DNA of 64,000 bases. It comes from Myxococcales bacterium (GTDB taxonomy: Bacteria > Myxococcota_A > Polyangia > Palsa-1104 > JAEUJZ01). The DNA lies in the NCBI GenBank assembly GCA_016794365.1, contig JAEUKB010000021.1, forward strand, positions 124,001 to 188,000, read 5' to 3'. The notes beneath the pieces are model-generated. The model was not told the origin of the DNA. It saw only the letters and a list, made by a program, of their open reading frames with translations, and made no database searches. Numbering within the stretch: the first letter of the stretch is position 1; the number at the start of each line of letters is the position of its first letter. Shown here one piece after another: positions 1-64,000 of this stretch. The position numbers and the translations under genes are program-made.

Positions 1-1
1 G

Positions 2-1423
2 CTAGAAGCCCGGCGTGCAGGCGTGCGGCTGATCCTTACCTTGTCGAACAACTGGGCGGACTTTGGCGGCGTGCCAATGTACCTGCGCTGGCTCGGACTT
101 TCGGCGGAAGGCAGTGGCAAGGAAGCGTTTTATTCCGATGAGCGCGCCCATGCCCTGTTCCGCGCGCATGTTGGACGGATTGTCACGCGGGTGAGCAGCC
201 TGACCGGGATTCGCTACAGCGACGATCCCACCATCATGGCCTGGGAGCTGATGAATGAATCCACCGTCGATACGCCCCATGGCCGCGCCGTCCGCCTGGC
301 CTGGGTGCGAGAGATGGCGCGCTTTATCAAGACCTTCGACCACAACCACCTGGTCGCCGCCGGGCTGTGGGGATACGCCATGCGCTCGGAGCGGGCCGAC
401 TTTGCGGCGGTGCATTCCCTACCGGACATCGACTACGTAGACAGCCACCTCTATATGCAGAACGGGCAGGGCAATGCCTCGCTGTTGCGGATGTACGACC
501 TGCTGGATGACCGGGCGCTCGTTGCTGCGCGGATCGTGAAAAAGCCCCTGGTCATCGGTGAGTTCGGCTTCCGCACCGACCAAGGCCCAACCTACCTGGG
601 CTTGCCCCGGGCGCGCTGGTTTGCCGAGCTGCTCTCGCGGCACTTTCAAAACCACGGGGCCGGGGCCCTGGCCTGGATCTACGAGCCGTTCAAAGCCAAG
701 CCCCGTGACTTCGGTATCTACATCGATCGCAGCAGCACCGATGATGTCCGCGCCGTCATGCGCTCGTTTGGTCACAAGACGCTGCGCAATGAGCCCTTTG
801 CCGAAAATCCGCGCCTACAGAAGGCAGCCGGGGACGGGCCGCTCTATCAGGTTGATCAGGTGCTGCACGGGTCCAGCAAGATCCACGCGGCCTGGCACAA
901 GCTCCCCTCGGGCGATCTGGCGCTGCGCATTCCCCCGTCCGAGTTTCGCTCTGCGCGCTTTGAGCGGCTCGGGTTCTGGGACGGCAAGCCCGCTGCGCAC
1001 TTTTACGGGGCCGAAAGTGGCGATGTCGAGTTCCGCTTTGCGCTGCCCACCGATGCCCATGCCCTGCAAGCGTTGTCCGCGCTGGTGGTCGAAGCGCGCT
1101 TGTCGGCAGAGTGGCCCGGCGTTGCCTCTCCTCCCGACGGCGGCTCCCTGGTTCGGGTGGAGCTAGACGGCACGCTCATCGAAGCCCAAAAGACCGCCAT
1201 TGATGATGGTCGCGGCGGCTGGCTGCGCTTTACGCTCGGTGACCAGGCCCGCTTGCGCTCCCTTGTGCGTGGCGAGCACACCTTGCGCTTTGTGGTCTTG
1301 CCGGGACCGCTCGCCCACGGGCTGTGCATCTACGGCGACGCCCGCGATCCCGCGCTCGACCAGCGAGACTTTGGTCCCCTGCGCATCCTGCTGCGCGGCC
1401 CGGCCCCGGTTCCCAAGAAGTAA
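2..1423 (+). CDS. GH5 mannan endo-1,4-beta-mannosidase (5' truncated by window edge)
   Basis: The reading frame is open from base 2, so the GTG at 23 is an internal valine and the true N-terminus lies outside the window. The visible part begins in a strand of the TIM barrel (GVRLILTLSNNW, DFGG) typical of plant and bacterial GH5 mannanases of the GH5_7 type. The acid/base glutamate is in WELMNE (Glu codon 257-259) and the nucleophile is in VIGEFGF (Glu codon 560-562), so both catalytic residues are present. After the barrel, at about codon 270 of the visible protein, a region of about 190 residues looks beta-rich and could be an accessory sandwich domain. The enzyme would hydrolyse beta-1,4-mannan backbones and is normally secreted, but the signal peptide cannot be seen. 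It converges on the YbjN gene with a 24-bp gap. Family assignment is firm; exact substrate is inferred. Confidence 0.85.
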   Translation, partial: LEARRAGVRLILTLSNNWADFGGVPMYLRWLGLSAEGSGKEAFYSDERAHALFRAHVGRIVTRVSSLTGIRYSDDPTIMAWELMNESTVDTPHGRAVRLAWVREMARFIKTFDHNHLVAAGLWGYAMRSERADFAAVHSLPDIDYVDSHLYMQNGQGNASLLRMYDLLDDRALVAARIVKKPLVIGEFGFRTDQGPTYLGLPRARWFAELLSRHFQNHGAGALAWIYEPFKAKPRDFGIYIDRSSTDDVRAVMRSFGHKTLRNEPFAENPRLQKAAGDGPLYQVDQVLHGSSKIHAAWHKLPSGDLALRIPPSEFRSARFERLGFWDGKPAAHFYGAESGDVEFRFALPTDAHALQALSALVVEARLSAEWPGVASPPDGGSLVRVELDGTLIEAQKTAIDDGRGGWLRFTLGDQARLRSLVRGEHTLRFVVLPGPLAHGLCIYGDARDPALDQRDFGPLRILLRGPAPVPKK

Positions 1424-1447
1424 TCCGCGACGTTTTGCCCCGAGTCG

Positions 1448-1924
1448 CTACGACTTGGTCGGGTCGGGCCGATCGTCGGCTTCGATCTCGTCAATCGCCA
1501 GCGCGGGCGCTCGGTCCCCGCCGATGACTTGCAGCAGCCCCGGCAGGTACTTGTCCATCATCACCACCGCCCAGTAGACCGCGCTGCGGCACATCGGCTC
1601 CGACAGCTCGCAGTCTTCGACATCCACGCTGCTCTTGAAGCGGATCTCGCCATCGGAGTAGTCCAGCTCGAAGTTGCCGATGACCATGCCGTAGTTGGCG
1701 CGGGTAATGAACTCGGCGACCGCTGCACGCTTGCGCTCGGGCGCTTTGATCGGACAGATGGCGTAAAACAGAAACTGCTGGTCGTCTTCCCGCGTCTGGG
1801 CGTAGCAGGTCCAGCTACCGCTTGTCCCCTGGTAGCTGGTCTTTAGCACGCACTTGTTCTCCAGCGCCGCAAAGTCCCAGCCGTCCTTGCGCAGGAAGTC
1901 CTGCACCACCTTGAGTAACCGCAT
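1448..1924 (-). CDS. YbjN-domain protein, last gene of a Septu-like operon
   Basis: This is a small acidic protein of 158 residues with the features of the YbjN family, which adopts a type III secretion chaperone-like fold. A short N-terminal helix (FLRKDGWDF) precedes alternating strands (WTCYAQTREDDQQFLFYAICP), a block reading EFITRANYGMVIGNFELD, and a closing helix (VYWAVVMMDKYLPGL). The C-terminal tail is acidic. No catalytic residues are evident; YbjN proteins are usually thought to bind other proteins. The gene starts 12 bp after the stop of the HNH gene and is probably co-transcribed with it. Its presence beside an ATPase/HNH pair suggests a chaperone, inhibitor or regulatory role, which is inference only. 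The ATG at 1924 has no strong ribosome binding site, in line with coupling to the gene before it. Confidence 0.75.
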   Translation of the reverse strand: MRLLKVVQDFLRKDGWDFAALENKCVLKTSYQGTSGSWTCYAQTREDDQQFLFYAICPIKAPERKRAAVAEFITRANYGMVIGNFELDYSDGEIRFKSSVDVEDCELSEPMCRSAVYWAVVMMDKYLPGLLQVIGGDRAPALAIDEIEADDRPDPTKS

Positions 1925-1936
1925 GTCTTAGGGAGC

Positions 1937-2707
1937 TTACTTCGATTTGGACCGTTTCGGCTTGCTTAGGGCGCGCGGCTGGTCGGGGCTCGGCATTTGC
2001 TCTGGCTCCTTTTGGTTCACCAGTGCGGCGGGAAGAGCGACCAGCTGTTCCTTGCTGGTGATCCCCTGGCGGCGCAGCTCTTTGGCCAGAAACGGATGAT
2101 CCTTCTCCAGAAAGTCCAGGTTGACGCGGGCCTGGCGAAAGTGATCCAGCGCATGCTTGCGCGTCTCGACCGGGCGCGCATCGTTGAGCTTGAGCCGTTC
2201 GATCGACGCCTTCACCTGGGCCGCCGTGATCTCGTCCAGGGCTTTGCTCGGCGACACCAGCAGCGTCACCACGTCCAGACAAAACCAGCCATCTTCAATC
2301 GAGACCGGGTCCAGCACGTCCGAATACTGGTTTTTGCAGGTATTGGCGTAGGCACAGGCCAGCCGAAAGTTCGTCCACTCGTACGCCAAGCTGGGATCGG
2401 CAGGGTTGCTCTTGGCGACAACGTGATCGACGCCGGGCCCGCTGGTGCGCTCGATGCGGTAGCAGTAGTAGGCACAGATGCCCCGGTAGGACTCGTACAG
2501 CTCGTCTAGGCAGCTTGTCCAATACGGGAAGTCTGCGACCTGCTTACGTACCGACTTGCCCGCGATCTTCTTCGTCGCCGATGGCTTTTGCCCGGACATC
2601 TTGTGCGGCAGTGGCTTGCCAAGAAGCAGCGCCAGCACGTTTTGTCCCGGCTTGCGCACCTTGTCTTCAAAAGACGCAGGTTCTGGCGCAAGAATCAGTC
2701 GAATCAT
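1937..2707 (-). CDS. HNH endonuclease, PtuB-like (Septu-like system)
   Basis: This 256-residue protein carries an HNH nuclease core in its middle third. A cysteine pair (CAYYC) is followed by GVDHVVAKS, where the histidine is the expected general base. TNFRLAC supplies the Asn position, and CAYANTCKN a second cysteine pair. This layout matches the HNH family found with retron and Septu ATPases (PtuB). The N-terminus is Lys/Arg rich and the C-terminus ends in a basic tail, both suited to nucleic acid binding. Its ATG overlaps the stop of the ATPase gene by four bases (ATGA, 2704-2707), so the two are translationally coupled. In Septu the pair is an anti-phage effector. Here the function is inferred from domains and pairing. 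The third catalytic residue of the HNH motif could not be assigned with certainty. Confidence 0.75.
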   Translation of the reverse strand: MIRLILAPEPASFEDKVRKPGQNVLALLLGKPLPHKMSGQKPSATKKIAGKSVRKQVADFPYWTSCLDELYESYRGICAYYCYRIERTSGPGVDHVVAKSNPADPSLAYEWTNFRLACAYANTCKNQYSDVLDPVSIEDGWFCLDVVTLLVSPSKALDEITAAQVKASIERLKLNDARPVETRKHALDHFRQARVNLDFLEKDHPFLAKELRRQGITSKEQLVALPAALVNQKEPEQMPSPDQPRALSKPKRSKSK

Positions 2708-4023
2708 GGACGCTTCGTCTCTGCCTGAATCAGTCCGTGCCGCCAGCCAAAGGCCCGCCAGTCTACCCAGAACGGATCATCGCCCGGCATCGAGCAGCGC
2801 AGCGCTTCGTACACCTGCTCGAAGGCCTGCTTTTGCGGGTCTGGCTGCGCCATCAGCGTGCGAGCGTCGGCCAGGGCGCGCTGGGCTTCCAGCGACCGCG
2901 CTTCCCCCAAGTCGAACACATCAGAGCGCAGCCAGGCAGACGCATCCCCCCTGCGGTGCCAGTTGTCCCGCTGTAGCACCACGTCTTTTTTGCCGTTTTG
3001 TGTCACCAGATCGAAGACCCACAGCGAGTCTTGGCTCGGATCGAACACGGGCTCCATCGACGCCAGCAGCATCGGCGAGTGCGTCACCGCCACAATCTGC
3101 ACGCTGATCTTGTCGTTGTCCGCCAGCGCTGACATCACCTTCATGAGTGAGCGGAGGATCTGCCGCTGCCACGCTGGATGCAGGTGCGCTTCGATCTCAT
3201 CGATCAGGAAGATGATCTGCTTGGTGGGCTTTTGGTTGAGCAGCTGGCTCGCGCGCACATGCTCTTGCCAGGCCCAGACCAGCAGATAGGACAGCGCAGC
3301 GATTCTCCGAATGGCTGCCGAGGCATGGACAATCGCCACATCCTTTCCGTACGGCATCTTCACGGTCGGCATATCCCGCACGTCATCCAAGCTGATGCGA
3401 GTTAGCTCGCCGGGGGCCAGCCGCTCTGTCTCACCGGGCGACAGCGTGTCGAGCGCTCGGCAGAGCTGGGCAAAGGCTTTGCCGTTTTTGTTTTGCCACA
3501 AGGCCCAGTCACGGATCAGGCCGTTACACAGCACTTCTGTGCGGGTTGCGTCGTTTGGGTTTTTGCGCTCCAAGCCATCCCAGACTTCCGATGCCCGGAA
3601 CAGGTAGGCGTCTGGACGATTGGGCGCATCGATGCCCTTGTCTTGGTGCTGCTTCCAGTAGTTGCGCGCCGGATCCCAGACCGAAAAGCTGCCATCCACT
3701 TGCGCGTACAGGACCATCCCCGGACTGGCGGGCCGACCCTTTTTGGATGTCCAGGTCTGGCTCTTCCAGTCGAACTCACTCGGGTGCGCGATCGACTTGG
3801 TCTGACTGTCAAACGCAAACGAGATGATCGACTTGTCTCTGCTGCCGCTCGCCGGACGTGCCGGATAGTGCGCCCAGGTCCGGGTCAGCGCCCACCATGC
3901 GATGTCGAGCAAGAAGCTCTTGCCCAGCCCGTTGTCCCCCGTGATGAGGTTGACACGCGGGCTCAGGTCTATCTCGAGCTGTTTGGTCGGCCCGACGTGA
4001 GCCAGCGACAGTTGGCGAAGCAT
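2704..4023 (-). CDS. AAA/ABC-type ATPase, PtuA-like (Septu-like system)
   Basis: The start was set at the ATG complementary to 4021-4023, giving 439 residues beginning MLRQLSLAHVGP. An AAGG Shine-Dalgarno sits about seven bases upstream. A longer in-frame start at 4146 would run into glgP. Walker A is GDNGLGKS (residues 29-36), placed right at the N-terminus as in SMC/OLD-like ABC ATPases. Walker B is IIFLIDEIEAHLHP near residue 290, followed by the H-loop region AVTHSPMLLASM. Between them is an insertion of more than 200 residues. This is the architecture of PtuA-type ATPases. The ATGA overlap with an HNH nuclease gene strengthens that call. The gene begins only eight bases after the glycogen phosphorylase stop, so it is likely transcribed from the glgP promoter. 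A housekeeping SMC-like role cannot be excluded. Confidence 0.8.
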   Translation of the reverse strand: MLRQLSLAHVGPTKQLEIDLSPRVNLITGDNGLGKSFLLDIAWWALTRTWAHYPARPASGSRDKSIISFAFDSQTKSIAHPSEFDWKSQTWTSKKGRPASPGMVLYAQVDGSFSVWDPARNYWKQHQDKGIDAPNRPDAYLFRASEVWDGLERKNPNDATRTEVLCNGLIRDWALWQNKNGKAFAQLCRALDTLSPGETERLAPGELTRISLDDVRDMPTVKMPYGKDVAIVHASAAIRRIAALSYLLVWAWQEHVRASQLLNQKPTKQIIFLIDEIEAHLHPAWQRQILRSLMKVMSALADNDKISVQIVAVTHSPMLLASMEPVFDPSQDSLWVFDLVTQNGKKDVVLQRDNWHRRGDASAWLRSDVFDLGEARSLEAQRALADARTLMAQPDPQKQAFEQVYEALRCSMPGDDPFWVDWRAFGWRHGLIQAETKRP

Positions 4024-4031
4024 TGCCGACC

Positions 4032-6584
<2,553 letters not shown>

Positions 6585-6773
6585 ACGCGCATCCTACCGG
6601 ACTCCCTCCCAGCCCGGCAAAGCGACTCGCGAAGATTGCGGCACCCTCGCGCAGGATGTGCTCTTGGGTTGCAGGATGTAGGTCCGGTGCTAGCTTTAAC
6701 GGTTCTTTGACCGCTGGGCCCCAAGGTCGGGCGTGTAACCAGCGGACATCACAACCGAACAGGAGCATTTGGT

Positions 6774-7463
6774 ATGGGTGAAGTCATCAACAAGAAAGCA
6801 GCAGCGGACGACATTGCAAAGGACTGTCGCGACACCTTGGCGGCAGCCACGGCCCGAGGCGGGCAGGTCCAGACCCTGGCAGAGCAGTACTTGAAGCCGT
6901 CGATGCAGGTCTTCGAGATGCTGGCGCAGCGCTTGAGTGCGGCAGAGCAGGTGCTGGCCCCACTGCTTGCGGCGCAAGATGCCATCGACGACAGCACCGA
7001 TGCAATGCTGGGTCGGCTGGCCGATGAGCTGTGGAACGACGTGGGGCGGCCCGCCTCGGATCCGATCTACTCGCTGCTCTTTCCCGAAGGCGTCGGCTTT
7101 TATACCGATGGACCGGACGCGGAGCAGCCCCCTCGGATGGAGCTTCTGGCCGAGCTGCTCGAAGCGAACCTGCATCCGAAGCTAGATCCCAAGCGGGTCA
7201 AGGTGCTGGCCAAGCAAGTGCGGGATGCGGCCAAGGCGCTCCGCGCGGCGGTAGACAAGACGACGACGCCGCGCACCGATGTGGCCACGCTGGGGCGGGC
7301 GCGGACGGCGGTGGCGCGCAGCCTCCAGATGTCGCTGTCGAACCTCAAGCGCCACTATCGGGCGCAGGGGCTGTCGGAAAGCGACATCCACGCCATCATT
7401 CCTGACCGGGGACGCCCGCGAAACCGGGTGACCCCTCCGGCTCCGCAGCCGCCCGCGCCGTAA
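6774..7463 (+). CDS. Hypothetical helical protein
   Basis: This 229-residue soluble protein has no family I can name. It has a predicted all-helical body rich in Ala, Leu, Asp and Lys, with heptad-like stretches (residues 30-75 and 120-190). A short Pro-containing segment around ELWNDVGRPASDP divides it, and it ends in a Pro/Arg tail (RGRPRNRVTPPAP). There is no signal peptide or transmembrane segment. The ATG is preceded by AGGAG at a spacing of about nine bases, so the start is well supported. It is divergent from glgP and is followed by the 42-bp-phased palindrome array, then by the convergent CAP gene. Coding is supported by length, ribosome site and codon use; the function is unknown. 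Confidence 0.7.
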   Translation: MGEVINKKAAADDIAKDCRDTLAAATARGGQVQTLAEQYLKPSMQVFEMLAQRLSAAEQVLAPLLAAQDAIDDSTDAMLGRLADELWNDVGRPASDPIYSLLFPEGVGFYTDGPDAEQPPRMELLAELLEANLHPKLDPKRVKVLAKQVRDAAKALRAAVDKTTTPRTDVATLGRARTAVARSLQMSLSNLKRHYRAQGLSESDIHAIIPDRGRPRNRVTPPAPQPPAP

Positions 7464-7489
7464 AGTCGGTGGTCTAGACAGAAAATCGG

Positions 7490-7762
7490 GATCCAGGCGG
7501 GCTGGATCGGGGGTTTGGGTCTGGATCCTGGGATCCAGGCGGGCTGGATCGGGGGGATGAGTGCGGGATGGTCGATCTCGCGGCGGCCTGGATGGGGGGA
7601 CCGGGCTGGCGGGGCCGATCCAGCCCGGCTGGATCAGGGATCGGAGCCTTCAGATGTCGATCCAGGCAGGCTGGATCGCGCAGCGGGCACAGGCTGGGGG
7701 CTTTCGCGGGCGGCTGGATCGCGCACTGCGGGCTCGGATCCCCGATCCAGCCGGGCTGGATC
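7490..7762. repeat. Array of 19-bp GATCCAG palindromes with 42-bp period
   Basis: The 329-bp stretch between two convergent genes holds no convincing gene. Five near-perfect copies of GATCCAGSCNGGCTGGATC lie at 7490-7508, 7532-7550, 7617-7635, 7659-7677 and 7744-7762. Two decayed copies, intact only in the right half, lie at 7574-7594 and 7702-7720. Start-to-start distances are 42, 42, 43, 42, 43 and 42 bp, close to four turns of B-DNA. The decayed copies occupy the third place in each of two 127-bp blocks, suggesting a larger duplication unit. Spacers are not conserved. The array could be a cluster of protein binding sites, a REP/BIME-like element, or a terminator region for the flanking convergent genes. 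Periodicity was measured directly from coordinates. Confidence 0.85.
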
Positions 7763-7792
7763 GGCCAATCTGTAGTCCTTGGGCCGCTGCGG

Positions 7793-8620
7793 CTAGCGGG
7801 TGCCGAGGATGACGGTCCAGCGGCCTGCGGTGGTGGCGATGCCTGCGAAGCGGACATCCGGGTGAAGCAGGTTGCCCCGGCTGGAAGCGAGCAGGGCGGT
7901 CACGGCTTCTTCAGGCGACTGCGGGCCTTTGGTCAGGCAGCCCACGGTGCGGCCTGCAAACCCGGCGCTCTTGCTGCGGCTGGCGATGCTCTCGCCGCTC
8001 GGGCTCTGGGTGCCGAAGTAGTCGCGCTGGGCCATGTCGGCGCAGTGCTCGTGGGCGGCGGTTCCGAGCTGATCGGACAGCTCCAGAAGGGGCTGGCTGG
8101 CTCTGCGGCGCTCTTCGTTGATAAGGCGCAGCACGGACAGGCGCAGCTCGCGGACATCGCTCATCTGAAGCGACGGGGGCGTGCCCAAGATGAACGTCCA
8201 CAGGCCGTCGCTTGTGCCGACCCCGATGTGCTGATAGGTCTCGGACAATAGGTGCTTTTGGTACTGGGCGCTGGCGAGCCACTCGCGGATGACGCCATCG
8301 GGCTGCTCGGCCCCATCGGCCACCAGGATCTCGGTCTTGCCTTCATACCCGGCGCGACGTGCCTTGGCCGCCACCGGATCCCCTTCGGGGGTGGCGTTGC
8401 CCAGGTAGCCGCGCTGATCCATGTCGGTGGCGTGGGCCTGGGCCACTTGAAACAGGACGGGGAGCGCTTGCAGCGGATGCAGGCTGAGCTTGCTGCGCTC
8501 CTCATTGACCAGGACGAGCGCACGCTCCAGCGCCTTGGGATCGGGCCCCCCCGGCTTGCCTTTGCGCAGCCCGAGCAGGTCGTTTAGGTCGATGTGTACG
8601 TCGATTGGCTTTTGCGGCAT
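7793..8620 (-). CDS. Tandem CAP/SCP-like domain protein with degenerate active sites
   Basis: The start chosen is the ATG at 8620, which follows GGAGG; it yields 275 residues starting MPQKPIDVHIDL. Two CAP (CRISP/antigen 5/PR-1) domains lie in tandem. The first runs at about residues 30-150 (VNEERSKLSLHPLQALP to QHIGVGTSDGLWTFILG) and the second at about 160-275 (INEERRRASQPLLELS to FAGIATTAGRWTVILG). Bacterial CAP proteins are usually exported and carry conserved His and Glu residues in a cleft. Here the usual histidine after the DM..R.Y(L/F) block is replaced (GYLGNATPEGD and DYFGTQSPSGE), so the cleft looks altered in both copies. No good signal peptide is present even from the alternative start at 8659. 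It is divergent from pfk across 85 bp. Family assignment is good; function is unknown. Confidence 0.75.
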   Translation of the reverse strand: MPQKPIDVHIDLNDLLGLRKGKPGGPDPKALERALVLVNEERSKLSLHPLQALPVLFQVAQAHATDMDQRGYLGNATPEGDPVAAKARRAGYEGKTEILVADGAEQPDGVIREWLASAQYQKHLLSETYQHIGVGTSDGLWTFILGTPPSLQMSDVRELRLSVLRLINEERRRASQPLLELSDQLGTAAHEHCADMAQRDYFGTQSPSGESIASRSKSAGFAGRTVGCLTKGPQSPEEAVTALLASSRGNLLHPDVRFAGIATTAGRWTVILGTR

Positions 8621-8705
8621 GCCCCCTCCAGCGGCCCAAAAGAAAATGGACCAGGCCATGATAGCACGGGACTTTGCGCAGCCTCCGACGCTAGAATGCC
8701 GGGCC

Positions 8706-9794
8706 ATGAGCAGGATCAAGACCATCGCGATCTCAACCGGCGGCGGCGACTGCCCCGGACTCAACGCTGTCATTCGAGCGGCCACCAAGAGCGCCATCCT
8801 CCAGCACGGCTGGCGCGTCCTCGGCATCGAGGAAGGCTATAACGGCCTGATCTGGCCTGACCGGATCAAAGAGCTGACGCTGTGGAACATTCGCGGGATC
8901 TTGCCTCGGGGCGGAACGATCCTGGGCACCACCAACCGCTCGAACCCGTTTGCGATCAAGATGGTCGAAAACGGCACCGAGGTGACGCGCGACCTGTCAG
9001 ACACGGTGATTCAGAACGCGCGGTCGCTGGGGATTGATGCGCTGATCAACATCGGCGGCGATGGCACCCAGACGATCGGGCTGAAGCTGCACCAAAAGGG
9101 CCTGCCGATCGTCGGGGTTCCCAAGACGATCGACAACGACCTGTCGGCGACTGAGACCACCTTCGGCTTTGACACCGCTGTCCATGCCGCGACCGATGCG
9201 ATGGACCGGCTGCACACGACCGCCGAGTCGCACAAGCGCATCATGCTGGTCGAGGTGATGGGACGCGACGCGGGGTGGATCGCGCTGCACTCGGGGCTGG
9301 CGGGCGGATCGAACGTGATCCTGCTGCCCGAGATTCCGTTTACGATCGAGCGCGTCTGCGAGCACATCCGCAAGCGCGAGTTTTCGGGTCGGCGCGCCAC
9401 GATCATCATGGTGGCTGAAGGGGTGGCGGTTCCGCCCGACCTGCCGCCGGACCTGATCGAAGAGTGGAACCGAACGCCACGCCGGGGCGCGGTGAGTCAC
9501 CTGCTGGCCGAAGCGATCATTCGTCAGACTGGGCGTGAGGTTCGGGTGACGGTGCTCGGCCACACGCAGCGCGGCGGCACGCCTTCGCCGTTTGACCGGG
9601 TGCTGTCCACGCGCTTTGGGGTGGCTGCGGTCGAAATGATTGCGCAGGGCAAGCTAGGTCACATGGCGGCAGTGCGCGGGGAAGAGATCATCTCGGTGCC
9701 GCTGGAGCAAGCGGTCGCTCGGCAGAAGCTGGTCGATCCGAATGGTGAGCTGGTGCGCGTGGGCCGCTCGATTGGGATATGTTTCGGGTCATGA
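8706..9794 (+). CDS. pfkA: 6-phosphofructokinase, group III (probably ATP-dependent)
   Basis: This 362-residue enzyme phosphorylates fructose-6-phosphate at the committed step of glycolysis. The N-terminal loop ISTGGGDCPGLNAVIR and the catalytic PKTIDND (residues 139-145) are intact. The phosphate donor loop reads INIGGDGTQ (residues 115-122). The residue that is Asp in PPi-using enzymes is therefore Gly, which points to ATP. The residue before TIDND is Lys, as in the actinobacterial group III enzymes, where Gly plus Lys goes with ATP use. MGRDAGW and GHTQRGGTPSPFDR complete the family signature. The ATG at 8706 was chosen over the long upstream extension because homology begins at MSRIKTIAISTGGG. 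Its stop overlaps the MoxR start by ATGA, implying coupled translation. Confidence 0.95.
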   Translation: MSRIKTIAISTGGGDCPGLNAVIRAATKSAILQHGWRVLGIEEGYNGLIWPDRIKELTLWNIRGILPRGGTILGTTNRSNPFAIKMVENGTEVTRDLSDTVIQNARSLGIDALINIGGDGTQTIGLKLHQKGLPIVGVPKTIDNDLSATETTFGFDTAVHAATDAMDRLHTTAESHKRIMLVEVMGRDAGWIALHSGLAGGSNVILLPEIPFTIERVCEHIRKREFSGRRATIIMVAEGVAVPPDLPPDLIEEWNRTPRRGAVSHLLAEAIIRQTGREVRVTVLGHTQRGGTPSPFDRVLSTRFGVAAVEMIAQGKLGHMAAVRGEEIISVPLEQAVARQKLVDPNGELVRVGRSIGICFGS

Positions 9795-10648
9795 CAGCGC
9801 AAACCACCCGCTTTGCCGGGACGGAATCTTATGTCGCGACGCCGGATCTGATGGTCGCGGTCAACGCCGCGATCACGCTGGGCAGGCCGCTGCTGGTCAA
9901 GGGAGAGCCAGGCACCGGCAAGACCGTGCTGGCCGAAGAGATCGCGCGGGCACTGGGCAAGCCGCTCATCCGCTGGCACATCAAGTCCACGACCAAGGCG
10001 CAGCACGGGCTGTATGAATACGATGCGGTGGCGCGGCTTCGGGACTCGCAGCTGGGCGACGCGCGCGTCCACGACATCGGGCACTACATCGTGCGCGGCA
10101 AGCTGTGGGAAGCCTTCGCGGCGGACGCGCCCCCGGTCCTTTTGATCGATGAGATCGACAAGGCGGACATTGAGTTCCCCAACGATCTGCTGACCGAGCT
10201 GGACCGGATGGAGTTCTACGTCTACGAGACGAAGCAGACCATCGCGGCACGCAACCGACCCATCGTCATCATCACGTCGAACAACGAAAAAGAGCTGCCG
10301 GACGCCTTCCTGCGCCGCTGCTTCTTTCACTACATCCGCTTTCCAGACGCCGAGACGATGACCAAGATCGTGGGCGTTCACTATCCGCTGCTCAAGAGCG
10401 CGCTGCTGCGGGAAGCCCTGGCGGTGTTCTATGAGCTGCGGGAGGTGCCGGGGCTCAAGAAGCGCCCGAGCACGTCGGAGCTACTCGACTGGATCAAGCT
10501 GCTGGTGTGTGAAGACCTGTCGCCCGAAGCGCTCCGCAGCCGGGATCCGCACAAGATCCTGCCGCCGCTGATTGGGGCGCTGCTAAAAAGCGAGCAAGAC
10601 CTGGCGCTGGTCGAGCGTCTGGCGGCGCACGTTCGGCGCGGACGCTAG
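9791..10648 (+). CDS. MoxR-family AAA+ ATPase
   Basis: This is a 285-residue AAA+ protein. Walker A is GEPGTGKT (residues 38-45), Walker B is VLLIDEIDKAD (about 116-126), and the sensor region is IITSNNEKELPDAFLRRC, followed by a helical lid. The sequence is of the MoxR type, chaperone-like ATPases that usually activate or insert cofactors into partner proteins and are normally encoded next to a VWA-domain protein. No VWA gene follows here: the next gene is on the other strand 48 bp away. The ATG at 9791 gives the four-base ATGA overlap with pfkA and matches family starts better than the ATG at 9779. Coupling to phosphofructokinase suggests that they share expression. Identity as MoxR-type is secure; the client is unknown. 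Confidence 0.88.
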   Translation: MTAQTTRFAGTESYVATPDLMVAVNAAITLGRPLLVKGEPGTGKTVLAEEIARALGKPLIRWHIKSTTKAQHGLYEYDAVARLRDSQLGDARVHDIGHYIVRGKLWEAFAADAPPVLLIDEIDKADIEFPNDLLTELDRMEFYVYETKQTIAARNRPIVIITSNNEKELPDAFLRRCFFHYIRFPDAETMTKIVGVHYPLLKSALLREALAVFYELREVPGLKKRPSTSELLDWIKLLVCEDLSPEALRSRDPHKILPPLIGALLKSEQDLALVERLAAHVRRGR

Positions 10649-10696
10649 CAGAAGAAGTGCGCACGGCAGTGGCCAGGGCGGGCGCGGGGGCTTTGG

Positions 10697-11275
10697 CTAA
10701 GACGCAGGCAGGCTGTGCTGGAGCGCAGACAGGGCGTCGCCTAGCTCCGCCAGCAGGGGATGGTCGCCGAGCCGCTGGGACAGCACCTCGTGCAGGGATC
10801 GGTAGTACCAGAGCTGATCCGACTGCGAGCTGCGAAAGCGGCTCCATACCTCGGGGCCGCGCTGCCGCAGATCGCTCAGGGTGGCTTGCAGGTTGTGCAG
10901 CGCGTCGGCGGTCTTGATCGCGGCGATGTGCCGGTCGGCGTGCTGGAGCTTGCGCAGCTGGGCCTCTTTGCGCACTTTCCAGGGCAGCGGCTCGGTCCCT
11001 TCGGTCTTCTGCTCGGACACGGCGGCGACCAGGCGGGCGACCTCTTCACCGAACTCGGCCCGCAACTCGGACAGGGATGTGCTGGTGTCTTCGACCACGT
11101 CGTGGAGCAGCGCCGCGATGATGACCTCATCGGGGAAGTGGTGCCGCAAAAGGAGGAGCGCGACGTGGACGGGATGGATGATGTACGGAACCTGCGAGCC
11201 TTTGCGGGCCTGGTTCCGGTGGGCGGTGGCAGAGACGACGAGGGCGCGATCGATGAGCGGGGAATAGCTGGCCAT
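10697..11275 (-). CDS. Small alarmone hydrolase-like HD protein (RelA/SpoT hydrolase domain only)
   Basis: This 192-residue protein consists of one HD phosphohydrolase domain of the RelA/SpoT-MESH1 type. All expected metal and catalytic positions can be read: His34 in YIIHPVH, His58-Asp59 in ALLHDVVEDT, Glu62-Asp63, and Asp124 and Asn128 in ADALHNL. There is no synthetase, TGS or ACT domain, so it would only degrade (p)ppGpp or a related pyrophosphate nucleotide; MESH1 relatives can also act on NADPH. The gene starts seven bases after the FHA gene stop and is the last gene of a cluster headed by the SIR2-like/TPR gene. It converges on moxR. The hydrolase call is firm; substrate is inferred. 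Confidence 0.87.
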   Translation of the reverse strand: MASYSPLIDRALVVSATAHRNQARKGSQVPYIIHPVHVALLLLRHHFPDEVIIAALLHDVVEDTSTSLSELRAEFGEEVARLVAAVSEQKTEGTEPLPWKVRKEAQLRKLQHADRHIAAIKTADALHNLQATLSDLRQRGPEVWSRFRSSQSDQLWYYRSLHEVLSQRLGDHPLLAELGDALSALQHSLPAS

Positions 11276-11282
11276 GTGCGGT

Positions 11283-12410
11283 TTAACGAAGCTTGTCGGG
11301 GGACAGGCTGGGGGCGTCGGCTCGGGTGGAGCGGATGGTGTTGCGGGGATGCCAGGTCAGCTCGACCTTGGAGTCATTGCCCGATAGGAGGAGCTGGGTG
11401 CCTTGATCGGGCAGCTCGACGCGACGGATGCGCTGACCGTGCTGCCAGGTGCCGTTGGTGCTGCACAGATCCATCGCATAGACGCGGCCTCGCTCGGCCA
11501 TGAGCAAAAGGTGCAGTCGCGAGATCTGACCGGAGAGCACCTGGCGCAGGCCGCGATCCATGCAGGTCTCGGAGCGACCGATGATGACGCCCGCGTAGAG
11601 ATCGGCTTCGCTTAGCTCGACGGAGACGGCCTTGGTCTGGCGACGCAAGGTGACACGGGCGCGACCGGCTGGGGCGGCGGGAATGGCGGCCCCGGACTGT
11701 AGATCTTCGACGCGCTGAGAGCGGGGCAGCAAGGTGATGTGGGTCCGTCGCTGCATCCGCAGGGAGTTCTGGGGCGGCTGCTCGGCTTCCACAAAGTCGT
11801 AGCTGGGTAGCTCGACCGCGTCAGCCAGCCTGCCGCGCTGGGACAGAAACTCGGGCAGGGGGACGCAGCCAATCGCGCAGTCGCCCAGGCCAATCAGCAG
11901 CGGACCGCTGACGCCAATCGACTGCCGGGGCTGGCCTTCAATCGTAAAGGGCTGGCTTGTGTGCAGGTCGAGCAGTCGCAGGGCAGGGGTCTTGTCGGCG
12001 AGCAGGGCGCAGCTGGCAAGCAGGTGGCGGTTGGTCACGCTCGGCAGCTTGGGCAGCACCAAGTCACAGTTTTCGTGCCAGCCCATGACTGCAAACACAG
12101 ACGACGACGCTTCCAAGTCAATCCAGCCGAGGTCGCGGCCATGGACCCAGAACAGGCGATAGCCGGTGCGGCAGGCGGCGGGCTGGTCGAGCAGCATCCG
12201 CGCGCCAAAGACGTAGGCCTCACGCAGGGAGTGGGGACTGGGACCGGGCTGGACGGCCCGCAGGTGTCCGGCGCTCTGTCCGACTGCGCTCTTGCTGGGT
12301 CCGGGGGCAATGCCGGAGACTTCCCCGGTGGCCTCTGCGGGCTCAGGCGGAACCAGCCGCAGCTGCGGTCGTCCGGGCCTTAAGGAGCCGCTTGGCTCAT
12401 CCGAGTCCAT
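11283..12410 (-). CDS. Double FHA-domain protein
   Basis: The start at the ATG complementary to 12408-12410 (MDSDEPSGSLRPG) gives 375 residues; the longer in-frame start overlaps the upstream gene and lacks support. A Pro-rich N-terminal 60 residues are followed by a divergent FHA-like domain (VMGWHENCDLVLP, then SVTNRHLLAS) and a linker. A canonical FHA domain comes next (VIIGRSETC, then ISRLHLLLM, then DLCSTNGTWQHG). FHA domains bind phosphothreonine, so the protein probably reads Ser/Thr kinase signals, which are abundant in Myxococcota; no kinase is in the window. It lies 73 bp after the SIR2-like/TPR gene and seven bases before the alarmone hydrolase gene. The second domain is secure; the first is degenerate but recognisable. 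Confidence 0.85.
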   Translation of the reverse strand: MDSDEPSGSLRPGRPQLRLVPPEPAEATGEVSGIAPGPSKSAVGQSAGHLRAVQPGPSPHSLREAYVFGARMLLDQPAACRTGYRLFWVHGRDLGWIDLEASSSVFAVMGWHENCDLVLPKLPSVTNRHLLASCALLADKTPALRLLDLHTSQPFTIEGQPRQSIGVSGPLLIGLGDCAIGCVPLPEFLSQRGRLADAVELPSYDFVEAEQPPQNSLRMQRRTHITLLPRSQRVEDLQSGAAIPAAPAGRARVTLRRQTKAVSVELSEADLYAGVIIGRSETCMDRGLRQVLSGQISRLHLLLMAERGRVYAMDLCSTNGTWQHGQRIRRVELPDQGTQLLLSGNDSKVELTWHPRNTIRSTRADAPSLSPDKLR

Positions 12411-12483
12411 GCTCTGGATTATAACCGCAATCCCCCGGGAAATGGGGGACGGGATGGGGCGGGGCAGAAGGAGGGAGGTGCGA

Positions 12484-15400
12484 CTACAGGCCGAGGAACT
12501 GGCGAACGGAGGCCAGCTCTTCACTCACCGCAAAGTGCAGCAGCTCTAGGAGCCTCTGCTTGGGCGAAAGCAGCGTCAGGCCGGGCGGATCGGTCGCGAG
12601 CAGCAGCGCCGCTGTCTCTAGATCGCCGCACAACAGCGCACCCACGCGCACGGTCGTCAGCTCCGACGCCGACAGCCAGGTGTTGGCCAGCTGGGTCGGC
12701 TTGACAGCAGAGTCGGTCAGGGTGCGACCCACGCGACAGAGCTGCTCTAGCTGCTGCGGGGACAGGGCACCCCGCAGGCTGCGGGCCAGCTCGAGCACCG
12801 GACCGGAGGCGGGCGGCGTGACCTGGCTTAGCTCTTGGTTGGTGAGGATGAGCGCGGCTTCGATGATCTGCGCCAGCTCTTGTTCATCGGACAGCACGGT
12901 GCGGAGCGCGCGCTCGGGACGCAAAAGGGCCGCCATCCGACCGACTTCGTACAGGGTTTCGCGCTCGGGACGGCTGGGATCGAGCAGCGGCGGGCCCAGC
13001 TCGGCGCAGACCGTCGCGGGCCCTTGGCCGTCGCGGGCGATCGAGATGAGGAAGGCTTGCTCCGCCAGCTCGCGGGCTTGCGGCCTGGGATACAGCTCGG
13101 GCAGCGGCGACTCGGTCATCTCAAAGGCGTAGCGCAGCGCTTTGAGATAGACCTGGGAGGCGCTTGGCTCGACGCGGCTATTGCGATCGAAGGGCTGCTC
13201 GGTGAAGGGGCGGGCGTGGCGCTTTTGCAGGCTGGGCCACAGCACGGCGAGCAGCGCTTGCAGGCGCGTATCCTCATCGGGGTGGCTGACCATCCGCCAC
13301 AGATCCTTGGTAAGCGGCCTGCGGGCGAGCGCAACCGGACGGCTGCGCAGCTCATCCACCAGCGCGGCATCATCGGGGGAGCCCTGGCGCAGCAAGGTCA
13401 GCGCATGGGCCACCTGGGCGGCTCGGTCGCGCTGGCCGGTCTTGCCGTAGAGATCGCGCAGCGCCTTGTAGGAGGCCAGCTCGCCCTTGCTGTGCTTGAG
13501 GATGTGGTGATGTTCGGCAATTGCCTTGTCGAGCTTGTCGTCCCCGGCGGTCGCGTAGATGGCTGCCATCTGGCGGTGACGATCCAGGTTGCCCGGCTCT
13601 AGCGTGAGCGAGACTTCGTACGCGCTCATGCCGGTCTTGAGATCGCCCAGCTCTTGAATGCAGACGCGCGCCACCTCGGTCCACAGCCGCAGCCGCTCGG
13701 CGCGCTGCTTGGGGGAGTCGCCTTGCTCGGGGCCCATGACCTTGATACGGCGCTGCATGGCCCGCAGCCGCTCTTTGGGGTCAGAGAGCTGCGCGGCCAG
13801 GGTCTCGGCAGACTCCAGGCTCTTGACGAGCGTGGGATCGTCGTCGAACGAGCTCCAGAGCAGGCGCAGGGCACGACGCGGCTCGTTCAAGTGATCGCGG
13901 GTAATGAAGCCAGCGGTCTGCTTGTAGCGCGCGCGGCGCTTTTCGTTGGTCTCGGCAGCGGCCAGCTCTTGCAGCAGGTTCGCGGCTTCTGCCCACAGTT
14001 TCTGCTCGGTGTAGACCGACAGCAGCTTGTGCTGGATGGTCACGGCCTGCGGGGACAGCGACAGCGCTTCCCGGTAGGAGGCGATCGCTTCTTGCGGCTT
14101 GGCGAGCGGGCCCGCGTACAGGTCGCCGATTTCGATGAGGACCGACAGGCGATCCTCTGCGGTGCCGGGCTCACCCGGATGCGCGAGCAGCGAGCGGAGC
14201 AGCGACTGCCGGACTTCCAGCTTCTCTTCGGCGGACAGCGAGTCCACGCGGCGGAGCTGAGAGAGCGCCAAGCGATGCAGCGGCAGAAGCTCACGCGCTT
14301 TTTGGAGCGCCAGCTTGGACGGCTCTTCATTGCCAAGCGCGAGCTCTGCCTGACCCTTGCTGGCCCACAGATCGGCCAGCTCGGCCTGACCGAGCGCTTC
14401 GTGGTGCTCGGACAGGAGGGTGTCGCTGATCGCGCGCGCATCGACAAACTGTCCCGTCTCAATGAGCAGCGGCAAAAGCCCGCGCAGGGCCCCGAGATCC
14501 TTGGGCTCTAGCTCCAGCGCGCGTCGGTAGGCACGGCGGGCTTTGTCGCGCAGACCGGCACCGAGAGACGCCTGCGCCAGCCGAGACAGCCGGATCACCT
14601 GCGTGCCGCGCTCTGCTTCCTTGCGGGTCAGCATTTCCAAAAGGGGCAGCGCGTCCTCGAAGCGTCCGTCTTGCCAGTACAGCTCGGACAGCAGCTGGGC
14701 GGCATCGTTGTGCTCTGGATCTTGGGCCAGCACATCGCGCAGCAGGTCGCCCGCTTTCTGTCTTTCTTCCGCGAGCAGGTGTTCCTTGGCGGACTGCACC
14801 ATCCAGCGACCCTTGTCGAGCCGGTTGGTGCTCTGCTCGGCGGCTTCCTTGAACAGCTTGGCCGCTCGCAGGTGATCGCCACGGCTGCGGTAGAGATCGG
14901 CGAGCGCGCTCTGCGTCTGGACGTGACCGGGCAGGATCTCCAGGGCGCGGACCAGGTGCTCTTCCGCTGCACTGGCGTCGGACAGCTTGGCAAGGCACAG
15001 CCGCGCCGCTTCGCCATAGAGCGTCACCTTGAGGTTCTTGTCGTCCGAAAGGTGCGCGCGCTTGACCAGATAGCGGACCGCTTCTTCGGGCTGCTCGCTC
15101 TGCTGATACAGCCGTCCGAGCGCTTCGATGGCACCTGTGTGCTCGGGCTCGCCATCGAGGATTTGCAGCCACGCAGCGATGGCCTTGGGCGCATGCTGCC
15201 GACGCAGCTGCTCGTCACCGGCTGGAAGCTCTAGCTCATGGACGCGGGCGAGGGCGGACAGCAGCTCACTGCGGCCCTTTTCGGCGTGATCAATGTGACG
15301 CTGATAGGTCGCGCACAGCTCGTCCCACTTTTTCTGCTGGCGATACAGCCGACACAGCGAGCGGTACGTCTCTTCCGACTTGGGATCGATGGTCAGGATC

Positions 15401-17451
15401 TTTTCGAGCGCTGCCGTCGCGCTGTCTAGCTGACCGGGAATCTCTTCGTACTCTGCCGCGAGCCGCCGATACATCGACAGCCGCTCTTTGTCGCTCTGGA
15501 CCTGCTGCGCAAGCTGCGCCAGCACCGTCAGATACGCTTCCGAGACACTGCCTTCGGTGGAATACAGCCGCTCAAGCGCGCGCAGGACATCGAGATCTTG
15601 CGGGGCCAGCTTGTGGACTTCTTCCCAGCGCCGAATGCTCGCGCGGCGGTCGGTGCCATGCTCTGCCTGAAGCTGGGCCGCTTCGCGTCGTGCCTGAAGC
15701 TCACCCTCGCGATCGCCTTGTTCGGCGAGAAGTCCGGCTCGCTCGTCCAAAAGGGCGATGAGATCGTTCCAGTTTGACGCCCGGCGCAGCGTGTGTTCGA
15801 GCGCGAGCATGGCGTCGCGGCTGGCCGGATCGCTGGTGCGCGCTGCTTTGTAGGCGGCAATGGCTGCGGCGCTGTCTTGAAGGCGCGTCTCGAAGATCTC
15901 GCCTTGTTCGAGGTACAGATCGACGCGCTTGTCTTTGGCGTCCGAAAGCTCTGCGATCTGTCCAAGGGTATCGGCCAGGTCTTTCCAGCGCTGCGAACGA
16001 CGGCACAGGTCGGCTCGCAGGCTCAAAAACGCGGGCTTTTCGGCATCGGGAATGGTCAGCTTCTGCGCTTCCCCAAGCGAGGCGAGCGCGTAGTCATGGT
16101 GGCTTAGCTTTTCGCCGTACAGCTTGGCGATGCGAATCCACAGCACGGCTTGCTCGGTCTTCGGCTGACGCGGCACGAGATCGCGCATCTCGGTGAGCAG
16201 CTCGACCCACTGGCCAGCCTGACCGGCCAGGCGCTCGATCTCATCGAGCCCGACCGTCTGCGGATCTTCTTTGTAGGCAGCCATCGCGGCTTGGAAGGCT
16301 TCGGCCAGCTGGGCTTTGCCCGTCTCGAAGACCTTGGCAGCCTGAAGCAGGCACTGGGCGCGTCCGCTCGGCGTGGTCTCGACATCCATGCGTCCGAGCA
16401 GCAGCTCGATCAAGCGATCGTGGTCTGCGGACTCGCGCAGCTTGGCTTCTAGCTGGGCCAGCTTGTTCTGCGCTTCGGCATGATCGGGCTCTTGCTGAAG
16501 CAGTCGCAGCCAGCCTTCCAGGTCATCGTCGTCGGGGAGCACTTCGCTGCCGATCTCTCCGACCGATTCATGCAGGGCCTTGAGCACGGCTTCTTCGCTG
16601 TCCGCATCGAGCACGACCAGGCCGTAGGCATGCGACAGCTCATCGCGCAGACCCGCAGGCAGACCGGGCAGCAGCGCAAAGTGTTGTGGACCTTCTCCGC
16701 TCGTCTGGGCCAGCGACAGAAGCCGCGCGGTGACAGCCAGATCGGGATCGCGCACATCGAAGCCAATGAGCAGCAGCGATCGCTTGAGCGCCAGCTCGCG
16801 CAGCGACTGTCGCATCGCTTCGTTGGTGAACAGCTTCTGGACATCGGCTTCGCCAAAGACCAGGCCCGCGTCGTTTTGGGCATCGCCAAACAGCCGCAAC
16901 AGGAAGCGGCCTCGGCTGGCCAGCATCTCAATCGTCTGTTCGGACGTGCCAATCTGCGGCGCGCCACCCGGTGAGGGCGCTTCCTTGACCGCCTCTATCA
17001 GACCTTCGTCGAGCGCGGTGGTGATAAGGCCTCGGAACGGCAGCTTGGCGGCCAGCGCGAGGAGCTGCTGGTTGCGCTCGCTGGGCAGGACAGACTGAAG
17101 CGCGCGAGCAAAGTCTGCGCCGAGTCGCTTGCGGAGCAGGCTGGCCACAAACAGCGGCTGACTGTCGAGGAGTGCTTTCGCCTGCGCGACCTCGTCTTCT
17201 CCACCCAGCTTGTCCGCGTGCTGACTGAGCAGCTTCCCGAGCAGGGTCCGTAGCGATGCTTCAGACGCTCGGCGTCCAAAAATACTGCCTGTACACAACA
17301 CCACCCGACCGGCGCGCAGTCTCTGAACGAGCAGAGAAAGCCCACTTTGCGATGGATCCTGCGTGGGGAGATGCGGTTCATCATGATGCGCCGAGTCTGA
17401 CTGCCCGGCTGCGCGGTCTGGTTTTTGAGCAGAAGAGTGCTTTTTGGCCAT
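12484..17451 (-). CDS. Degenerate SIR2-like domain fused to a long TPR array
   Basis: This protein has about 1655 residues from the ATG at 17451 (MAKKHSS); a GTG at 17469 is an alternative. The first 30 residues are polar. Residues about 40-320 follow the block order of bacterial SIR2-like domains: VVLCTGSIFG (50-59), LITTALDEGLIE (142-153), RFLLRLFGD (182-190), FGEADVQKLF (199-208) and LLLIGFDVRDPDL (226-238). The usual ITTN(F/Y)D Asn and the KLHGD His are replaced by Ala and Phe, so NAD hydrolysis is doubtful. Residues about 330-1420 are TPR repeats (for example WNDLIALLDERAGLLAEQGD). The C-terminal 220 residues form a separate domain. It heads a cluster with the FHA and alarmone hydrolase genes. 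The TPR call is certain; the SIR2 call is by motif order. Confidence 0.8.
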   Translation of the reverse strand: MAKKHSSAQKPDRAAGQSDSAHHDEPHLPTQDPSQSGLSLLVQRLRAGRVVLCTGSIFGRRASEASLRTLLGKLLSQHADKLGGEDEVAQAKALLDSQPLFVASLLRKRLGADFARALQSVLPSERNQQLLALAAKLPFRGLITTALDEGLIEAVKEAPSPGGAPQIGTSEQTIEMLASRGRFLLRLFGDAQNDAGLVFGEADVQKLFTNEAMRQSLRELALKRSLLLIGFDVRDPDLAVTARLLSLAQTSGEGPQHFALLPGLPAGLRDELSHAYGLVVLDADSEEAVLKALHESVGEIGSEVLPDDDDLEGWLRLLQQEPDHAEAQNKLAQLEAKLRESADHDRLIELLLGRMDVETTPSGRAQCLLQAAKVFETGKAQLAEAFQAAMAAYKEDPQTVGLDEIERLAGQAGQWVELLTEMRDLVPRQPKTEQAVLWIRIAKLYGEKLSHHDYALASLGEAQKLTIPDAEKPAFLSLRADLCRRSQRWKDLADTLGQIAELSDAKDKRVDLYLEQGEIFETRLQDSAAAIAAYKAARTSDPASRDAMLALEHTLRRASNWNDLIALLDERAGLLAEQGDREGELQARREAAQLQAEHGTDRRASIRRWEEVHKLAPQDLDVLRALERLYSTEGSVSEAYLTVLAQLAQQVQSDKERLSMYRRLAAEYEEIPGQLDSATAALEKILTIDPKSEETYRSLCRLYRQQKKWDELCATYQRHIDHAEKGRSELLSALARVHELELPAGDEQLRRQHAPKAIAAWLQILDGEPEHTGAIEALGRLYQQSEQPEEAVRYLVKRAHLSDDKNLKVTLYGEAARLCLAKLSDASAAEEHLVRALEILPGHVQTQSALADLYRSRGDHLRAAKLFKEAAEQSTNRLDKGRWMVQSAKEHLLAEERQKAGDLLRDVLAQDPEHNDAAQLLSELYWQDGRFEDALPLLEMLTRKEAERGTQVIRLSRLAQASLGAGLRDKARRAYRRALELEPKDLGALRGLLPLLIETGQFVDARAISDTLLSEHHEALGQAELADLWASKGQAELALGNEEPSKLALQKARELLPLHRLALSQLRRVDSLSAEEKLEVRQSLLRSLLAHPGEPGTAEDRLSVLIEIGDLYAGPLAKPQEAIASYREALSLSPQAVTIQHKLLSVYTEQKLWAEAANLLQELAAAETNEKRRARYKQTAGFITRDHLNEPRRALRLLWSSFDDDPTLVKSLESAETLAAQLSDPKERLRAMQRRIKVMGPEQGDSPKQRAERLRLWTEVARVCIQELGDLKTGMSAYEVSLTLEPGNLDRHRQMAAIYATAGDDKLDKAIAEHHHILKHSKGELASYKALRDLYGKTGQRDRAAQVAHALTLLRQGSPDDAALVDELRSRPVALARRPLTKDLWRMVSHPDEDTRLQALLAVLWPSLQKRHARPFTEQPFDRNSRVEPSASQVYLKALRYAFEMTESPLPELYPRPQARELAEQAFLISIARDGQGPATVCAELGPPLLDPSRPERETLYEVGRMAALLRPERALRTVLSDEQELAQIIEAALILTNQELSQVTPPASGPVLELARSLRGALSPQQLEQLCRVGRTLTDSAVKPTQLANTWLSASELTTVRVGALLCGDLETAALLLATDPPGLTLLSPKQRLLELLHFAVSEELASVRQFLGL

Positions 17452-17484
17452 GTCGGCCTGGGTTAGCACAGCACGCCGACGCCG

Positions 17485-17499
17485 TTCAACTGTGTTGAA
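17485..17499. promoter_or_regulatory. Palindrome in divergent intergenic region
   Basis: The 85 bp between the SIR2-like/TPR gene and the secreted protein gene contain TTCAACTGTGTTGAA, two perfect six-base arms around a three-base centre. A TTGACA-like hexamer follows at 17501-17506. The position suits an operator or a rightward promoter, but no clear -10 element is visible, so the role is uncertain. Confidence 0.35.
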
Positions 17500-17536
17500 G
17501 TTGACAGCGCGGTGGCCTTTGCCCTACGGCTAAAGG

Positions 17537-18970
17537 ATGATCAAACGACCTGCGCTGCTGGGTTTCATGCTGCTGGGGCTCTCGTATGGCTCGCTGAGCC
17601 ATGCACAGGGTGCGTTTCCAGCGCCGCTTGCTACGGTGAAGCCGGACAAGGGATTCATCGACGATGCCATGGCGATCACGCCGGGCGGGGCGGTGCTCTT
17701 GTATGTCACCACGGACGGACAGAAGTTCGCTTCGCTGCGCGGCCTGGCGCTGCCACCGGGACGAGGACTGAATCCCCAAGCCGCCGCTGAGCCTGCTGCT
17801 CCCGCGAATCCACCGGCGCCCGCATCGCCTGCGCCGCCTGCCGGCAAGGGTGCCAAGGGCAAGCCGCCTGCGCCGCCCGCTGCGTCCACACCGCCGCCAC
17901 CACCGACGCCGTTTATGGAAGAAGCGCTGGCGAAAGAGCTGGGCGCAGAGCCGCAGAAGACCAAGGAATTGATCAAGAAGCTGCCGCTCAATACGCATCG
18001 GCTGCATCTGCTACCGGACGACAAGATCCTGCTGGTGATGCGCGATCTGGAAACGGCGGGCCAGCTGACGGGTCAGATCTTTAGCTTGAAGACCCACGCC
18101 GAGGTTGCTGTGCCGGGCGGCATCGGTCCTGCCACGGACATCAGCTTGACGACGGTGGATGGCCAGCCCGCGATCATGGCCGTCAGCAAGCCCGGACCGC
18201 AGAGCCCACAGAACCCGCGCAGCCTGCTCAGCAGCGAGTACAAGTTCACGGCGTACTCTGCGATGACCGGCAAGCAGCTCTCGCAGCGGACCTACAAGCT
18301 GGATGAAGAGGGACACATCCAGACCGGCTCGGGACCGGCGCTGCCGCTGTACTTTCTGGACGGATATGCGACGTGGGTGCTCAAGCAAAGTGGCGCGTTT
18401 GACAAGAAGAAAGATGTGCGCCAGCCCGATGTCGTGGCGTTCTTCGATGTGTTCGGCGGCAAGGTGCGCATGACCCGACCGATCATTGATGCTCCGGCGC
18501 TGATGGATCTCAAGCGCGTGCGGGCCGCGCAGTCCGAATCGGTTGCGATCTTCGCTGAAGACGGCACAAACCAGGTGGAGGTTGTGTCGGCGCTGGAGCG
18601 CGGTCGTCCCGATGGTCCGGTCGAGTATCGTGGTCCGCTGCCGCTGCCGCGTCCTGCTGGAATCTATGACGCTCCGTCGCTGCGCTTTGTACGTCTGCGT
18701 CCGAGCAAGCTGCTTTTGTCCCTGATGGTCGATCCGGTCAATGAAGAAGCCGTGGCGCAAAAGCGGACCGATCCCGATGAAGTAGACTTTTGCTTGGTCG
18801 ATCTGTCGGGTGACAAGCCGGGCGCGGCAGAGCGGAAGCTGACGCTGCTTGCGGGCAAGCGACCGCTCGGCTGGGTGGCTTCCCCATCGGGGCGTGTGGT
18901 GGTGCTGCGCAAACACAAAGGCTTTTCGCGCGGCGGTACCGAAGCAGAAGTCTACGATCTGGCCCCGTAG
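17537..18970 (+). CDS. Secreted hypothetical protein with Pro-rich linker
   Basis: This 477-residue protein begins with a clear Sec signal peptide (MIKRPALLGFMLLGLSYG, probable cleavage after SHA at residue 23). A short segment is followed by a low-complexity Ala/Pro linker at about residues 78-125 (PAAPANPPAPASPAPP and PPPPPTPF). The remaining 350 residues are rich in short beta-strand-like blocks resembling a beta-propeller or quinoprotein-like fold (ILLVMRDLETAGQLTGQIFSL, VVAFFDVFGGKV, LLSLMVDPVNEE), but no defining repeat motif can be named. It probably acts in the periplasm or at the cell surface. It is divergent from the SIR2-like/TPR gene. No functional family was recognised. Confidence 0.7.
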   Translation: MIKRPALLGFMLLGLSYGSLSHAQGAFPAPLATVKPDKGFIDDAMAITPGGAVLLYVTTDGQKFASLRGLALPPGRGLNPQAAAEPAAPANPPAPASPAPPAGKGAKGKPPAPPAASTPPPPPTPFMEEALAKELGAEPQKTKELIKKLPLNTHRLHLLPDDKILLVMRDLETAGQLTGQIFSLKTHAEVAVPGGIGPATDISLTTVDGQPAIMAVSKPGPQSPQNPRSLLSSEYKFTAYSAMTGKQLSQRTYKLDEEGHIQTGSGPALPLYFLDGYATWVLKQSGAFDKKKDVRQPDVVAFFDVFGGKVRMTRPIIDAPALMDLKRVRAAQSESVAIFAEDGTNQVEVVSALERGRPDGPVEYRGPLPLPRPAGIYDAPSLRFVRLRPSKLLLSLMVDPVNEEAVAQKRTDPDEVDFCLVDLSGDKPGAAERKLTLLAGKRPLGWVASPSGRVVVLRKHKGFSRGGTEAEVYDLAP

Positions 18971-19036
18971 TCGGTTCGGGCGCGGCGTGGCAGCGGCGTG
19001 GCAATCGACGGGTAATCGCTGGGGACTCGTTACTCG

Positions 19037-20323
19037 TTAGATAAGCGCCGATCGAACCGCTTTGCTGTCGGGAAGCTGCGCGGTCAGCACCTGCGCGCCA
19101 ATCCCCAGGCCTTCGCCGAGCGTCCGCAGCAGCGACTTCTGTCCATCGGCGATCGCAATGTCGCCCGCCTGCTGTCCCTGTCCCGTCTTTGAGTCAATCG
19201 CCACGGCACCGTAGTCGCCTTCTTGTGCGATGAGCCCTCCGACTACGCCGCCTCGGAACGGTGCGCCTTGCAAGATCGCCGCGTTGTGGAGCGGCCAGTG
19301 ATCGCGACCCTGCATGCCGTAGCGTCTGAGCGTCCGTCCGAACACCGAGAAGTGCGCGAAGCAGACCCGATCGGCCATTCCGTAGCTGCCGAGCTTGCTC
19401 CACAGGTTTGCGATGTGACCGACGCCGCTGCTGGTCTCTTCGGCTTCTTTGACCAGGCCGCTGTCGAAGTGGTTGTCTCCGCCAAACGGAATGTGAATCG
19501 CCAGCACTGGAGACATGCCGAGCCGTGCCGCCACCGCCGCTGCCAGCACTTGACCGTCGGCTTGGTCGCTCCGAATGGCACGGAGATCCGCGAGCAGCCG
19601 TTCGCCGAGCTGGGCCGCTTGCTTGGCCGACAGCGCCTGCGCATCCAGCACTCTGCCGATGGCCGCGCTTCCGGTCCGCTTGCGCAGATAAGTGAGCCGC
19701 TGGAGCGTCTCTTCGCGCAGGCTGGTGAGCTGTGGCAGCGGGGAGCCCGGTCCGAGCAGCGCGTCGCGTAGCTCTGTGGGCCGGACGCTACCCAGTCGGC
19801 GATTTCCCACCGTCACCACTTCGTCCACCCCGATGAGCAGCGGCTCTGCGGACACCGTCTGGAGCTTGGGCCCCAGCTCCTTGGCAAACAGCATCGGCGC
19901 GCTCTCTAGCTCTCCGCTGACACGCAGAAGCTCTGGCAGGCTGGGGTGACTGGTCTTGAGCGTCGCGTGATGGAAAAACACCGTTCGATCGAGCAGCTTC
20001 TGTCCGAGCTGCTGCCAGGTGCGTGCGCCTTGATGCTTCCGCCCAGCGATGGAAAGCGTGGTCGCTGCGAGGCGTGGATCGCTGGGATGAACAATGTCTG
20101 CGACGCTGTAGCTGCCTGGGACGTTGGCGTTTAACGGATCGCCACAGGTGGACAGGCTGAGCACCAAAAAGCGCGCCTTGGGCGAGCTGCTCGTCGCCAG
20201 CGCTTCCGCTCGTTGTGGATCTAGCAGCAAGCCGATCGGTAGCCCCGTTGCCACCGCCCGAAGGCCCACCCATCCTGCGCCCAGCAGCCCGTGGCGCAGC
20301 ACCTCCCGTCTCGTCTGGCTCAT
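19037..20323 (-). CDS. Tat-exported DUF1501 family protein
   Basis: The start at the ATG complementary to 20321-20323 follows a strong GGAGGG site and gives 428 residues. The N-terminus has a twin-arginine signal (MSQTRREVLRHGLLGAG) and hydrophobic core, so the protein is exported folded. DUF1501 marks are visible: SLSTCGDPLNANVPGSY near the start of the mature protein, PFGGDNHFD in the position of the usual GGWDTH block, and GRDHWPLHNAAIL with PFRGGVVGG, which matches the conserved GRDHWP...GGG(V/I)xGG motif. DUF1501 proteins belong to the alkaline phosphatase-like/sulfatase fold and are usually encoded with a DUF1800 partner; none is present here. The biological substrate is unknown. Confidence 0.8.
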   Translation of the reverse strand: MSQTRREVLRHGLLGAGWVGLRAVATGLPIGLLLDPQRAEALATSSSPKARFLVLSLSTCGDPLNANVPGSYSVADIVHPSDPRLAATTLSIAGRKHQGARTWQQLGQKLLDRTVFFHHATLKTSHPSLPELLRVSGELESAPMLFAKELGPKLQTVSAEPLLIGVDEVVTVGNRRLGSVRPTELRDALLGPGSPLPQLTSLREETLQRLTYLRKRTGSAAIGRVLDAQALSAKQAAQLGERLLADLRAIRSDQADGQVLAAAVAARLGMSPVLAIHIPFGGDNHFDSGLVKEAEETSSGVGHIANLWSKLGSYGMADRVCFAHFSVFGRTLRRYGMQGRDHWPLHNAAILQGAPFRGGVVGGLIAQEGDYGAVAIDSKTGQGQQAGDIAIADGQKSLLRTLGEGLGIGAQVLTAQLPDSKAVRSALI

Positions 20324-20550
20324 GTCTGCCCTCCTGCACCCGGTTCCCCCGAACATGGTGCGGGTCTTGTCTCGCTTGTCGTTCGACGATTGGACGCCCG
20401 GCGTCTTGGAGTCTGCATGCAAGCGAAGAGCAAAGTCGTAGGGCTTTATTTTACCGCTACACGTCACAAATCAGACGAGCGATCGGCTGCGGACGCGCAC
20501 TTCTTTTGCGGCGGCAGGTCGCACAAGCCATCCACCTGTGCTACGCGACC

Positions 20551-20679
20551 TTAGAACACCTAACAAAACCTATTGCGGACCCTGGCGGCTGCATCGTCGG
20601 TCCTCACGCACTGTGCGTACGCTCCGGTCCTTCTCTTGGCACTCGGGGTTCCTCATGACGGTGTTGTGAGGTGTTCTTA
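20551..20679. repeat. 129-bp element bounded by 19-bp inverted repeats
   Basis: The 353 bp between two leftward genes (20324-20676) contain no convincing gene, but they do hold a structured element. The left arm is at 20551-20569 and the right arm, read in reverse complement, at 20661-20679; 16 of 19 positions match around the core AGAACACCT. Inside are a perfect 13-bp palindrome ACGCACTGTGCGT (20606-20618) and GGACC/GGTCC pairs (20577-20581 with 20599-20603, and again GGTCC at 20626-20630). The right arm begins on the stop codon of the 20677 gene. It could be a small non-autonomous mobile element, a structured 3' UTR or a non-coding RNA. No reverse transcriptase or transposase gene is nearby. 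Confidence 0.55.
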
Positions 20680-21996
20680 GTACAGCGCGGCTGCATCGAC
20701 CCAGCCTTCATGACCGAACAGATCGCGCACTTTGGCCTGTGTGCCTTTGCGTTCCAGCACTTGGACGCGGAAGTCTTTCTTCAGCCGAGGGCTCTGTCCG
20801 GTCGGCTTCTGCGCATCGCCGCTACCTAGCGCCACATCGTCCGCCTTGACCTTCGCACTGTACTGCTTGCGCAGCATGTCTTCGTTTTGCGCCTGCTTTT
20901 CCGCGATCAGGTTGGTCGATACCTGCTGCATTGAGTACGCCGCGTTCAGCTCTCCGGCTTTTACGTCGTCCACCGCGACGCCCTTTTGCGCCAGCTCGCT
21001 GAGCTGCTTGTCCGATAGACCCGCGCCTTTGGCAAAGCTGGATCCCTTTTGCTTTTCACTTTCAGAGCCGAGCTTCGCCTGCTGAAGGAAAAAGTGACTG
21101 GTCATGTGCAGCACCTTGCCTTGCTGGTACTGAAACGACACCACCATGGCTCCGTCGCCGTACTTCTGGGCCATCTCTTGCGAGGACATCAGCACCCGCA
21201 CGCTCTTGGGATCTTTGACCCGAATCGGATACGACGAGATCTCCAGCCACCAGCGCGGATGATCGCGCATCACTTTGACGTGGCGGAGCAGCGGCTCGTG
21301 ATCGTCGTGAACCTGCACCGACACCACATCGTTTGGAGTCGTCCGTCCGTTGTGGCCGATCGTGCCCGGAAAGGCTTTTTCGACCGCTCGCAGCGCCCAG
21401 TCCGTGGACACCAAGTAGCCACCGCGTGCCACGAAGTCGCGCAGCTTCTTGATGCTCGCTTCGCTGACGTTGCCGGGACAGTTGAGCATCACCGTTTGCG
21501 TGGACAAAAGCTCCATCTGATCGAGAAGCTGGGGCGGCACCACCACATGCTTGATCTGTGCGGCGCGCAGGACATCTTGGACGCGATCGTAGACGCCGGA
21601 CAGGACCACCACATCGGCTCCCGCTGCTTCCCGAATCAGCCGAAAGTCAGTGGGGCGCGTCTCTTCCATCCGCTTTTGCAGGATCTCGGCGGCGACGCGG
21701 TTGGCTTTGCGCATCTCGCTGGTTCCGAGCGCTCCGTCTGCGGTGGCATCTGAAAACTCGTAGCTTGCGGACGCTGGGAGCTTCTTGCTGCTCATCGCGA
21801 CGGGGGCTGGTGGAGCTGCCTTGGCCGGTGCCATCTGTCGGAGCTGATCTTCAAACGCCTTGTGCTCTGCGGTGGGATTGTCTTTGGCGTAAGCCAGTCC
21901 TGCTGCGCCACACAGCCATGCAGCCCACGCGATCGAGCGGAGCACCGAAGCCGTACAACCGGAAGCGGATGAGCGAACGGAGAAATGGAACGACAC
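20677..21996 (-). CDS. Exported protein with glutamine amidotransferase-like fold and C-terminal SH3-like domain
   Basis: This 439-residue protein starts at a GTG (complement of 21994-21996) preceded by GGAGG at a six-base spacing, so the start is well supported. A signal peptide ends near GLAYA (about residue 37). Residues about 115-300 resemble class I GATase-like domains of secreted bacterial proteins: VVVLSGVYDRVQDVL, VMLNCPGN, LRDFVARGGYLVSTDWAL. A Cys occurs in LNCPGN but a catalytic triad is not evident. A helical linker follows, and the last 50 residues (VQVLERKGTQAKVRDLFG to GWVDAAALY) have the form of a bacterial SH3 domain. It acts outside the cytoplasm; the role is unknown. The inverted-repeat element begins at its stop codon. 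Confidence 0.65.
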   Translation of the reverse strand: MSFHFSVRSSASGCTASVLRSIAWAAWLCGAAGLAYAKDNPTAEHKAFEDQLRQMAPAKAAPPAPVAMSSKKLPASASYEFSDATADGALGTSEMRKANRVAAEILQKRMEETRPTDFRLIREAAGADVVVLSGVYDRVQDVLRAAQIKHVVVPPQLLDQMELLSTQTVMLNCPGNVSEASIKKLRDFVARGGYLVSTDWALRAVEKAFPGTIGHNGRTTPNDVVSVQVHDDHEPLLRHVKVMRDHPRWWLEISSYPIRVKDPKSVRVLMSSQEMAQKYGDGAMVVSFQYQQGKVLHMTSHFFLQQAKLGSESEKQKGSSFAKGAGLSDKQLSELAQKGVAVDDVKAGELNAAYSMQQVSTNLIAEKQAQNEDMLRKQYSAKVKADDVALGSGDAQKPTGQSPRLKKDFRVQVLERKGTQAKVRDLFGHEGWVDAAALY

Positions 21997-22188
21997 GGGC
22001 GACCTCCACGAAGACTTTGCGCGTTCACAAAACGCGCGGTCGCTGGCTTCGATCTACGGCATCGTCACTGCGCGGCGCGACACGGAAAAGCGATACCGAC
22101 ATGATGGAAATGCGGCGCAGCACGGTCGGGGCCGGGCTGGATCTGGCGTTGACAGTGTCGCTGCGATGTGGCGTAAACTGCCCGACTG

Positions 22189-23013
22189 ATGCAGACCATC
22201 GGTGGTGGACTTCTCGACGAGAAAGTGACCGACTGGCCTGGTGTTGTGCTCGATACCGAGACCACCGGGATCAGCATTGAGTCCGATCGCGTCGTCGAGC
22301 TGGGCGCAATCTATTGTGAGCACGCCCAAGCCGTCGATGTTCGCAAGATGCGGCTCGATCCACAGATGCCGATTCCCGAAGGCGCGAGCGCCGTGCATGG
22401 CATCCGTGACGAGCACGTTCGTGGCAAGCCGACCTTTGCGGCCATCGCCGAGCGCTTTGTCGGTTACATCGTGGGTCAGGCTCGCTCGCGGGTTCCGCTG
22501 TGGCTCTGCGGCTACAACGCGGTCGAGTTCGATGGTCCGCTGCTCAATGCCGAGCTACGTCGCGCCGGGCTGGATGTGCAGATCGATGTGCGTCAGATCA
22601 TCGATCCAATCGTCTTTGTGCGCTGGCACTTGCGTCACTTGCGGAGTCGCTCGCTACAGAGCGCGTGTGCGCACTTCGGTGTGCCGCTCGATCATGCGCA
22701 CTCTGCGCTCGCGGATGCGCAAGCCACGCTGGGACTGCTGTTGGCCATGATTGATCGTCGCTACATTCCGATTCGCATTGGCGACATCCTGACCGAGCAG
22801 CATCGCGTCGCGCAGATCATGAAAGACGAGTGGGATCGCTGGTCGTACTGGCTGTATCGCGATCGCGAAGATGGCTCGCTGCGGTTTGGTGCCGGATCGC
22901 ACTGCGGAAGGTCGGTCACAGAGGTAGACAGCGGCTACATCGAGAGCCTGCTGCGCAAAGTGCCCGACTTGCCCGAAGACGTGCGGACGACCCTGGCCGC
23001 TCACGCTGCGTAA
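22189..23013 (+). CDS. DnaQ-like 3'-5' exonuclease (DEDDh family)
   Basis: This 274-residue protein carries the exonuclease signature of DNA polymerase III epsilon relatives. Motif I is LDTETTG (Asp22, Glu24), motif II is GYNAVEFDGPLL, and motif III is HSALADAQATLG with the DEDDh histidine and aspartate. EGASAVHGIRDEHV is the typical block between motifs I and II. A C-terminal 85 residues (from IPIRIGDIL) form an extra segment of unknown fold rich in Trp, Tyr and Asp. It would degrade single-stranded or mismatched DNA, or RNA, from the 3' end. Because it lacks a polymerase partner here and has a private C-terminus, it is probably a stand-alone repair or RNA turnover nuclease and not dnaQ itself. 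Confidence 0.88.
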   Translation: MQTIGGGLLDEKVTDWPGVVLDTETTGISIESDRVVELGAIYCEHAQAVDVRKMRLDPQMPIPEGASAVHGIRDEHVRGKPTFAAIAERFVGYIVGQARSRVPLWLCGYNAVEFDGPLLNAELRRAGLDVQIDVRQIIDPIVFVRWHLRHLRSRSLQSACAHFGVPLDHAHSALADAQATLGLLLAMIDRRYIPIRIGDILTEQHRVAQIMKDEWDRWSYWLYRDREDGSLRFGAGSHCGRSVTEVDSGYIESLLRKVPDLPEDVRTTLAAHAA

Positions 23014-23224
23014 GTCATCGCAGGGCGCTTGCTTTCGTCGCTGCGCCTTGTGTTTTAACTGCCGATTGGCGTTCGCTGGCACGCCGCGACAAGCGGTAAA
23101 ATCGTGTACTGAAACCAGCGGACCAAGGATATAGTGTGGGAGAGTTCGGCACCCTACAGTCGAGACATTGGACCAATTGCTCGGCTTCATTCACTGGGTG
23201 CCCCAGCCGCTTTTCGAGGTGTCC

Positions 23225-24697
23225 ATGTCCGCGCAGCAGAGCATCCCCTGGGAACAACAGGCATTGCACATCGCCATCGACACCCTCCAAGAAGCGTTGT
23301 CGGGAAAGCCGAAGGAGCAGCAAGAAGCGCTGCACATGAGCCTGATGACGCTGCGAGGGTTTTTGGCAGCGCAGAGCTCGGTTGACGAAGAGTTCCCAGT
23401 TGCTCCGATTCAGACCTCGTCGGCGATCGATGCTTCGCGCAGCAACAAGTTCAAGCAGCTTCTGTATGAACGACGGACGATGGCGGGCCTTACGCAAGCG
23501 CGCCTGGCAGAGCTGGCTGGGCTGGCGGAGTCGGCGATATCCAACATCGAGTCGGGACGCGCGCTGCCGACACAGCTTGCGCTGCTGCACCTGCTGTCGG
23601 TGCCCGAGCTGAAGCTAGAGGTGTCGGATCTGCCGTGGGAAGTCGCAGAGTCCGATCCGAACTTCGCGCTGAACTGCTGGCTCGCGCCTGGGTTTGATCC
23701 CGTCAAGATGATCAAAGAGCTGTCGATGCAGGTCAACAGCTTCGGCGGTCACATCGAGCAGGGCTTCCTTTATATGGACCCGATGAGCGCGGCGGACTGG
23801 TGCGCCATTGCCGATCTCAAGGACTACGACGAGATGCAGGCGAGCATGCAGCTGGACCGTGCCGCGTCGGTGATCTTGGAGCAGTGCGGCAAGATGGGCC
23901 TGGATGTCGTCGCGCTGGGTCCGGGCAGTGCGCGCAACGAAGTGCGGCTCGTCGAGCAGATCCTGGCCCAAGGTGGTCACGGCGACGTGCGGCTGTACCT
24001 GCTCGATATCAGCCAGCCGCTTCTGTCGGTGGCCTATCGTCACGCGGCAGAGACGCTGGCCGATCGCGGCGGTGTGGTGTTTGCGATCCAAGGAAACTTC
24101 CATCACCTGCCTCGCTACGGACAGCTGTTGTATTCGCCGCAGCGTGCGCATCGTCGGCGTCTGGTCACGATGCTGGGTCACACCTTCAGCAACCTAGAAA
24201 ACGAGCTGCGCTTTGTCCGCAATAGCTTGGTGGGCTTTGGCGCGGGGGACTTGCTGCTGCTCGACATTCGGCTGGCGTATGCATCGACCGATCGACCGGC
24301 GGACGAGATCATTGAAAAAGATCCGGGTCTGCTGAAGGCGCGAGGACGCGGTGTAAGCTCTGCGCTGCGTCAGCGCTGGGACGAGTTCCTGACGGGACCG
24401 ATTCGTCGCTACGCACACGTTCAGACAGAGATTGAGATGCTGCGTGTGCTGGACTTGTCGTGTCCGATTCCGGGCAGCTACGCGGTGGATGCACGGGCGA
24501 GGGTGCGGCTACCTTCCGGCGAGGAGCGCGAGTTCTCGGTGTACTATAGCCGTCGCTATGATCCGACCAAGCTGCAAGCCGCGCTGTCACGCGAGGGCTG
24601 GGAAACGGTGGCCAACTGGTCGTACGGCGGTGAGGTCAACCCCTGCATGCTGTTCCTGCTGCGCAAGTCGGGACCGGCCCTGCGGCTGGTGGAATAG
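23225..24697 (+). CDS. XRE-HTH fused to EgtD-like SAM-dependent methyltransferase
   Basis: The ATG at 23225 follows GAGG, giving 490 residues. Residues 1-60 are helical. Residues about 77-130 form a Cro/C1-type helix-turn-helix (MAGLTQARLAELAGL, then ESAISNIESGRALP). The remainder resembles the histidine-specific methyltransferase family of EgtD. Motif I is VVALGPGSARNE (228-239) with acidic LLDIS about 20 residues on. Later come NFHHLPRYGQLLYSP and LGHTFSNLENE, the EgtD-type LGSTIGNF block, and then FGAGDLLLLDIRL. EgtD trimethylates histidine in ergothioneine synthesis, but no EgtB gene is here and the HTH fusion is unusual. The protein may be a metabolite-sensing regulator or a regulator with enzymatic activity. 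Domain calls are good; the substrate is unknown. Confidence 0.8.
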   Translation: MSAQQSIPWEQQALHIAIDTLQEALSGKPKEQQEALHMSLMTLRGFLAAQSSVDEEFPVAPIQTSSAIDASRSNKFKQLLYERRTMAGLTQARLAELAGLAESAISNIESGRALPTQLALLHLLSVPELKLEVSDLPWEVAESDPNFALNCWLAPGFDPVKMIKELSMQVNSFGGHIEQGFLYMDPMSAADWCAIADLKDYDEMQASMQLDRAASVILEQCGKMGLDVVALGPGSARNEVRLVEQILAQGGHGDVRLYLLDISQPLLSVAYRHAAETLADRGGVVFAIQGNFHHLPRYGQLLYSPQRAHRRRLVTMLGHTFSNLENELRFVRNSLVGFGAGDLLLLDIRLAYASTDRPADEIIEKDPGLLKARGRGVSSALRQRWDEFLTGPIRRYAHVQTEIEMLRVLDLSCPIPGSYAVDARARVRLPSGEEREFSVYYSRRYDPTKLQAALSREGWETVANWSYGGEVNPCMLFLLRKSGPALRLVE

Positions 24698-24710
24698 CTG
24701 GTCTGTGGTC

Positions 24711-25307
24711 ATGCTGCGGGGGCTCTGGGGCTTGATGCTCGCTCTGGCGATCTGGCTGTTGCCTGCTCAGGCCAGCGCTGGACCGAGGAGCCGCTGGTTT
24801 TTAGAGCACCTGGCGCTCGATGTCGCAGGTGTGACCGCTTGGCGTGTCGCTTGGGCGGACGAGAGAAACCCCGGCTTCAACATGATCGGCGGAGGCGCAG
24901 AGCTTCACTTTGGCCTGGAGTTTGACAGCGGGGTCGGTTTTCTCCTCGGGACACGGGCGCTGTTTGGTCCAAGCAGCAGCGTCGTAGAGGGTCAGCCCTT
25001 TGGCGATGTCACCGGACAAGCACTGCTGCTGTTCCGGGTCACCGATTGGGTTCGGGTCGCTGCGGGCGCATCCGGTGGTCGTCTGTGGGCGTGCTGCGGC
25101 AGCGATGCGGTTGATCCTCGGGCGAGCGCTGCGATCTTGGGTGGCCTGTTGCGCATCGGCGTAGACTTTTATCCGCGTCAGTCGAACGCGCTCAAGGCCA
25201 TCTCGTTGTGGTTGCGCATCGACATCGACGGTCATCCGGGCCAGAGCGAGTCGCTCTTGCCGAGCACCAGCTTGAGCATGGCGGGCAGCTTCGGCATCCG
25301 CATCTGA
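24711..25307 (+). CDS. Secreted, probably outer-membrane beta-barrel protein
   Basis: This 198-residue protein begins at the ATG at 24711, 13 bp after the HTH-methyltransferase gene, with a signal peptide ending near AQASA (about residue 23). The mature part has alternating hydrophobic and polar residues, many Gly and aromatic residues (GGGAELHFGLEFDSGVGFLL, GQALLLFRVTDWVRVAAG), and ends in an amphipathic strand (LSMAGSFGIRI), as in small outer-membrane barrels. No family name can be given. The close spacing suggests co-transcription with the methyltransferase gene. The start could also be the GTG two codons upstream. Confidence 0.6.
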   Translation: MLRGLWGLMLALAIWLLPAQASAGPRSRWFLEHLALDVAGVTAWRVAWADERNPGFNMIGGGAELHFGLEFDSGVGFLLGTRALFGPSSSVVEGQPFGDVTGQALLLFRVTDWVRVAAGASGGRLWACCGSDAVDPRASAAILGGLLRIGVDFYPRQSNALKAISLWLRIDIDGHPGQSESLLPSTSLSMAGSFGIRI

Positions 25308-25355
25308 CGCCGGGCAGTCTGACGGACTGTAGAACGCAGCACGAAACCTGTTGCC

Positions 25356-25976
25356 TTAGCTGCTGGGCTCTTCGAGAACGGCCAGTAGAGAGGTCAGCTC
25401 TGCGCGCAGGTAGCTGATCGCATCGCCATCCAGCGCAGCACTGGGTCGAACCAGCACAGGGGCGGTCACTTGCACGCGCGGTCGGGTTGCCAGCGTCAGT
25501 GGAGCGCTCACTGGAGCGAAGGCATGCTTGGACAGTTCTCCGAGCCCACGCTTGCGAGCCTTGGCCATCGGCTCTGATCCAGCCGTCGCCGTTGTAGCCG
25601 CAGCAGTCGCCGTCGCAGCGGTCTTTTGGGCAGCAGCTTGCTGGGACGCCGTCTTTTGGGGATCAGATTTCTGATTCGCGGACTTTTTGGCAGCCGAGTC
25701 GGACTTTTTAGCAGCGGGCGTGTTAGGAGCGGATTGCTTCGGAGCGGACTTCTTGGAAACCGAAGAAGACTTCTTCGGAGCGGACTTCTTGGAATCCAAC
25801 GCGGACGCGACAGGTGGAGCTGTCTTGGTTATCGCAGCGGCGCTGGTTTCCGTCGGGCTGTTGGCCACGGGTTTCTGCGCAGCACTTTTGGCTGCGGTCT
25901 TGCGGACGGACTTCACGCGCGACTTCGCAGGCGGAGTTTTCGATGCAGACGCACGGGCTCGTGGCTTCGCAGTCAT
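25356..25976 (-). CDS. Histone H1-like Lys/Ala/Ser/Pro-rich protein
   Basis: From the ATG complementary to 25974-25976, this gene encodes about 206 residues; a GTG at 25991 would add five. Residues 1 to about 135 are low-complexity Lys/Ala/Ser/Pro/Thr with repeats such as SKKSAPKKSS, AAKKSDSAAKKS and KTASQQAAAQ, like eukaryotic H1 tails and bacterial H1-like proteins. The last 65 residues (from KARKRGLGELSKHAFAP to LRAELTSLLAVLEE) are not low-complexity and end in a helix, suggesting a distinct binding module. A DNA-compacting role is inferred from composition. It lies 62 bp downstream of the IHF gene on the same strand, so both DNA architectural proteins may be expressed together. Confidence 0.65.
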   Translation of the reverse strand: MTAKPRARASASKTPPAKSRVKSVRKTAAKSAAQKPVANSPTETSAAAITKTAPPVASALDSKKSAPKKSSSVSKKSAPKQSAPNTPAAKKSDSAAKKSANQKSDPQKTASQQAAAQKTAATATAAATTATAGSEPMAKARKRGLGELSKHAFAPVSAPLTLATRPRVQVTAPVLVRPSAALDGDAISYLRAELTSLLAVLEEPSS

Positions 25977-26038
25977 GGACGGTGTGGTCACTCGGGATGC
26001 CGTGGAAGCCGCTCCCCAGGCCCGTCCCTGCGTCGCGG

Positions 26039-26335
26039 CTAGCTGTTCAGTGCGTTCTTGAGAACCTGGCTCGGCTTAAAGGTCAGCACTCGTCTTGCCG
26101 AGATCGTGATCTCGTCGCCGGTCTGCGGGTTACGACCGATGCGCGAGTTTTTATCGCGGACGACCAGATTTCCAAAGCCAGAAAGTTTGATTTTCTCGCC
26201 TCGCGCCAGGGTGTCCTTGATGATGTCGAACACTGCCTCGACGATTTGCGACGCGTCTTTTTTGGAAAAGCCCCCGACGCGCTCATAGACGTTCTCGATG
26301 ATGTCGGCCTTGGTCATCGTACGGCGTTCTTGCAT
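26039..26335 (-). CDS. ihfA: Integration host factor alpha subunit / HU-family protein
   Basis: This 98-residue protein is an HU/IHF family DNA-bending protein. Marks are MTKADIIENVYERVGGFSKK, then KIKLSGFGNLVVRDKNSRIG, then the beta-arm RNPQTGDEITISARRVLTFK. The RDK and GRNP...(I/V)...RRV(L/V)TF(K/R) blocks match IHF-alpha better than HU. The start at 26335 was preferred to the internal ATG at 26317 because a GGTGGGG-like ribosome site precedes it. It acts as a dimer on DNA in recombination, replication and activation of sigma-54 promoters. Upstream lies a 342-bp region with two palindromes shared with the divergent gene at 26678. Confidence 0.93.
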   Translation of the reverse strand: MQERRTMTKADIIENVYERVGGFSKKDASQIVEAVFDIIKDTLARGEKIKLSGFGNLVVRDKNSRIGRNPQTGDEITISARRVLTFKPSQVLKNALNS

Positions 26336-26473
26336 CGCTCACCCCACCTGTCTGGGTCGAAAGCCTTGCGAAAGTGACCGGATAGACCCCCTCTATCCAG
26401 TCGCGTATTGCCCCCTGAAACTCGCTTGCCGAACTGGAGATTCGGACAATCGAGGAAGCTTCATCGACCATGC

Positions 26474-26578
26474 TGACTGACTCAGTCAACGTGGGCGACG
26501 GCTTCGAGTCATTAGCGTACCGACGGTGGGCGACGATGTCAAAGCAATTGTTGGTAAATTTGTATTCTTCGATACAAA
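26474..26578. promoter_or_regulatory. Two palindromes in the ihfA/zincin divergent region
   Basis: The 342-bp intergenic 26336-26677 has no gene that I can support. It contains TGACTGACTCAGTCA at 26474-26488, a perfect 7+1+7 palindrome. It also contains TTTGTAT...ATACAAA at 26559-26578, perfect seven-base arms around six bases, inside an AT-rich patch that stands out from the GC-rich surroundings. Both are candidates for operators or promoter-proximal hairpins controlling the two divergent genes. Confidence 0.45.
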
Positions 26579-26677
26579 ACAGAGCATGTGGCATCAGGTA
26601 GGAGCGACTGCGTACAAAGGGGCTTGTAATCCGCGACTAGCTGCGCATGATGACGGCCCGAGGAGTTTCTACGATTC

Positions 26678-27781
26678 ATGGCCAAAGCACGTACCCCAGG
26701 CGAGCCGCCGAACGGACACCGCTCAAACGGTAGTAAGAACCAGGCGGCTGCAAGTCCTCCCAAAGGAAGCGTTGAAAAGTTTTACGCAGAGCTTGATCGC
26801 TGCTGGGAGACGATGGAGTCGGGCGACCTGGAAGAAGCGAAGCGACGCGCGCTAAAGCTGCTGCGCACCGACGGTGACTCTCCCGAGCTGTATGTGCTGC
26901 TGGGCATGATTGCGTCGGGCGAAGGCGAGATCGAAGAAGCGCTTCAGCACTACCAGCACGCGATCGAAATTGACGAGCACTACGTCGAGCCACTGCTGTG
27001 CGCCGCCGAACTGTACCTGTGGGACATCGAAGACTTCGACAAAGCGGTCGAGCTGTGTGAAAAGGCGCTCGACAACGCCGAAGAAGAGGAAGAGTTCGTC
27101 GAAGCGCTGCTCCTCAAAGCGGAAGGCGAGGCGCTGCTTGGCAAAGAGTCGGCAGCGTATGCGTCGCTCTCGGAGCTTCCTGACATTCTGCTCGGCGATC
27201 CGGGCTATCACATTCGGGCGGGACGACTGCTGCTCGACTTGGGACATCCCGACGATGCGGAGTCGCACTTTCAGCGCTCGCTGGAGATCGAGCCCGACCT
27301 GGCCGAGGCGCTGCATGGACTTGGTCTGTGTGCCAGCGCGCGGAGCGATCGCAAAGGCATGGTGGACTTTTTCCAGAAAGTTCGCGCTGTCGATCTGAAG
27401 CAGCCGAATCCGCCGTGGGCTGTGTCGCCCGAAGAGTTTTCGCAGATCGTCGCTGAGTCCATCGACAAGCTGCCGGATCAGATTCGCAAGCTGATCGGGA
27501 ACGTGCCGGTGATTGCGACCGACTATCCGTCCGCAGAGCTTATCGCCGACGGAACCGACCCTCGCTTGCTGGGCCTGTTTAGCGGTGTGCCGCACGCGGA
27601 CAAGCCATCCATTGGTGGTGTGCCGCACCTGGACACCATTTTGTTGTTTCAGCGCAACCTGGAGCGAGTTGCCATGTCGCGGGAAGAGTTGGAGCACGAG
27701 ATCGAGATCACCGTCGTCCACGAAGCGGGCCACTTCTTTGGCTTGTCAGAAGAGCAGCTCGAGGCGATTGGCTTCGCGTAG
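26678..27781 (+). CDS. TPR protein with C-terminal minimal zincin (Zincin_1-like) domain
   Basis: The gene encodes 367 residues; GAGG lies upstream of the ATG. After a Ser/Asn/Pro-rich start, residues about 35-240 form TPR repeats (GDLEEAKRRALKLLRTDGDS; EGEIEEALQHYQHAIEIDEH; LGHPDDAESHFQRSLEIEPD). The C-terminal 130 residues match the minimal metallopeptidase family around PF06262: a region reading LGLFSGVPHAD, then VPHLDTILLFQRNLE, and the metal motif VVHEAGHFFGLSEEQLEAIG. The HExxH (HEAGH) is intact, so catalysis is possible. A highly acidic stretch (DNAEEEEEFVE) interrupts the TPRs. It is probably a cytoplasmic protease or regulator that recruits partners through its TPRs. Confidence 0.82.
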   Translation: MAKARTPGEPPNGHRSNGSKNQAAASPPKGSVEKFYAELDRCWETMESGDLEEAKRRALKLLRTDGDSPELYVLLGMIASGEGEIEEALQHYQHAIEIDEHYVEPLLCAAELYLWDIEDFDKAVELCEKALDNAEEEEEFVEALLLKAEGEALLGKESAAYASLSELPDILLGDPGYHIRAGRLLLDLGHPDDAESHFQRSLEIEPDLAEALHGLGLCASARSDRKGMVDFFQKVRAVDLKQPNPPWAVSPEEFSQIVAESIDKLPDQIRKLIGNVPVIATDYPSAELIADGTDPRLLGLFSGVPHADKPSIGGVPHLDTILLFQRNLERVAMSREELEHEIEITVVHEAGHFFGLSEEQLEAIGFA

Positions 27782-27986
27782 ACCCGCTCTGCCTTCCTGT
27801 GCGCCGTCTCTCGGCTGCACGCGATCCATCGCACTGATTCCCTGCGGCTTGTCTCTTTGAAGCGCTGGCTGATGTTGGCCGCGCGTGCAGCGTTTTGGCG
27901 AGCGCATCCAAGGCTCGTTTTTGACCCGGGTGCGTCGCCGATTTTGCTGGGAATCTATCTGCGCTTTTTTGCTAGGATGCGCGGCG

Positions 27987-28928
27987 ATGAAAGTTGCACT
28001 GTTTTTCGACGGAAAAAACTTCTATTCGGGCTGGCGTGAGCGCGCTGGTCGTCAACCGCTTGATTTTACCGCGCTGTCCCGGTGGCTGGTCCGCAGAGTC
28101 GGCGGCGACGTACTGTGGGGCGCTTACTACTACACGGGAATTGAGACGGGGAATCCCGTCGCAGGCAGTGGCCAAGCTGCTCTGACGAGCTTTCTCGATA
28201 ACTTGGAAATGCTGCCCGGTTACTTCGTGCAGCGCTTCAGCCGTCGCACCAAGAGCTATCACTGCCGAGAGTGCCAGGCTGAAAACTATTACACCCAAGA
28301 AAACGAAGTCGATACGACGATGGTGGCCGACATGCTGCGCCTTGCTGCCGTCGGTGCATTCGATATCTTGGTGCTGATGTCAGGCGATGCAGATCACGCT
28401 CCGGCGGTAGAAGGTGTTCGCGCGCTGGGTCGTCAGGCCTACGTTGCGACGTGGGGCGGAATCGGTCTGTCGCGGCGCATTCGTCGCGCAGCGTTCGATC
28501 ACATTGATCTGTGCGACTCGCTGGGTGAGTGTGGCCGTCAGTGGCCGACGGGTGAAGGCGAAGAAAATGGCTCACCCATCATCCTGTCGGGAACGTCGCA
28601 GGTGGCGCAGAGCGAAGACAGTGGCTCGCCTTCTTTGCCGATCGTGATTGACTCGGAAGAGCAAGCGGCGGCGATTCTGCTCGACGAGGTTCGACGGGCA
28701 GAGAGCAAGTTCCCGCTCGGCTACGTCGGTGTGAACTTCTTTGTGACGCGCTGGCAGGCAAGTCAGCTTGATCCAGATCCCGATGTCCGTCGTCGTCTGA
28801 TCGACAAGCTGGTTCGCGAAGATCGCATCGAGTTGTACACGACCGAAGACGGCACCAAAGCGATGCGAGCGCGTAAGGCTTCGACGCAGTCTCCTCGTGA
28901 GCAAGAGCGCAATGGCACGGACGTTTGA
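27987..28928 (+). CDS. NYN-domain (PIN-like) nuclease with zinc knuckle and C-terminal winged-helix-like domain
   Basis: This 313-residue protein starts at the ATG at 27987. The NYN (LabA/DUF88-type) core shows the acidic residues of PIN-like nucleases: Asp8 in ALFFDGKNFY, Asp109 and Asp115 in ENEVDTTMVADML, and Asp134/Asp136 in LMSGDADHAPAV. A CREC pair (residues 93-96) may be half of a metal site. After an acidic linker, the last 75 residues (KFPLGYVGVNFFVTRWQ to LIDKLVREDRIELY) resemble an OST-HTH/LOTUS-like winged helix, a common RNA-binding partner of NYN domains. The gene overlaps hisS by 17 bases. It is probably an RNase or RNA-binding protein. The 205 bp upstream hold no gene I can support. 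Confidence 0.83.
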   Translation: MKVALFFDGKNFYSGWRERAGRQPLDFTALSRWLVRRVGGDVLWGAYYYTGIETGNPVAGSGQAALTSFLDNLEMLPGYFVQRFSRRTKSYHCRECQAENYYTQENEVDTTMVADMLRLAAVGAFDILVLMSGDADHAPAVEGVRALGRQAYVATWGGIGLSRRIRRAAFDHIDLCDSLGECGRQWPTGEGEENGSPIILSGTSQVAQSEDSGSPSLPIVIDSEEQAAAILLDEVRRAESKFPLGYVGVNFFVTRWQASQLDPDPDVRRRLIDKLVREDRIELYTTEDGTKAMRARKASTQSPREQERNGTDV

Positions 28929-30252
28929 GACGCCGAAAGGCACGCGCGACTTTCTTCCCGAAGAGATGCGCATTCGCAATGCCGTGTTTGATCGGCTGCG
29001 ACGCGCGTTCCGTCTGTTTGGCTTCGATGAACTAGACACGCCCGCGTTTGAGTACCTGGAAGTCTTGACGCTCAAGTCGGGGCCCGCTGCCGAGCGAGAG
29101 ATCTATTCGTTCGAGGACAAAGGCGGTCGCAAGCTGGGCCTGCGCTTTGACTTGACCAGCTCGACGGGACGCTTTGCTGCGGCGCATCCGGAGCTAAAGC
29201 GGCCTGTGTATCGCTATCAGATCGGCAAGGTCTGGCGCTATGACCGTCCCGCCGCTGGCCGCTATCGAGAGTTTTATCAAGCCGACGCGGACATCCTCGG
29301 TAGCTACTCGATGGACTGTGAAGTCGATCTGCTGCTGCTGGCGACGACGGTCCTGACAGAGTTTGGGCTTCACGACTATCGGTTCGTCCTCAATCACCGC
29401 AAGATCTTGGAAGCGCAGCTTCGGCGAGCGGGAATTGCCGTCGATAAGAAGGCGGACGCGCTGCGTGCGCTCGACAAGTTCGACAAGATCGGACGCTCCG
29501 CGATGATCGAAGAGGCCAAGCAGTACGGTCTGGAAGAGAGTACGTTCGTCGCGTTCATCAGTCAGCTTGGCATCACGGGCGAGACAACTGAGCCGATCGA
29601 CAACCTCGCGTATCTTCAGCGAACCGAGACGCTGCTGGCCGATGATCCCGAGGGCAAAAAGGCCACTTCAGAGCTGCGCTACATCGTCGAGCGTGCTGCT
29701 GAGCTAGGCTTTGCCGAGCGTCTGACCGTTGATCCGACGCTGGCTCGTGGACTGGACTACTACACCGGACCGATCTTCGAGGCCAAAGCGCGGGTTGAAA
29801 AGTTCGGGACGACGCTCAGCTTCGCAGGCGGTGGTCGCTACGACGATCTGATCGGTCTGTATGGCGGTCAGGCGCAAGGTGCGGTCGGCTTTTCGTTCGG
29901 CGTCGAGCGGCTGATCGATCTGCTCAAAGAGCAAGTGGCACAAGCGCTTCAGACGGCTCGGCCTGTCTTGGTTGCGCCGCTCGGCGTGGGTCGCATTGCC
30001 GACGCAGAGCGCGTGGCGATGACGCTGCGAAAGGCGGGAATTGCGACGCGCATCTCGCTGGGCAGCACCGCACCGGGAAAGCATCTTCAGTACGCAGAGT
30101 CATCGAACCTAGACTTTGTGATCTTCGTCGGAGAAGACGAGGTGAAGCAGGGTCTTTATCCGTGTAAGCAGCTCTCGAATCGCAGCGAACAGAAGCTGTC
30201 TCTCACCGAGTTGACTGCGTTTCTTCGTCACAGCGGCGTCGCGCTCATCTAA
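28912..30252 (+). CDS. hisS: Histidyl-tRNA synthetase
   Basis: This 446-residue class II synthetase charges tRNA-His. Family motifs are present: TFETPKGTRDFLPEEM at the N-terminus, motif 2 YRYQIGKVWRYDRP with GRYREFYQADADILG, the histidine loop ARGLDYYTGPIFEA, motif 3 FAGGGRYDDLIGLYGG with GFSFGVERL, and a C-terminal anticodon-binding domain (VLVAPLGV to the end). The start at 28912 (MARTFETPKG) matches the family; an upstream ATG at 28897 would add five residues. It overlaps the NYN nuclease gene by 17 bases and its stop overlaps that of convergent comF. The identification is very secure. Confidence 0.97.
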   Translation: MARTFETPKGTRDFLPEEMRIRNAVFDRLRRAFRLFGFDELDTPAFEYLEVLTLKSGPAAEREIYSFEDKGGRKLGLRFDLTSSTGRFAAAHPELKRPVYRYQIGKVWRYDRPAAGRYREFYQADADILGSYSMDCEVDLLLLATTVLTEFGLHDYRFVLNHRKILEAQLRRAGIAVDKKADALRALDKFDKIGRSAMIEEAKQYGLEESTFVAFISQLGITGETTEPIDNLAYLQRTETLLADDPEGKKATSELRYIVERAAELGFAERLTVDPTLARGLDYYTGPIFEAKARVEKFGTTLSFAGGGRYDDLIGLYGGQAQGAVGFSFGVERLIDLLKEQVAQALQTARPVLVAPLGVGRIADAERVAMTLRKAGIATRISLGSTAPGKHLQYAESSNLDFVIFVGEDEVKQGLYPCKQLSNRSEQKLSLTELTAFLRHSGVALI

Positions 30253-30935
30253 ACCACTCGCAGCAGCGAAAGTGCTTGGACATCGCGGGCACCTGCTTGA
30301 CGCAGCGCTTCGGCGCACGCAGTCACCGTCGCTCCGGTGGTGATGACATCATCGATCAGGATGATCTTGCGCTGGGTGATGTGCGCTTGTGCTCGTCGCG
30401 GGACAACAAATCGACTCTCGACGCGCTGGATGCGCTCTATCCGTCGCTGTCGATGCGCGGCTGCGGTAGGCCGAGTGGCTGAAAGCAGTCCCGCGTGAAG
30501 CGTCAGCGACGATGGCTGGGTCGGCATGGCAGCCCGCGCGAGCAGCATCGCTTGGTTATAGCCGCGCTCTCGAAGTCGCTGTGGATGCAGAGGAATGGGA
30601 ACCAGCCAGTCCGCCTCGAAGGTCTGAAGCATTTCGAGAAGGATCGGACGCAAAAGCAGTCCGAGCGGCCTCGCCAAGTCGTCGCGACCTTGCCACTTCA
30701 GACGCAGCAGCGCTGTCTGAACCGGGCCTCCATAGGCGAAGCGTGACAGACAGTGCGGAGCACCGGGCACAAGCGGCATCGTCTGCGCAGGGCAGGGCTC
30801 ACACAGCGCAGCGCAGTCGGCACACAGCAGGACATTCGGCTGATGTAGCGGCTCATCACAGGCGGCGCACACAGGCGGCGCCAGAAGCTGCCACAGCGCA
30901 TTCCAGAGCGCTTTTCCAAGCGACTTCATCGTCAT
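30249..30935 (-). CDS. comF: ComF-family phosphoribosyltransferase-like protein
   Basis: This 228-residue protein has the classical ComF layout. An N-terminal four-cysteine zinc site spans about residues 23-48 (CAAC, then LLCADCAALCEPC). YGGPVQTALLRLKWQGRDDLA follows, then PIPLHPQRLRERGYNQ, and the PRPP-binding loop IILIDDVITTGATV near the C-terminus. ComF proteins are required for DNA uptake during natural transformation. The stop codon overlaps that of hisS by four bases in a tail-to-tail arrangement. Other competence genes are not in the window apart from the prepilin peptidase at 36415. The call is secure. Confidence 0.93.
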   Translation of the reverse strand: MTMKSLGKALWNALWQLLAPPVCAACDEPLHQPNVLLCADCAALCEPCPAQTMPLVPGAPHCLSRFAYGGPVQTALLRLKWQGRDDLARPLGLLLRPILLEMLQTFEADWLVPIPLHPQRLRERGYNQAMLLARAAMPTQPSSLTLHAGLLSATRPTAAAHRQRRIERIQRVESRFVVPRRAQAHITQRKIILIDDVITTGATVTACAEALRQAGARDVQALSLLRVV

Positions 30936-31119
30936 GACAGAGTGTTCGGCGAACCGTGCGCAGACGTTGTGCGGTTTGCTTCACAATCTGCTCTTTCGAG
31001 GAAAGCCGTGCGTCCGTTTGGCGCAGACTTTGCGAGATCAGCGTCGGAAGTGCTTCCCTATTGACGCAGTGCAGCAAAGGCATTGTCACCTGGCCGGACC
31101 GCGATTACAGTTTGGCCTG

Positions 31120-31629
31120 ATGGAGTCGATGTCCAAGCAACCGGCCGTTCTTTGCGACATTATCGTGGACGATGTGACCTGGCGCTGTGCGACGCGGCCT
31201 CGACGGGCTGAGTGGCTGATGGCGATCGAAGAGCTGGTCGCGAGTGCAGCATTTGCGATCGATAGCAAGGACTCGTCAGAGACTGCGGCTTCGCTGCATG
31301 GTCGAGTCTCGATTGAGCCGAGCGCGATTGCTGTGACGCTGCGCGACGATGCTGGGACGGAAGTCGGGCGGCTACAGCTCGATCGGCCCGTGATTGGTCC
31401 GGTGCTGCGCGAATATCTGCGCATCTTGAAAGCGATCGAGGGCAGCGGTCTGTCGGAAACGTCTCCGCACTTCGAGGCGCTCGATATCGCGCGTCGGCTG
31501 ATCCACGACGATGCGGCAGGTCTGGTGCAGCGCTACTTTTCGGGTGTGCATCCCGATCAAGAGACGGCGCGGCAGCTCTTTTCGCTGATGGTGATGCTGA
31601 CGCACGACATGAGCCGGATGTCTTCGTAG
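31120..31629 (+). CDS. UPF0262 family protein
   Basis: This 169-residue protein has its start at the ATG at 31120 (MESMSKQ); 31129 is an alternative. The C-terminal half matches the UPF0262 pattern known from alphaproteobacteria: EYLRILKAI, then ALDIARRLIHDDAAGLV, then DQETARQLFSLMVML. The N-terminal half is beta-rich and contains an Asp-rich core (DIIVDDVTWRC, IAVTLRDDAGTEVG). No function is established for the family. The gene stands alone between the divergent comF, 184 bp away, and the convergent ftsI. Confidence 0.78.
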   Translation: MESMSKQPAVLCDIIVDDVTWRCATRPRRAEWLMAIEELVASAAFAIDSKDSSETAASLHGRVSIEPSAIAVTLRDDAGTEVGRLQLDRPVIGPVLREYLRILKAIEGSGLSETSPHFEALDIARRLIHDDAAGLVQRYFSGVHPDQETARQLFSLMVMLTHDMSRMSS

Positions 31630-31689
31630 CGACGGCATGCGTTAGATTCAGCACCGGCCTTGCGTGGGCAGCGTCGGTCCACGCTTCGC

Positions 31690-33720
31690 TTAGTGCGACG
31701 GCGCAAGACGTAGCTGACAGAGCGGACCGCGACGGGCACTTCCTGCGGGCGGCTCTTGGGACACGACGACGCCACTGCCGCTTAGCTCCAGACGGAAACC
31801 GGAAGAACGGGCCAGCTCAACGGCTTTGCCAAGTCCCAGCCCGATGAAGTTGGGAACGCGCTGGGACTCAGGGACGCCGGGATAGCGCAGTGCGACGGGA
31901 ACGGGCGGACCATACTGCTCCGATGGCGATGGACGAGGCATCGGTGCCGTCGTCACCACCGTCGGCGAGTTCTGCGGTGGCACACCCAAGTACGGCAGCA
32001 CCGCCGAGACAACCTTGACGAAGATCGGTCCTGCGACCTTGCCTCCGTAGTGACCTTCGTGCGGTTCATCCACCATCACGTAGAGCAGGATGCGTGGATC
32101 GTCATACGGCGCGAATCCCACGAACGAAGAGGCCCAAAACTCCGGCGAGTAGCGACGGGTGTTGGGATCCACTTTCTGTGCCGTGCCCGTCTTTCCTGCC
32201 ACTGGATAGCCGGGAATGTCGAGATCTTCTCCAGTGCCTTTCTTTTCCATCACGGCCCGCAGCATCTGACGCATCTGCGACGCGGTCTTTGCGGACATCA
32301 CACGCTTGCCTTCGGGATGTGACGCTAGAACCGTCTGTCCGTTGGCTGAGACGACTCGACTGACGACGTGCGGACGATACAAAATGCCGCCGTTTGCGAA
32401 CGCTGACATCGCGGACGCAATCTGAATCGGTGTCGCGGTCATGCCTTGCCCGAAGCTGATGTTTGCGAACGCGACATCGCCCCACTCTGCGACGGGACGA
32501 ACCTGGCCGCTGCGCTCACCGGGTAGATCGATTCCCGTCGGTGCAAAGAAGCCAAGCTGACGCAGAAACAGGTAGGTCTTTTCCTTGCCGAGACGACGGG
32601 TGATCTTGCTGGTGCAGATGTTCGACGAGCGTCCGAGCACTTGCGTCGTGGTCAAGATTCCTTCGGGATCTGCGTCGTGGATGGTGACATGACCGATTCG
32701 CCACTGACCGCCTTCGCAGTCCCAGTCGTCGGATACGCGAATGGCTCCGGCTTCGAGCGCCGCGCTGATGGTAAACGGCTTGATCGTCGAGCCTGGCTCG
32801 AACGGATCGGTGACGACTCGGTTGCGGACACCGCGCTCGCGAGCGCCCGACGGATCATTGGGATTGACCGACGGAACCGATGCCATGGCCAAGACTTCGC
32901 CGTTGCGTGGATCGAGTGCGACTGCGACGCCCGCTCTGGCTTTGGCCTTGTGAACCCCTTCTTCCAGCGCTTGCTCCAGTCGGAACTGAATGAACTTATC
33001 GAGGGTGAGATGAACATCGTGACCGCGCTCACGCGAGGAATCTCCGACGCCACCGACCATGACTTTGCGACCTCGTGCGTCTTGCCAGCCGATCACCGAC
33101 GCACGACTGCCGCGTAGAAAGCGATCGTAAGCCAGCTCGACGCCTTCGAGTCCAATCGCGTCGATGCCCGCCCAGCCGAGCAGCGGTCCCGCGAGGCTCC
33201 GATTCGGATAGTAGCGCTTCGGTTCTTGGGTCAGACCGACGCCAGGCAAGCCAAGCTGACGCACGCGCTGGGCTTCTTCCGGCGCAATTCGACGCTTCAG
33301 AAACAGATAGTGACGATCGGACAGCGCGCGCTTTTTGACCTCGGGAAGCTCCAGTCCGAGCGCCGACGCGAGCTTGGCAAGCTGCGGATCGCGATGCGCT
33401 GCGTCGGGAAGCTCTGCGCGCAGCTTCTGCGGTTCCAGATACACCGAATCGACGCTGGCTGACGCTGCAAGCTCACTATCACTGCGATCGACGATGCGGC
33501 CTCGGTGCGGCGGCACTTCGATCTCGCGCAGATACTGCTCTTCGGCGAGCGACCGATACAGATCACGCTTCTGAATCTGAAGCACATACGCTCGAGTGAG
33601 CAGCACGCCGAAACACAGCGTCATCACTGCGCCGGTTGCCCACAATCGGACCGTCAGCCAGCGCTGCGGAGACTCTTCTCGACTGCTGCTTGCTTCCGTT
33701 TTCGCGGTCTTTTGCGTCAT
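31690..33720 (-). CDS. ftsI: Division-specific transpeptidase FtsI (PBP3) with C-terminal PASTA domain
   Basis: This 676-residue class B penicillin-binding protein has a cytoplasmic N-terminus and a single transmembrane anchor at about residues 27-48. The non-penicillin-binding domain begins IEVPPHRGRIVDRSDSELA. The transpeptidase motifs are intact: SxxK in PGSTIKPFT (about residue 310), SxN in RSSNICTSK (about 365) and KTGTA (about 509). The last 70 residues form one PASTA domain (VPNFIGLGLGKAVELARSS). The enzyme cross-links septal peptidoglycan. Its ATG overlaps the ftsL stop by four bases. The gene ends the rsmH-ftsL-ftsI run; the usual next gene murE is absent and a convergent unrelated gene follows. 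Confidence 0.95.
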   Translation of the reverse strand: MTQKTAKTEASSSREESPQRWLTVRLWATGAVMTLCFGVLLTRAYVLQIQKRDLYRSLAEEQYLREIEVPPHRGRIVDRSDSELAASASVDSVYLEPQKLRAELPDAAHRDPQLAKLASALGLELPEVKKRALSDRHYLFLKRRIAPEEAQRVRQLGLPGVGLTQEPKRYYPNRSLAGPLLGWAGIDAIGLEGVELAYDRFLRGSRASVIGWQDARGRKVMVGGVGDSSRERGHDVHLTLDKFIQFRLEQALEEGVHKAKARAGVAVALDPRNGEVLAMASVPSVNPNDPSGARERGVRNRVVTDPFEPGSTIKPFTISAALEAGAIRVSDDWDCEGGQWRIGHVTIHDADPEGILTTTQVLGRSSNICTSKITRRLGKEKTYLFLRQLGFFAPTGIDLPGERSGQVRPVAEWGDVAFANISFGQGMTATPIQIASAMSAFANGGILYRPHVVSRVVSANGQTVLASHPEGKRVMSAKTASQMRQMLRAVMEKKGTGEDLDIPGYPVAGKTGTAQKVDPNTRRYSPEFWASSFVGFAPYDDPRILLYVMVDEPHEGHYGGKVAGPIFVKVVSAVLPYLGVPPQNSPTVVTTAPMPRPSPSEQYGPPVPVALRYPGVPESQRVPNFIGLGLGKAVELARSSGFRLELSGSGVVVSQEPPAGSARRGPLCQLRLAPSH

Positions 33721-34121
33721 CGGGACGAGCCTTCGCTGGCTGTGTGGGACGCCGTCCGGTGCGGTGCTTTGACAATCCGAATCGCCGACGGTTGAGGCGG
33801 TGCCATGTGCAGTCGCTCTCGGGCAAAGCGTTCAATCGTGGCGGGATCTTTGCGCGTGGCCAGCTCTAGCCGCAGTCGCTGGTTGTGCTGAAGCAGCGCG
33901 CGCGCCAGCTTGCTTTGCTGAGACAGCTCGTAGCCGATGCGAATGACTTCCAGACGCGACCACACGTACAACAGCGCGATCAAGACCAGCGATGAGACAG
34001 TCAGTCCGACGGTGAGCCCAAAGCTAGGACTGCGACTTGGCCACGAAACAAAGCGCTCGACCCGCTCCTGTTGCCGACGCAGCCAGCTTGGCTTTTTGCG
34101 CGATGCGCTTACAGTGGCCAT
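33717..34121 (-). CDS. ftsL: Cell division protein FtsL
   Basis: This is a small bitopic protein of 134 residues: a basic cytoplasmic N-terminus (SRKKPSWLRRQQERVERF), one transmembrane helix at about 33-55 (FGLTVGLTVSSLVLIALLYV), and a coiled-coil ectodomain (YELSQQSKLARALLQHNQRL) followed by ERFARERLHMAPP, as in FtsL. FtsL forms the FtsQLB complex that activates FtsWI at the septum. Position between rsmH (13-base overlap) and ftsI (four-base overlap) supports the call, since FtsL sequences themselves diverge strongly. Confidence 0.88.
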   Translation of the reverse strand: MATVSASRKKPSWLRRQQERVERFVSWPSRSPSFGLTVGLTVSSLVLIALLYVWSRLEVIRIGYELSQQSKLARALLQHNQRLRLELATRKDPATIERFARERLHMAPPQPSAIRIVKAPHRTASHTASEGSSR

Positions 34122-35101
34122 GGCTGACCTTCGGGATTGTGCGACGGATGACGTGGACTTGTGCGCTCTTGCTCGGTCAAGGTCCGCGCCGCTCGAATCT
34201 TCGCGGAGCGAGCGCGTGGGTTTTGCGCCATCTCTTCGTCCGACGGTGTCACCGTGCCTTTGGTCAGAAGCACAAAGGGATTGCGGTCCAGTCCGGTCTG
34301 ACGCGCTCGGTGCGCATCCGCGACGGCTGACACAAACGTGAGATGCTGCTTGACCAGCCGATCTTCCAGCGAATGAAACGAGATGATCACCAGCCGTCCG
34401 CCCGGTGCCAAGACGAGCGGTGCCGCCAGCAGCAGCGAGTGAACCTGACGCAGCTCATCGTTTACAGCAATGCGCAGCGCTTGAAAGGTTCTCGTCGCGG
34501 GATGCTTGTGTGGTTCACGCTGTGGAATCGCTCTGGCCACCACGTCGGCGAGCGACAGCGTATCGGTGAGCTGTGGCAGCGACTGCTTGATCGCTCGTGC
34601 GACACGACGACTGTGCCGCTCTTCGCCGTATTCCCACAAAATGGACGCCAGGCTGTGCTCGTCGAGCCGCTCAAGCAGCGCTTGGACGGTTTCGCCTTGG
34701 CTGCGATCCATGCGCATATCGAGCGGGCCTGCGGTCTGGAAGGAAAAGCCTCGCTCGGGACGATCAAGTTGTAGCGACGAGACGCCCAGATCTGCGATCA
34801 GTCCATCGAGCGGTGGCGCGTCCGCACGTCGAAGCAGCGACAGCAGATCGCCAAACGAGCCATGAAGCGGTCGAAAGCGGGCTCCAAATCGCGCCAAGCG
34901 GGACGTCGCAAGACCCAGCGCGGTTTCATCGCGATCGATGCCAAACAGCCGTCCACTGTCGTCTAATTCGCTCAGGATGCGTTCGCTGTGACCGCCAAGC
35001 CCCAACGTCGCGTCGCAGTACACACCACTTGAGCGGACCGCCAGAAGTCGCAGCAGCTCGTCCGCCATGACTGGCTGGTGAAGGTTCGCCCAGGCTTCCA
35101 T
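34109..35101 (-). CDS. rsmH: 16S rRNA (cytosine1402-N4)-methyltransferase RsmH (MraW)
   Basis: This 330-residue SAM-dependent enzyme is recognised by HQPVMADELLRLL, the SAM loop YCDATLGLGGHSERIL (28-43), GLIADLGVSSLQLDRPERGF, LDMRMD, RTFQALRIAVNDEL and GRLVIISFHSLEDRLVK. It N4-methylates C1402 in the decoding centre of 16S rRNA. It heads the three-gene dcw-type operon. MraZ, which normally precedes it, is missing: upstream is a 293-bp region and a divergent lipoprotein gene. The identification is very secure. Confidence 0.97.
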   Translation of the reverse strand: MEAWANLHQPVMADELLRLLAVRSSGVYCDATLGLGGHSERILSELDDSGRLFGIDRDETALGLATSRLARFGARFRPLHGSFGDLLSLLRRADAPPLDGLIADLGVSSLQLDRPERGFSFQTAGPLDMRMDRSQGETVQALLERLDEHSLASILWEYGEERHSRRVARAIKQSLPQLTDTLSLADVVARAIPQREPHKHPATRTFQALRIAVNDELRQVHSLLLAAPLVLAPGGRLVIISFHSLEDRLVKQHLTFVSAVADAHRARQTGLDRNPFVLLTKGTVTPSDEEMAQNPRARSAKIRAARTLTEQERTSPRHPSHNPEGQPWPL

Positions 35102-35315
35102 AACAGCTCGGCATTTCAGCTTCGCTCACCGCGAGCGTCAAATTTTTGCCGGGCCTGGCTGGTGCGCGCTGGGTCCGGCTGCGAACTTGTGAACACACCC
35201 GGACTGTGACCAATTGTTTACAAATGAGACTGCGCGCAAAACGAACAACGGCTGGATGCGCGGGATGGCATCGAAATTTGGTGACTCAAAAGGGTGCGAG
35301 AAAGCACGAGCTGGC

Positions 35316-35331
35316 TGGCATACTGGCTGCT
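35316..35331 (+). promoter_or_regulatory. Candidate sigma-54 (-24/-12) promoter
   Basis: TGGCATACTGGCTGCT has the GG and GC dinucleotides exactly ten bases apart (GG at 35317-35318, GC at 35329-35330) and matches the -24 element well and the -12 element partly. A start of transcription about 12 bases on would give a leader of about 50 bases before the lipoprotein ATG at 35395. This is a motif match only. Confidence 0.35.
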
Positions 35332-35394
35332 GAGCCACAAAGCATGGTAAATGTGTTTGGTAGGTTCAACACGACGAATCGTGGAGGGCTTCCG

Positions 35395-36348
35395 ATGCGC
35401 TCTATGCGTCCGCTAAAAGGGTTTCTTTCGTTTGTAACGCCGCTTCTCGGTGCGATGGCACTGCTGGTTCAGCAAGGCTGCACCGAGGAAAACAAGACCC
35501 GCTTTTACACCTACTGCGACGCGACGGGCTGCTTCCAGTGCGACGTCTCGGGCTGTGTGGCTCAAGATGGTCGTCCACCGGGAGCTTCCTGTGTTTCGTC
35601 GTCAGACTGCGCACCGGGCTGTTACTGCGGCTCGAACCGTCTGTGCGCCGAGGCTGGCTACTGCGACAAGCAGGCCGACTGCGCGAGCGGTTATGTCTGC
35701 AACTCCGCGCGTCACTCGTGCGAGCCTGAGGCTGCTACTCCCCCGAAGAGCTGTCGCGTTCAGTCGGACTGCGGCTCGGGGAGCGAGTGTCTCAACGGTC
35801 AATGCAAGCAGGCTCCGGTTCCTCCGAACCACTGCGTGTTCAACCGTGAGTGCGGCACCGGCGGTGCCTGCGTGGATGGACTGTGTCAGAAAGCCTGCAC
35901 CAGCGACGCAAACTGTGGCACGGGTCGAACCTGCCAGAACCTGCGCTGCGTGCCCAAGGCTGCCGATAACAAGGCGTGCGTGACCAGTGCTCAGTGCGGA
36001 GCCAGCCAAGCCTGCATCAACAGCGTCTGTCATCCGTCGTGCAGCAAGGATGCTGACTGCCAGGCTGTGAACGCCAGCGATGTCTGTATCTCGAACATCT
36101 GCCGACCGGACGAGCGCCGCGTTCCCGAGTGCAAGACCAACGCGGACTGTGGCGCTGGCCGAGAGTGTACCAACGCGCAGTGTCGGACCTTCTGCATGGC
36201 GAACAGCGACTGCGCGGCCTGCTCCGACGGAAAAGTGTGTAGCTCTGGCTACTGCTTGACGGATCGTGAAGTCAGCCCGCAGTGCAAGCTTGCCGCTGAC
36301 TGCAAGAGCACGTCGCTTCACTGCACCGACGGCACCTGCGCTCAGTAA
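35395..36348 (+). CDS. Cysteine-rich lipoprotein with Dickkopf/EGF-like repeats
   Basis: The ATG at 35395 follows GGAGGG at a seven-base spacing, giving 317 residues. A lipoprotein signal peptide ends in the lipobox LVQQGC (Cys29), so the protein should be lipidated and surface- or periplasm-facing. The mature part consists of about eight short repeats spaced by cysteines, such as CRVQSDCGSGSECLNGQC, CTSDANCGTGRTCQNLRC and CKTNADCGAGRECTNAQC. These have the C-x5-C-x5-C-x4-C pattern seen in many myxobacterial surface proteins. The Asp before the second Cys is conserved in most repeats. The repeats are presumably disulfide-stabilised binding modules. A sigma-54-like promoter and a downstream terminator flank the gene, so it may be a single-gene unit. 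Confidence 0.85.
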   Translation: MRSMRPLKGFLSFVTPLLGAMALLVQQGCTEENKTRFYTYCDATGCFQCDVSGCVAQDGRPPGASCVSSSDCAPGCYCGSNRLCAEAGYCDKQADCASGYVCNSARHSCEPEAATPPKSCRVQSDCGSGSECLNGQCKQAPVPPNHCVFNRECGTGGACVDGLCQKACTSDANCGTGRTCQNLRCVPKAADNKACVTSAQCGASQACINSVCHPSCSKDADCQAVNASDVCISNICRPDERRVPECKTNADCGAGRECTNAQCRTFCMANSDCAACSDGKVCSSGYCLTDREVSPQCKLAADCKSTSLHCTDGTCAQ

Positions 36349-36362
36349 CGCGCCCAATCGAC

Positions 36363-36408
36363 GGCGGATCGCGAACCGCTTAGCGGCCAGCGACCGCCTT
36401 TTCTTTTT
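36363..36408 (+). terminator. Rho-independent terminator-like hairpin
   Basis: GGCGG (36363-36367) pairs with CCGCC (36394-36398) around an inner CCGCTTAGCGG hairpin, followed by TTTTCTTTTT. It lies 15 bp after the lipoprotein gene. The T-run ends only six bases before the prepilin peptidase ATG, so it may also affect that gene. Confidence 0.65.
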
Positions 36409-36414
36409 GCCAAG

Positions 36415-37278
36415 ATGCCTCCCGACGCACTCCCGTTTCTTGAGTGGTTTGTCCGCTCGCCTTGGGGTCTGACCTTTGCGCTGCTGTGGGGCGCGCTGTG
36501 GGGGAGCTTCGCCAACGTCTGCATCTATCGTCTGCCCAAAGGCCAGTCGCTGCTCCGTCCGTCTTCGCGCTGTCCTTCGTGTCACGCGCCGGTCGCTTGG
36601 TTTGACAACATTCCGGTGCTTGGCTTTGTCCTGCTGCGCGGTCGCTGTCGTCGCTGTCGTGCGAAGATTGGCTGGCGCTATCCGCTGGTCGAGCTGCTCA
36701 GCGCAGGGCTGACTGCCGCGCTGTTTGTGCGCTTTGTGGACGGCAATCAAGACTCGCTTCCGACGCAGCTTGCGCACTTTGTGGTCTACGGACACTTCGC
36801 TCTGGTCTTGCTGGTCCTGTCGGCCATTGACCTGGAGCACCTGCTGCTGCCCGATCGCGTGACGCTGCCTTCGACGCTGGTGTTCTTTGGCGCAGGACGA
36901 CTGCTGTCCGATGTCCGTCTGGCTGATGCGCTGATCGGAGCGCTCATCGGCTATGGTGTGATCTGGCTGATTTCCGAAGCGTATTATCGTCTGACGGGAC
37001 GCGAAGGACTTGGACTTGGTGACGGAAAGCTGCTGGCGCTGGTGGGGATCATGCTTGGCTGGCAAGCGCTGCCTTGGACGGTGTGTCTCGGGTCGGTGCT
37101 GGGTTCGCTGATCGCGATTCCTTGGCTGTGGCTACGCAAGCGACGAGACAAGAGCGAGACGCTGCGCCATATCGCGGTGCCGTTTGGTCCGTTTTTGGCG
37201 CTGGGCGCGCTGCTGTATTTGCTGTTTTTGCATGGCCGCAGCCTCGATGAGCTTGCGCGGTACATGCCAGGGCTGTGA
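36415..37278 (+). CDS. pilD: Type IV prepilin peptidase / N-methyltransferase (PilD/GspO)
   Basis: This 287-residue polytopic membrane protein has the two-domain form of the family. The methyltransferase part has the zinc cysteines C53xxC56 and C78xxC81 and GSFANVCIYRLP. The aspartyl protease part has Asp139 in SAIDLEHLLLPD and Asp202 in GLGLGDGKLLA, the GxGD catalytic motif. It would cleave and N-methylate type IV pilin, type II secretion pseudopilins or competence pseudopilins. No pilus or secretion genes lie nearby, so it is an orphan copy here. The ATG has no obvious ribosome binding site because a terminator-like hairpin fills the upstream region. The identification is very secure. Confidence 0.95.
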   Translation: MPPDALPFLEWFVRSPWGLTFALLWGALWGSFANVCIYRLPKGQSLLRPSSRCPSCHAPVAWFDNIPVLGFVLLRGRCRRCRAKIGWRYPLVELLSAGLTAALFVRFVDGNQDSLPTQLAHFVVYGHFALVLLVLSAIDLEHLLLPDRVTLPSTLVFFGAGRLLSDVRLADALIGALIGYGVIWLISEAYYRLTGREGLGLGDGKLLALVGIMLGWQALPWTVCLGSVLGSLIAIPWLWLRKRRDKSETLRHIAVPFGPFLALGALLYLLFLHGRSLDELARYMPGL

Positions 37279-37288
37279 GCGCTTGTGG

Positions 37289-38683
37289 TCAGTGTCCTGC
37301 GACGGTCATTTTGGATACGCGCAGGCTGGGGCTCATCGTTGAGGATCGCTCGTCGAGATCGCTACCGACCGCGTCGATGCGCCGAAGCAGATCATCGAAG
37401 TTGGCGGAGATCGTGACTTCACTGACGGGAACGGTGAGCTGTCCGTTTTCGATAAGGAATCCGGCTGCGCCTCTCGAAAAGTCGCCGGTGACGGCGTTGA
37501 AGCCAAAGCCCATCATGTCGGTGACGTATAAGCCGCGCTCGATCCCGTCGAGAAGTGCCGTCGGTTGCGTCGAGCCCGCATGCAAGATCAAGTTGCTGGT
37601 GCTTACGTGTGGTGAGCCACCGACGGAGCGTCCTGCGCAGCCGTTGCTCTTGCGACCTAGCTTGCGTGCGGAATAGCTGTCGAGCAAATAGCCGCTGAGG
37701 AGTCCTTTATCGACGATGACGTTGCGACGAGCAGCCAGACCTTCACCGTCGAATGCGCGCGAGCCCGGGCCCCTCGGACGCAGTGGATCATCGACGATGG
37801 TAATCAGCGGCGATGCCACTTGGGTTCCTTCGCGACCACACAGATACGAGCTCTTGCGATAGATCGCTCCGCCGGATACGACGCCCGCCAGGGTTCGCAA
37901 CAGCGCACGGCTTGCGTCGGAATCAAAGACGACGGGAAGCTCTGCGGTGGCTAGCTTTTGGGCACCGAGCTTGCGCAGTGCTCGTCGAGCCGCTTCTTGG
38001 CCCACGGACTCTGGCGACGCGAGCTGGGCAAAGAAGCGATGCGCTGACCAGAAGGAAGCGTTGCGTTTTTTTCCTCCTTCATCGTCGCAGAGTGCTTCGA
38101 CGCTGAACGAGCAGTAGGTTCCGCGCGAGGATCCCGAGAACGCCAGCCCAGCCTTGTCCGCGAGCGTCAGCGCCATGTATCCCGCGTTGCGGTCGCAGCT
38201 TGCTCCGTCGCTGTTGGTGATTTTTTTGGAAAAGCCGAGCGCAGCGGCTTCGGTCCGTCGCGCGATCTCGAACAGCTCTGGCGCAGACAATCGGGCCGTC
38301 AGATCGTCCCACAGATCCAGATCGACCACTGACTGTCCGAGGGGAATCAGATCGTGCCGGTCCGGTAGCTCGTTGAGCTCGTCGGGTTCGCTGAGCTGGC
38401 TTAGCTCGACGGTTTCATGCACGAAGCGTCGCAGCTCTGCTTCGCCCAGGTCCGAGGTATGACACACCGCCGAGCGATGGTTTACAAACACGCGCAGCCC
38501 AAGTCCGTGACTCTCTGACTCGTGCAGCAGCTCTTTTTGTCCTTGGCGAATCTTGACGCTAAGCGACTGTCCGGCTCCGACGATGACCTCGGCTGCATCG
38601 GCGCCGTCGTCGATCGCCAGCTCTGCCACTCGCTCTGCCAGAGCCTGAAGCTCGCGTTGCTTATCAATCGAAACGTGTGACAC
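37289..38683 (-). CDS. pmbA: Metalloprotease partner PmbA/TldE
   Basis: This 464-residue protein is a member of the TldD/PmbA family: IRQGQKELLHESESHGLGLRVF at the N-terminus, RNVIVDKGLLSGYLLDSYSA, GCAGRSVGG and a C-terminal block GFNAVTGDFSRGAAGFLIENG. The HExxxH motif found in TldD is absent, as expected of the TldE/PmbA subunit. In other bacteria TldD and TldE form a heterodimer that trims leader peptides from modified peptides (microcin B17) and degrades unfolded peptides. The gene starts 20 bp after tldD, so the two are co-expressed. No modified-peptide gene cluster was seen in the window. Confidence 0.93.
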   Translation of the reverse strand: MSHVSIDKQRELQALAERVAELAIDDGADAAEVIVGAGQSLSVKIRQGQKELLHESESHGLGLRVFVNHRSAVCHTSDLGEAELRRFVHETVELSQLSEPDELNELPDRHDLIPLGQSVVDLDLWDDLTARLSAPELFEIARRTEAAALGFSKKITNSDGASCDRNAGYMALTLADKAGLAFSGSSRGTYCSFSVEALCDDEGGKKRNASFWSAHRFFAQLASPESVGQEAARRALRKLGAQKLATAELPVVFDSDASRALLRTLAGVVSGGAIYRKSSYLCGREGTQVASPLITIVDDPLRPRGPGSRAFDGEGLAARRNVIVDKGLLSGYLLDSYSARKLGRKSNGCAGRSVGGSPHVSTSNLILHAGSTQPTALLDGIERGLYVTDMMGFGFNAVTGDFSRGAAGFLIENGQLTVPVSEVTISANFDDLLRRIDAVGSDLDERSSTMSPSLRVSKMTVAGH

Positions 38684-38703
38684 GTCTGTCTCCGAGTGAA
38701 GGC

Positions 38704-40149
38704 TTAGGTGCGGGTTCCACCGACGGTGATTGCTGCGATCTTGACGGTCGGTGTACCGATGCCGACGGGAACCGACTGACCTTCTTTGCCGCAGGTCCAG
38801 ATTCCGTCGGACATCTCGAAGTCGTGACCCACCATGCTGACCTTGGTGAGGACATCGGGACCGTTGCCGATCAGGTTGACGCCTTTGAGTGGCGCGGTGA
38901 GCTTGCCGTCTTCGATGAGATAGCTCTCGGTGAGCGAGAAGACGAAGTCACCGTTTGAGATGTTGACTTGACCGCCGGAAAAGCGACGAGCAAACACGCC
39001 ACGGCTGACGGAGCGAATGATGTCTTCGGGGGCGTCACGGCCCGCGAGCAGATAGGTGTTGGTCATGCGCGGCATCGGTTCGTGACGGAAGCTCTGCCTT
39101 CGTCCGTTGCCGCTTGGTGATGTGCCCATGATGCGCGCCGACAAGTGATCTTGCATGTAGGCGCGCAGGCGACCGTTTTCGATGAGCACGTTGCGCTGAC
39201 CGGGAGCGCCTTCGTCATCGACGTTGATCGCGCCTCGGCTGTGGCTTACGGTGCCGTCATCGACGACGGTGCAGAGCTCGGATGCGACCAGCTCCCCGAC
39301 GCGGCCTGCGTAGTTCGAGGTCTGCTTGCGGTTGAAGTCGGCTTCGAGTCCGTGACCGACGGCTTCGTGTAGCAAGATTCCCGAGTCGCCTGCCGCAAGT
39401 ACAACCGGAAGCTGGCCCGCCGGAGCTTCGACGGCATCCAGCATGGACAGTGCGACGTGCGTGGCCTCGCGGGCGTAGTGCTCGGGCGTCTTGTGCGCAA
39501 AGTAATCGATGCCGTAGCGTCCGCCGCCGCCACCGCTGCCCGACTGACGCTTGGTTCCGTCTTCTGCGACGACAGAAATTCCGTAGCGAAGTAGCGGCTG
39601 CTGGTCGGAATAGCGATGTCCGTCTCCAGTGACGATCAAGATCTCGCGCTGCTCTTCGGAAAAGCTACAGACGACCTTGACGATGCGTCGATCGGCGGCG
39701 CGGGCGGCGCGATCTCCACGACGGAGCAGTTCCAGCTTGTTGGCCGCAGGTGAGTCTAAGCTGGCGACGCCGACGGGATAAAACGAAGGAATGCTGCGCG
39801 ACTCGATGAGCTGTGGGCCGGGACGTGCGGCGGCTTCGGCAATCTCGGCGGCGGTTCGTGCTGCGCGCGCCATCGCTGCTTCGTCGAGACCTTCGCAGTA
39901 CGCGTATCCGGTGGCCTCACCACGCTGAACGCGAACGCCAAGACCGAGAGAGACACCACGACCGACGGTCTTGATGCGCTCGTCCTCGAAGACATAGCTG
40001 GCAGTCTGGCTGTGCTCGAAGTACAGGTCGGCGTAGTCGCCACCTTTGCTAAGGGCCAAGTGAAGCAGCCGTCGCAGCTCTTCGTCGGAAAGACGCGCGA
40101 AGGCGGACTCACTGTGGCGAGGATGAACTCCCGCAACGTGTCCGTGCAT
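38704..40149 (-). CDS. tldD: Metalloprotease TldD
   Basis: This is a 481-residue TldD. The family metal site HEAVGHGLEAD lies in GILLHEAVGHGLEADFNRK (about residues 255-273), and further blocks are YAREATHVALSMLDAVEAP, DDEGAPGQRNVLIENGRL, RHEPMPRMTNTYLLAG and NISNGDFVFSLTESYLIEDG. The active protease subunit works with PmbA encoded just downstream. A Gly-rich insertion (SGSGGGGGRYG) before the metal site is notable. Upstream, 52 bp away, is the stop of the STAS-domain gene on the same strand, so the pair may be the tail of the same transcript. The identification is very secure. Confidence 0.95.
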   Translation of the reverse strand: MHGHVAGVHPRHSESAFARLSDEELRRLLHLALSKGGDYADLYFEHSQTASYVFEDERIKTVGRGVSLGLGVRVQRGEATGYAYCEGLDEAAMARAARTAAEIAEAAARPGPQLIESRSIPSFYPVGVASLDSPAANKLELLRRGDRAARAADRRIVKVVCSFSEEQREILIVTGDGHRYSDQQPLLRYGISVVAEDGTKRQSGSGGGGGRYGIDYFAHKTPEHYAREATHVALSMLDAVEAPAGQLPVVLAAGDSGILLHEAVGHGLEADFNRKQTSNYAGRVGELVASELCTVVDDGTVSHSRGAINVDDEGAPGQRNVLIENGRLRAYMQDHLSARIMGTSPSGNGRRQSFRHEPMPRMTNTYLLAGRDAPEDIIRSVSRGVFARRFSGGQVNISNGDFVFSLTESYLIEDGKLTAPLKGVNLIGNGPDVLTKVSMVGHDFEMSDGIWTCGKEGQSVPVGIGTPTVKIAAITVGGTRT

Positions 40150-40201
40150 GGCTTGGAAGTGTTGCGCAAAGAAACAGCAAGCGCAATGGTCGCGACGACG
40201 A

Positions 40202-41179
40202 CTACTTGGCGATGGCGAGGATCAAGACGCCGATGGCAGCGATGAGGAAGATGGCGAGCGCCAGCCACGGTAAGATCGTCCGAACCAGTGATGGCTGCGC
40301 GGTCGATGCGGTCGAAGTCGCTGCTGGCTTGTCCGATCCTGCTTGCGCGGTCGAAGTCGCTGCTGCCGTCGCTGTCGCATTGGGAACAGGACGATGATTG
40401 CCGCTCGACGTGGCGGGCTGTTCACCGGGCTGGGACACCAGGCCAGCGAGCGCATTTCCCGGCGGAGTCTTGGCCGTCGGCATGTTGCCGCTCGGGGAAC
40501 GACTCGTCGGTGTGCGATTGAGCGGCGAGACCGAAGACGGTGCTCCCGTCGATGGCGTAGCTGGCGTCAGGCTTGGGCCCGTCGCTGGAGTAATGCCAGT
40601 GCTGCTGCCGCGAGAGCGCTGCTTGGCTCCACCTTCACTGGCGGCGGACACCACTTGGAGAATTTCCTCGGTGGCCGGATCGCTCAGCACCTTCTTCAGG
40701 TTGTTCATGAAGGCGAAGTAGGACTCCTCCATGTCGTCGAAGTCCATCGGTCCGTCGCAGTCATCGCAGCGACAGGTCGGCGCAGAGGAGATCGGGGTTT
40801 GATGCACCAGATCGCGCGTTTCCAGACGAAGAAGTCGCTCTTTGTTGCAGCGAGGGCAGAAATACGGAGCGTAGAAGCTCTTTACGATGCCGCTGGCTGA
40901 AAAGTTATGAACCAGGTTCATCTGCGCGACGATAGCGGGTGAACAGTTGACGAACACCAGCCTCGCGCCGAGTTTTTCAATGCGACCGAGCCAGTTGACC
41001 CAGTCACGGACGCCGCACGAGTTGATGCGCTCGATGTCGGCCAAATCAAGGACGGTGACCCCGGCTGAGAGCTGGCCTTCGATGCCAGTCAGCTCGTTGT
41101 CTTCGTCGATCACGCCTCGCAGCTTGAGGCTGACGACCCCACCTTGAGCCGCTAGCTCAGAGCTGAACTTGGCACCCAT
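40202..41179 (-). CDS. STAS domain - zinc ribbon - Ser/Thr/Pro linker - tail anchor protein
   Basis: This 325-residue protein has an uncommon architecture. Residues about 5-105 form a STAS domain like anti-sigma-factor antagonists (VVSLKLRGVIDE, VTVLDLADIERINSCGVRDWV, ARLVFVNCSP). The phosphoacceptor position reads NSCG, so Ser or Cys could serve. Residues about 108-142 hold a zinc-binding module (CPRC, then CRCDDC). A Thr/Pro/Ser-rich linker of about 120 residues follows, and a single transmembrane helix closes the protein (ILPWLALAIFLIAAIGVLIL). It should therefore sit on the cytoplasmic face of the membrane as a tail-anchored protein. It is 82 bp after the giant TPR gene on the same strand. 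Role in a partner-switching complex is inference. Confidence 0.8.
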   Translation of the reverse strand: MGAKFSSELAAQGGVVSLKLRGVIDEDNELTGIEGQLSAGVTVLDLADIERINSCGVRDWVNWLGRIEKLGARLVFVNCSPAIVAQMNLVHNFSASGIVKSFYAPYFCPRCNKERLLRLETRDLVHQTPISSAPTCRCDDCDGPMDFDDMEESYFAFMNNLKKVLSDPATEEILQVVSAASEGGAKQRSRGSSTGITPATGPSLTPATPSTGAPSSVSPLNRTPTSRSPSGNMPTAKTPPGNALAGLVSQPGEQPATSSGNHRPVPNATATAAATSTAQAGSDKPAATSTASTAQPSLVRTILPWLALAIFLIAAIGVLILAIAK

Positions 41180-41261
41180 GTTCTCGTCCGCCCTCTTTCT
41201 TGCGTAAGCACCGCCGATACCACCATATCAAGGCCAAAGAATACCTTTGGGTGGGGGCAGA

Positions 41262-44200
41262 TCACAAGCGCGATGGTTCTCGGAGCGTCTGAGTAAGCTC
41301 GTGGAACGTGTCCGAAAGGAAGTAGCGAACCAGCTCCGACCCATTTGGAGCCAGTCCAAGTACCAGGCCGCTTGGCACATCGCTGAGCGCTGCGGCGTCG
41401 TCTCCTTGCAGGCGCACCATGACCTGGACTGCGGTTGCGATGTCGTCGGCTGCGAGCAGTCCCGCGCGCTCTGAACACAGTCCAAAGCTGGACACCACTT
41501 CCACCACGGTCTGGGGCGGACGACTCTGCGCGGCGCGCTCAAACACCTGCTGCGAGCGCTTGGGCAGCAGCTGGAAGAACTCGCGGCTTTCGGGCGGCTG
41601 CTCAGCTGGGGGAAGCAGCAGCATCGACATCAGGCGACTGGTCTGCAAAAGCTCACTCGGAGACAGCCGGAGCAGCGTCGCATATCCACCGCGCAGGGCA
41701 TCCAGCATCTGTCCAAGTAGGAAGCGTCGCTCACTGTCAGCCATCGCGAGCACGGACTGATCGAGCAGCGCAACCTTTCGTCCCGTCGGCAGCTCCAGCG
41801 CGAGCGCAGTACCCGGCACTTGATGGGCAATGACAACCTCGGCTTCGACGGAAAACAGACGAAGGACTTCGCTGATCGCGCTCTGGAAGCCAGAGTCGGG
41901 AACCTTGGCGGCGGGCGTCGTCTCGACTGGCCACGGCCACGTCGGTGGGAACAGCTTGAGCAGGCCGGGCACCATGGCTTGCAGCAGATCCACGGTCAGC
42001 GAGCCGCGCAGCGTGCCAGGAACCAGCAGCCGCTGACGAAGCTCTTCGCTGAGCGAGCCGCGATAGCCACCACTTCGCTGCGGTCGTTTTTCCGTCGGAG
42101 TATAGCCTAGCAGCGCCGACACTGTTCGCACCCTTCGTGCGCGCACTTGTTCATTGCGACGGTCGTAGACTTCCGACAGCAGCGGATAGGCCGCAGCGCA
42201 GCGCAGATCCTGATCGAGCACAAACTGGAGCGCTTGCTCGGCTTGATGCGTGTCACCGATGCTGTGAAGCTGCACTTCCGCCAGCGAGATGCGATCGTCT
42301 TTTCCGTCCCACAGAAGCGGCGGTCCAGCCGGGCTGGTCAGATCGAAGCACAGCGGCAGCATCAAGTTGTCGTCGGCACTGAGATCAACCAAGCGCTGAT
42401 ATTCGACGACAGCAGCTTGCGGATCACTTGCTGATAGAAGCCGGGCCAGGCCTCGACGAAGGAAGATTTCAGAGCCTCGCTCATCGACGGGACTGCCAAT
42501 CGGACGCTCGCTGGCTCGCTCGATCGCATCACGCAGCAGCGCTTCGGCTTGCTCGCGATTTCCCGTCAGAACACCCCAGCGCGCAAGCTGTAACACTGGT
42601 GGCGCATAGGTTGGATCCAGATCGATCGCCTTCAAATAGGCTTGCTGTGCGCCGGTCATGTCCCCCAGTGACTCGAGGATTCGTCCCTGATAATCGGAAT
42701 ACCGACACAGCACCGACGGAGAAACACGAGCCACACCTTCGGGCTGAACCTGCGTCAGCAGCTCGTCGATCTCGGTGCGTGCTTCCAGGTAGCGTCCGAT
42801 GCGGAACAGCTCCTGCGACAGCATGTAGCGAGCGCGCCAGACGGTCGGCTCGGGCACCGACGAATCGGGACGCGCCGACACATCGATGCACTGACGGAGC
42901 AGCTTGATCGATGACTCGGGCTGAAGCAGCACTTCGCTGTACAGCCCGGCGAGCAGCAGCTCACTGCGCGCAATCGTCGGCAACAGCGACGAGTCCGCAG
43001 CTTGACGGAGCCGATCAATAAACGACTGAAGCAGCGATACCGCCGCATCCCAGCGCGCCAGCCGTGTGTAAGCCGCAGCGACCAGCTCGATCACTTGAGA
43101 CTCGTCGGGCTTCTGACGAAGCGCTTCGGACAGCAGCGTCTCTGCCGCTTCGCTTTCTCCGGCTCGCTCCGCCAGCGCGGCCTGCGCACACAACAGCAGT
43201 GCGAGCTGCTGGACCATGTTGCGACGACGATATTGCTTTTCTAGCTCGCGACAGGTTGGTGCCAGATCGAAGCCTGTGTCCGTCTGAAGACAGAGCGGAA
43301 CCAGCAGTCCGAGCGCCGCCATGTTTTCCGGCCAGATCTCCAGCGCCAAGACCACCGACTCACAGGCGACGCGAAGCTCTCCAACCTTCGAGGCTGCGTG
43401 CGCGCGCTTGGCGTGGAAGCTGGATCGCTCGGCTGGCTCTCCTTCGCGGGCTGCCCGCACAAGCAAGACCTGTCCCGTCTGATACGTCCGGTAAAAGTCG
43501 CCGCGCTCGTAGTAGACGTGGAACAGCGCACGATGGGCCGGAAGACAGTCTTTATCGACGGAAAGCGCTCGCTCGTAATACTCAATGGCTCGCTCGGGCT
43601 GACGCAGCTTGTCGAGGTAAATCTGTCCAATGTGCGCGAGGATTCCAGCTTGCTCTTTGGGCTCAGTCCAAAGCTTGGACTCTAGCTCTAGCGTCTGCGT
43701 CACACGCGCGTAGTCTTCGCGACGGACGTAGATGTCACGCAGGCTGTGCAGCGCGGGCAAACACGCCGCTGAAGTCCGCACCGCCGCTTCGTAATAGCGA
43801 ATCGCTTCGTCTTCTTTGCCGAACTTGGCCTCGGTGACGGAGCCGCACTTAAAGTACAGCAGCGCTTTGTGCTGACGGTCGGTCACCAGCCGAATCTGTC
43901 GTCGCGTTACCTCGATAAGCTCCGTCCATCGCTCGTTGGCTTCGAGCAGCCGCGCCATCGCGTCGAGCGCCTCTCGGTGAGTCGGCTGCGCTTCCACCAC
44001 TTGTCGATAGGCCGAAATCGCGCGGTCGTGATCGCGCAGACCTTCTTCGCACAACAGGCCGATGCGCATGTGCAGCGCGATGATCTGCTGTTCCTCGTTG
44101 GCCAGCGTCACTCTCGTCGAAAGCAGCGCCACCAGCTTTTCAAAGTCGCGCGTGCTCTCGTAGTGATGCTCCAGCGCATCGAGCGATTCCGCGTCGGTTG

Positions 44201-47200
44201 GATCGACTGCGTGAAGCTTTTCGTAAAAGCGAACAGCCTCGATGACATCGCGCAGCTTGGCCGTTGCAACCCGCGCTGCTCGACGGAGGATTTCCACCCG
44301 CTTGCTGTCGTCGCGAACCAGCTGCGCTCGTCGCTCATACGCTGTCAGCAGCTCTTTCCACTGGTTGCGGCCTGCGTAAATTCGTTCCAGCGTCGCTTGC
44401 GTCGCATCGTTTTCCGCGTCGGACTCGAGCGCTTTGGTGTAGCTCACCAGCGCATCATCGACTTGCTGAAGATACTGAAGCTGAACCTGGCCTCGTCGCA
44501 GATGTAGATCCGCCGGACGATACGATCGGGTCTTTTGCGTCTCGATCAGCCGCAGCGCGGTTTCATAAATCTTCAGCGCATCGGGCCACTGCTGGCGACG
44601 GTAACAAGTTCGCTCGTAGGCGGTAAACGCAGCGCGGTTTGACGGATCCAGGAAAAACGCTTCGCCGTAGAGCCGATACGCGTCGTCGGCCTCGCCCAGC
44701 TTGTCGAGCAGCTCACCCAGCTGGAACAGATAGCGAGAGCGCTCAATCGGTTCTTGAACATGCTTGAGCAGCGAGGTCAGCGTCCGTCGCTGCTGCGCAT
44801 ACTGTTCCGTCTGTCCGTATAGCCCAGTGAGCGCCGCCAGCGCGATTTTTTCGTCGGAAAAGCTCGACAGCACTTTCTCGAACGTCAGGATCGCTTCACT
44901 GCTCGCTTGCAGCGACTCTCGCTGAACCTGTCCGAGACGAAGCAGGAGCTGTCGCTTGTGCTCAAGCTGTTCGCCATCGAGCGTGAGAACCGACTCAAAG
45001 CGTGTCAGCGCCCGTCGCAGAAGGTTGGCCTGATCGATGTGGCGACCGTTGGCACCGTAGCGCTGCTCAAGCTGAAGCAGGATCTTGGTGTCCCCGAGAA
45101 TCAGCTCGGGAGACAGCTCATAGATGCGTTCCCAGATGCGAATTTCGTCGGTGGGCCGTTCCAGTCGCTGATAAAGCTCTGCAAGCTGACGCAGCGTCGA
45201 TAGCACTTCCTGCGGATTGACCAGCAGCGGCAGCAGATCTTCCAGCGTTCGGGCCAGTCCGTCGGGCTGACCAAGCTGCTGATACGCGTCACAGAGCGTT
45301 CGCAAGAACGTCGGTGTCTTCGGCGCGCGCTCGAGCGTTTCAGCGATCAGTCCATATCTTCCGTCGAGCTGACACAGCGAAACCAGGCTGCCAATCGCCG
45401 ATTCGTGCGACGGATCAAGCGTCAGCGCTTCGCTAAACGCGTCGATGGCTTGCTCAATCAGCGCCGGTGCCAGCTCGGGTCCAAGCTGCTTGGCTTGTAG
45501 CTCGGCAAGCTGTCCCATCTCGACGAGCAGCGTCAGTCGCTGGCTGTCATCGCGCAGCAGCGGCAGAAGCCGTCGCATCGCCGTTAGCTGTTCCGTCTTG
45601 CGATCGAGTGCTCGATACAGTGAAACCAGCGCGCGCGCCGCCGGACGACAGCGTGGATCGCGACGCAGAGCGCCCTCATACGCCGTGAGCGCTTCCGTCA
45701 GAGCCTTGGGTGCGCCAGCCTGCGCTTGCTGTTCAAACAGTGCGCCCAGCTCGCAAGCCAACAGCGCCGCAGCCTGAGCACCGACGGGAGCATTGCTTTC
45801 ACCAAGTCCCAGCTTACGCGGCGACAGCATGGCCATCGTCGTCGGTTGTGCGATGCCCGGATCTCCGCCCAGCGTCAAGGCAGCCTCGACAGCTGTCTTC
45901 AGTAGCTCAATCGCTTGATGCGTATCGCCGCGCTGCTGAAGCAGTCGTGCCAGCGCATGCATCGCGACGACATCCGACGGATCTCTCTCAAGGACTTCTT
46001 GATAGCTCACTTCCGCGCGCTGAAGATCGCCTGCTTCCGTCGCATGATGCCCAAGCTGTTTGAGCACACGCAGCTTGTTGCGCGGACTTTGGATTCCGTT
46101 GAGCAGCATCACCAGCGCGTCGAGCAGCTCTCCACCGCGATCGAAGCGCTGACAGGTCAACACCCGAGTCGCAGCGACGAGCAAACCGCCCGGTCCATCT
46201 GCAAATGGTTCCGCCGCGAGCTGGAGATTGCGAATCAGTCCCTCGACGGTGGTTTCGCCCAGGATTGGCTCGGAAAGCTCCTCAGGAAGCAAGCAGACGG
46301 CCAGCGCCGCTGCGATGGAAGCGTAGGTTGAAGCCAGCATTGCGCCGTCGCTGTCAGTCGTCGATGCGTCTGACATTGCGCGATACACAGCCAGCAGCTT
46401 CGGTAGCTCTGCGCGACGACGAAACTGTCGAGCCAGCGTGTGCATCGTCGCACGATCGCTCACAATCGGCAGTGACAGCGACGCATCACGATCGGCAGAC
46501 TGAAGCGCTTCCGCCGCGCGTGCTGCGTGAACCAGCAGGATCGCTCTGTCGGGATGCGCTTGCGGACAAGCCTGGGCACACGAGCGCAGCCAGTCACAGA
46601 CTTGCCGACGATCGCTGCCTTGATGCAGCAGACCCGCAATGCGCAGCGCCAAGACTTCATCGACGACACCGAAGCCGATCAAGCGTGTGCTCAGTCGGAT
46701 CGCTTCGGACCGTGCCTCGTCGCCAGACTGCCGAACCGCCAGCGTCAAGCATTCCACCGCGCGATACAGGTGCGCGATCGCCAGCGCGCGATTCCACTGA
46801 TCGATTTCCGTCTCAGCCGCCGGGGCAGGCAGTGCTTCCAGGAGCCGATTCGCTTGGTGTTGCCAAAAAGCCGCCGCGTCGCTGTAGCGACCCAAGCGCT
46901 CGAGCTGCTGCGCGGTTCGTCGCTCGACAAGGTGCTGACAGACTTGAGCCGCCAGCGTCGGTGTCGCAGCAAAGACTTGATGAATTTGAACCAGCAGATC
47001 GACGGCCTGATCGGCCATTACCTGCGCGTTCATCGATGCGGTCGCAAGCTCTAGCGCAGTGACGAGCAGCTCGACGGATGGCGACGGTCCATGCAGCGCC
47101 GAATCACCGCCAAGCTGCACAAACCGCTCGTTCAGAAGCTGCCACTGCGCCGGACCGTACGCGGGCAGACACGCCAGGTGCTGTTCCGTCGCTCGCAGCT

Positions 47201-47885
47201 TGAGCACCATGCCCGGCAAGCTCGACAGAGAGACAAGCTGTTCTGCATGCTGGGCCAGCCTTTCCAGCGAGACGATCAGCGACGCGAGATCCGGGCTTCC
47301 TTGCCCCGCTTGCCACATGAGCGACGCCGACCACAGCAGATCCTTTCCGTCGCTGCTTGCAGCCAGCGTATCCGCCGCCCGCGAAAACAGACCTTGGACC
47401 GTCAGCAGCAGCGCGTAAAGTCGCGGCGACAGTCCCTCGGCGAGCAGCGTCTGCGCAACGTCCAGCTCGCCTCGCCACAGCAGGATCTCACCCAGCTCGG
47501 TCTTTTCGTCGCTGCTCGAGTGGCGAATCACCCAGTCGGTGTAGTCAGACAGCGCCGTGCTCTGCGCCTGGCCGTCGAGTGCTGCTTGCAGTCGCAGCGC
47601 CGACGCCACCGGATGATGAACCGATCCAAGCAGCGCCAGTGCCGCATCGACTTTGCCCTGACCGTCCCACAGAAGCAGCGCCATACGAACGGCTTGCTCG
47701 GCATGATCCGACGGATCTTGGGCTTCGCTCAGCTCGGCAATCAGCAGCGCGAGCAGATCGTCGAGGACCGGCTGCGCACTCTGACCGACCAGAGCCTGCA
47801 ATCGCACCTCGGGAGATGGAGACTGAGCAGACTCAGCTTTGGTGGAACCCGTCGGCTCTGCCTGCGGACCAGCGCTTTCTGTCAT
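41262..47885 (-). CDS. Giant TPR protein (2207 residues)
   Basis: This is one uninterrupted frame of 2207 residues. After a short acidic N-terminus (MTESAGPQAEPTG), almost the whole protein is helical repeat. Clear TPR units appear from about residue 600 (LGHHATEAGDLQRAEVSYQE; LARLLQQRGDTHQAIELLK; ALESDAENDATQATLERIYA) and continue to about 1850. The first 500 residues are helical and repeat-like but diverged. The C-terminal 300 residues (from LRGSLTVDLLQAM) form a separate domain with blocks ALALELPTGRKVALLDQSVL and ERRFLLGQMLDALRGGYA. These resemble the end of the 1655-residue TPR protein at 12484 and may be a degenerate metallopeptidase-like fold. No signal peptide is present. The gene lies between the AAA+ ATPase gene (79-bp gap) and the STAS gene (82-bp gap). 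A scaffold role is inferred. Confidence 0.85.
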   Translation of the reverse strand: MTESAGPQAEPTGSTKAESAQSPSPEVRLQALVGQSAQPVLDDLLALLIAELSEAQDPSDHAEQAVRMALLLWDGQGKVDAALALLGSVHHPVASALRLQAALDGQAQSTALSDYTDWVIRHSSSDEKTELGEILLWRGELDVAQTLLAEGLSPRLYALLLTVQGLFSRAADTLAASSDGKDLLWSASLMWQAGQGSPDLASLIVSLERLAQHAEQLVSLSSLPGMVLKLRATEQHLACLPAYGPAQWQLLNERFVQLGGDSALHGPSPSVELLVTALELATASMNAQVMADQAVDLLVQIHQVFAATPTLAAQVCQHLVERRTAQQLERLGRYSDAAAFWQHQANRLLEALPAPAAETEIDQWNRALAIAHLYRAVECLTLAVRQSGDEARSEAIRLSTRLIGFGVVDEVLALRIAGLLHQGSDRRQVCDWLRSCAQACPQAHPDRAILLVHAARAAEALQSADRDASLSLPIVSDRATMHTLARQFRRRAELPKLLAVYRAMSDASTTDSDGAMLASTYASIAAALAVCLLPEELSEPILGETTVEGLIRNLQLAAEPFADGPGGLLVAATRVLTCQRFDRGGELLDALVMLLNGIQSPRNKLRVLKQLGHHATEAGDLQRAEVSYQEVLERDPSDVVAMHALARLLQQRGDTHQAIELLKTAVEAALTLGGDPGIAQPTTMAMLSPRKLGLGESNAPVGAQAAALLACELGALFEQQAQAGAPKALTEALTAYEGALRRDPRCRPAARALVSLYRALDRKTEQLTAMRRLLPLLRDDSQRLTLLVEMGQLAELQAKQLGPELAPALIEQAIDAFSEALTLDPSHESAIGSLVSLCQLDGRYGLIAETLERAPKTPTFLRTLCDAYQQLGQPDGLARTLEDLLPLLVNPQEVLSTLRQLAELYQRLERPTDEIRIWERIYELSPELILGDTKILLQLEQRYGANGRHIDQANLLRRALTRFESVLTLDGEQLEHKRQLLLRLGQVQRESLQASSEAILTFEKVLSSFSDEKIALAALTGLYGQTEQYAQQRRTLTSLLKHVQEPIERSRYLFQLGELLDKLGEADDAYRLYGEAFFLDPSNRAAFTAYERTCYRRQQWPDALKIYETALRLIETQKTRSYRPADLHLRRGQVQLQYLQQVDDALVSYTKALESDAENDATQATLERIYAGRNQWKELLTAYERRAQLVRDDSKRVEILRRAARVATAKLRDVIEAVRFYEKLHAVDPTDAESLDALEHHYESTRDFEKLVALLSTRVTLANEEQQIIALHMRIGLLCEEGLRDHDRAISAYRQVVEAQPTHREALDAMARLLEANERWTELIEVTRRQIRLVTDRQHKALLYFKCGSVTEAKFGKEDEAIRYYEAAVRTSAACLPALHSLRDIYVRREDYARVTQTLELESKLWTEPKEQAGILAHIGQIYLDKLRQPERAIEYYERALSVDKDCLPAHRALFHVYYERGDFYRTYQTGQVLLVRAAREGEPAERSSFHAKRAHAASKVGELRVACESVVLALEIWPENMAALGLLVPLCLQTDTGFDLAPTCRELEKQYRRRNMVQQLALLLCAQAALAERAGESEAAETLLSEALRQKPDESQVIELVAAAYTRLARWDAAVSLLQSFIDRLRQAADSSLLPTIARSELLLAGLYSEVLLQPESSIKLLRQCIDVSARPDSSVPEPTVWRARYMLSQELFRIGRYLEARTEIDELLTQVQPEGVARVSPSVLCRYSDYQGRILESLGDMTGAQQAYLKAIDLDPTYAPPVLQLARWGVLTGNREQAEALLRDAIERASERPIGSPVDERGSEIFLRRGLARLLSASDPQAAVVEYQRLVDLSADDNLMLPLCFDLTSPAGPPLLWDGKDDRISLAEVQLHSIGDTHQAEQALQFVLDQDLRCAAAYPLLSEVYDRRNEQVRARRVRTVSALLGYTPTEKRPQRSGGYRGSLSEELRQRLLVPGTLRGSLTVDLLQAMVPGLLKLFPPTWPWPVETTPAAKVPDSGFQSAISEVLRLFSVEAEVVIAHQVPGTALALELPTGRKVALLDQSVLAMADSERRFLLGQMLDALRGGYATLLRLSPSELLQTSRLMSMLLLPPAEQPPESREFFQLLPKRSQQVFERAAQSRPPQTVVEVVSSFGLCSERAGLLAADDIATAVQVMVRLQGDDAAALSDVPSGLVLGLAPNGSELVRYFLSDTFHELTQTLREPSRL

Positions 47886-47964
47886 GGATTCGGCGAGTTT
47901 ATCACATCGTCGCCGCCGAACATACTGGGGGAATCAGTCGTGATTTCGTCGGAGTCAGCGTGCG

Positions 47965-50178
47965 CTACATTCGAGATTTTCCCTCGGAGCTTTCTCGGCC
48001 CGATGTTCCCGAAAGCGCTGAGAAGCCGCTGGTAGCGACGCGTCCGCCTCGCGAAATCAGGCGACCCATGTCTTCCATTTCCAGCGACGCTGACCGACGG
48101 AGAAGCTGCATATTGATGGGCGAGCTGGCATCCGCCGCGAGGAAGGCCGCGCGCAGCACCGCATTTTTGATATAGCCGCCGGAGATCTCGTATTCCTTCG
48201 CCAGCGCCTTCCAGTTGATGTCCTTTGCCCACGGTGCGTTCGGCGGCAGCATCGATTTCCACAGCCGCTCTCTCTCGGGTGGCTCGGGAATTTCCATGTG
48301 CAAGTGCAGCGTCAGACGGCGCTGAAGCGCTTCATCGAGAGACGCTTCCTTGTTCGTCGTCATGACGACGACGCCGCTGTACTGTTCCAGACGCTGGAGC
48401 AAGTAGTTCACCGCCAGGTTTCCGTACCGATCGTTCGAGGTCTTCACCTCGGTACGCTTGGCAAACAGCGAGTCCGCTTCGTCGAACAAGAGCACTGCGT
48501 GCGCACGCTCGGCTGCGTCGAAGACTTTGGCCAGCTGCTTTTCCGTCTCACCGACCCACTTGCTGACGACCTGCGCCAGGTCCACCTGATACACATCCAG
48601 GTCGAGCGCCTGCGCAATCAGCCCCGCCAGCATCGTCTTTCCCGTGCCCGGCGGACCCGAAAACAGCGCGATCATGCCTTTGCCATAGCCGACGCGCTGA
48701 CCGAATCCCCAGTCGGAATAGACGCGATACGCGTACTTGCTGCGACCGATGAACTCGCGAATGCGTGCGATGTCTTCGTCGGGAAGCACCAGATCGTCCC
48801 AGCGCGCTGTGACGGAGATCCGCTTGGCCATGTCACCCAGATCGTTGCGCAGCCGACGGTCAATGCCCGAGCGAAGCTGATCGTGACTGATCGTTCCCGA
48901 CGGACTGAGCGCTGCCAGCTCGCGCGCTTCTGCGCCCGTGTCGATGATCTCTCCCGGTGCCAAGTGAAACGCTCGCGCAATGCTCTCCAGGTGCAGATCT
49001 TCGGCGCGAATCGAATCGGGAATGACGCGCTGCCACAGCACCAGTCGAGCGGGCTCCGGCGGATTGGCCAGATGCACTTCCTGCAAGCTGTGGTCGATGG
49101 TCAGTCGCGGCGGAACAATCGCTTCAACCCCGAGCACCAGCATCGATGGATACGCGGCAATCCGTTTCACCAGCTCGCGCCCGTTGTCGTTGAGCAGCTC
49201 TCCTCGCAGCGGTCCGATGTACAGCACCGCGCCACGCAGCAGCGCCTCTCGCTGTGCCCGTCGCAGCAGATCATCGAGCGCACCTTGCTCTGCCTGCGTA
49301 GGATCGAAGCACAGAAGCGGTCGGCCCGTGTACGCTGCGATGCGCGACGCCAGCTCTCGCTTGCCGATGCCTTTGGCGCCCCAAAACAGCAGCCACGGCA
49401 TGTGAGTGATCTGCTGCTGCTGCGTCGCTTGCTCAGCCATGGCGCACAGTCGCTCGGCTCTCTGACGAAGCTCGTCCGACAGCACCAGATCGTCCAGCCG
49501 CTTGGCTCCGCGCTGAATCCGCGACGTCTTCGCCAGCGCCGGAGCCAGCTCGGCCCGACCGCACAGCGCCGACAGCACGTCGAACGTCGGCATGATCGCC
49601 CGATAGTTTACCGAGCTATAGCCTTCCATCGAGTCCGACGAGATCACCTGCACCATTCGCCACGCGAGCAGCGGTCGCTCTGGATCGAGTGCATCGAGCA
49701 GCTGAAGCCGATCACTGCGCCGTAGCTGATAAAGCTGTGCGACGAGCGAAAGATCGACACCACGACGGCTCGGCGTGCCACGCAGCAGCGAAAACACGTC
49801 CGACAGCGGCGCGTCGATGTGCGGTGACATTGCAACCACCAGCGTCTCGACTTCCAGCGGCGACAGCCCTAGGTTTTCGATCATCCGTCCGATCGGTGCT
49901 GCTCGACGGAGAGCGTATAGCGTGCTCTCGACCTCGGTGATCGCACGCGACAGCTCGGCTTCGTCCATCGGACCGCTCGACACACCACCACGAGCTGCGC
50001 GACGAGCCGTAAAGATGCCTTCCACTTCCGCCAGCGCCGGATTGTCGGGCTGAGGCCGAAGCTGGGCGCGCTGGAACTGGCGAAGGCATCGCTCGGCGAC
50101 CAGCCACATTCGGTTTAGCTCGGCAGCGAGCCACTGCTCGGCGGCTTGACGCTCCAACTCGGGTGTTGCTGCGCTCAT
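47965..50178 (-). CDS. eCIS-type (Afp15-like) AAA+ ATPase
   Basis: About 737 residues from the ATG at 50178; an ATG at 50190 lies directly on the AAGGAG site, so either start is possible. The C-terminal half is a canonical AAA+ module: Walker A SGPPGTGKTM, Walker B VLLFDEADSLFAKR, DRYGNLAVNYLLQRLEQY, sensor VVMTTNKEASLDEALQRRL, and a lid with ISGGYIKNAVLRAAFLAA. This signature is typical of ATPases found with extracellular contractile injection systems. The N-terminal half has a helical domain and a decayed nucleotide-binding domain (WGAKGIGKRELA). No sheath, tube or baseplate gene is in the window, so this is an orphan copy. It forms a leftward run with a coiled-coil gene, the giant TPR gene and the STAS gene. 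Confidence 0.85.
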   Translation of the reverse strand: MSAATPELERQAAEQWLAAELNRMWLVAERCLRQFQRAQLRPQPDNPALAEVEGIFTARRAARGGVSSGPMDEAELSRAITEVESTLYALRRAAPIGRMIENLGLSPLEVETLVVAMSPHIDAPLSDVFSLLRGTPSRRGVDLSLVAQLYQLRRSDRLQLLDALDPERPLLAWRMVQVISSDSMEGYSSVNYRAIMPTFDVLSALCGRAELAPALAKTSRIQRGAKRLDDLVLSDELRQRAERLCAMAEQATQQQQITHMPWLLFWGAKGIGKRELASRIAAYTGRPLLCFDPTQAEQGALDDLLRRAQREALLRGAVLYIGPLRGELLNDNGRELVKRIAAYPSMLVLGVEAIVPPRLTIDHSLQEVHLANPPEPARLVLWQRVIPDSIRAEDLHLESIARAFHLAPGEIIDTGAEARELAALSPSGTISHDQLRSGIDRRLRNDLGDMAKRISVTARWDDLVLPDEDIARIREFIGRSKYAYRVYSDWGFGQRVGYGKGMIALFSGPPGTGKTMLAGLIAQALDLDVYQVDLAQVVSKWVGETEKQLAKVFDAAERAHAVLLFDEADSLFAKRTEVKTSNDRYGNLAVNYLLQRLEQYSGVVVMTTNKEASLDEALQRRLTLHLHMEIPEPPERERLWKSMLPPNAPWAKDINWKALAKEYEISGGYIKNAVLRAAFLAADASSPINMQLLRRSASLEMEDMGRLISRGGRVATSGFSALSGTSGRESSEGKSRM

Positions 50179-50220
50179 CGGCGACGTCATCTCCTTACAA
50201 CGGTTGCAAGCTCAGCGCGG

Positions 50221-50778
50221 TTATTTGCCGTCGGTCTGAGTCTTCTTGGGAACAACTGGATCTGGTTTGCCTCGACGACGACGACGCGGATTGCTACCGC
50301 CCCAGTCGATGCCATCGTCGCTGCTTGGATGTACATCGAAGTCCCCCGCCGAGATCTTGGTATTGGGCACGAAATCACCTTCGATTCCCGTCGCAAACAG
50401 ATCGTCGGGCTCTCGGTGTCTTGGCTCTGCGTAGCGCATGCCGGTCTTGCGATCCACCGGCGTCGAGGTCTTTTGCTTTTTCAGCGAATCCGTCGGCGGC
50501 TTGTCTTTCCGTTCGACCAGATGATGAAAGAGCTGCTCGACCGCATCCTTGGTCGGCTCGCTCTGCTTCGGCAAGTTCGCCAGCTGCGACTCCGAAAACG
50601 CATCGCCTTTGAGCGTATCGTGAAGCCGCACCGCCTCGACACGCTGGCTTTCCGCGATGATTTTCTGGGCTTGCTGGTGAACCTGCGCGGCCTCGTTTTC
50701 ACGCGAGGGCTCTCGCAGCTCTTCTTTTTTCTCGAAGAGTTCTTGCTCCCGGCGAAGCTGCTCTTCGTGAGTTGGCAT
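50221..50778 (-). CDS. Hypothetical charged coiled-coil protein
   Basis: The start at the ATG complementary to 50776-50778 follows GAGG and gives 185 residues. The first 90 residues are highly charged and helical with coiled-coil character (EEQLRREQELFEKKEELREP). The remainder is polar and probably disordered, with an acidic patch (DFDVHPSSDDGIDWGG) and an Arg/Lys-rich stretch (NPRRRRRGKPDP). There is no signal peptide or membrane segment. It is the first gene of the leftward run containing the eCIS-type ATPase (42 bp downstream), so it may be an adaptor or substrate of that ATPase. It is divergent from the PLP protein gene at 50898. No family was recognised. Confidence 0.65.
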   Translation of the reverse strand: MPTHEEQLRREQELFEKKEELREPSRENEAAQVHQQAQKIIAESQRVEAVRLHDTLKGDAFSESQLANLPKQSEPTKDAVEQLFHHLVERKDKPPTDSLKKQKTSTPVDRKTGMRYAEPRHREPDDLFATGIEGDFVPNTKISAGDFDVHPSSDDGIDWGGSNPRRRRRGKPDPVVPKKTQTDGK

Positions 50779-50897
50779 CCTGGCCTCGGCTCGCGCAGTC
50801 ACGACAAACTGCCGCAAACGTTACTATCGCCCAGATCGGCTGCCTATACAACCTTCGCCGTGGCTTGTTTCGTCGCAGCGGTATGTTAGGTTGCGAC

Positions 50898-52220
50898 ATG
50901 TTCCGACAAAGGCGGCTGCTGTGGTTTTGGGTCGGTTTCGGTGCGCTTGTGGCCTCTTTGTGGTTCGCTCGTCCAGCGGATCGCGCTGCACTGCCACTGT
51001 CCGACGCAGAAGATCGCTATTTTTCTAACCTGCAAGCGACGCTGCGTCGCGTATCGGGCCTGCCGTGTGCGGCGATTGATCTCGACCGGCTCGATCACAA
51101 CCTCAAACAGGCGCAGTCCGCACTGTCGAGCGAGCAGCGTCTGCGGATTGTCGTCAAGTCACTGCCGTCGCTGGGACTTTTGCGCTACATCTTGCAAAAG
51201 ACCGGAACGCGCTCGCTGATGGTGTTTCATGCGCCCCAGGTTCCGCTGCTGCTGCGCGAGCTAAAAGACCTGGGTTCGATCGATGTTCTCCTCGGGAAAC
51301 CGGCACCTGCCGAAGCTGCGTACCAAGTGATCAGCGCCTATCCCGACGCTGCCCAGCAGGTTTCCTGGCTGATCGACGACGGAAATCGGCTCTCGGCGTA
51401 TCGCGAGGTTGCACGCAAGACCGGGCGAGTGCTCAGCGTCAGCATCGAGCTAGATGTCGGCCTTCATCGTGGCGGGATTCGTTCCGACGAAGAGCTACGC
51501 ACAATGATCTCTCAAATTGCGGCTGCCCCGTCAGAGCTTCGCTTTGCAGGCTTTATGGGCTACGACGGTCACGTTCCGCACGCACCGGGGCTGCCAAAGA
51601 AATCGGCGCTCCACACTGCGCTCGTCGAAGTTCAGACGCGCTATCAGCACTTTGTAGACGTGGCCAAGGCCGCTCAGCCGGACTGGTTTTCTGCTTCGTC
51701 GCGCAAGCTCGTTTTCAACAGCGGAGGCAGCAGGACGCTGCCGATGTATGCCGGACTTCCGACGGTGGTAAACGATCTTGCGATGGGCTCTGGCCTGCTG
51801 CGTCCGGCCAGCTTTGACGACGAAGCACTGGCTGCGTTTTTGCCTGCGCTGTGGCTCGCCGTGCCGGTGCTCAAGAAGCAAGCGGAACCGCCGCTGCCGT
51901 TTCTCGACGGAATGTGGGGACTTTTGCGGCTGTGGGATCGCAACCTAGCCGTCGGTTACTTCTTGTATGGCGGAACCTGGGACGCGCCGATTGTCTATCC
52001 GACGGGACTGCGCGCAGGCTGGTTTCACGACGGGCCGATTCGCAACCTGCTGCCCAATCAGCAGCTGTTGACCGGCTCAACGCGCGTCGTCGCTGAAGTC
52101 GGTAGCTTCGTGATCCTTCACCCGAGAGAAGCCGACAACTTTGCCGCGCTGTCAGACCTGTATGCGATACGAAATGGCCAGGTTGAAGCGCACTGGCAGC
52201 CCCTCTCGGTGCTCAACTGA
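50898..52220 (+). CDS. Membrane-anchored alanine racemase/D-threonine aldolase-like PLP protein
   Basis: This is a 440-residue protein starting at the ATG at 50898 (TTAGG upstream; 50883 is an alternative). An N-terminal hydrophobic helix (LLWFWVGFGALVASLWF) suggests a signal anchor or cleaved export signal. The remainder has the fold-type III PLP barrel start: AAIDLDRLDHNLKQA, then LRIVVKSLPSLGLLRYIL, where Lys87 is the expected PLP lysine. SIELDVGLHRGGI and FAGFMGYDGHVP follow, with AEVGSFVILHP near the C-terminus. Relatives include D-threonine aldolases and D-amino acid deaminases, which are cytoplasmic; export of such a protein is uncommon. The substrate is probably a D-amino acid, by inference from family. 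Confidence 0.75.
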   Translation: MFRQRRLLWFWVGFGALVASLWFARPADRAALPLSDAEDRYFSNLQATLRRVSGLPCAAIDLDRLDHNLKQAQSALSSEQRLRIVVKSLPSLGLLRYILQKTGTRSLMVFHAPQVPLLLRELKDLGSIDVLLGKPAPAEAAYQVISAYPDAAQQVSWLIDDGNRLSAYREVARKTGRVLSVSIELDVGLHRGGIRSDEELRTMISQIAAAPSELRFAGFMGYDGHVPHAPGLPKKSALHTALVEVQTRYQHFVDVAKAAQPDWFSASSRKLVFNSGGSRTLPMYAGLPTVVNDLAMGSGLLRPASFDDEALAAFLPALWLAVPVLKKQAEPPLPFLDGMWGLLRLWDRNLAVGYFLYGGTWDAPIVYPTGLRAGWFHDGPIRNLLPNQQLLTGSTRVVAEVGSFVILHPREADNFAALSDLYAIRNGQVEAHWQPLSVLN

Positions 52221-52361
52221 CCCGTTCCAAGCTGAGCGGTTGACCAACTGAAAGCAAAGCGCGAGGCCCAGCCGCGAAGAGGAACCAGCGAGCAAAGCGA
52301 TGAGAATCCCCACAAACCTGCGAAAGCTGCAAAAACTACAATTAGTAACCAAGATTCTGCA

Positions 52362-52388
52362 AAAATCTAACCCTACCTGTAGGATTTT
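52362..52388. terminator. Weak hairpin in the 258-bp gap before the apyrase gene
   Basis: The gap 52221-52478 carries no gene that I can support. AAAATC (52362-52367) and GATTTT (52383-52388) form a short A/T-closed stem in an AT-rich patch. It could be a weak terminator for the PLP gene or part of the apyrase promoter. Confidence 0.3.
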
Positions 52389-52478
52389 GGGGTACTTCTT
52401 AGCTCGTCTGTAGCCGCGCTCGCGGCTGCCTGCCAGCCTCTGCGTTGTTTGGCTCAATCCCTGCTTTCAGGAGGCGAC

Positions 52479-53744
52479 ATGCGTCCGCGTCCACTCCGCC
52501 TATTTTCAACGGTTCCCATCGTCTGTTTGCTGACGCTGCTTGGATTTCCGGAGGATGGCCGCTTGGGCCAGCCCAGTCGTGCGTCGGATCGTACCGAGTC
52601 TGTTCACTTGATCCTTGATCTCGGCTCGTCGGGAACTCGCTTTTGTATGTATCCAGTGTCCGTCGAACGAACCGATCAGTCATCCGATCGCAAGCGCTGT
52701 CGTGTCAGCTCTCCCAATCCGGTCTGCGTCAAGATGAGCGGCGGAATTGCTGCGCTGGTCCGTGGTCACTCTGCCGAAGAGGTTCCGTCGATGGTGCTTC
52801 CCAAGCTGCGGCAAGCGTGGGATGCGCTCGGCGACGCGCACAAGAAGGGCAATCCGCAGCTTCGTGAGCGAATCCAAGGTGTGGTGGCGCTTGGAACCGG
52901 CGGATTTCGCAACCCGAGCACCAATCTCCCCGACGAGCGACGCGAGTTTCAGGCGGTCTGGGCCGAGATTGCGCGGTTCTTCAAAGACGAAGTCAAGCAG
53001 CAGCATGTGGTGGCGCGGACGATCAGCGGACTTGATGAAGCGCGGCTCGCGTGGCTCGGGGTTTCGCAGCAAGTTCCCGCGTCGGTGGGCGACAGCTTTG
53101 CGATCATCGAAGTGGGCGGTGCATCGATCCAGTTTGCGACGAGCGGACGCAGCCTCGATTATCAAGATCTCTATGCCGCCAGTGAGTATCGCGGTCAGGA
53201 CTACGTGTTTCACAAGTTCGCACCGCCAAACGGTCCGACGGCGCTGGGCTTCGATGCTTGCTTTTCTCCCGAGGATCGCTCGCGTCAAGACGGCCCGGCT
53301 TGTATGGCGTTTTTGCGCGCCAATGTGTTTTCCGGCAGCTCGATCAACCAGCTTGCCTATCACTTCCCGCCGCGCAGGCTGTACGGACTGGGCGCTCCGT
53401 GGCTGGGTATTTTTTCGGACTATCCGTCGGCACCACCGTGGCCGCCGAAGCTGGATACGTCGTACAGTCCGAAGCTGTCGCCGGGAAACCTGGCGCGACT
53501 GGCTGAAAAGGTCTGCAAGCTCAGCGACGAAGAAATCGGTTCATTTGCGCCGAATGCGTTCGATCTTCGTAAAAATTCAGCGACGGGGGAAAGCTCTGGC
53601 AAGGCTTGCTTCACGCTGTCGTATCACGCCGGATTTTTGGAATCGGTGGCAATGATCTCGCAAGACGCTGCGCTGCTTCCCGGTGGTGACGATCAATGGG
53701 CGCGTGGCGCAGCAGTGACGCACGAGTTCTTTCCCGATTGCTAG
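52479..53744 (+). CDS. GDA1/CD39-type nucleoside triphosphate diphosphohydrolase (apyrase)
   Basis: The ATG at 52479 is preceded by AGGAGG, giving 421 residues with an N-terminal signal or anchor (RLFSTVPIVCLLTLLGF). The apyrase conserved regions of eukaryotic ecto-NTPDases can be read in order. ACR1 is LDLGSSGTR (46-54), ACR2 is ALGTGGFRN (137-145), ACR3 is GLDEARLAW (184-192) with Glu187 as the catalytic base, and ACR4 is IIEVGGASIQFAT (209-221). A further FHKFAPPNGPTALG and a C-terminal Cys pair are seen. It would hydrolyse NTPs or NDPs outside the cytoplasm. Such proteins are rare in bacteria; the best known is in Legionella. It is followed after 24 bp by the dipeptide epimerase gene. Confidence 0.88.
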   Translation: MRPRPLRLFSTVPIVCLLTLLGFPEDGRLGQPSRASDRTESVHLILDLGSSGTRFCMYPVSVERTDQSSDRKRCRVSSPNPVCVKMSGGIAALVRGHSAEEVPSMVLPKLRQAWDALGDAHKKGNPQLRERIQGVVALGTGGFRNPSTNLPDERREFQAVWAEIARFFKDEVKQQHVVARTISGLDEARLAWLGVSQQVPASVGDSFAIIEVGGASIQFATSGRSLDYQDLYAASEYRGQDYVFHKFAPPNGPTALGFDACFSPEDRSRQDGPACMAFLRANVFSGSSINQLAYHFPPRRLYGLGAPWLGIFSDYPSAPPWPPKLDTSYSPKLSPGNLARLAEKVCKLSDEEIGSFAPNAFDLRKNSATGESSGKACFTLSYHAGFLESVAMISQDAALLPGGDDQWARGAAVTHEFFPDC

Positions 53745-53768
53745 TCGCGTGGTTCCATAGACAGTCAG

Positions 53769-54869
53769 ATGCGAAGTTGGCCGATTGACCGTGTGCAGGT
53801 TCGCCCGCTGGGCTCGACGCTGCACATGCCGTTTCATATCTCGCAAGGCTCGGTGGAGACGCTGGAAAACGTCCTGATCGTGCTGCACGACGCAGAAGGT
53901 CGCGTGGCCTTCGGGGAAGCTGCGCCGTTTCCAGTGCTGACCGGCGATACGCAGCAGACGGTGCTGCCCGCGTGTGAGCAGCTGCTGAGCGCGCTGATTG
54001 GACTGAGTCCAGCGGCAGCGCTGACGCACCTTCACGACGAGCTGTGGCTTGACTTTGAGAAGACTCCGACGGCGCGGGCAGGCATCGAGCTGGCGCTGTG
54101 GGATCTGTACGCGCGGCAGCTAGGTGTATCGCTGTCGTCGCTGTGGGGACGCGCTGCGCTGGGGAAAGCCGAGACAGACATCACGCTGCCTCGACTTTGT
54201 GCCGACGAGGTTGCGCCGTTTTACCGTCACTTTGCGAGCCATCGGTTTCCGTTTATCAAGGTCAAGGTGGGCGGCGGTGCACTGTCGGAAGATCTCGATC
54301 GCGTGATGGCGCTGGTTCGCTGCGTGGGTCCGTCGCTGCGACTGAGTCTCGACGGAAATCAGGGTCTTAGCGAGCAGAGCGCGGTGACGCTGTGCGACGA
54401 GCTGGCCAAGTGGAACGTGACGCCACTGTTTTTCGAGCAGCCGCTTCCGCACGATGATCTCGTTGGGATGACGCGGCTCAGCCAGCGTCTTGCGATTCCG
54501 ATCTGTGCCGACGAGTCGGTCAAGACCATCTTCGACGCGATGACGGTGATGGATCGACGAGCAGCGCGGATGGTGAACCTGAAGTTTATGAAGTCCGGCG
54601 TGCGTGAGTCGCTGCTGATTGCAGAGCTGGCTCGTCGGACGCAGACGGAGCTGATGATCGGCGGAATGGTCGAAAGCGAGATCGCGATGACCGCGTCGCT
54701 GCATGCGGTGTGTGGAACCGGGCTGATCGCGGTGTGTGACCTGGATACGCCATTTTTTTTGCACGAGCGCTTTACCGTCGAAAGTCCGTATCATCGACAG
54801 TCGGCACAGCTTGAGCTACCGTCTGGACCCGGCTTGGGACTTGTGCTGCGCGACGAGCTGCTTGGCTAG
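53769..54869 (+). CDS. Dipeptide epimerase (L-Ala-D/L-Glu epimerase-like), enolase superfamily
   Basis: This 366-residue protein has an N-terminal capping domain (residues 1-130, FGEAAPFPVLTGD) and the muconate-lactonizing barrel. Catalytic lysines are Lys164 and Lys166 in FIKVKVGGG on one side and Lys272 in VNLKFMKSG on the other. Metal ligands are Asp195 (SLDGNQG), Glu223 (FFEQPLP) and Asp248 (ICADES). CDLDTPFF (Asp324, Asp326) is the DxD signature that holds the dipeptide amino terminus in dipeptide epimerases. It probably epimerises Ala-Glu or related dipeptides from peptidoglycan recycling. It sits between the apyrase and rarA genes. Dipeptide specificity is inferred. Confidence 0.9.
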   Translation: MRSWPIDRVQVRPLGSTLHMPFHISQGSVETLENVLIVLHDAEGRVAFGEAAPFPVLTGDTQQTVLPACEQLLSALIGLSPAAALTHLHDELWLDFEKTPTARAGIELALWDLYARQLGVSLSSLWGRAALGKAETDITLPRLCADEVAPFYRHFASHRFPFIKVKVGGGALSEDLDRVMALVRCVGPSLRLSLDGNQGLSEQSAVTLCDELAKWNVTPLFFEQPLPHDDLVGMTRLSQRLAIPICADESVKTIFDAMTVMDRRAARMVNLKFMKSGVRESLLIAELARRTQTELMIGGMVESEIAMTASLHAVCGTGLIAVCDLDTPFFLHERFTVESPYHRQSAQLELPSGPGLGLVLRDELLG

Positions 54870-54947
54870 CTGGGTCTGATCGTGTGACGACGACAGCGCG
54901 CTGTGCTGGCTGTAGATCCTCGCATCGGTTTGTACTAGCGTCGGCGC

Positions 54948-56360
54948 GTGGATCTCTTTTCTCGGATGCAAGGTGCGACGACGGCGGAATCGGTGGATTC
55001 GCGTGCGCCGCTGGCAGAGCGGATGCGACCGCGCAGCCTCGATGAGTTTATCGGTCAAGAGCACCTGCTCGGGCCGGGCAAGCTGCTGGCGCGCGCGCTG
55101 CAAACGAAGCAGCTTCCGTCGCTGATTTTGTGGGGACCGCCGGGAACTGGAAAGACGACGCTGGCGAAGATCTTGGCGACGCAGATGGGCGCGCGCTTTG
55201 CTGCGTTGTCGGCGGTGACAGCGGGCGTAAAGGAAGTTCGCGCAGCCATCAGCGACGCGGAATATGAGCGAGCGCGGGGCGGACGGACGATTCTATTTCT
55301 CGACGAGATTCATCGCTTCAACAAGGCGCAGCAAGATGCGCTGCTGCCGCACGTCGAGCACGGAACGGTGATCCTGATTGGTGCGACGACGGAAAATCCC
55401 TCGTTCGAGGTCAATGCCGCGCTGCTGTCACGCTGTCGGGTGGTGACGCTGTCGTCGCTCGGGGATGCGCAGCTTGGGGAACTACTTTCGCGCGCGCTGG
55501 AAGACAAAGATCGGGGATTGGGCGCGAAAAATCTGGTGCTCAGCGACGAAGCGAGAGACTTTTTGGCGGCACACTCAGGTGGCGATGCCCGACGAGCGCT
55601 CGGCGTGCTGGAAGTGGCTGCGCATCATGCCAGCCAGCGCGACGAAGAGGGACGGCGACTGATCGATCGTCAGACCGTCGAGGAAGCGCTTCAGCGCAAG
55701 GTGCTTCTTTACGACAAGAGCGGCGACGAGCACTACAACGTCGTCTCGGCGTTCATCAAGAGCTTGCGCGGCTCTGATCCCGACGCTGCGGTGTACTGGA
55801 TGACGCGCATGCTGGAAGCGGGCGAAGATCCGCTGTTTGTGCTGCGACGGATGGTGATCTTTGCCGCCGAGGACATTGGGGTTGCGGATCCTCGTGCGCT
55901 TCAGATTGCGATGGCAGCGACGGAAGCAGTGCGCTTTATTGGCTTGCCCGAAGGGACACTGCCGATGAGCGAGGCGGCGATCTATCTGGCGCTGGCACCG
56001 AAGTCCAACAGCGCGATCACGACGTATCAGGCGGCCAAACAAGCGGTGGGGAAGTTTGGGGCGCTGCCGGTGCCGCTGCATCTGCGCAATGCTCCGACGA
56101 AGCTGATGCGCAACCTGGGCTACGGCAACGAGTACAAGTATCCGCACGACTTCAGCGGGCATCACGTCGCAGAGCAGTACCTTCCCGATGCGCTGGCTGA
56201 TGCGACGTTTTATCAGCCCTCGACGAGCGGCTACGAAAAGACGCTGGGCGAGCGGCTTCGCTATCTGCGCGGACAGAGCGGGCTTTCGGACGACAAAAAG
56301 ACATCGGCACAGCCAGAAATCCCGGCTAGCATGCGCGACCATGTCGATGGAAAACACTGA
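54948..56360 (+). CDS. rarA: Replication-associated recombination protein RarA (MgsA)
   Basis: This 470-residue AAA+ protein of the RarA/WRNIP1 family starts at a GTG (54948). The N-terminus PLAERMRPRSLDEFIGQEHLL is diagnostic. Walker A is GPPGTGKT (63-70) and Walker B ILFLDEIHRFNKAQQD; GATTENPSFEVNAALLSRC and the C-terminal tetramerisation part (EDIGVADPRAL, HLRNAPTKLMRNLGYG, YKYPHDF) are all present. RarA acts at stalled replication forks together with SSB and RecA. Its end overlaps the following SDR gene by 20 bp. The identification is very secure. Confidence 0.96.
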   Translation: MDLFSRMQGATTAESVDSRAPLAERMRPRSLDEFIGQEHLLGPGKLLARALQTKQLPSLILWGPPGTGKTTLAKILATQMGARFAALSAVTAGVKEVRAAISDAEYERARGGRTILFLDEIHRFNKAQQDALLPHVEHGTVILIGATTENPSFEVNAALLSRCRVVTLSSLGDAQLGELLSRALEDKDRGLGAKNLVLSDEARDFLAAHSGGDARRALGVLEVAAHHASQRDEEGRRLIDRQTVEEALQRKVLLYDKSGDEHYNVVSAFIKSLRGSDPDAAVYWMTRMLEAGEDPLFVLRRMVIFAAEDIGVADPRALQIAMAATEAVRFIGLPEGTLPMSEAAIYLALAPKSNSAITTYQAAKQAVGKFGALPVPLHLRNAPTKLMRNLGYGNEYKYPHDFSGHHVAEQYLPDALADATFYQPSTSGYEKTLGERLRYLRGQSGLSDDKKTSAQPEIPASMRDHVDGKH

Positions 56361-57324
56361 TCTTCGCGACGCGCATGTGCTGGTCACCGGCGGCGCGGGC
56401 TTCATTGGCTCTCACTTGGTGGAGCGGCTGCGGACGCACAACAAGGTGCGCGTGCTCGACGTGATGCGTCGGGATGCGCTGCGTCCTGCGGGCCTTCATG
56501 AACACAAAAATGTCGAGCTTGTCGTTGGAGATGTTCTGGATCCTGACGCGGTTCGCAAAGCGGTGGCCGATACCGACGTGGTGATTCACTTGGCCTCGAT
56601 CGCGGGCGTCGATACCGTGATGAAGATGCCGACGCAGACGATGCGGGTGTCGCTGCTCGGGACGGCGAACCTGCTGGATGCGGCGCACTCGACGGGACGC
56701 TGTCAGCGCTTTGTGGACTTTTCGACGAGCGAAGTGTTCGGTCGCTATGCCTATCAGGTGAGCGAGCTGGATGCGACCACCGTCGGAGCCGTTGGTGAAG
56801 CGCGCTGGACCTACGCGGTGTCGAAGCTGGCGACGGAACACCTGGCGATGACGTATCATCGTCAGTTTCAGTTTCCAGCGGTGACGGTGCGTCCGTTCAA
56901 CATCTACGGACCGCGTCAGATTGGCGAGGGTGCCGTTCATCACTTCATCGTCCGGGCGCTGCGCGGCGAGCCGCTGCTGATTCACAACGACGGAGCACAG
57001 ATTCGCGCGTGGTGTTACATCGACGACATCATTGACGCGACGATGCTGTCGCTGACTCGGCCTCAAGCGAGCGGTCACGCGTTCAACATTGGCAACCCGC
57101 GTTCGACGGTGACGGTCTATAACCTGGCAGAGCTGATTCGTCGGCTGTGCGGCTCATCGTCGCCGATTCAGTTTGTGCGCTGGGATCACGCCGATGTCGA
57201 GCTGCGGGTTCCGTCGATCTCGAAGGCGCGAGAGCTGCTGTTGTGGGAGCCGCGCTTCGACCTAGAGCAGGGACTGAGCCAGACCATCGACTGGTATCGT
57301 CACAAGCTGGGAACGTCACGCTGA
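56341..57324 (+). CDS. NAD-dependent epimerase/dehydratase (extended SDR)
   Basis: This 327-residue protein starts at the ATG at 56341 (56347 is an alternative). The dinucleotide loop is VTGGAGFIGSH (residues about 15-25), with Asp in VLDVMRRD. The catalytic set includes Ser in DFSTSEVFGRY and YAVSK (Tyr and Lys). RPFNIYGPRQIGEGAV and AWCYIDDIIDATMLSL are typical of nucleotide-sugar epimerases and decarboxylases. The substrate is probably an NDP-sugar, by family. It overlaps the end of rarA by 20 bp and shares one base (TGATG) with the HEAT lipoprotein gene, so the three are translationally linked. Confidence 0.92.
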   Translation: MSMENTDLRDAHVLVTGGAGFIGSHLVERLRTHNKVRVLDVMRRDALRPAGLHEHKNVELVVGDVLDPDAVRKAVADTDVVIHLASIAGVDTVMKMPTQTMRVSLLGTANLLDAAHSTGRCQRFVDFSTSEVFGRYAYQVSELDATTVGAVGEARWTYAVSKLATEHLAMTYHRQFQFPAVTVRPFNIYGPRQIGEGAVHHFIVRALRGEPLLIHNDGAQIRAWCYIDDIIDATMLSLTRPQASGHAFNIGNPRSTVTVYNLAELIRRLCGSSSPIQFVRWDHADVELRVPSISKARELLLWEPRFDLEQGLSQTIDWYRHKLGTSR

Positions 57325-57755
57325 TGCTTCGTCGCTGGCTTGGTTCGATATCGTCGCTGGCGATGGTGATTGGCTGTGCCGCTTGTCTGGAACAGCCGAC
57401 GGATCTCAAGCCAAGCGTCGAGCTGTTTCTGACGACGCAGGGAGAAGTACAAGAGCAAGCGCTGCGGACGCTGGTTGCGAGTGGACGGGCTGCGCTGCCT
57501 CCGCTCGAAGCGGCGCTGCATCGAACCGAGCCCAAAGAACGACGGGCTGCGCTGCTGGCACTGCGACGACTGGGGCTGCATGAAGCGGTGCCGCTGCTCG
57601 GTCACGTTGCGCAGTTTGATGCCGACGCGAGCATTCGGGCGGATGCGCGCGCGGTGCTGGAGCGCTGGGCTGCCGAAAAAAGTCCACGCGGCGAAGCGGC
57701 CCAGCGAGCTTTGTTTGCTGCCGCCGCTGGTGAGACGGGCGATTCGCTGCGCTAG
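57324..57755 (+). CDS. Small HEAT-repeat lipoprotein
   Basis: This 143-residue protein has a lipoprotein signal (MLRRWLGSISSLAMVIGC, lipobox VIGC with Cys18; a second Cys follows). The mature part has two to three HEAT/Armadillo-like helical repeats (EVQEQALRTLVASGRAALPP, EPKERRAALLALRRLGLHEA and DASIRADARAVLERWAAE). It should be tethered to a membrane facing the periplasm and act as a protein-binding module. The start shares a base with the SDR stop (TGATG). Its 3' end overlaps that of the convergent GGDEF gene by four bases. Confidence 0.75.
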   Translation: MLRRWLGSISSLAMVIGCAACLEQPTDLKPSVELFLTTQGEVQEQALRTLVASGRAALPPLEAALHRTEPKERRAALLALRRLGLHEAVPLLGHVAQFDADASIRADARAVLERWAAEKSPRGEAAQRALFAAAAGETGDSLR

Positions 57756-59878
57756 CTCTCTTTGCTCGGCAGTCGGGCCACGAGGGGCCACAGCGGACCG
57801 TGACCGCGCTGACAGCCTCGCTCTTGCGCGATGGTTCGCTCGCTCTGCGACGTGACACCTGCTGCGTTTACCGACAGTCCCAGCCGCTCTGCCAGCGCCA
57901 CCAGTCCTTGACACAGCGACGCGGTCTTTCGATCTTCCAGGCTGCGACGCCAGAGCTGTTCTGGCAGCGTCATCGACGACACCGGCAGATTCGGCAGGTA
58001 TTCCAGCGGTAAGCTGCTCGTCGCCAGCGAAGACAGGCTCAGACGGACACCCAGGTGATGAAGCTGAAGCAGCGGCTCGATGAGCGCCGACGGATCCTGA
58101 ATGCTGCCCATCGCCGTCACATCGACTTCCAGCCGCTCCGGTGGGAGCCCGCTCTGCTCCAGCGCCGTCGCTACCGAGATAACCGCCGTCGCACCCAGCA
58201 GATGCCGCTGCGAGATACGCACCACCAGCGACTCCGACGGCTGACGGTTCGCGAGGCTGCGCTGAAAGTCGTGACACGCCTGATCCACCAGGTGACGAAA
58301 GAGCTGCTGAGCCAGGCCTTCTTCGAGCGACGCTTCGCTGATCAGCTCCTCTTCGCGGTCTTCCTTCGCCGGTCGATACAGCTCCGCTTCCCAGGCCACG
58401 ATCTGCTCCGTCGCCAGCAGCACATGGGGCCGATAGCGCAGCGCCAGCAGACCTTTGGCGATTTCCTGGCTGAGCACGTTCTCTCGACTGAGACAGCGCG
58501 TCGTCGCCAAGTTGATTTCTTCACGGAAAAACTGACAGTTGTTACGACCTTGCGCTTTGACTCGATACATTGCCATATCGGCATGTCGAATCAGCGTCGA
58601 AGATTCATTTCCATCGTGCGGACAGAGACTAATTCCCAAGCTGGCTGATGCAGTCAGTGAAATGCCTTGAATGACCATCGGACGTTGAAGTTCTTCCAAT
58701 ACACGCTCAGCAACGCGCAAGGCATCTTCAGCTGTCTGAATCGTAGGCAGCAAGATGGTGAACTCATCACCACCAAATCGCGCAACCGTATCGCCATCAC
58801 GCAGCGAAGCCAGAAGTCGCTGAGCCACTGCTTGTAGGAACTTGTCACCAACATCATGACCTTGTTCGTCGTTGATCTCTTTGAATCGATCCAGATCCAA
58901 AAAGAAAACGGCAACAATGTCTCCAGTGCGTCTGGCTTGACGAATTGCTGTATCTAATCGATCAACAAAAAGGCTTCTGTTTGGAAGTGAAGTCAATGGA
59001 TCGTGAAATGCTCTGTGATGAAGTTCTCGCTCTAGCTGTTTGCGAAGTGTAATATCATAAAATGAAACAACTACAGCATAAGGAACGCTATCGCTAGATC
59101 GCCACAGTGGTCTAGAGTTGATCGCCAGCCAGACAATGCTCTTTTGCGAATCGACGCTGGTAAAGACCAGACCCACCACAGATTCCTGACGGGGCTGGCC
59201 GCTCTGCATCGTGATGTTCATCGGCCACAGCTGTTTGGGCAGCGGTCTTTCGCTCACATCGACGACATCAAAGTGCGCGGGAGCTTCGATGTTGCGGTGC
59301 AGAAGGTCCGACACGGTGGTCCGCAGGATCTGCGCAGCCGCTTCATTGGCAGCCAGGATCTGACCATCGCGCGCGACAAAGATGACGCCTTCACTGAGCG
59401 CATCAAACAGCGTTCGATAGCGCGCATCCATTTCGTGCAGCAGCGCAATCGTTTGACGCTGATCTGCCGCGAGCGTTTCCACTTGAAGCGACAGCGAGCG
59501 CTCTTGATGATCATCGCTAATAATGACTGAGTAGAAATTATGCTGATATCGTGAGATCTGGATCTTTAAAAACAGAATTCCTTTGTGATCGTCTACGATA
59601 TGATTGAGTCGCTGCGGATGTCCTGTGTGTCTGCAAATTGTCAGGCTTTGTTCCAATATGTGAGACAAATGTGGCAGAATCTGCTGAAGCGACGCACCGC
59701 TCACCATCTCGCCTGCACAAATCCGTTTATAGAGCAGGGAATGCGCAGCGCCATCGACCAGTACGCCATTGGAGTCGATCAACAGGAACAGGGCATTCAT
59801 CCCTTCAGCCAGGGAACGAAGCCAGCCTCGATATCGCTCTACGTCGGCACGCGACGCTGCGTCGGTGTCAATCGGCAT
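57752..59878 (-). CDS. PAS-GGDEF-EAL protein with intact GGDEF and degenerate EAL
   Basis: This 708-residue protein has an N-terminal PAS-like sensor region (residues 1-120), a second PAS (about 150-285, YRTLFDALSEGVIFVARDGQ), and a diguanylate cyclase domain (HDPLTSLPNRSLFVDRL, FLDLDRFKEINDEQGHDVGD, FGGDEFTILLP near 366-376). A C-terminal EAL-like domain follows. The GGDEF motif is intact, so c-di-GMP synthesis is plausible. The EAL domain has WEAELYR for EALxR, lacks the DDFG(T/A)G acidic pair (LSSLATSSLPLEYL) and lacks the later Lys, so hydrolysis is unlikely. GC content falls sharply inside the gene at 58600-59110 and 59515-59660. No transmembrane helices are evident. Confidence 0.92.
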   Translation of the reverse strand: MPIDTDAASRADVERYRGWLRSLAEGMNALFLLIDSNGVLVDGAAHSLLYKRICAGEMVSGASLQQILPHLSHILEQSLTICRHTGHPQRLNHIVDDHKGILFLKIQISRYQHNFYSVIISDDHQERSLSLQVETLAADQRQTIALLHEMDARYRTLFDALSEGVIFVARDGQILAANEAAAQILRTTVSDLLHRNIEAPAHFDVVDVSERPLPKQLWPMNITMQSGQPRQESVVGLVFTSVDSQKSIVWLAINSRPLWRSSDSVPYAVVVSFYDITLRKQLERELHHRAFHDPLTSLPNRSLFVDRLDTAIRQARRTGDIVAVFFLDLDRFKEINDEQGHDVGDKFLQAVAQRLLASLRDGDTVARFGGDEFTILLPTIQTAEDALRVAERVLEELQRPMVIQGISLTASASLGISLCPHDGNESSTLIRHADMAMYRVKAQGRNNCQFFREEINLATTRCLSRENVLSQEIAKGLLALRYRPHVLLATEQIVAWEAELYRPAKEDREEELISEASLEEGLAQQLFRHLVDQACHDFQRSLANRQPSESLVVRISQRHLLGATAVISVATALEQSGLPPERLEVDVTAMGSIQDPSALIEPLLQLHHLGVRLSLSSLATSSLPLEYLPNLPVSSMTLPEQLWRRSLEDRKTASLCQGLVALAERLGLSVNAAGVTSQSERTIAQERGCQRGHGPLWPLVARLPSKES

Positions 59879-59945
59879 AAGCCTTCATCCCACGCATCGT
59901 CTGTCTATTATATGGAGTTTGCTGGAGTTCGTGAATTTTAATCAC

Positions 59946-60008
59946 AAAAACGGTACATTCTGGGTACGCATATTGGACGTAAAGACCCACAAGAGAGATA
60001 CCGTTTTT
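59946..60008 (-). terminator. Long two-tier hairpin after selD
   Basis: AAAAACGGTA (59946-59955) and TACCGTTTTT (59999-60008) are perfect ten-base inverted repeats. Inside them, TGGGT (59961-59965) pairs with ACCCA (59985-59989), with ACG/CGT as a further pair. On the minus strand it lies 17 bp after the selD stop and ends in a T-run, so it suits a selD terminator. It could also work for the opposite strand. The surrounding gap is AT-rich. Confidence 0.6.
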
Positions 60009-60025
60009 ATGTGGAAATGTCGGGC

Positions 60026-61132
60026 TTAGTCCGCGTAGAGCGGATATTGATCGCGTGGCGAGGCTTCGCCAATGATCGCAGCGGCGATGCCAGCGTCGTG
60101 AAGCTGGGCGAGCGCCGTCGGTGCATGTTGAGCGGGCAGGGCGACGAGCAGTCCACCGGAGGTCTGCGGATCAAAGATCAGCTCGACGCGAGCGGCGGAT
60201 AGTGTTGGGCGAACAGCGACGTGAGGAAGGAACGCTGCGCGATTGTTGGTGGCACCTCCGCAGGTGACGCCCGCTTCGGCGATGCGCAGCGCTTTGTCAT
60301 AGGCAGGCACGCGATCGCAGTCGAGGTGGAGCGAGACGCTGCCGCTACGGGTCATTCCCAAGCTGTGTCCGACGAGCCCAAAGCCAGTTACGTCGGTGGC
60401 TGCGGACACAGGATGTGCGGACAAGATCTCGGCGGTCCTGCGGTTTAGCGTCGCAACCTGAGCGAGGCTCGGAGCAATCTCATCGAGCGAGATCAGTCCT
60501 TTGCGCAGCGCAGTGCTCAGCAGTCCGGCCCCGAGCGGCTTGGTCAGGATCAATTGGTCGCCGGGACGGGCTCCGACATTGCGCCAGATGCGAGCCGGAT
60601 GTACGACGCCCGTGACGGACAGCCCGAACAGAAGCTCAGGTCCGCGCACGGTGTGACCGCCGAGCAGCACCGCACCCGCATCGTGGATGGCTCGCAGTGC
60701 TCCGGCGAAGATTGCACGAGCAGCGATGGGCGGAAGCTCTTTGGGGAAGACACAGATGTTGAGCGCGCTCAGCGGTCGGCCACCCATTGCGTAGACGTCC
60801 GACAGTGCGTTGGCGGCGGCGATTTGACCATATAGCTCCGGTTCATCGACGAGCGGCGTGATGAAATCGACGGTCTGAACCAATCCTGTTCCGTCGCTGC
60901 TGACATCCCGAATCAGATAGACTCCAGCGTCGTCTCCCGTCTCTGTTCCGACGAGCACAGCTTGGTCCGTCGCACTGCCGAGTCGCATCGAGCCTTCCGG
61001 CATCACAAGCTGGAGCAAGTCGCCTGGACCCACTTTGGCTGCGCAGCCTCCCGAAGACGCAAAGCGTGTCAAGCGAATCGGCTCGCTTGTGGCATCGGTT
61101 GTATCGGTGGTTGGGCTCGAAAACTTGTCCAT
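60026..61132 (-). CDS. selD: Selenophosphate synthetase (selenide, water dikinase)
   Basis: This 368-residue protein makes selenophosphate from selenide and ATP for selenocysteine or selenouridine formation. Marks are the N-terminal catalytic site SSGGCAAKVGP with Cys30 and Lys33. QTVDFITPLVDEPELYGQIAAANALSDVYAMGG follows, of which the part DFITP and NALSDVYAMGG is the family core. LLGGHTVRGPE, ATDVTGFGLVGH and FDPQTSGGLLVALP complete it. The active residue is Cys and not Sec. The second Cys of the usual CGCK motif is Ala, a common variant. No selA, selB or selenoprotein gene was seen in the window. It is divergent from the PHA-system gene across 121 bp. Confidence 0.95.
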   Translation of the reverse strand: MDKFSSPTTDTTDATSEPIRLTRFASSGGCAAKVGPGDLLQLVMPEGSMRLGSATDQAVLVGTETGDDAGVYLIRDVSSDGTGLVQTVDFITPLVDEPELYGQIAAANALSDVYAMGGRPLSALNICVFPKELPPIAARAIFAGALRAIHDAGAVLLGGHTVRGPELLFGLSVTGVVHPARIWRNVGARPGDQLILTKPLGAGLLSTALRKGLISLDEIAPSLAQVATLNRRTAEILSAHPVSAATDVTGFGLVGHSLGMTRSGSVSLHLDCDRVPAYDKALRIAEAGVTCGGATNNRAAFLPHVAVRPTLSAARVELIFDPQTSGGLLVALPAQHAPTALAQLHDAGIAAAIIGEASPRDQYPLYAD

Positions 61133-61253
61133 TTTGGCGGAAAGCTAGCACATGATATAGCGACACGTAGCGGCGAAGACCTTCGCCCGGTTTACGGTAA
61201 AGTGCCTCGCCATCCGGCGGGCCTCGTTCAACACCAGATAGGGAGCAGACCCG

Positions 61254-61532
61254 ATGCCCAAGCTTGAGATCACCCAGAGCCACACGGTCACTGCCGAAGA
61301 GGCGAAGCAGAAGCTCGACACGTTGAGCAAAGATCTGTCGGACAAGTACGGACTTACCTCGAAGTGGGTGTCTGAAACCGAGGCCAAGGTCGAGCGCTCG
61401 GGAGCCTCTGGCTCGATCAAGATTGAGCAAGGTTTCGTGCGCGTGAACCTGGATCTGTCGTTTGCGCTGACCCCGATCAAAGGCACAGTCGAGACGAAGA
61501 TCAAAGACGAGCTCAAGAAGCTGTTTGGTTAG
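61254..61532 (+). CDS. Polyhydroxyalkanoic acid system family protein
   Basis: This small 92-residue protein begins MPKLEITQSHTVTAEEAKQK and continues with a beta-rich middle (KWVSETEAKVERSGASGS) and a C-terminal helix (KIKDELKKLFG). The layout matches the PHA granule-region family annotated near polyhydroxyalkanoate genes. A GGGAG ribosome site precedes the ATG. The function is not established and no PHA synthase gene is nearby. It lies 33 bp before the DUF2505 gene and is probably co-transcribed with it. Confidence 0.75.
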   Translation: MPKLEITQSHTVTAEEAKQKLDTLSKDLSDKYGLTSKWVSETEAKVERSGASGSIKIEQGFVRVNLDLSFALTPIKGTVETKIKDELKKLFG

Positions 61533-61565
61533 CTTGTAGCGACGACAAACCAGCGAGGAATCCCG

Positions 61566-62066
61566 ATGCAGTTTCGCTTTGTTCACGACTTTGACATCGA
61601 TCCCACGTCGTTTTGGGAGATGTTCTTTTCCGAAGCGTTTGAAAACGAGCTGTTTCAGGGTCTGAAGATGCGGTCGTGGAAGGTTCTTGTGCGACGGGAT
61701 GAAGGCACCAAGCTGCATCGTCATGTCAAGCTCGAGCCCGAGATTGCGATTCCGTCGTGGGCTTCGTCGGTGGTCAAGGAAACGGGCTACACCGAGATCG
61801 ATCTGTTTTCCAAAGCAGAGTCGAAGATGGATGTGCAGATCGAGCCAGCGGTGATGCGCGATCGGTTTCATCTGTCGGGTGTGTTTTCGGTGACGCCGCT
61901 CGGACCGGGTCGCTGTCGTCGCGAGTTCAGCGGAGAGATTCGCGTCTCGGTCCCGCTGCTCGGCGGCAAGATCGAAAAGTTCATGATCGATCAGATCCGC
62001 GACGGTTACGATCAGGCGGCGCGGGTCACCCAAGCCTTCATCGCCCGTCGCAAGAGCCAGTCGTAA
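61566..62066 (+). CDS. DUF2505 (START/SRPBCC-like) protein
   Basis: This is a 166-residue protein with a GAGG site before the ATG. It has the START-like pattern of DUF2505: an opening strand and helix (FRFVHDFDIDPTSFWEMFFS), strands in the middle (WKVLVRRDEGTKLHRHVKL) and a long C-terminal helix (EKFMIDQIRDGYDQAARVTQ). Such folds bind lipids or other hydrophobic ligands. No catalytic residues can be assigned. It follows the PHA-system gene by 33 bp and is closed by a clear terminator at 62096-62128. Confidence 0.75.
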   Translation: MQFRFVHDFDIDPTSFWEMFFSEAFENELFQGLKMRSWKVLVRRDEGTKLHRHVKLEPEIAIPSWASSVVKETGYTEIDLFSKAESKMDVQIEPAVMRDRFHLSGVFSVTPLGPGRCRREFSGEIRVSVPLLGGKIEKFMIDQIRDGYDQAARVTQAFIARRKSQS

Positions 62067-62095
62067 GCCCGCTTCACCTTGCTCGTTTGGATTGA

Positions 62096-62128
62096 CCCCG
62101 GCAGCCTCTCGTGGTTGTCGGGGTTTTT
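62096..62128 (+). terminator. Rho-independent terminator
   Basis: CCCCGGCA (62096-62103) pairs with TGTCGGGG (62116-62123), allowing one G-T pair, and is followed by five T residues. It lies 30 bp after the DUF2505 gene and ends 23 bp before the end of the convergent sigma-54 activator gene. Confidence 0.85.
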
Positions 62129-62150
62129 CGTTTGGACGCACGCTCTGTTC

Positions 62151-63548
62151 CTAGGACTCGGCGACGACTTGGCGCGAGGTGACGATCCCGAGCTTGCGCA
62201 GCCGATCGCTCAGCGACGACTTGGGAAGTGCAAGCTGCTCTGCGGCGAGTCGCTGATTTCCTCCGGCATGACGCAGCGCCGCTGTCAAAATGTCGCGCTC
62301 GATATCGACCAGCCGACGGCCTTTGACCGAAACGACCTCGTCGCTGGGTCCGTGTAGTCGGGCTCGATTCGCAAGCACATCCTGCGCGCGCAGCGTCGGT
62401 CCATACAGGTGAGCAGCCCGGACAATCGCCATCTTCAGCTCGCGGACATTGCCCGGCCAGTCGTCTTGACAGAGCAGCGCCAGCTCTTCGTCGGACATCG
62501 ATAGCTCGGGCTGCTCGCTTCTGGCTTGACGGACAAAGTGTCGGGCCAGCAGCACAATGTCGTCGGGACGCTGACGCAGCGGAGGAATTTCGACGCTGAG
62601 CCCAGCCAGTCGATAAAACAGATCGTGACGGAACAGACCCTGCTTCACCGACTGAGCCAGATCGCGATGCGTCGCTGCGACGATCCGAACATCGACCTCG
62701 ACTTCTCGACTGGCACCGACGGGACGAATCGTACGATTTTCCAGCACCCGCAACAGCCGAGGCTGAAGCTCGATCGGCAGCTCACCCAGCTCATCGAGAA
62801 ACAGCGTTCCGCCGCTGGCTTCGGCAAAGCAGCCCAGGTGACGACGATCCGCGCCGGTGAAGGCACCTCGCTCGTGGCCAAATAGCTCGCTTTCGATCAG
62901 CTCTTTGGGCAGCGCGCCGCAGTTGATGGTGATGAGCGGTCCTCGTCGGCCACTTTGCTGATGCAGGGCTTGGGCGACCAGCTCTTTGCCGGTGCCACTT
63001 TCGCCGAGCACAAGGACCGGCAGCGACGAAGGCGCAAAGCGCTGAACCTGCTCGCGCAGCCTGTGAAGCTGTGGACTTTCGCCGAGAAGCTCCGACTGAG
63101 CGTTCGTGGCCAGTCGCAGCTCGGTCTGTCCAATGCGCAAGAGGCTGCCGGGACGAAGCTCACCGTGACGGATGCGAATGCCGTTGATGTAGGTTCCGTT
63201 GCGCGAGCCGCGATCTTCGACGAGAACTCCATCGCTTTCGGGTCGCAAGACAAGGTGCGAAGCCGAGACGAAGCGGTCTGTGAGGATCCAGTCGTTGTCC
63301 GGGCCGCTACCGACGCGCAGGACGCGCGAAACGCTGTGCTCGCTGCCGTCGCTACAGCGGACCAGCCACGGTGTCCGTGCTGTGCCCGTGCGCTGGGGAA
63401 AGAGCAGCGGTGTGTGGGCTGCGTCGCTGCCATACGGAACTGCGGGTGCATCGCGGGCGCACGATGGCGCGGCGATCTTTGCCAACGGAGCGGCTGCGGC
63501 TGGCTGATGAAGTGCGACAAACGGATCGGAGCTGCGTTGCCTGAGCAT
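62151..63548 (-). CDS. FHA-domain sigma-54-dependent transcriptional activator
   Basis: The start at the ATG complementary to 63546-63548 follows AAGGA, giving 465 residues. After a Pro/Ala-rich start, residues about 60-145 form an FHA domain (RVLRVGSGPDNDWILTD, VSASHLVL, EDRGSRNGTYING). The central AAA+ domain has Walker A GESGTGKE (182-189), the sigma-54 loop GAFTGA (228-233), TLFLDELGELP and the R-finger region FRHDLFYRL. A C-terminal Fis-type HTH is visible (QRLAAEQLALPKSSLSDRLRKLG). It should activate sigma-54 promoters in response to threonine phosphorylation, a style common in Myxococcota. The candidate -24/-12 site at 35316 shows that possible targets exist, but no link is shown. Confidence 0.94.
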   Translation of the reverse strand: MLRQRSSDPFVALHQPAAAAPLAKIAAPSCARDAPAVPYGSDAAHTPLLFPQRTGTARTPWLVRCSDGSEHSVSRVLRVGSGPDNDWILTDRFVSASHLVLRPESDGVLVEDRGSRNGTYINGIRIRHGELRPGSLLRIGQTELRLATNAQSELLGESPQLHRLREQVQRFAPSSLPVLVLGESGTGKELVAQALHQQSGRRGPLITINCGALPKELIESELFGHERGAFTGADRRHLGCFAEASGGTLFLDELGELPIELQPRLLRVLENRTIRPVGASREVEVDVRIVAATHRDLAQSVKQGLFRHDLFYRLAGLSVEIPPLRQRPDDIVLLARHFVRQARSEQPELSMSDEELALLCQDDWPGNVRELKMAIVRAAHLYGPTLRAQDVLANRARLHGPSDEVVSVKGRRLVDIERDILTAALRHAGGNQRLAAEQLALPKSSLSDRLRKLGIVTSRQVVAES

Positions 63549-63692
63549 GATCGTCCTTTGACGGCCTGGTTGCGATGAAGGTGCCTGTGGTCCGAGCAAA
63601 ACTTTTGTAGGCCTGGGTAGGTTTCGTGCGCAGGTCAGAAAAAGTTGCTAGGTTTGCTGCTCTTTTTTCAAAGTTGTTCCAAGCACATCGCC

Positions 63693-64000
63693 ATGTCTGA
63701 CCAGCTCATCCGTGCCATTCATCGGACGCTCAACGTCCGCATCGTCGCTGCCATCGCCACCGAGGTCTGTAAAGACGCAGCGCATCGTCACAACGCTACG
63801 CCCGCTGCGGCTTGCGCGCTCGGACGCGGCATCCTGGGTAGCTATCTGCTGGCCACGCTGACTCGCGGTGGTGAGCGCGTGACCATTCAGCTTCAAGCCG
63901 ACGGTCCGCTGCGTGGCATCACCGTCGATGCGTACGATGACGGGCTGGTACGCGGCTATCCGCTTGTGCCCTCGGCGTGCCCAAACGAGCGCATGGATCG
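63693..64000 (+). CDS. hslO: Hsp33 redox-regulated chaperone (3' truncated by window edge)
   Basis: A frame opens at the ATG at 63693 and runs off the right edge after about 102 codons. It reads DQLIRAIHRTLNVRIVAAIA, then HNATPAAACALGRGILGSYL, then GERVTIQLQADGPLRGITVD. These are the N-terminal blocks of Hsp33, in which RNG..A.L.RALaa.lLL..... and GP.....v.a are conserved. The C-terminal zinc-binding cysteines, which sense oxidation, lie outside the window. The gene is divergent from the sigma-54 activator across 144 bp. The call is confident for the family, although only about one third of the protein is visible. Confidence 0.85.
   Translation, partial: MSDQLIRAIHRTLNVRIVAAIATEVCKDAAHRHNATPAAACALGRGILGSYLLATLTRGGERVTIQLQADGPLRGITVDAYDDGLVRGYPLVPSACPNERMD

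Follow-up and report, generated by a model that had tools for sequence, protein, structure and literature searches.

A SIR2-like/TPR protein family of Myxococcota with loss of catalytic residues, and the FHA and small alarmone hydrolase genes beside it in one genus

A three-gene cluster and its distribution among relatives

Do adjacent genes for a SIR2-like/TPR protein (SIR2-TPR), an FHA protein and a small alarmone hydrolase (SAH) constitute one signalling or immune module? The question is raised by a stretch of 64,000 nucleotides (the window) from a draft Myxococcota genome of 6.7 Mb in 104 contigs. An initial annotation had placed the three genes in this order at 10697-17451, and all three are indeed found there on the minus strand, with the end at 17451 corresponding to the ATG of the SIR2-TPR gene:

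12484..17451, minus strand, SIR2-like/TPR protein gene, 1655 aa, start ATG at 17451
11283..12410, minus strand, FHA protein gene
10697..11275, minus strand, SAH (HD_4) gene, 192 aa

The ATG at 17451 agrees with the starts in relatives, and an in-frame GTG is also available upstream at 17469. Gaps between the genes are short, with 73 bp from SIR2-TPR to FHA and 7 bp from the FHA stop to SAH. The same locus is present in a MAG labelled ‘uncultured Myxococcales’, where the SIR2-TPR protein is 93% identical. On its other side, the SIR2-TPR gene of each of the genus's three genomes adjoins a divergent gene (17537-18970 in the window), whose 477-aa product matches no Pfam or NCBIfam family.

Comparison with relatives allowed us to ask whether the three genes travel together. 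The window genome and one congener (G003) are the only ones to have the trio together, on the same strand, in the same order and with short gaps; the third genome of the genus (G002) is uninformative for trio linkage, as its contig breaks off within the SIR2 gene. In a sister genus of the same family (G001), the three orthologues lie on three contigs, SIR2-TPR on C42 (222 kb), SAH on C6 (201 kb) and FHA on C191 (361 kb), each more than 70 kb from any contig end. SIR2-TPR and SAH are likewise on different contigs in G005, where an FHA orthologue was not found.

SIR2-TPR itself is present in 13 of 14 genomes of the order, two of which carry extra copies. In a SIR2-TPR tree, read without five rows from families f7 and f9 that appear to be wrong-frame, antisense open reading frames, families f1, f2 and f3 each form a supported clade. 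This fits vertical descent, as for a core gene, and is unlike the patchy distribution of an immune gene. Related families show other recurrent neighbours. There, the gene after SIR2-TPR often encodes a Cys-rich lipoprotein-like protein, with CDP-alcohol phosphatidyltransferase and MobA-like genes alongside, and none of these neighbours clusters with genes near the window copy. The proposal that the three genes form a single signalling or immune module is therefore not upheld, as they are scattered in G001 and G005, which is the finding in close relatives that the initial annotation had named as refuting it, and SIR2-TPR is near-universal and follows family lines. An immune module in particular is rejected on the missing linkage, the vertical inheritance and the lost active site described below. 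The account that we favour, with moderate confidence, is that of a vertically inherited pseudo-SIR2/TPR scaffold that lies beside an unrelated FHA gene and an orphan SAH, with no three-gene module.

A SIR2 fold without the usual catalytic residues

The N-terminal part of the SIR2-TPR protein holds the following domain:

16561..17352, minus strand, putative pseudo-SIR2 domain, approximately residues 40-303 of the frame from 17469

Pfam places SIR2_2 (PF13289) at residues 148-285 with 38.7 bits against a cutoff of 24.5, and a profile of 14 orthologues matches ThsA (E=1.5e-17), KomC, FAM118B and DSR2 in the PDB. An AlphaFold2 model of the domain (pLDDT 81) matches ThsA, KomC and DSR2 with a Foldseek probability of 1.00, so that the SIR2 fold, for which the initial annotation had proposed structure prediction as a check, is not in doubt.

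The same annotation had suggested that the domain has lost the usual Asn and His and may not be an enzyme. The motifs of the window copy are TGSIFG, TTALDEG, RLFGDAQ and GFDVRDPDL, and their alignment bears out both losses, with TTN changed to TTA and HG to FG. In place of GAGxS, the window has TGSIFG and relatives have CAGSRLG-like sequences. The fold retains the GFxxxDPDL segment and part of the glycine-loop residues. Across the order's 14 orthologues and further families, the Asn of TTN is replaced by S, A, G, R, F or T, and it is absent from every examined long SIR2-TPR of the order and of families f7, f9, f10, f17, f19 and f21. The His of HG, which is LG or FG in the order's other orthologues, is lost in the examined long SIR2-TPR proteins except L068 and L069, both of which still lack the Asn. 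ThsA and the Myxococcota SIR2 proteins L084, L088 and L089 keep TTN and HG in the same alignment. Judged from these alignments, loss of catalytic residues is a general trait of the long SIR2-TPR family of Myxococcota, beyond the window copy.

Studies of active relatives indicate how much these residues matter. A single substitution of the Asn or the His abolishes the activity of FAM118A/B (PMC12700824). In Avs5, N110A abolishes immunity, and the SIR2 domain tolerates NG for HG but needs the Asn of TTN (PMC12931631). As the Asn and His are gone family-wide, we read the SIR2 domain as a pseudo-enzyme that is probably not an NADase, which supports the earlier suggestion of a non-enzymatic domain. 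Alternatively, the domain could retain an unusual enzymatic activity with an altered active site, since Avs5 shows the His to be replaceable and L068 and L069 keep HG without TTN. However, the replacing residues vary between clades, a pattern more in keeping with relaxed catalysis than with a newly conserved active site, and we consider such an activity improbable.

ThsA of the Thoeris system carries a SLOG domain. No SLOG was found in SIR2-TPR, and no TIR protein (ThsB) among the neighbouring proteins scanned. ThsA (PDB 8wc0, 6lhx, 8bto) has the same SIR2 fold and is the best profile and fold match, but it keeps TTN and HG, whereas the window protein lacks both and has a TPR array as the partner of its SIR2 domain. 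DSR2 and Avs5 resemble the window protein in layout, with a SIR2 domain at the N-terminus and long helical repeats making up the C-terminal part. In contrast to SIR2-TPR, which is without TTN and HG, both are active NADases, and Avs5 has a STAND NTPase (PMC12931631). Pfam finds no NTPase family in SIR2-TPR that would correspond to the STAND NTPase located between SIR2 and repeats in AVAST type 5.

One possible hypothesis from these likenesses is that SIR2-TPR acts in defence against phages, with its SIR2 domain as effector and its TPR array as sensor, on the pattern of Avs5 or DSR2. The nearest solved structures are defence NADases, and TPR repeats can sense phage proteins (PMC12931631). Yet both the Asn and the His are lost across the family, Pfam detects no STAND or SLOG part, PADLOC gives weak matches only, and the gene is near-universal and vertically inherited in the order. 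We therefore judge a defence role very unlikely, marginally more so than an unusual activity.

G000 encodes a second SIR2_2 protein (contig C29, L128:4276-6246), which has weak AAA matches; its gene is followed by one for a 799-aa protein with AAA matches (L128:6224-8620). This SIR2_2 gene resembles a classic SIR2 defence gene more closely than SIR2-TPR of the window does.

The TPR array and a shared C-terminal domain

The remainder of the SIR2-TPR protein consists of two regions:

13390..16440, minus strand, TPR solenoid, approximately residues 345-1360, matching Pfam TPR_19, TPR_8, TPR_7, TPR_1, TPR_2 and others
12487..13329, minus strand, C-terminal domain of approximately 280 aa, common to giant Myxococcota TPR proteins

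The conserved C-terminal domain also ends giant TPR proteins of 3400-4200 aa across Myxococcota, and is present in 93 of 190 sampled genomes of the phylum. One such protein of approximately 3990 aa is encoded in the same genome as the window (contig C55, L127:3744-15710) and has no SIR2 domain match. These giant proteins thus share with SIR2-TPR a TPR array and the same C-terminal domain, but are more than twice its length. The C-terminal domain is modelled confidently, with a pLDDT of 89.5 and a pTM of 0.86, has no significant PDB or viral match, and belongs to no Pfam or NCBIfam family. A helix after three strands, together with several insignificant matches to viral metallopeptidase- and SprT-named proteins (best E 0.2), hinted at a degenerate zinc peptidase. 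No HExxH is seen in the post-strand helix of any member, and the idea was set aside as a hint.

SIR2-TPR proteins of family f10 (L081, L082, L087) have lengths of 2088-2408 aa and an N-terminal extension that varies: 250-390 residues of open frame precede the SIR2 domain in L081 and L087. Full-text literature searches for the SIR2-TPR architecture found no paper. A broader reading, which we hold tentatively and as less probable than the scaffold account above, is that SIR2-TPR belongs to an undescribed Myxococcota family of large TPR scaffolds sharing the C-terminal domain, one branch of which would have made SIR2 a non-catalytic nucleotide sensor or oligomerisation hub with a core role in the cell.

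The FHA protein and the alarmone hydrolase

The FHA domain (PF00498, 41.9 bits) lies near the C-terminus, at residues 314-373 of the frame from 12524. Pfam detects this one domain and no second. The N-terminal half of the protein is conserved, with no PDB match and no profile match to the C-terminal half in comparisons of three-sequence profiles, which are weak tests. With a single FHA domain detectable, the ‘double FHA’ designation is unproven. A promoter-like element precedes the gene:

12418..12423, minus strand, TATAAT box, 7 bases upstream of the FHA ATG

The box reads TATAAT in the window and in G003. In G001, where a different TPR gene (961 aa; L129:9388-13403) precedes the FHA orthologue, the corresponding position has TATACT. 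A promoter scan found nothing. That the box is kept despite a different preceding gene suggests that FHA has its own promoter and, probably, a leaderless transcript. The FHA gene sits after a TPR gene in both the window and G001, yet is unlinked to SIR2-TPR in the latter.

The SAH consists of a single HD domain (HD_4, PF13328, 79.9 bits in Pfam) with no synthetase domain. The claim that its HD residues are all intact withstood a residue check, as R24, H34, H58, D59, E62, D63, D124 and N128 are all in place. Its best PDB matches are 7qoc (near full-length, E=2.4e-30) and 7qoe, ahead of MESH1. The window SAH, known here from its sequence, resembles these structures and the orphan XccSAH (PMC9765508) in having a single HD domain, intact catalytic residues and no toxic synthetase partner, although the host of XccSAH belongs to a different phylum. 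The genome has one synthetase domain, within a long Rel on contig C55. A toxSAS antitoxin hydrolase was rejected, as no toxic small alarmone synthetase lies beside SAH and the sole synthetase domain is that of the long Rel. By analogy with XccSAH, the SAH most likely trims (p)ppGpp beside the long Rel encoded elsewhere, and possibly also acts on NADPH. In G009, an SAH-like HD_4 domain forms the C-terminus of a 951-aa protein (L036:7494-10346), the remainder of which has no Pfam match.

There is a possible explanation that would reunite the three genes as a genus-specific operon. The pseudo-SIR2 domain would sense NAD+, ADP-ribose or a related nucleotide, FHA would relay a phospho-signal, and SAH would set the alarmone or NADPH level. 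In its favour are the like strand, order and short gaps in two genomes of the genus, and the retained GFxxxDPDL and glycine-loop residues. Against this, linkage is seen in one genus only, G005 yielded no FHA orthologue, and FHA has its own conserved promoter-like box; we consider the operon unlikely, if less so than a defence role or an unusual activity. Since the trio is co-directional and tightly packed within the genus, some co-expression is likely, which counts against the explanation that we prefer.

Discussion

The computed results are the fold, the residue loss, the distribution, the unlinked partners and the shared C-terminal domain. The residue loss leads us to infer a pseudo-SIR2 domain, and the architecture a scaffold role for SIR2-TPR. 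Such a scaffold would be cytoplasmic and most likely act by protein-protein assembly. The SIR2 fold, without NADase or deacetylase catalysis, may have been kept for oligomerisation or nucleotide binding, and the TPR array would hold client proteins. FHA and SAH would be separate functions, brought together in the window's genus.

Large bacterial proteins with SIR2-like domains are usually read as phage-defence NADases. The SIR2-TPR family keeps the fold without the catalytic residues in a vertically inherited gene, and its case recommends checking TTN and HG before a SIR2_2 match is annotated as defence. The main interest of the locus lies in this pseudo-SIR2/TPR family and in a C-terminal domain without a family match, which, being common to both, provides a handle on the giant Myxococcota TPR proteins, to which no function has been assigned.

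Follow-up and report, generated by a model that had tools for sequence, protein, structure and literature searches.

An apyrase-like protein of a Myxococcales bacterium represents a small family of its own beside GDA1/CD39 and Ppx/GppA proteins

The apyrase-like gene and its surroundings

The window (the whole stretch of 64,000 nucleotides analysed here, from the genome of a Myxococcales bacterium) carries on its forward strand a reading frame that is open throughout, from the ATG at 52479 to the TAG ending at 53744, and that encodes a protein of 421 amino acids, P0001 (Table 1). The start region of the gene is kept in two congeners, and comparison of P0001 with its two orthologues gave dN values of 0.064 and 0.090 and dS values of 0.63 and 1.28, ratios which show purifying selection on the protein. 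The reading frame is real. A second copy, with 42–43% identity to P0001, is present in the window's genome and in both congeners. Directly after the second copy in L008 (positions 407-1474) lies the gene of a 355-aa lipoprotein-like protein with no Pfam match at an E-value of 0.01, and a similar lipoprotein-like frame follows the second copy in L006 and L007.

Table 1 Features of the P0001 gene and its flanks, with positions in the window
Feature	Position	Strand	Evidence
Candidate regulator site, near-palindrome CCTAC-CT-GTAGG (CCTACCTGTAGG)	52372..52383	.	Kept in the window and in two congeners; single occurrence of CCCTACNTGTAGG in the genome
Hairpin GCCGCG-CT-CGCGGC, upstream of the P0001 gene	52413-52426		Kept in the window and in two congeners; five pairs in L012
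GGAGG ribosome-binding site, 4 nt 5' of the ATG	52470..52474	+	Conserved in L011 and L012
CDS of the apyrase-like protein P0001	52479..53744	+	Open frame; orthologues at 89 and 86% identity; dN/dS 0.10 and 0.07
N-terminal export signal or anchor (predicted), residues 1-23: RPRPLR followed by a hydrophobic segment, lipobox absent	52479..52547	+	Sequence reading; pattern scan; pLDDT <50 for residues 1-4 and 6-35
ACR1-like D47-x-GSSGT (D47-L-G-S-S-G-T), predicted metal and phosphate loop	52617..52637	+	D47, G49, S50, S51, G52 and T53 invariant in 9/9
ACR2-like GTGGFR, residues 139-144	52893..52910	+	[AG]T[AG]GxR: 9/9 family, 7/7 NTPDases, 1/19 Ppx/GppA
ACR3-like ISGLDEARLAW, predicted catalytic base Glu187	53022..53054	+	HMMER alignment to Legionella NTPDase1; E187 invariant in 9/9
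ACR4-like EVGGASIQ (211-218), Glu211 for the metal aspartate	53109..53132	+	Glu in 8/9 members, Asp in L014
C377-F-x-x-x-Y382, NTPDase-type C-terminal motif	53607..53624	+	C[FY]xxx[YWF]: 9/9 family, 7/7 NTPDases, 0/19 Ppx/GppA
ACR5-like W407-A-R-G-A	53697..53711	+	WxxG[AY]: 9/9 family, 7/7 NTPDases, 0/19 Ppx/GppA
Enolase-superfamily MR_MLE gene, 24 nt past the P0001 stop	53769..54869	+	Next gene in all three congeners

The upstream neighbour of the P0001 gene is an alanine-racemase-like gene, for which L012 has no room directly upstream. A search for sigma-70-like promoters in 52150-54900 found none. The downstream MR_MLE gene finds its best NCBIfam model in L-Ala-D/L-Glu epimerase (170.8 bits, cut-off 500), and its DLDTPFF segment resembles the DxD of dipeptide epimerases. 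This gene was not seen beside the relatives in L058 to L061 (the L059 contig stops immediately upstream of the relative's own gene); the neighbours in L058, L060 and L061 are an Exo_endo_phos protein, an MFS transporter and a lipoprotein-like protein without a Pfam match. A conserved operon was rejected, as the MR_MLE gene adjoins in the three congeners only and neighbours differ outside the genus. The next same-strand gene in G146 encodes an Exo_endo_phos protein, a single case that hints at a setting of nucleic-acid or phosphate scavenging. Elsewhere in L060 (G003), positions 11568-14003 hold two consecutive same-strand DnaK-like frames, GIDLGTTHTVAAY and GIDLGTTNSALAY.

Distribution

The family comprises nine full-length members, namely two paralogues in each of the three congeners and those of three other genomes of the class. 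A scan of 317 genomes of the class gave matches in seven, belonging to 4 of 151 genera, of which six contain intact copies; the seventh, G211 (L057, L015), contains a fragment that covers the ACR3-ACR4 stretch in a 155-aa frame and is either a remnant or the product of an assembly break. The family is absent from two genomes of the window's taxonomic family, G004 and G005, one of them 96% and the other only 60% complete. Across the phylum, 5 of 377 genomes gave strong matches and 42 weak matches only (E 1.6e-6 to 9.2e-4, profile positions 129-255); a Ppx/GppA-type frame was present at 14 of the 15 weak-match loci inspected, and L025, the best weak match, had none in the frames seen. A scan of genome contigs with P0001 alone, which reaches close relatives only, returned L011 and L012 (the same as L002 and L003, and counted once). 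No relatives came from viral contigs, searched with P0001, the family alignment and an alignment of two NTPDase sequences, from plasmids, searched with P0001 and a GDA1/CD39 query, or from phages, searched with L014. In the parts of the literature available, matches for apyrase in myxobacteria concern other subjects.

Eukaryote-like NTPDases do occur in the same phylum. True GDA1/CD39 proteins are represented by L019, L020, L050, L051 and L055, and L019 matches CD39 (3zx3, which we take to be the rat protein) with an E-value of 1.2e-42. Such PF01150 proteins are rare, with matches in 2 of the 282 genomes searched across the phylum and in 3/29 and 2/5 genomes of the two families that hold them, and the window's own genome had no PF01150 match in the search in which those 2 of 282 genomes did. 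This genome does contain four 5_nucleotid_C matches and two ordinary Ppx-GppA matches, so that P0001 is not its sole candidate for a Ppx/GppA role.

Motifs, active-site residues and export

The original prediction had placed apyrase conserved regions (ACR) 1–4, including the catalytic Glu of ACR3, in this protein. All four were located where claimed and Glu187 is intact, but the metal aspartate of ACR4 is replaced by a glutamate. An ACR5-like motif, missing from the earlier motif list, is also present (we take the WxxG motif to be ACR5). The counts in Table 1 rest on patterns drawn up after the family and NTPDase sequences had been seen, and on a comparison set of seven NTPDases (six bacterial proteins, including the degenerate L052, and CD39 of 3zx3) and 19 Ppx/GppA sequences cut to 305 residues. 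These 19 are the loci, out of 23, that pass the ACR1, ACR3 and ACR4 patterns (L009, L010, L039 and L043 were dropped), and Ppx/GppA counts for these three motifs would be true by construction, whereas those for ACR2, ACR5 and the Cys motif are not. The ACR1 pattern was found in five of the seven NTPDases, and the ACR4 of L020 is unusual (DLGSVATS). L052 (G141:C26:5710-6336) is GDA1/CD39-like; its ACR1 has the sequence IEGARGETR, and it fits neither the ACR3 nor the ACR4 pattern. Judged by these motifs, it is apparently a degenerate, possibly non-catalytic NTPDase.

Within the family, ACR2 reads GTGG[FY]R, the C-terminal Cys motif C[FY]xxx[YF] and the ACR5-like motif WxRGA in all nine members. 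The features that characterise GDA1/CD39 proteins in ACR1 (DxGSSxT), ACR2 (TxGxR), ACR3 (Glu) and WxxG (Trp) are likewise found in 9/9, whereas P0001 lacks the ACR4 DxGG with its metal-facing Asp. The metal-facing aspartates of NTPDases are treated in PMC12489842, section 7 of which describes the ACR4 DxG aspartate as facing the metal in every productive NTPDase complex. The one family member with Asp at this position, L014, has a Ppx-like ACR4, DIGGSTTE. Compared with GDA1/CD39 NTPDases, the fixed cysteines near ACR1 (C56, C74 and C83), the C-terminal C421 and a conserved proline-rich segment (P316...P320-W321..K324) are specific to the family.

The export signal proposed to precede these motifs corresponds to a basic N-terminus followed by a hydrophobic stretch (residues 1–23), but neither a lipobox nor a clear cleavage site was seen in the N-terminus of P0001 by sequence reading and pattern scan. 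A lipobox pattern was detected in three of the nine members (L007, L013 and L014), and weaker lipobox-like sites were seen by eye in L004, L006 and L008; neither approach revealed such a site in P0001 or its two orthologues. Eight cysteines are fixed in all nine members, as would be expected of an exported protein. On these sequence features, P0001 is probably exported from the cytoplasm.

Sequence comparisons and phylogeny

P0001 matched no Pfam or NCBIfam model at its cut-off, and a PHROGs search was without a match. It scored 10.7 bits to GDA1_CD39 (PF01150, cut-off 24.9) and 13.4 bits to Ppx-GppA (PF02541, cut-off 27), so that membership of either by Pfam score was rejected, and its best NCBIfam match was an exopolyphosphatase model (20.3 bits of 307). 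The other eight members scored 11.6–17.0 bits to PF01150, all below the cut-off, and L014 was the only one of the nine to pass the Ppx-GppA cut-off (31.2 bits over 59 residues). This weak Ppx match of the family is not telling, because L019, a genuine GDA1/CD39 protein with 247.2 bits to PF01150, nonetheless makes a similar match to Ppx-GppA (31.4 bits).

The best PDB sequence match of P0001 was Legionella NTPDase1 (phmmer E 0.0012, best stretch residues 159–220), and the nine-member profile matched Legionella NTPDase1, GppA and CD39 of 3zx3 with E-values of 3.9e-7, 4.9e-5 and 1.2e-4, respectively. When full-length profiles were compared with hhalign, NTPDases reached a probability of 97.2% and Ppx/GppA one of 98.0%; the corresponding values for smaller sets were 94.3% and 97.0%. 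The scores of family members to the two profiles overlap. For the N-terminal half, Ppx/GppA had a slight edge (98.5 versus 97.8 for NTPDases), and the strongest local match of the family, around ACR3-ACR4, is Ppx-like. The C-terminal half aligns weakly but nearly end to end with that of NTPDases (probability 13.0, E 0.0022), compared with a probability of 7.7 (E 0.0045) to Ppx/GppA and of 0.3 between the C-terminal halves of NTPDases and Ppx/GppA. In this weak alignment (probability 13.0) four Cys, a Trp and a Gly are in register, with C261, C275, C346 and C377 aligned to Cys of L019. Homology of the family to the group formed by NTPDases and Ppx/GppA is clear, and sequence alone picks neither.

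An unrooted tree was built from the family (nine sequences), the seven NTPDases named above (CD39 of 3zx3 and six from bacteria) and 19 Ppx/GppA proteins. Each set fell on one side of a branch, with support values of 99/99 for the family, 100/99 for NTPDases and 100/99 for Ppx/GppA; in the same order, the stems measured 2.22, 1.98 and 2.07 changes per site. The family thus forms a clade outside both other sets and is about equally distant from true NTPDases and Ppx/GppA, in a three-way unrooted topology that gives no sister group. Placement of P0001 inside Ppx/GppA, the result named beforehand as speaking against an apyrase, was rejected, as the 19 Ppx/GppA proteins separate from it. CD39 was placed among the bacterial GDA1/CD39 proteins, and the term 'eukaryote-type' therefore fits the true GDA1/CD39 proteins of the phylum better. 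Of the description as a eukaryote-type ecto-apyrase, the apyrase-like fold (see below) and the catalytic motifs stand, but the protein scores below the GDA1/CD39 cut-off, sits in its own clade and has Glu for the ACR4 Asp. P0001 is an apyrase-like member of a small family of its own, not a plain GDA1/CD39 protein.

Predicted fold

AlphaFold2 models of P0001 (pLDDT 81.7, pTM 0.82) and of L014, the most divergent member (pLDDT 81.4, pTM 0.80), were built from the nine family sequences only. The training set of AlphaFold consists of solved structures, NTPDases and Ppx/GppA among them, and the models are therefore not fully independent of either group. In structure comparison, the P0001 model best matched Legionella NTPDase1 (Z 27.9, 319 residues, 3.0 Å), followed by plant NTPDase (27.3), CD39 (25.8) and NTPDase2 (25.3), with NTPDases filling ranks 1–30, whereas the best Ppx/GppA reached Z 22.1 (4.0 Å over 303 residues; 3.5 Å over 290). 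The large NTPDases of Toxoplasma are an exception, matching the model worse than Ppx/GppA (best Z 20.3). The L014 model gave a similar picture, with Z 28.8 to an NTPDase (315 residues aligned, 2.9 Å) and 23.0 to Ppx/GppA. With Foldseek, the P0001 model had a best E-value of 3.3e-14 over 422 columns including gaps (TM-score by query 0.57); rows 1–28 were NTPDases and the first Ppx/GppA ranked 29 (E 2.5e-12, TM-score by query 0.50). As modelled, P0001 and L014 have the NTPDase fold over both lobes.

Proposed function and alternative explanations

With GDA1/CD39 NTPDases (PF01150; Legionella pneumophila NTPDase1, 4brm and 3aap; CD39, 3zx3), P0001 and its family share the two-lobe fold, ACR1, ACR2, the ACR3 Glu, the ACR5 Trp, the C-terminal Cys motif and predicted export, and they differ in Pfam score, the ACR4 Glu and their separate clade. 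With Ppx/GppA (PF02541; exopolyphosphatases and pppGpp phosphatases) they share the superfamily fold and an ACR3, DEARLAW, that resembles the Ppx EEARL; the 19 Ppx/GppA sequences have 0–6 cysteines, and the Ppx/GppA fold is less similar than that of NTPDases. We consider it fairly probable that P0001 is an exported, metal-dependent phosphohydrolase of the ASKHA fold, from a third family between GDA1/CD39 and Ppx/GppA, and that it works like an apyrase.

Established NTPDase enzymology is the basis on which the catalytic base and phosphate release are assigned here. By this analogy, the two RNase-H-like lobes would close on a metal-bound phosphate chain, with the ACR1 and ACR4 loops holding the phosphates and the metal, and with Asp47 and Glu211 facing the metal. 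Glu187, the putative catalytic base, would activate water; NTPs and/or NDPs outside the cytoplasm would lose their terminal phosphate. Catalysis, metal use through Glu211, export and a nucleotide substrate are what we infer for this protein. A likely use would be the scavenging of external nucleotides for their phosphate and nucleosides, and enzymes with 5'-nucleotidase C-terminal domains, encoded in the same genome, could take AMP further.

The Ppx-like local match around ACR3-ACR4 could also reflect an extracytoplasmic Ppx/GppA-type phosphatase (an exported polyphosphatase or (p)ppGpp phosphatase) with a Ppx-like ACR3 and an NTPDase-like outer lobe, to which the DIGGSTTE of L014 and its passing of the Ppx-GppA cut-off would conform. 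We regard this as unlikely, given that a true GDA1/CD39 protein makes the same local match, that both models are nearer to most NTPDases in fold, and that Ppx/GppA proteins form a separate clade in which WxxG[AY] and C[FY]xxx[YWF] are found in 0/19. The Glu at the ACR4 metal position in eight of nine members, together with the existence in the phylum of a degenerate NTPDase-like protein that fits none of the ACR1, ACR3 and ACR4 patterns (L052), is consistent with a slow enzyme or a protein for binding or sensing, in which the change from Asp to Glu cost fast metal-dependent hydrolysis and binding of a phosphate ligand was kept. Retention of the ACR1 loop, ACR2, the ACR3 Glu and ACR5 in 9/9 members argues against such a loss, as does the fact that glutamate can still bind metal, and we judge it distinctly improbable. 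Recent acquisition of a eukaryotic NTPDase gene whose product targets the purinergic signals of other organisms, for which the apyrase-like motifs and the precedent of a bacterial NTPDase in Legionella might speak, is very unlikely in view of the family stem of 2.2 changes per site from the CD39-containing group, the restriction of the significant phmmer stretch to Legionella NTPDase1 to residues 159–220 and the G+C content of the gene (0.60 versus 0.62 for the window).

The reading as an exported, apyrase-like phosphohydrolase might be extended, though we think this less likely than not, to a third family known so far from only a few Myxococcales-type genomes. Its proteins would be exported and disulfide-bonded, with a Glu-for-Asp metal site and a Ppx-like ACR3 on an NTPDase-like frame; their substrate would be something besides plain ATP/ADP, such as external polyphosphate or an alarmone, and they would preserve an intermediate stage between two enzyme families. 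To our knowledge, most NTPDases described come from eukaryotes and only a few from bacteria, and their relation to bacterial Ppx/GppA is not settled. Since no Pfam or NCBIfam model reached its cut-off on P0001 and PHROGs gave no match, annotation will probably leave genes of this kind without an informative name. A small family, probably exported, that appears to combine the NTPDase fold and ACR5 with a Ppx/GppA-like ACR3 and an altered metal ligand would offer a testable link between the two enzyme groups.
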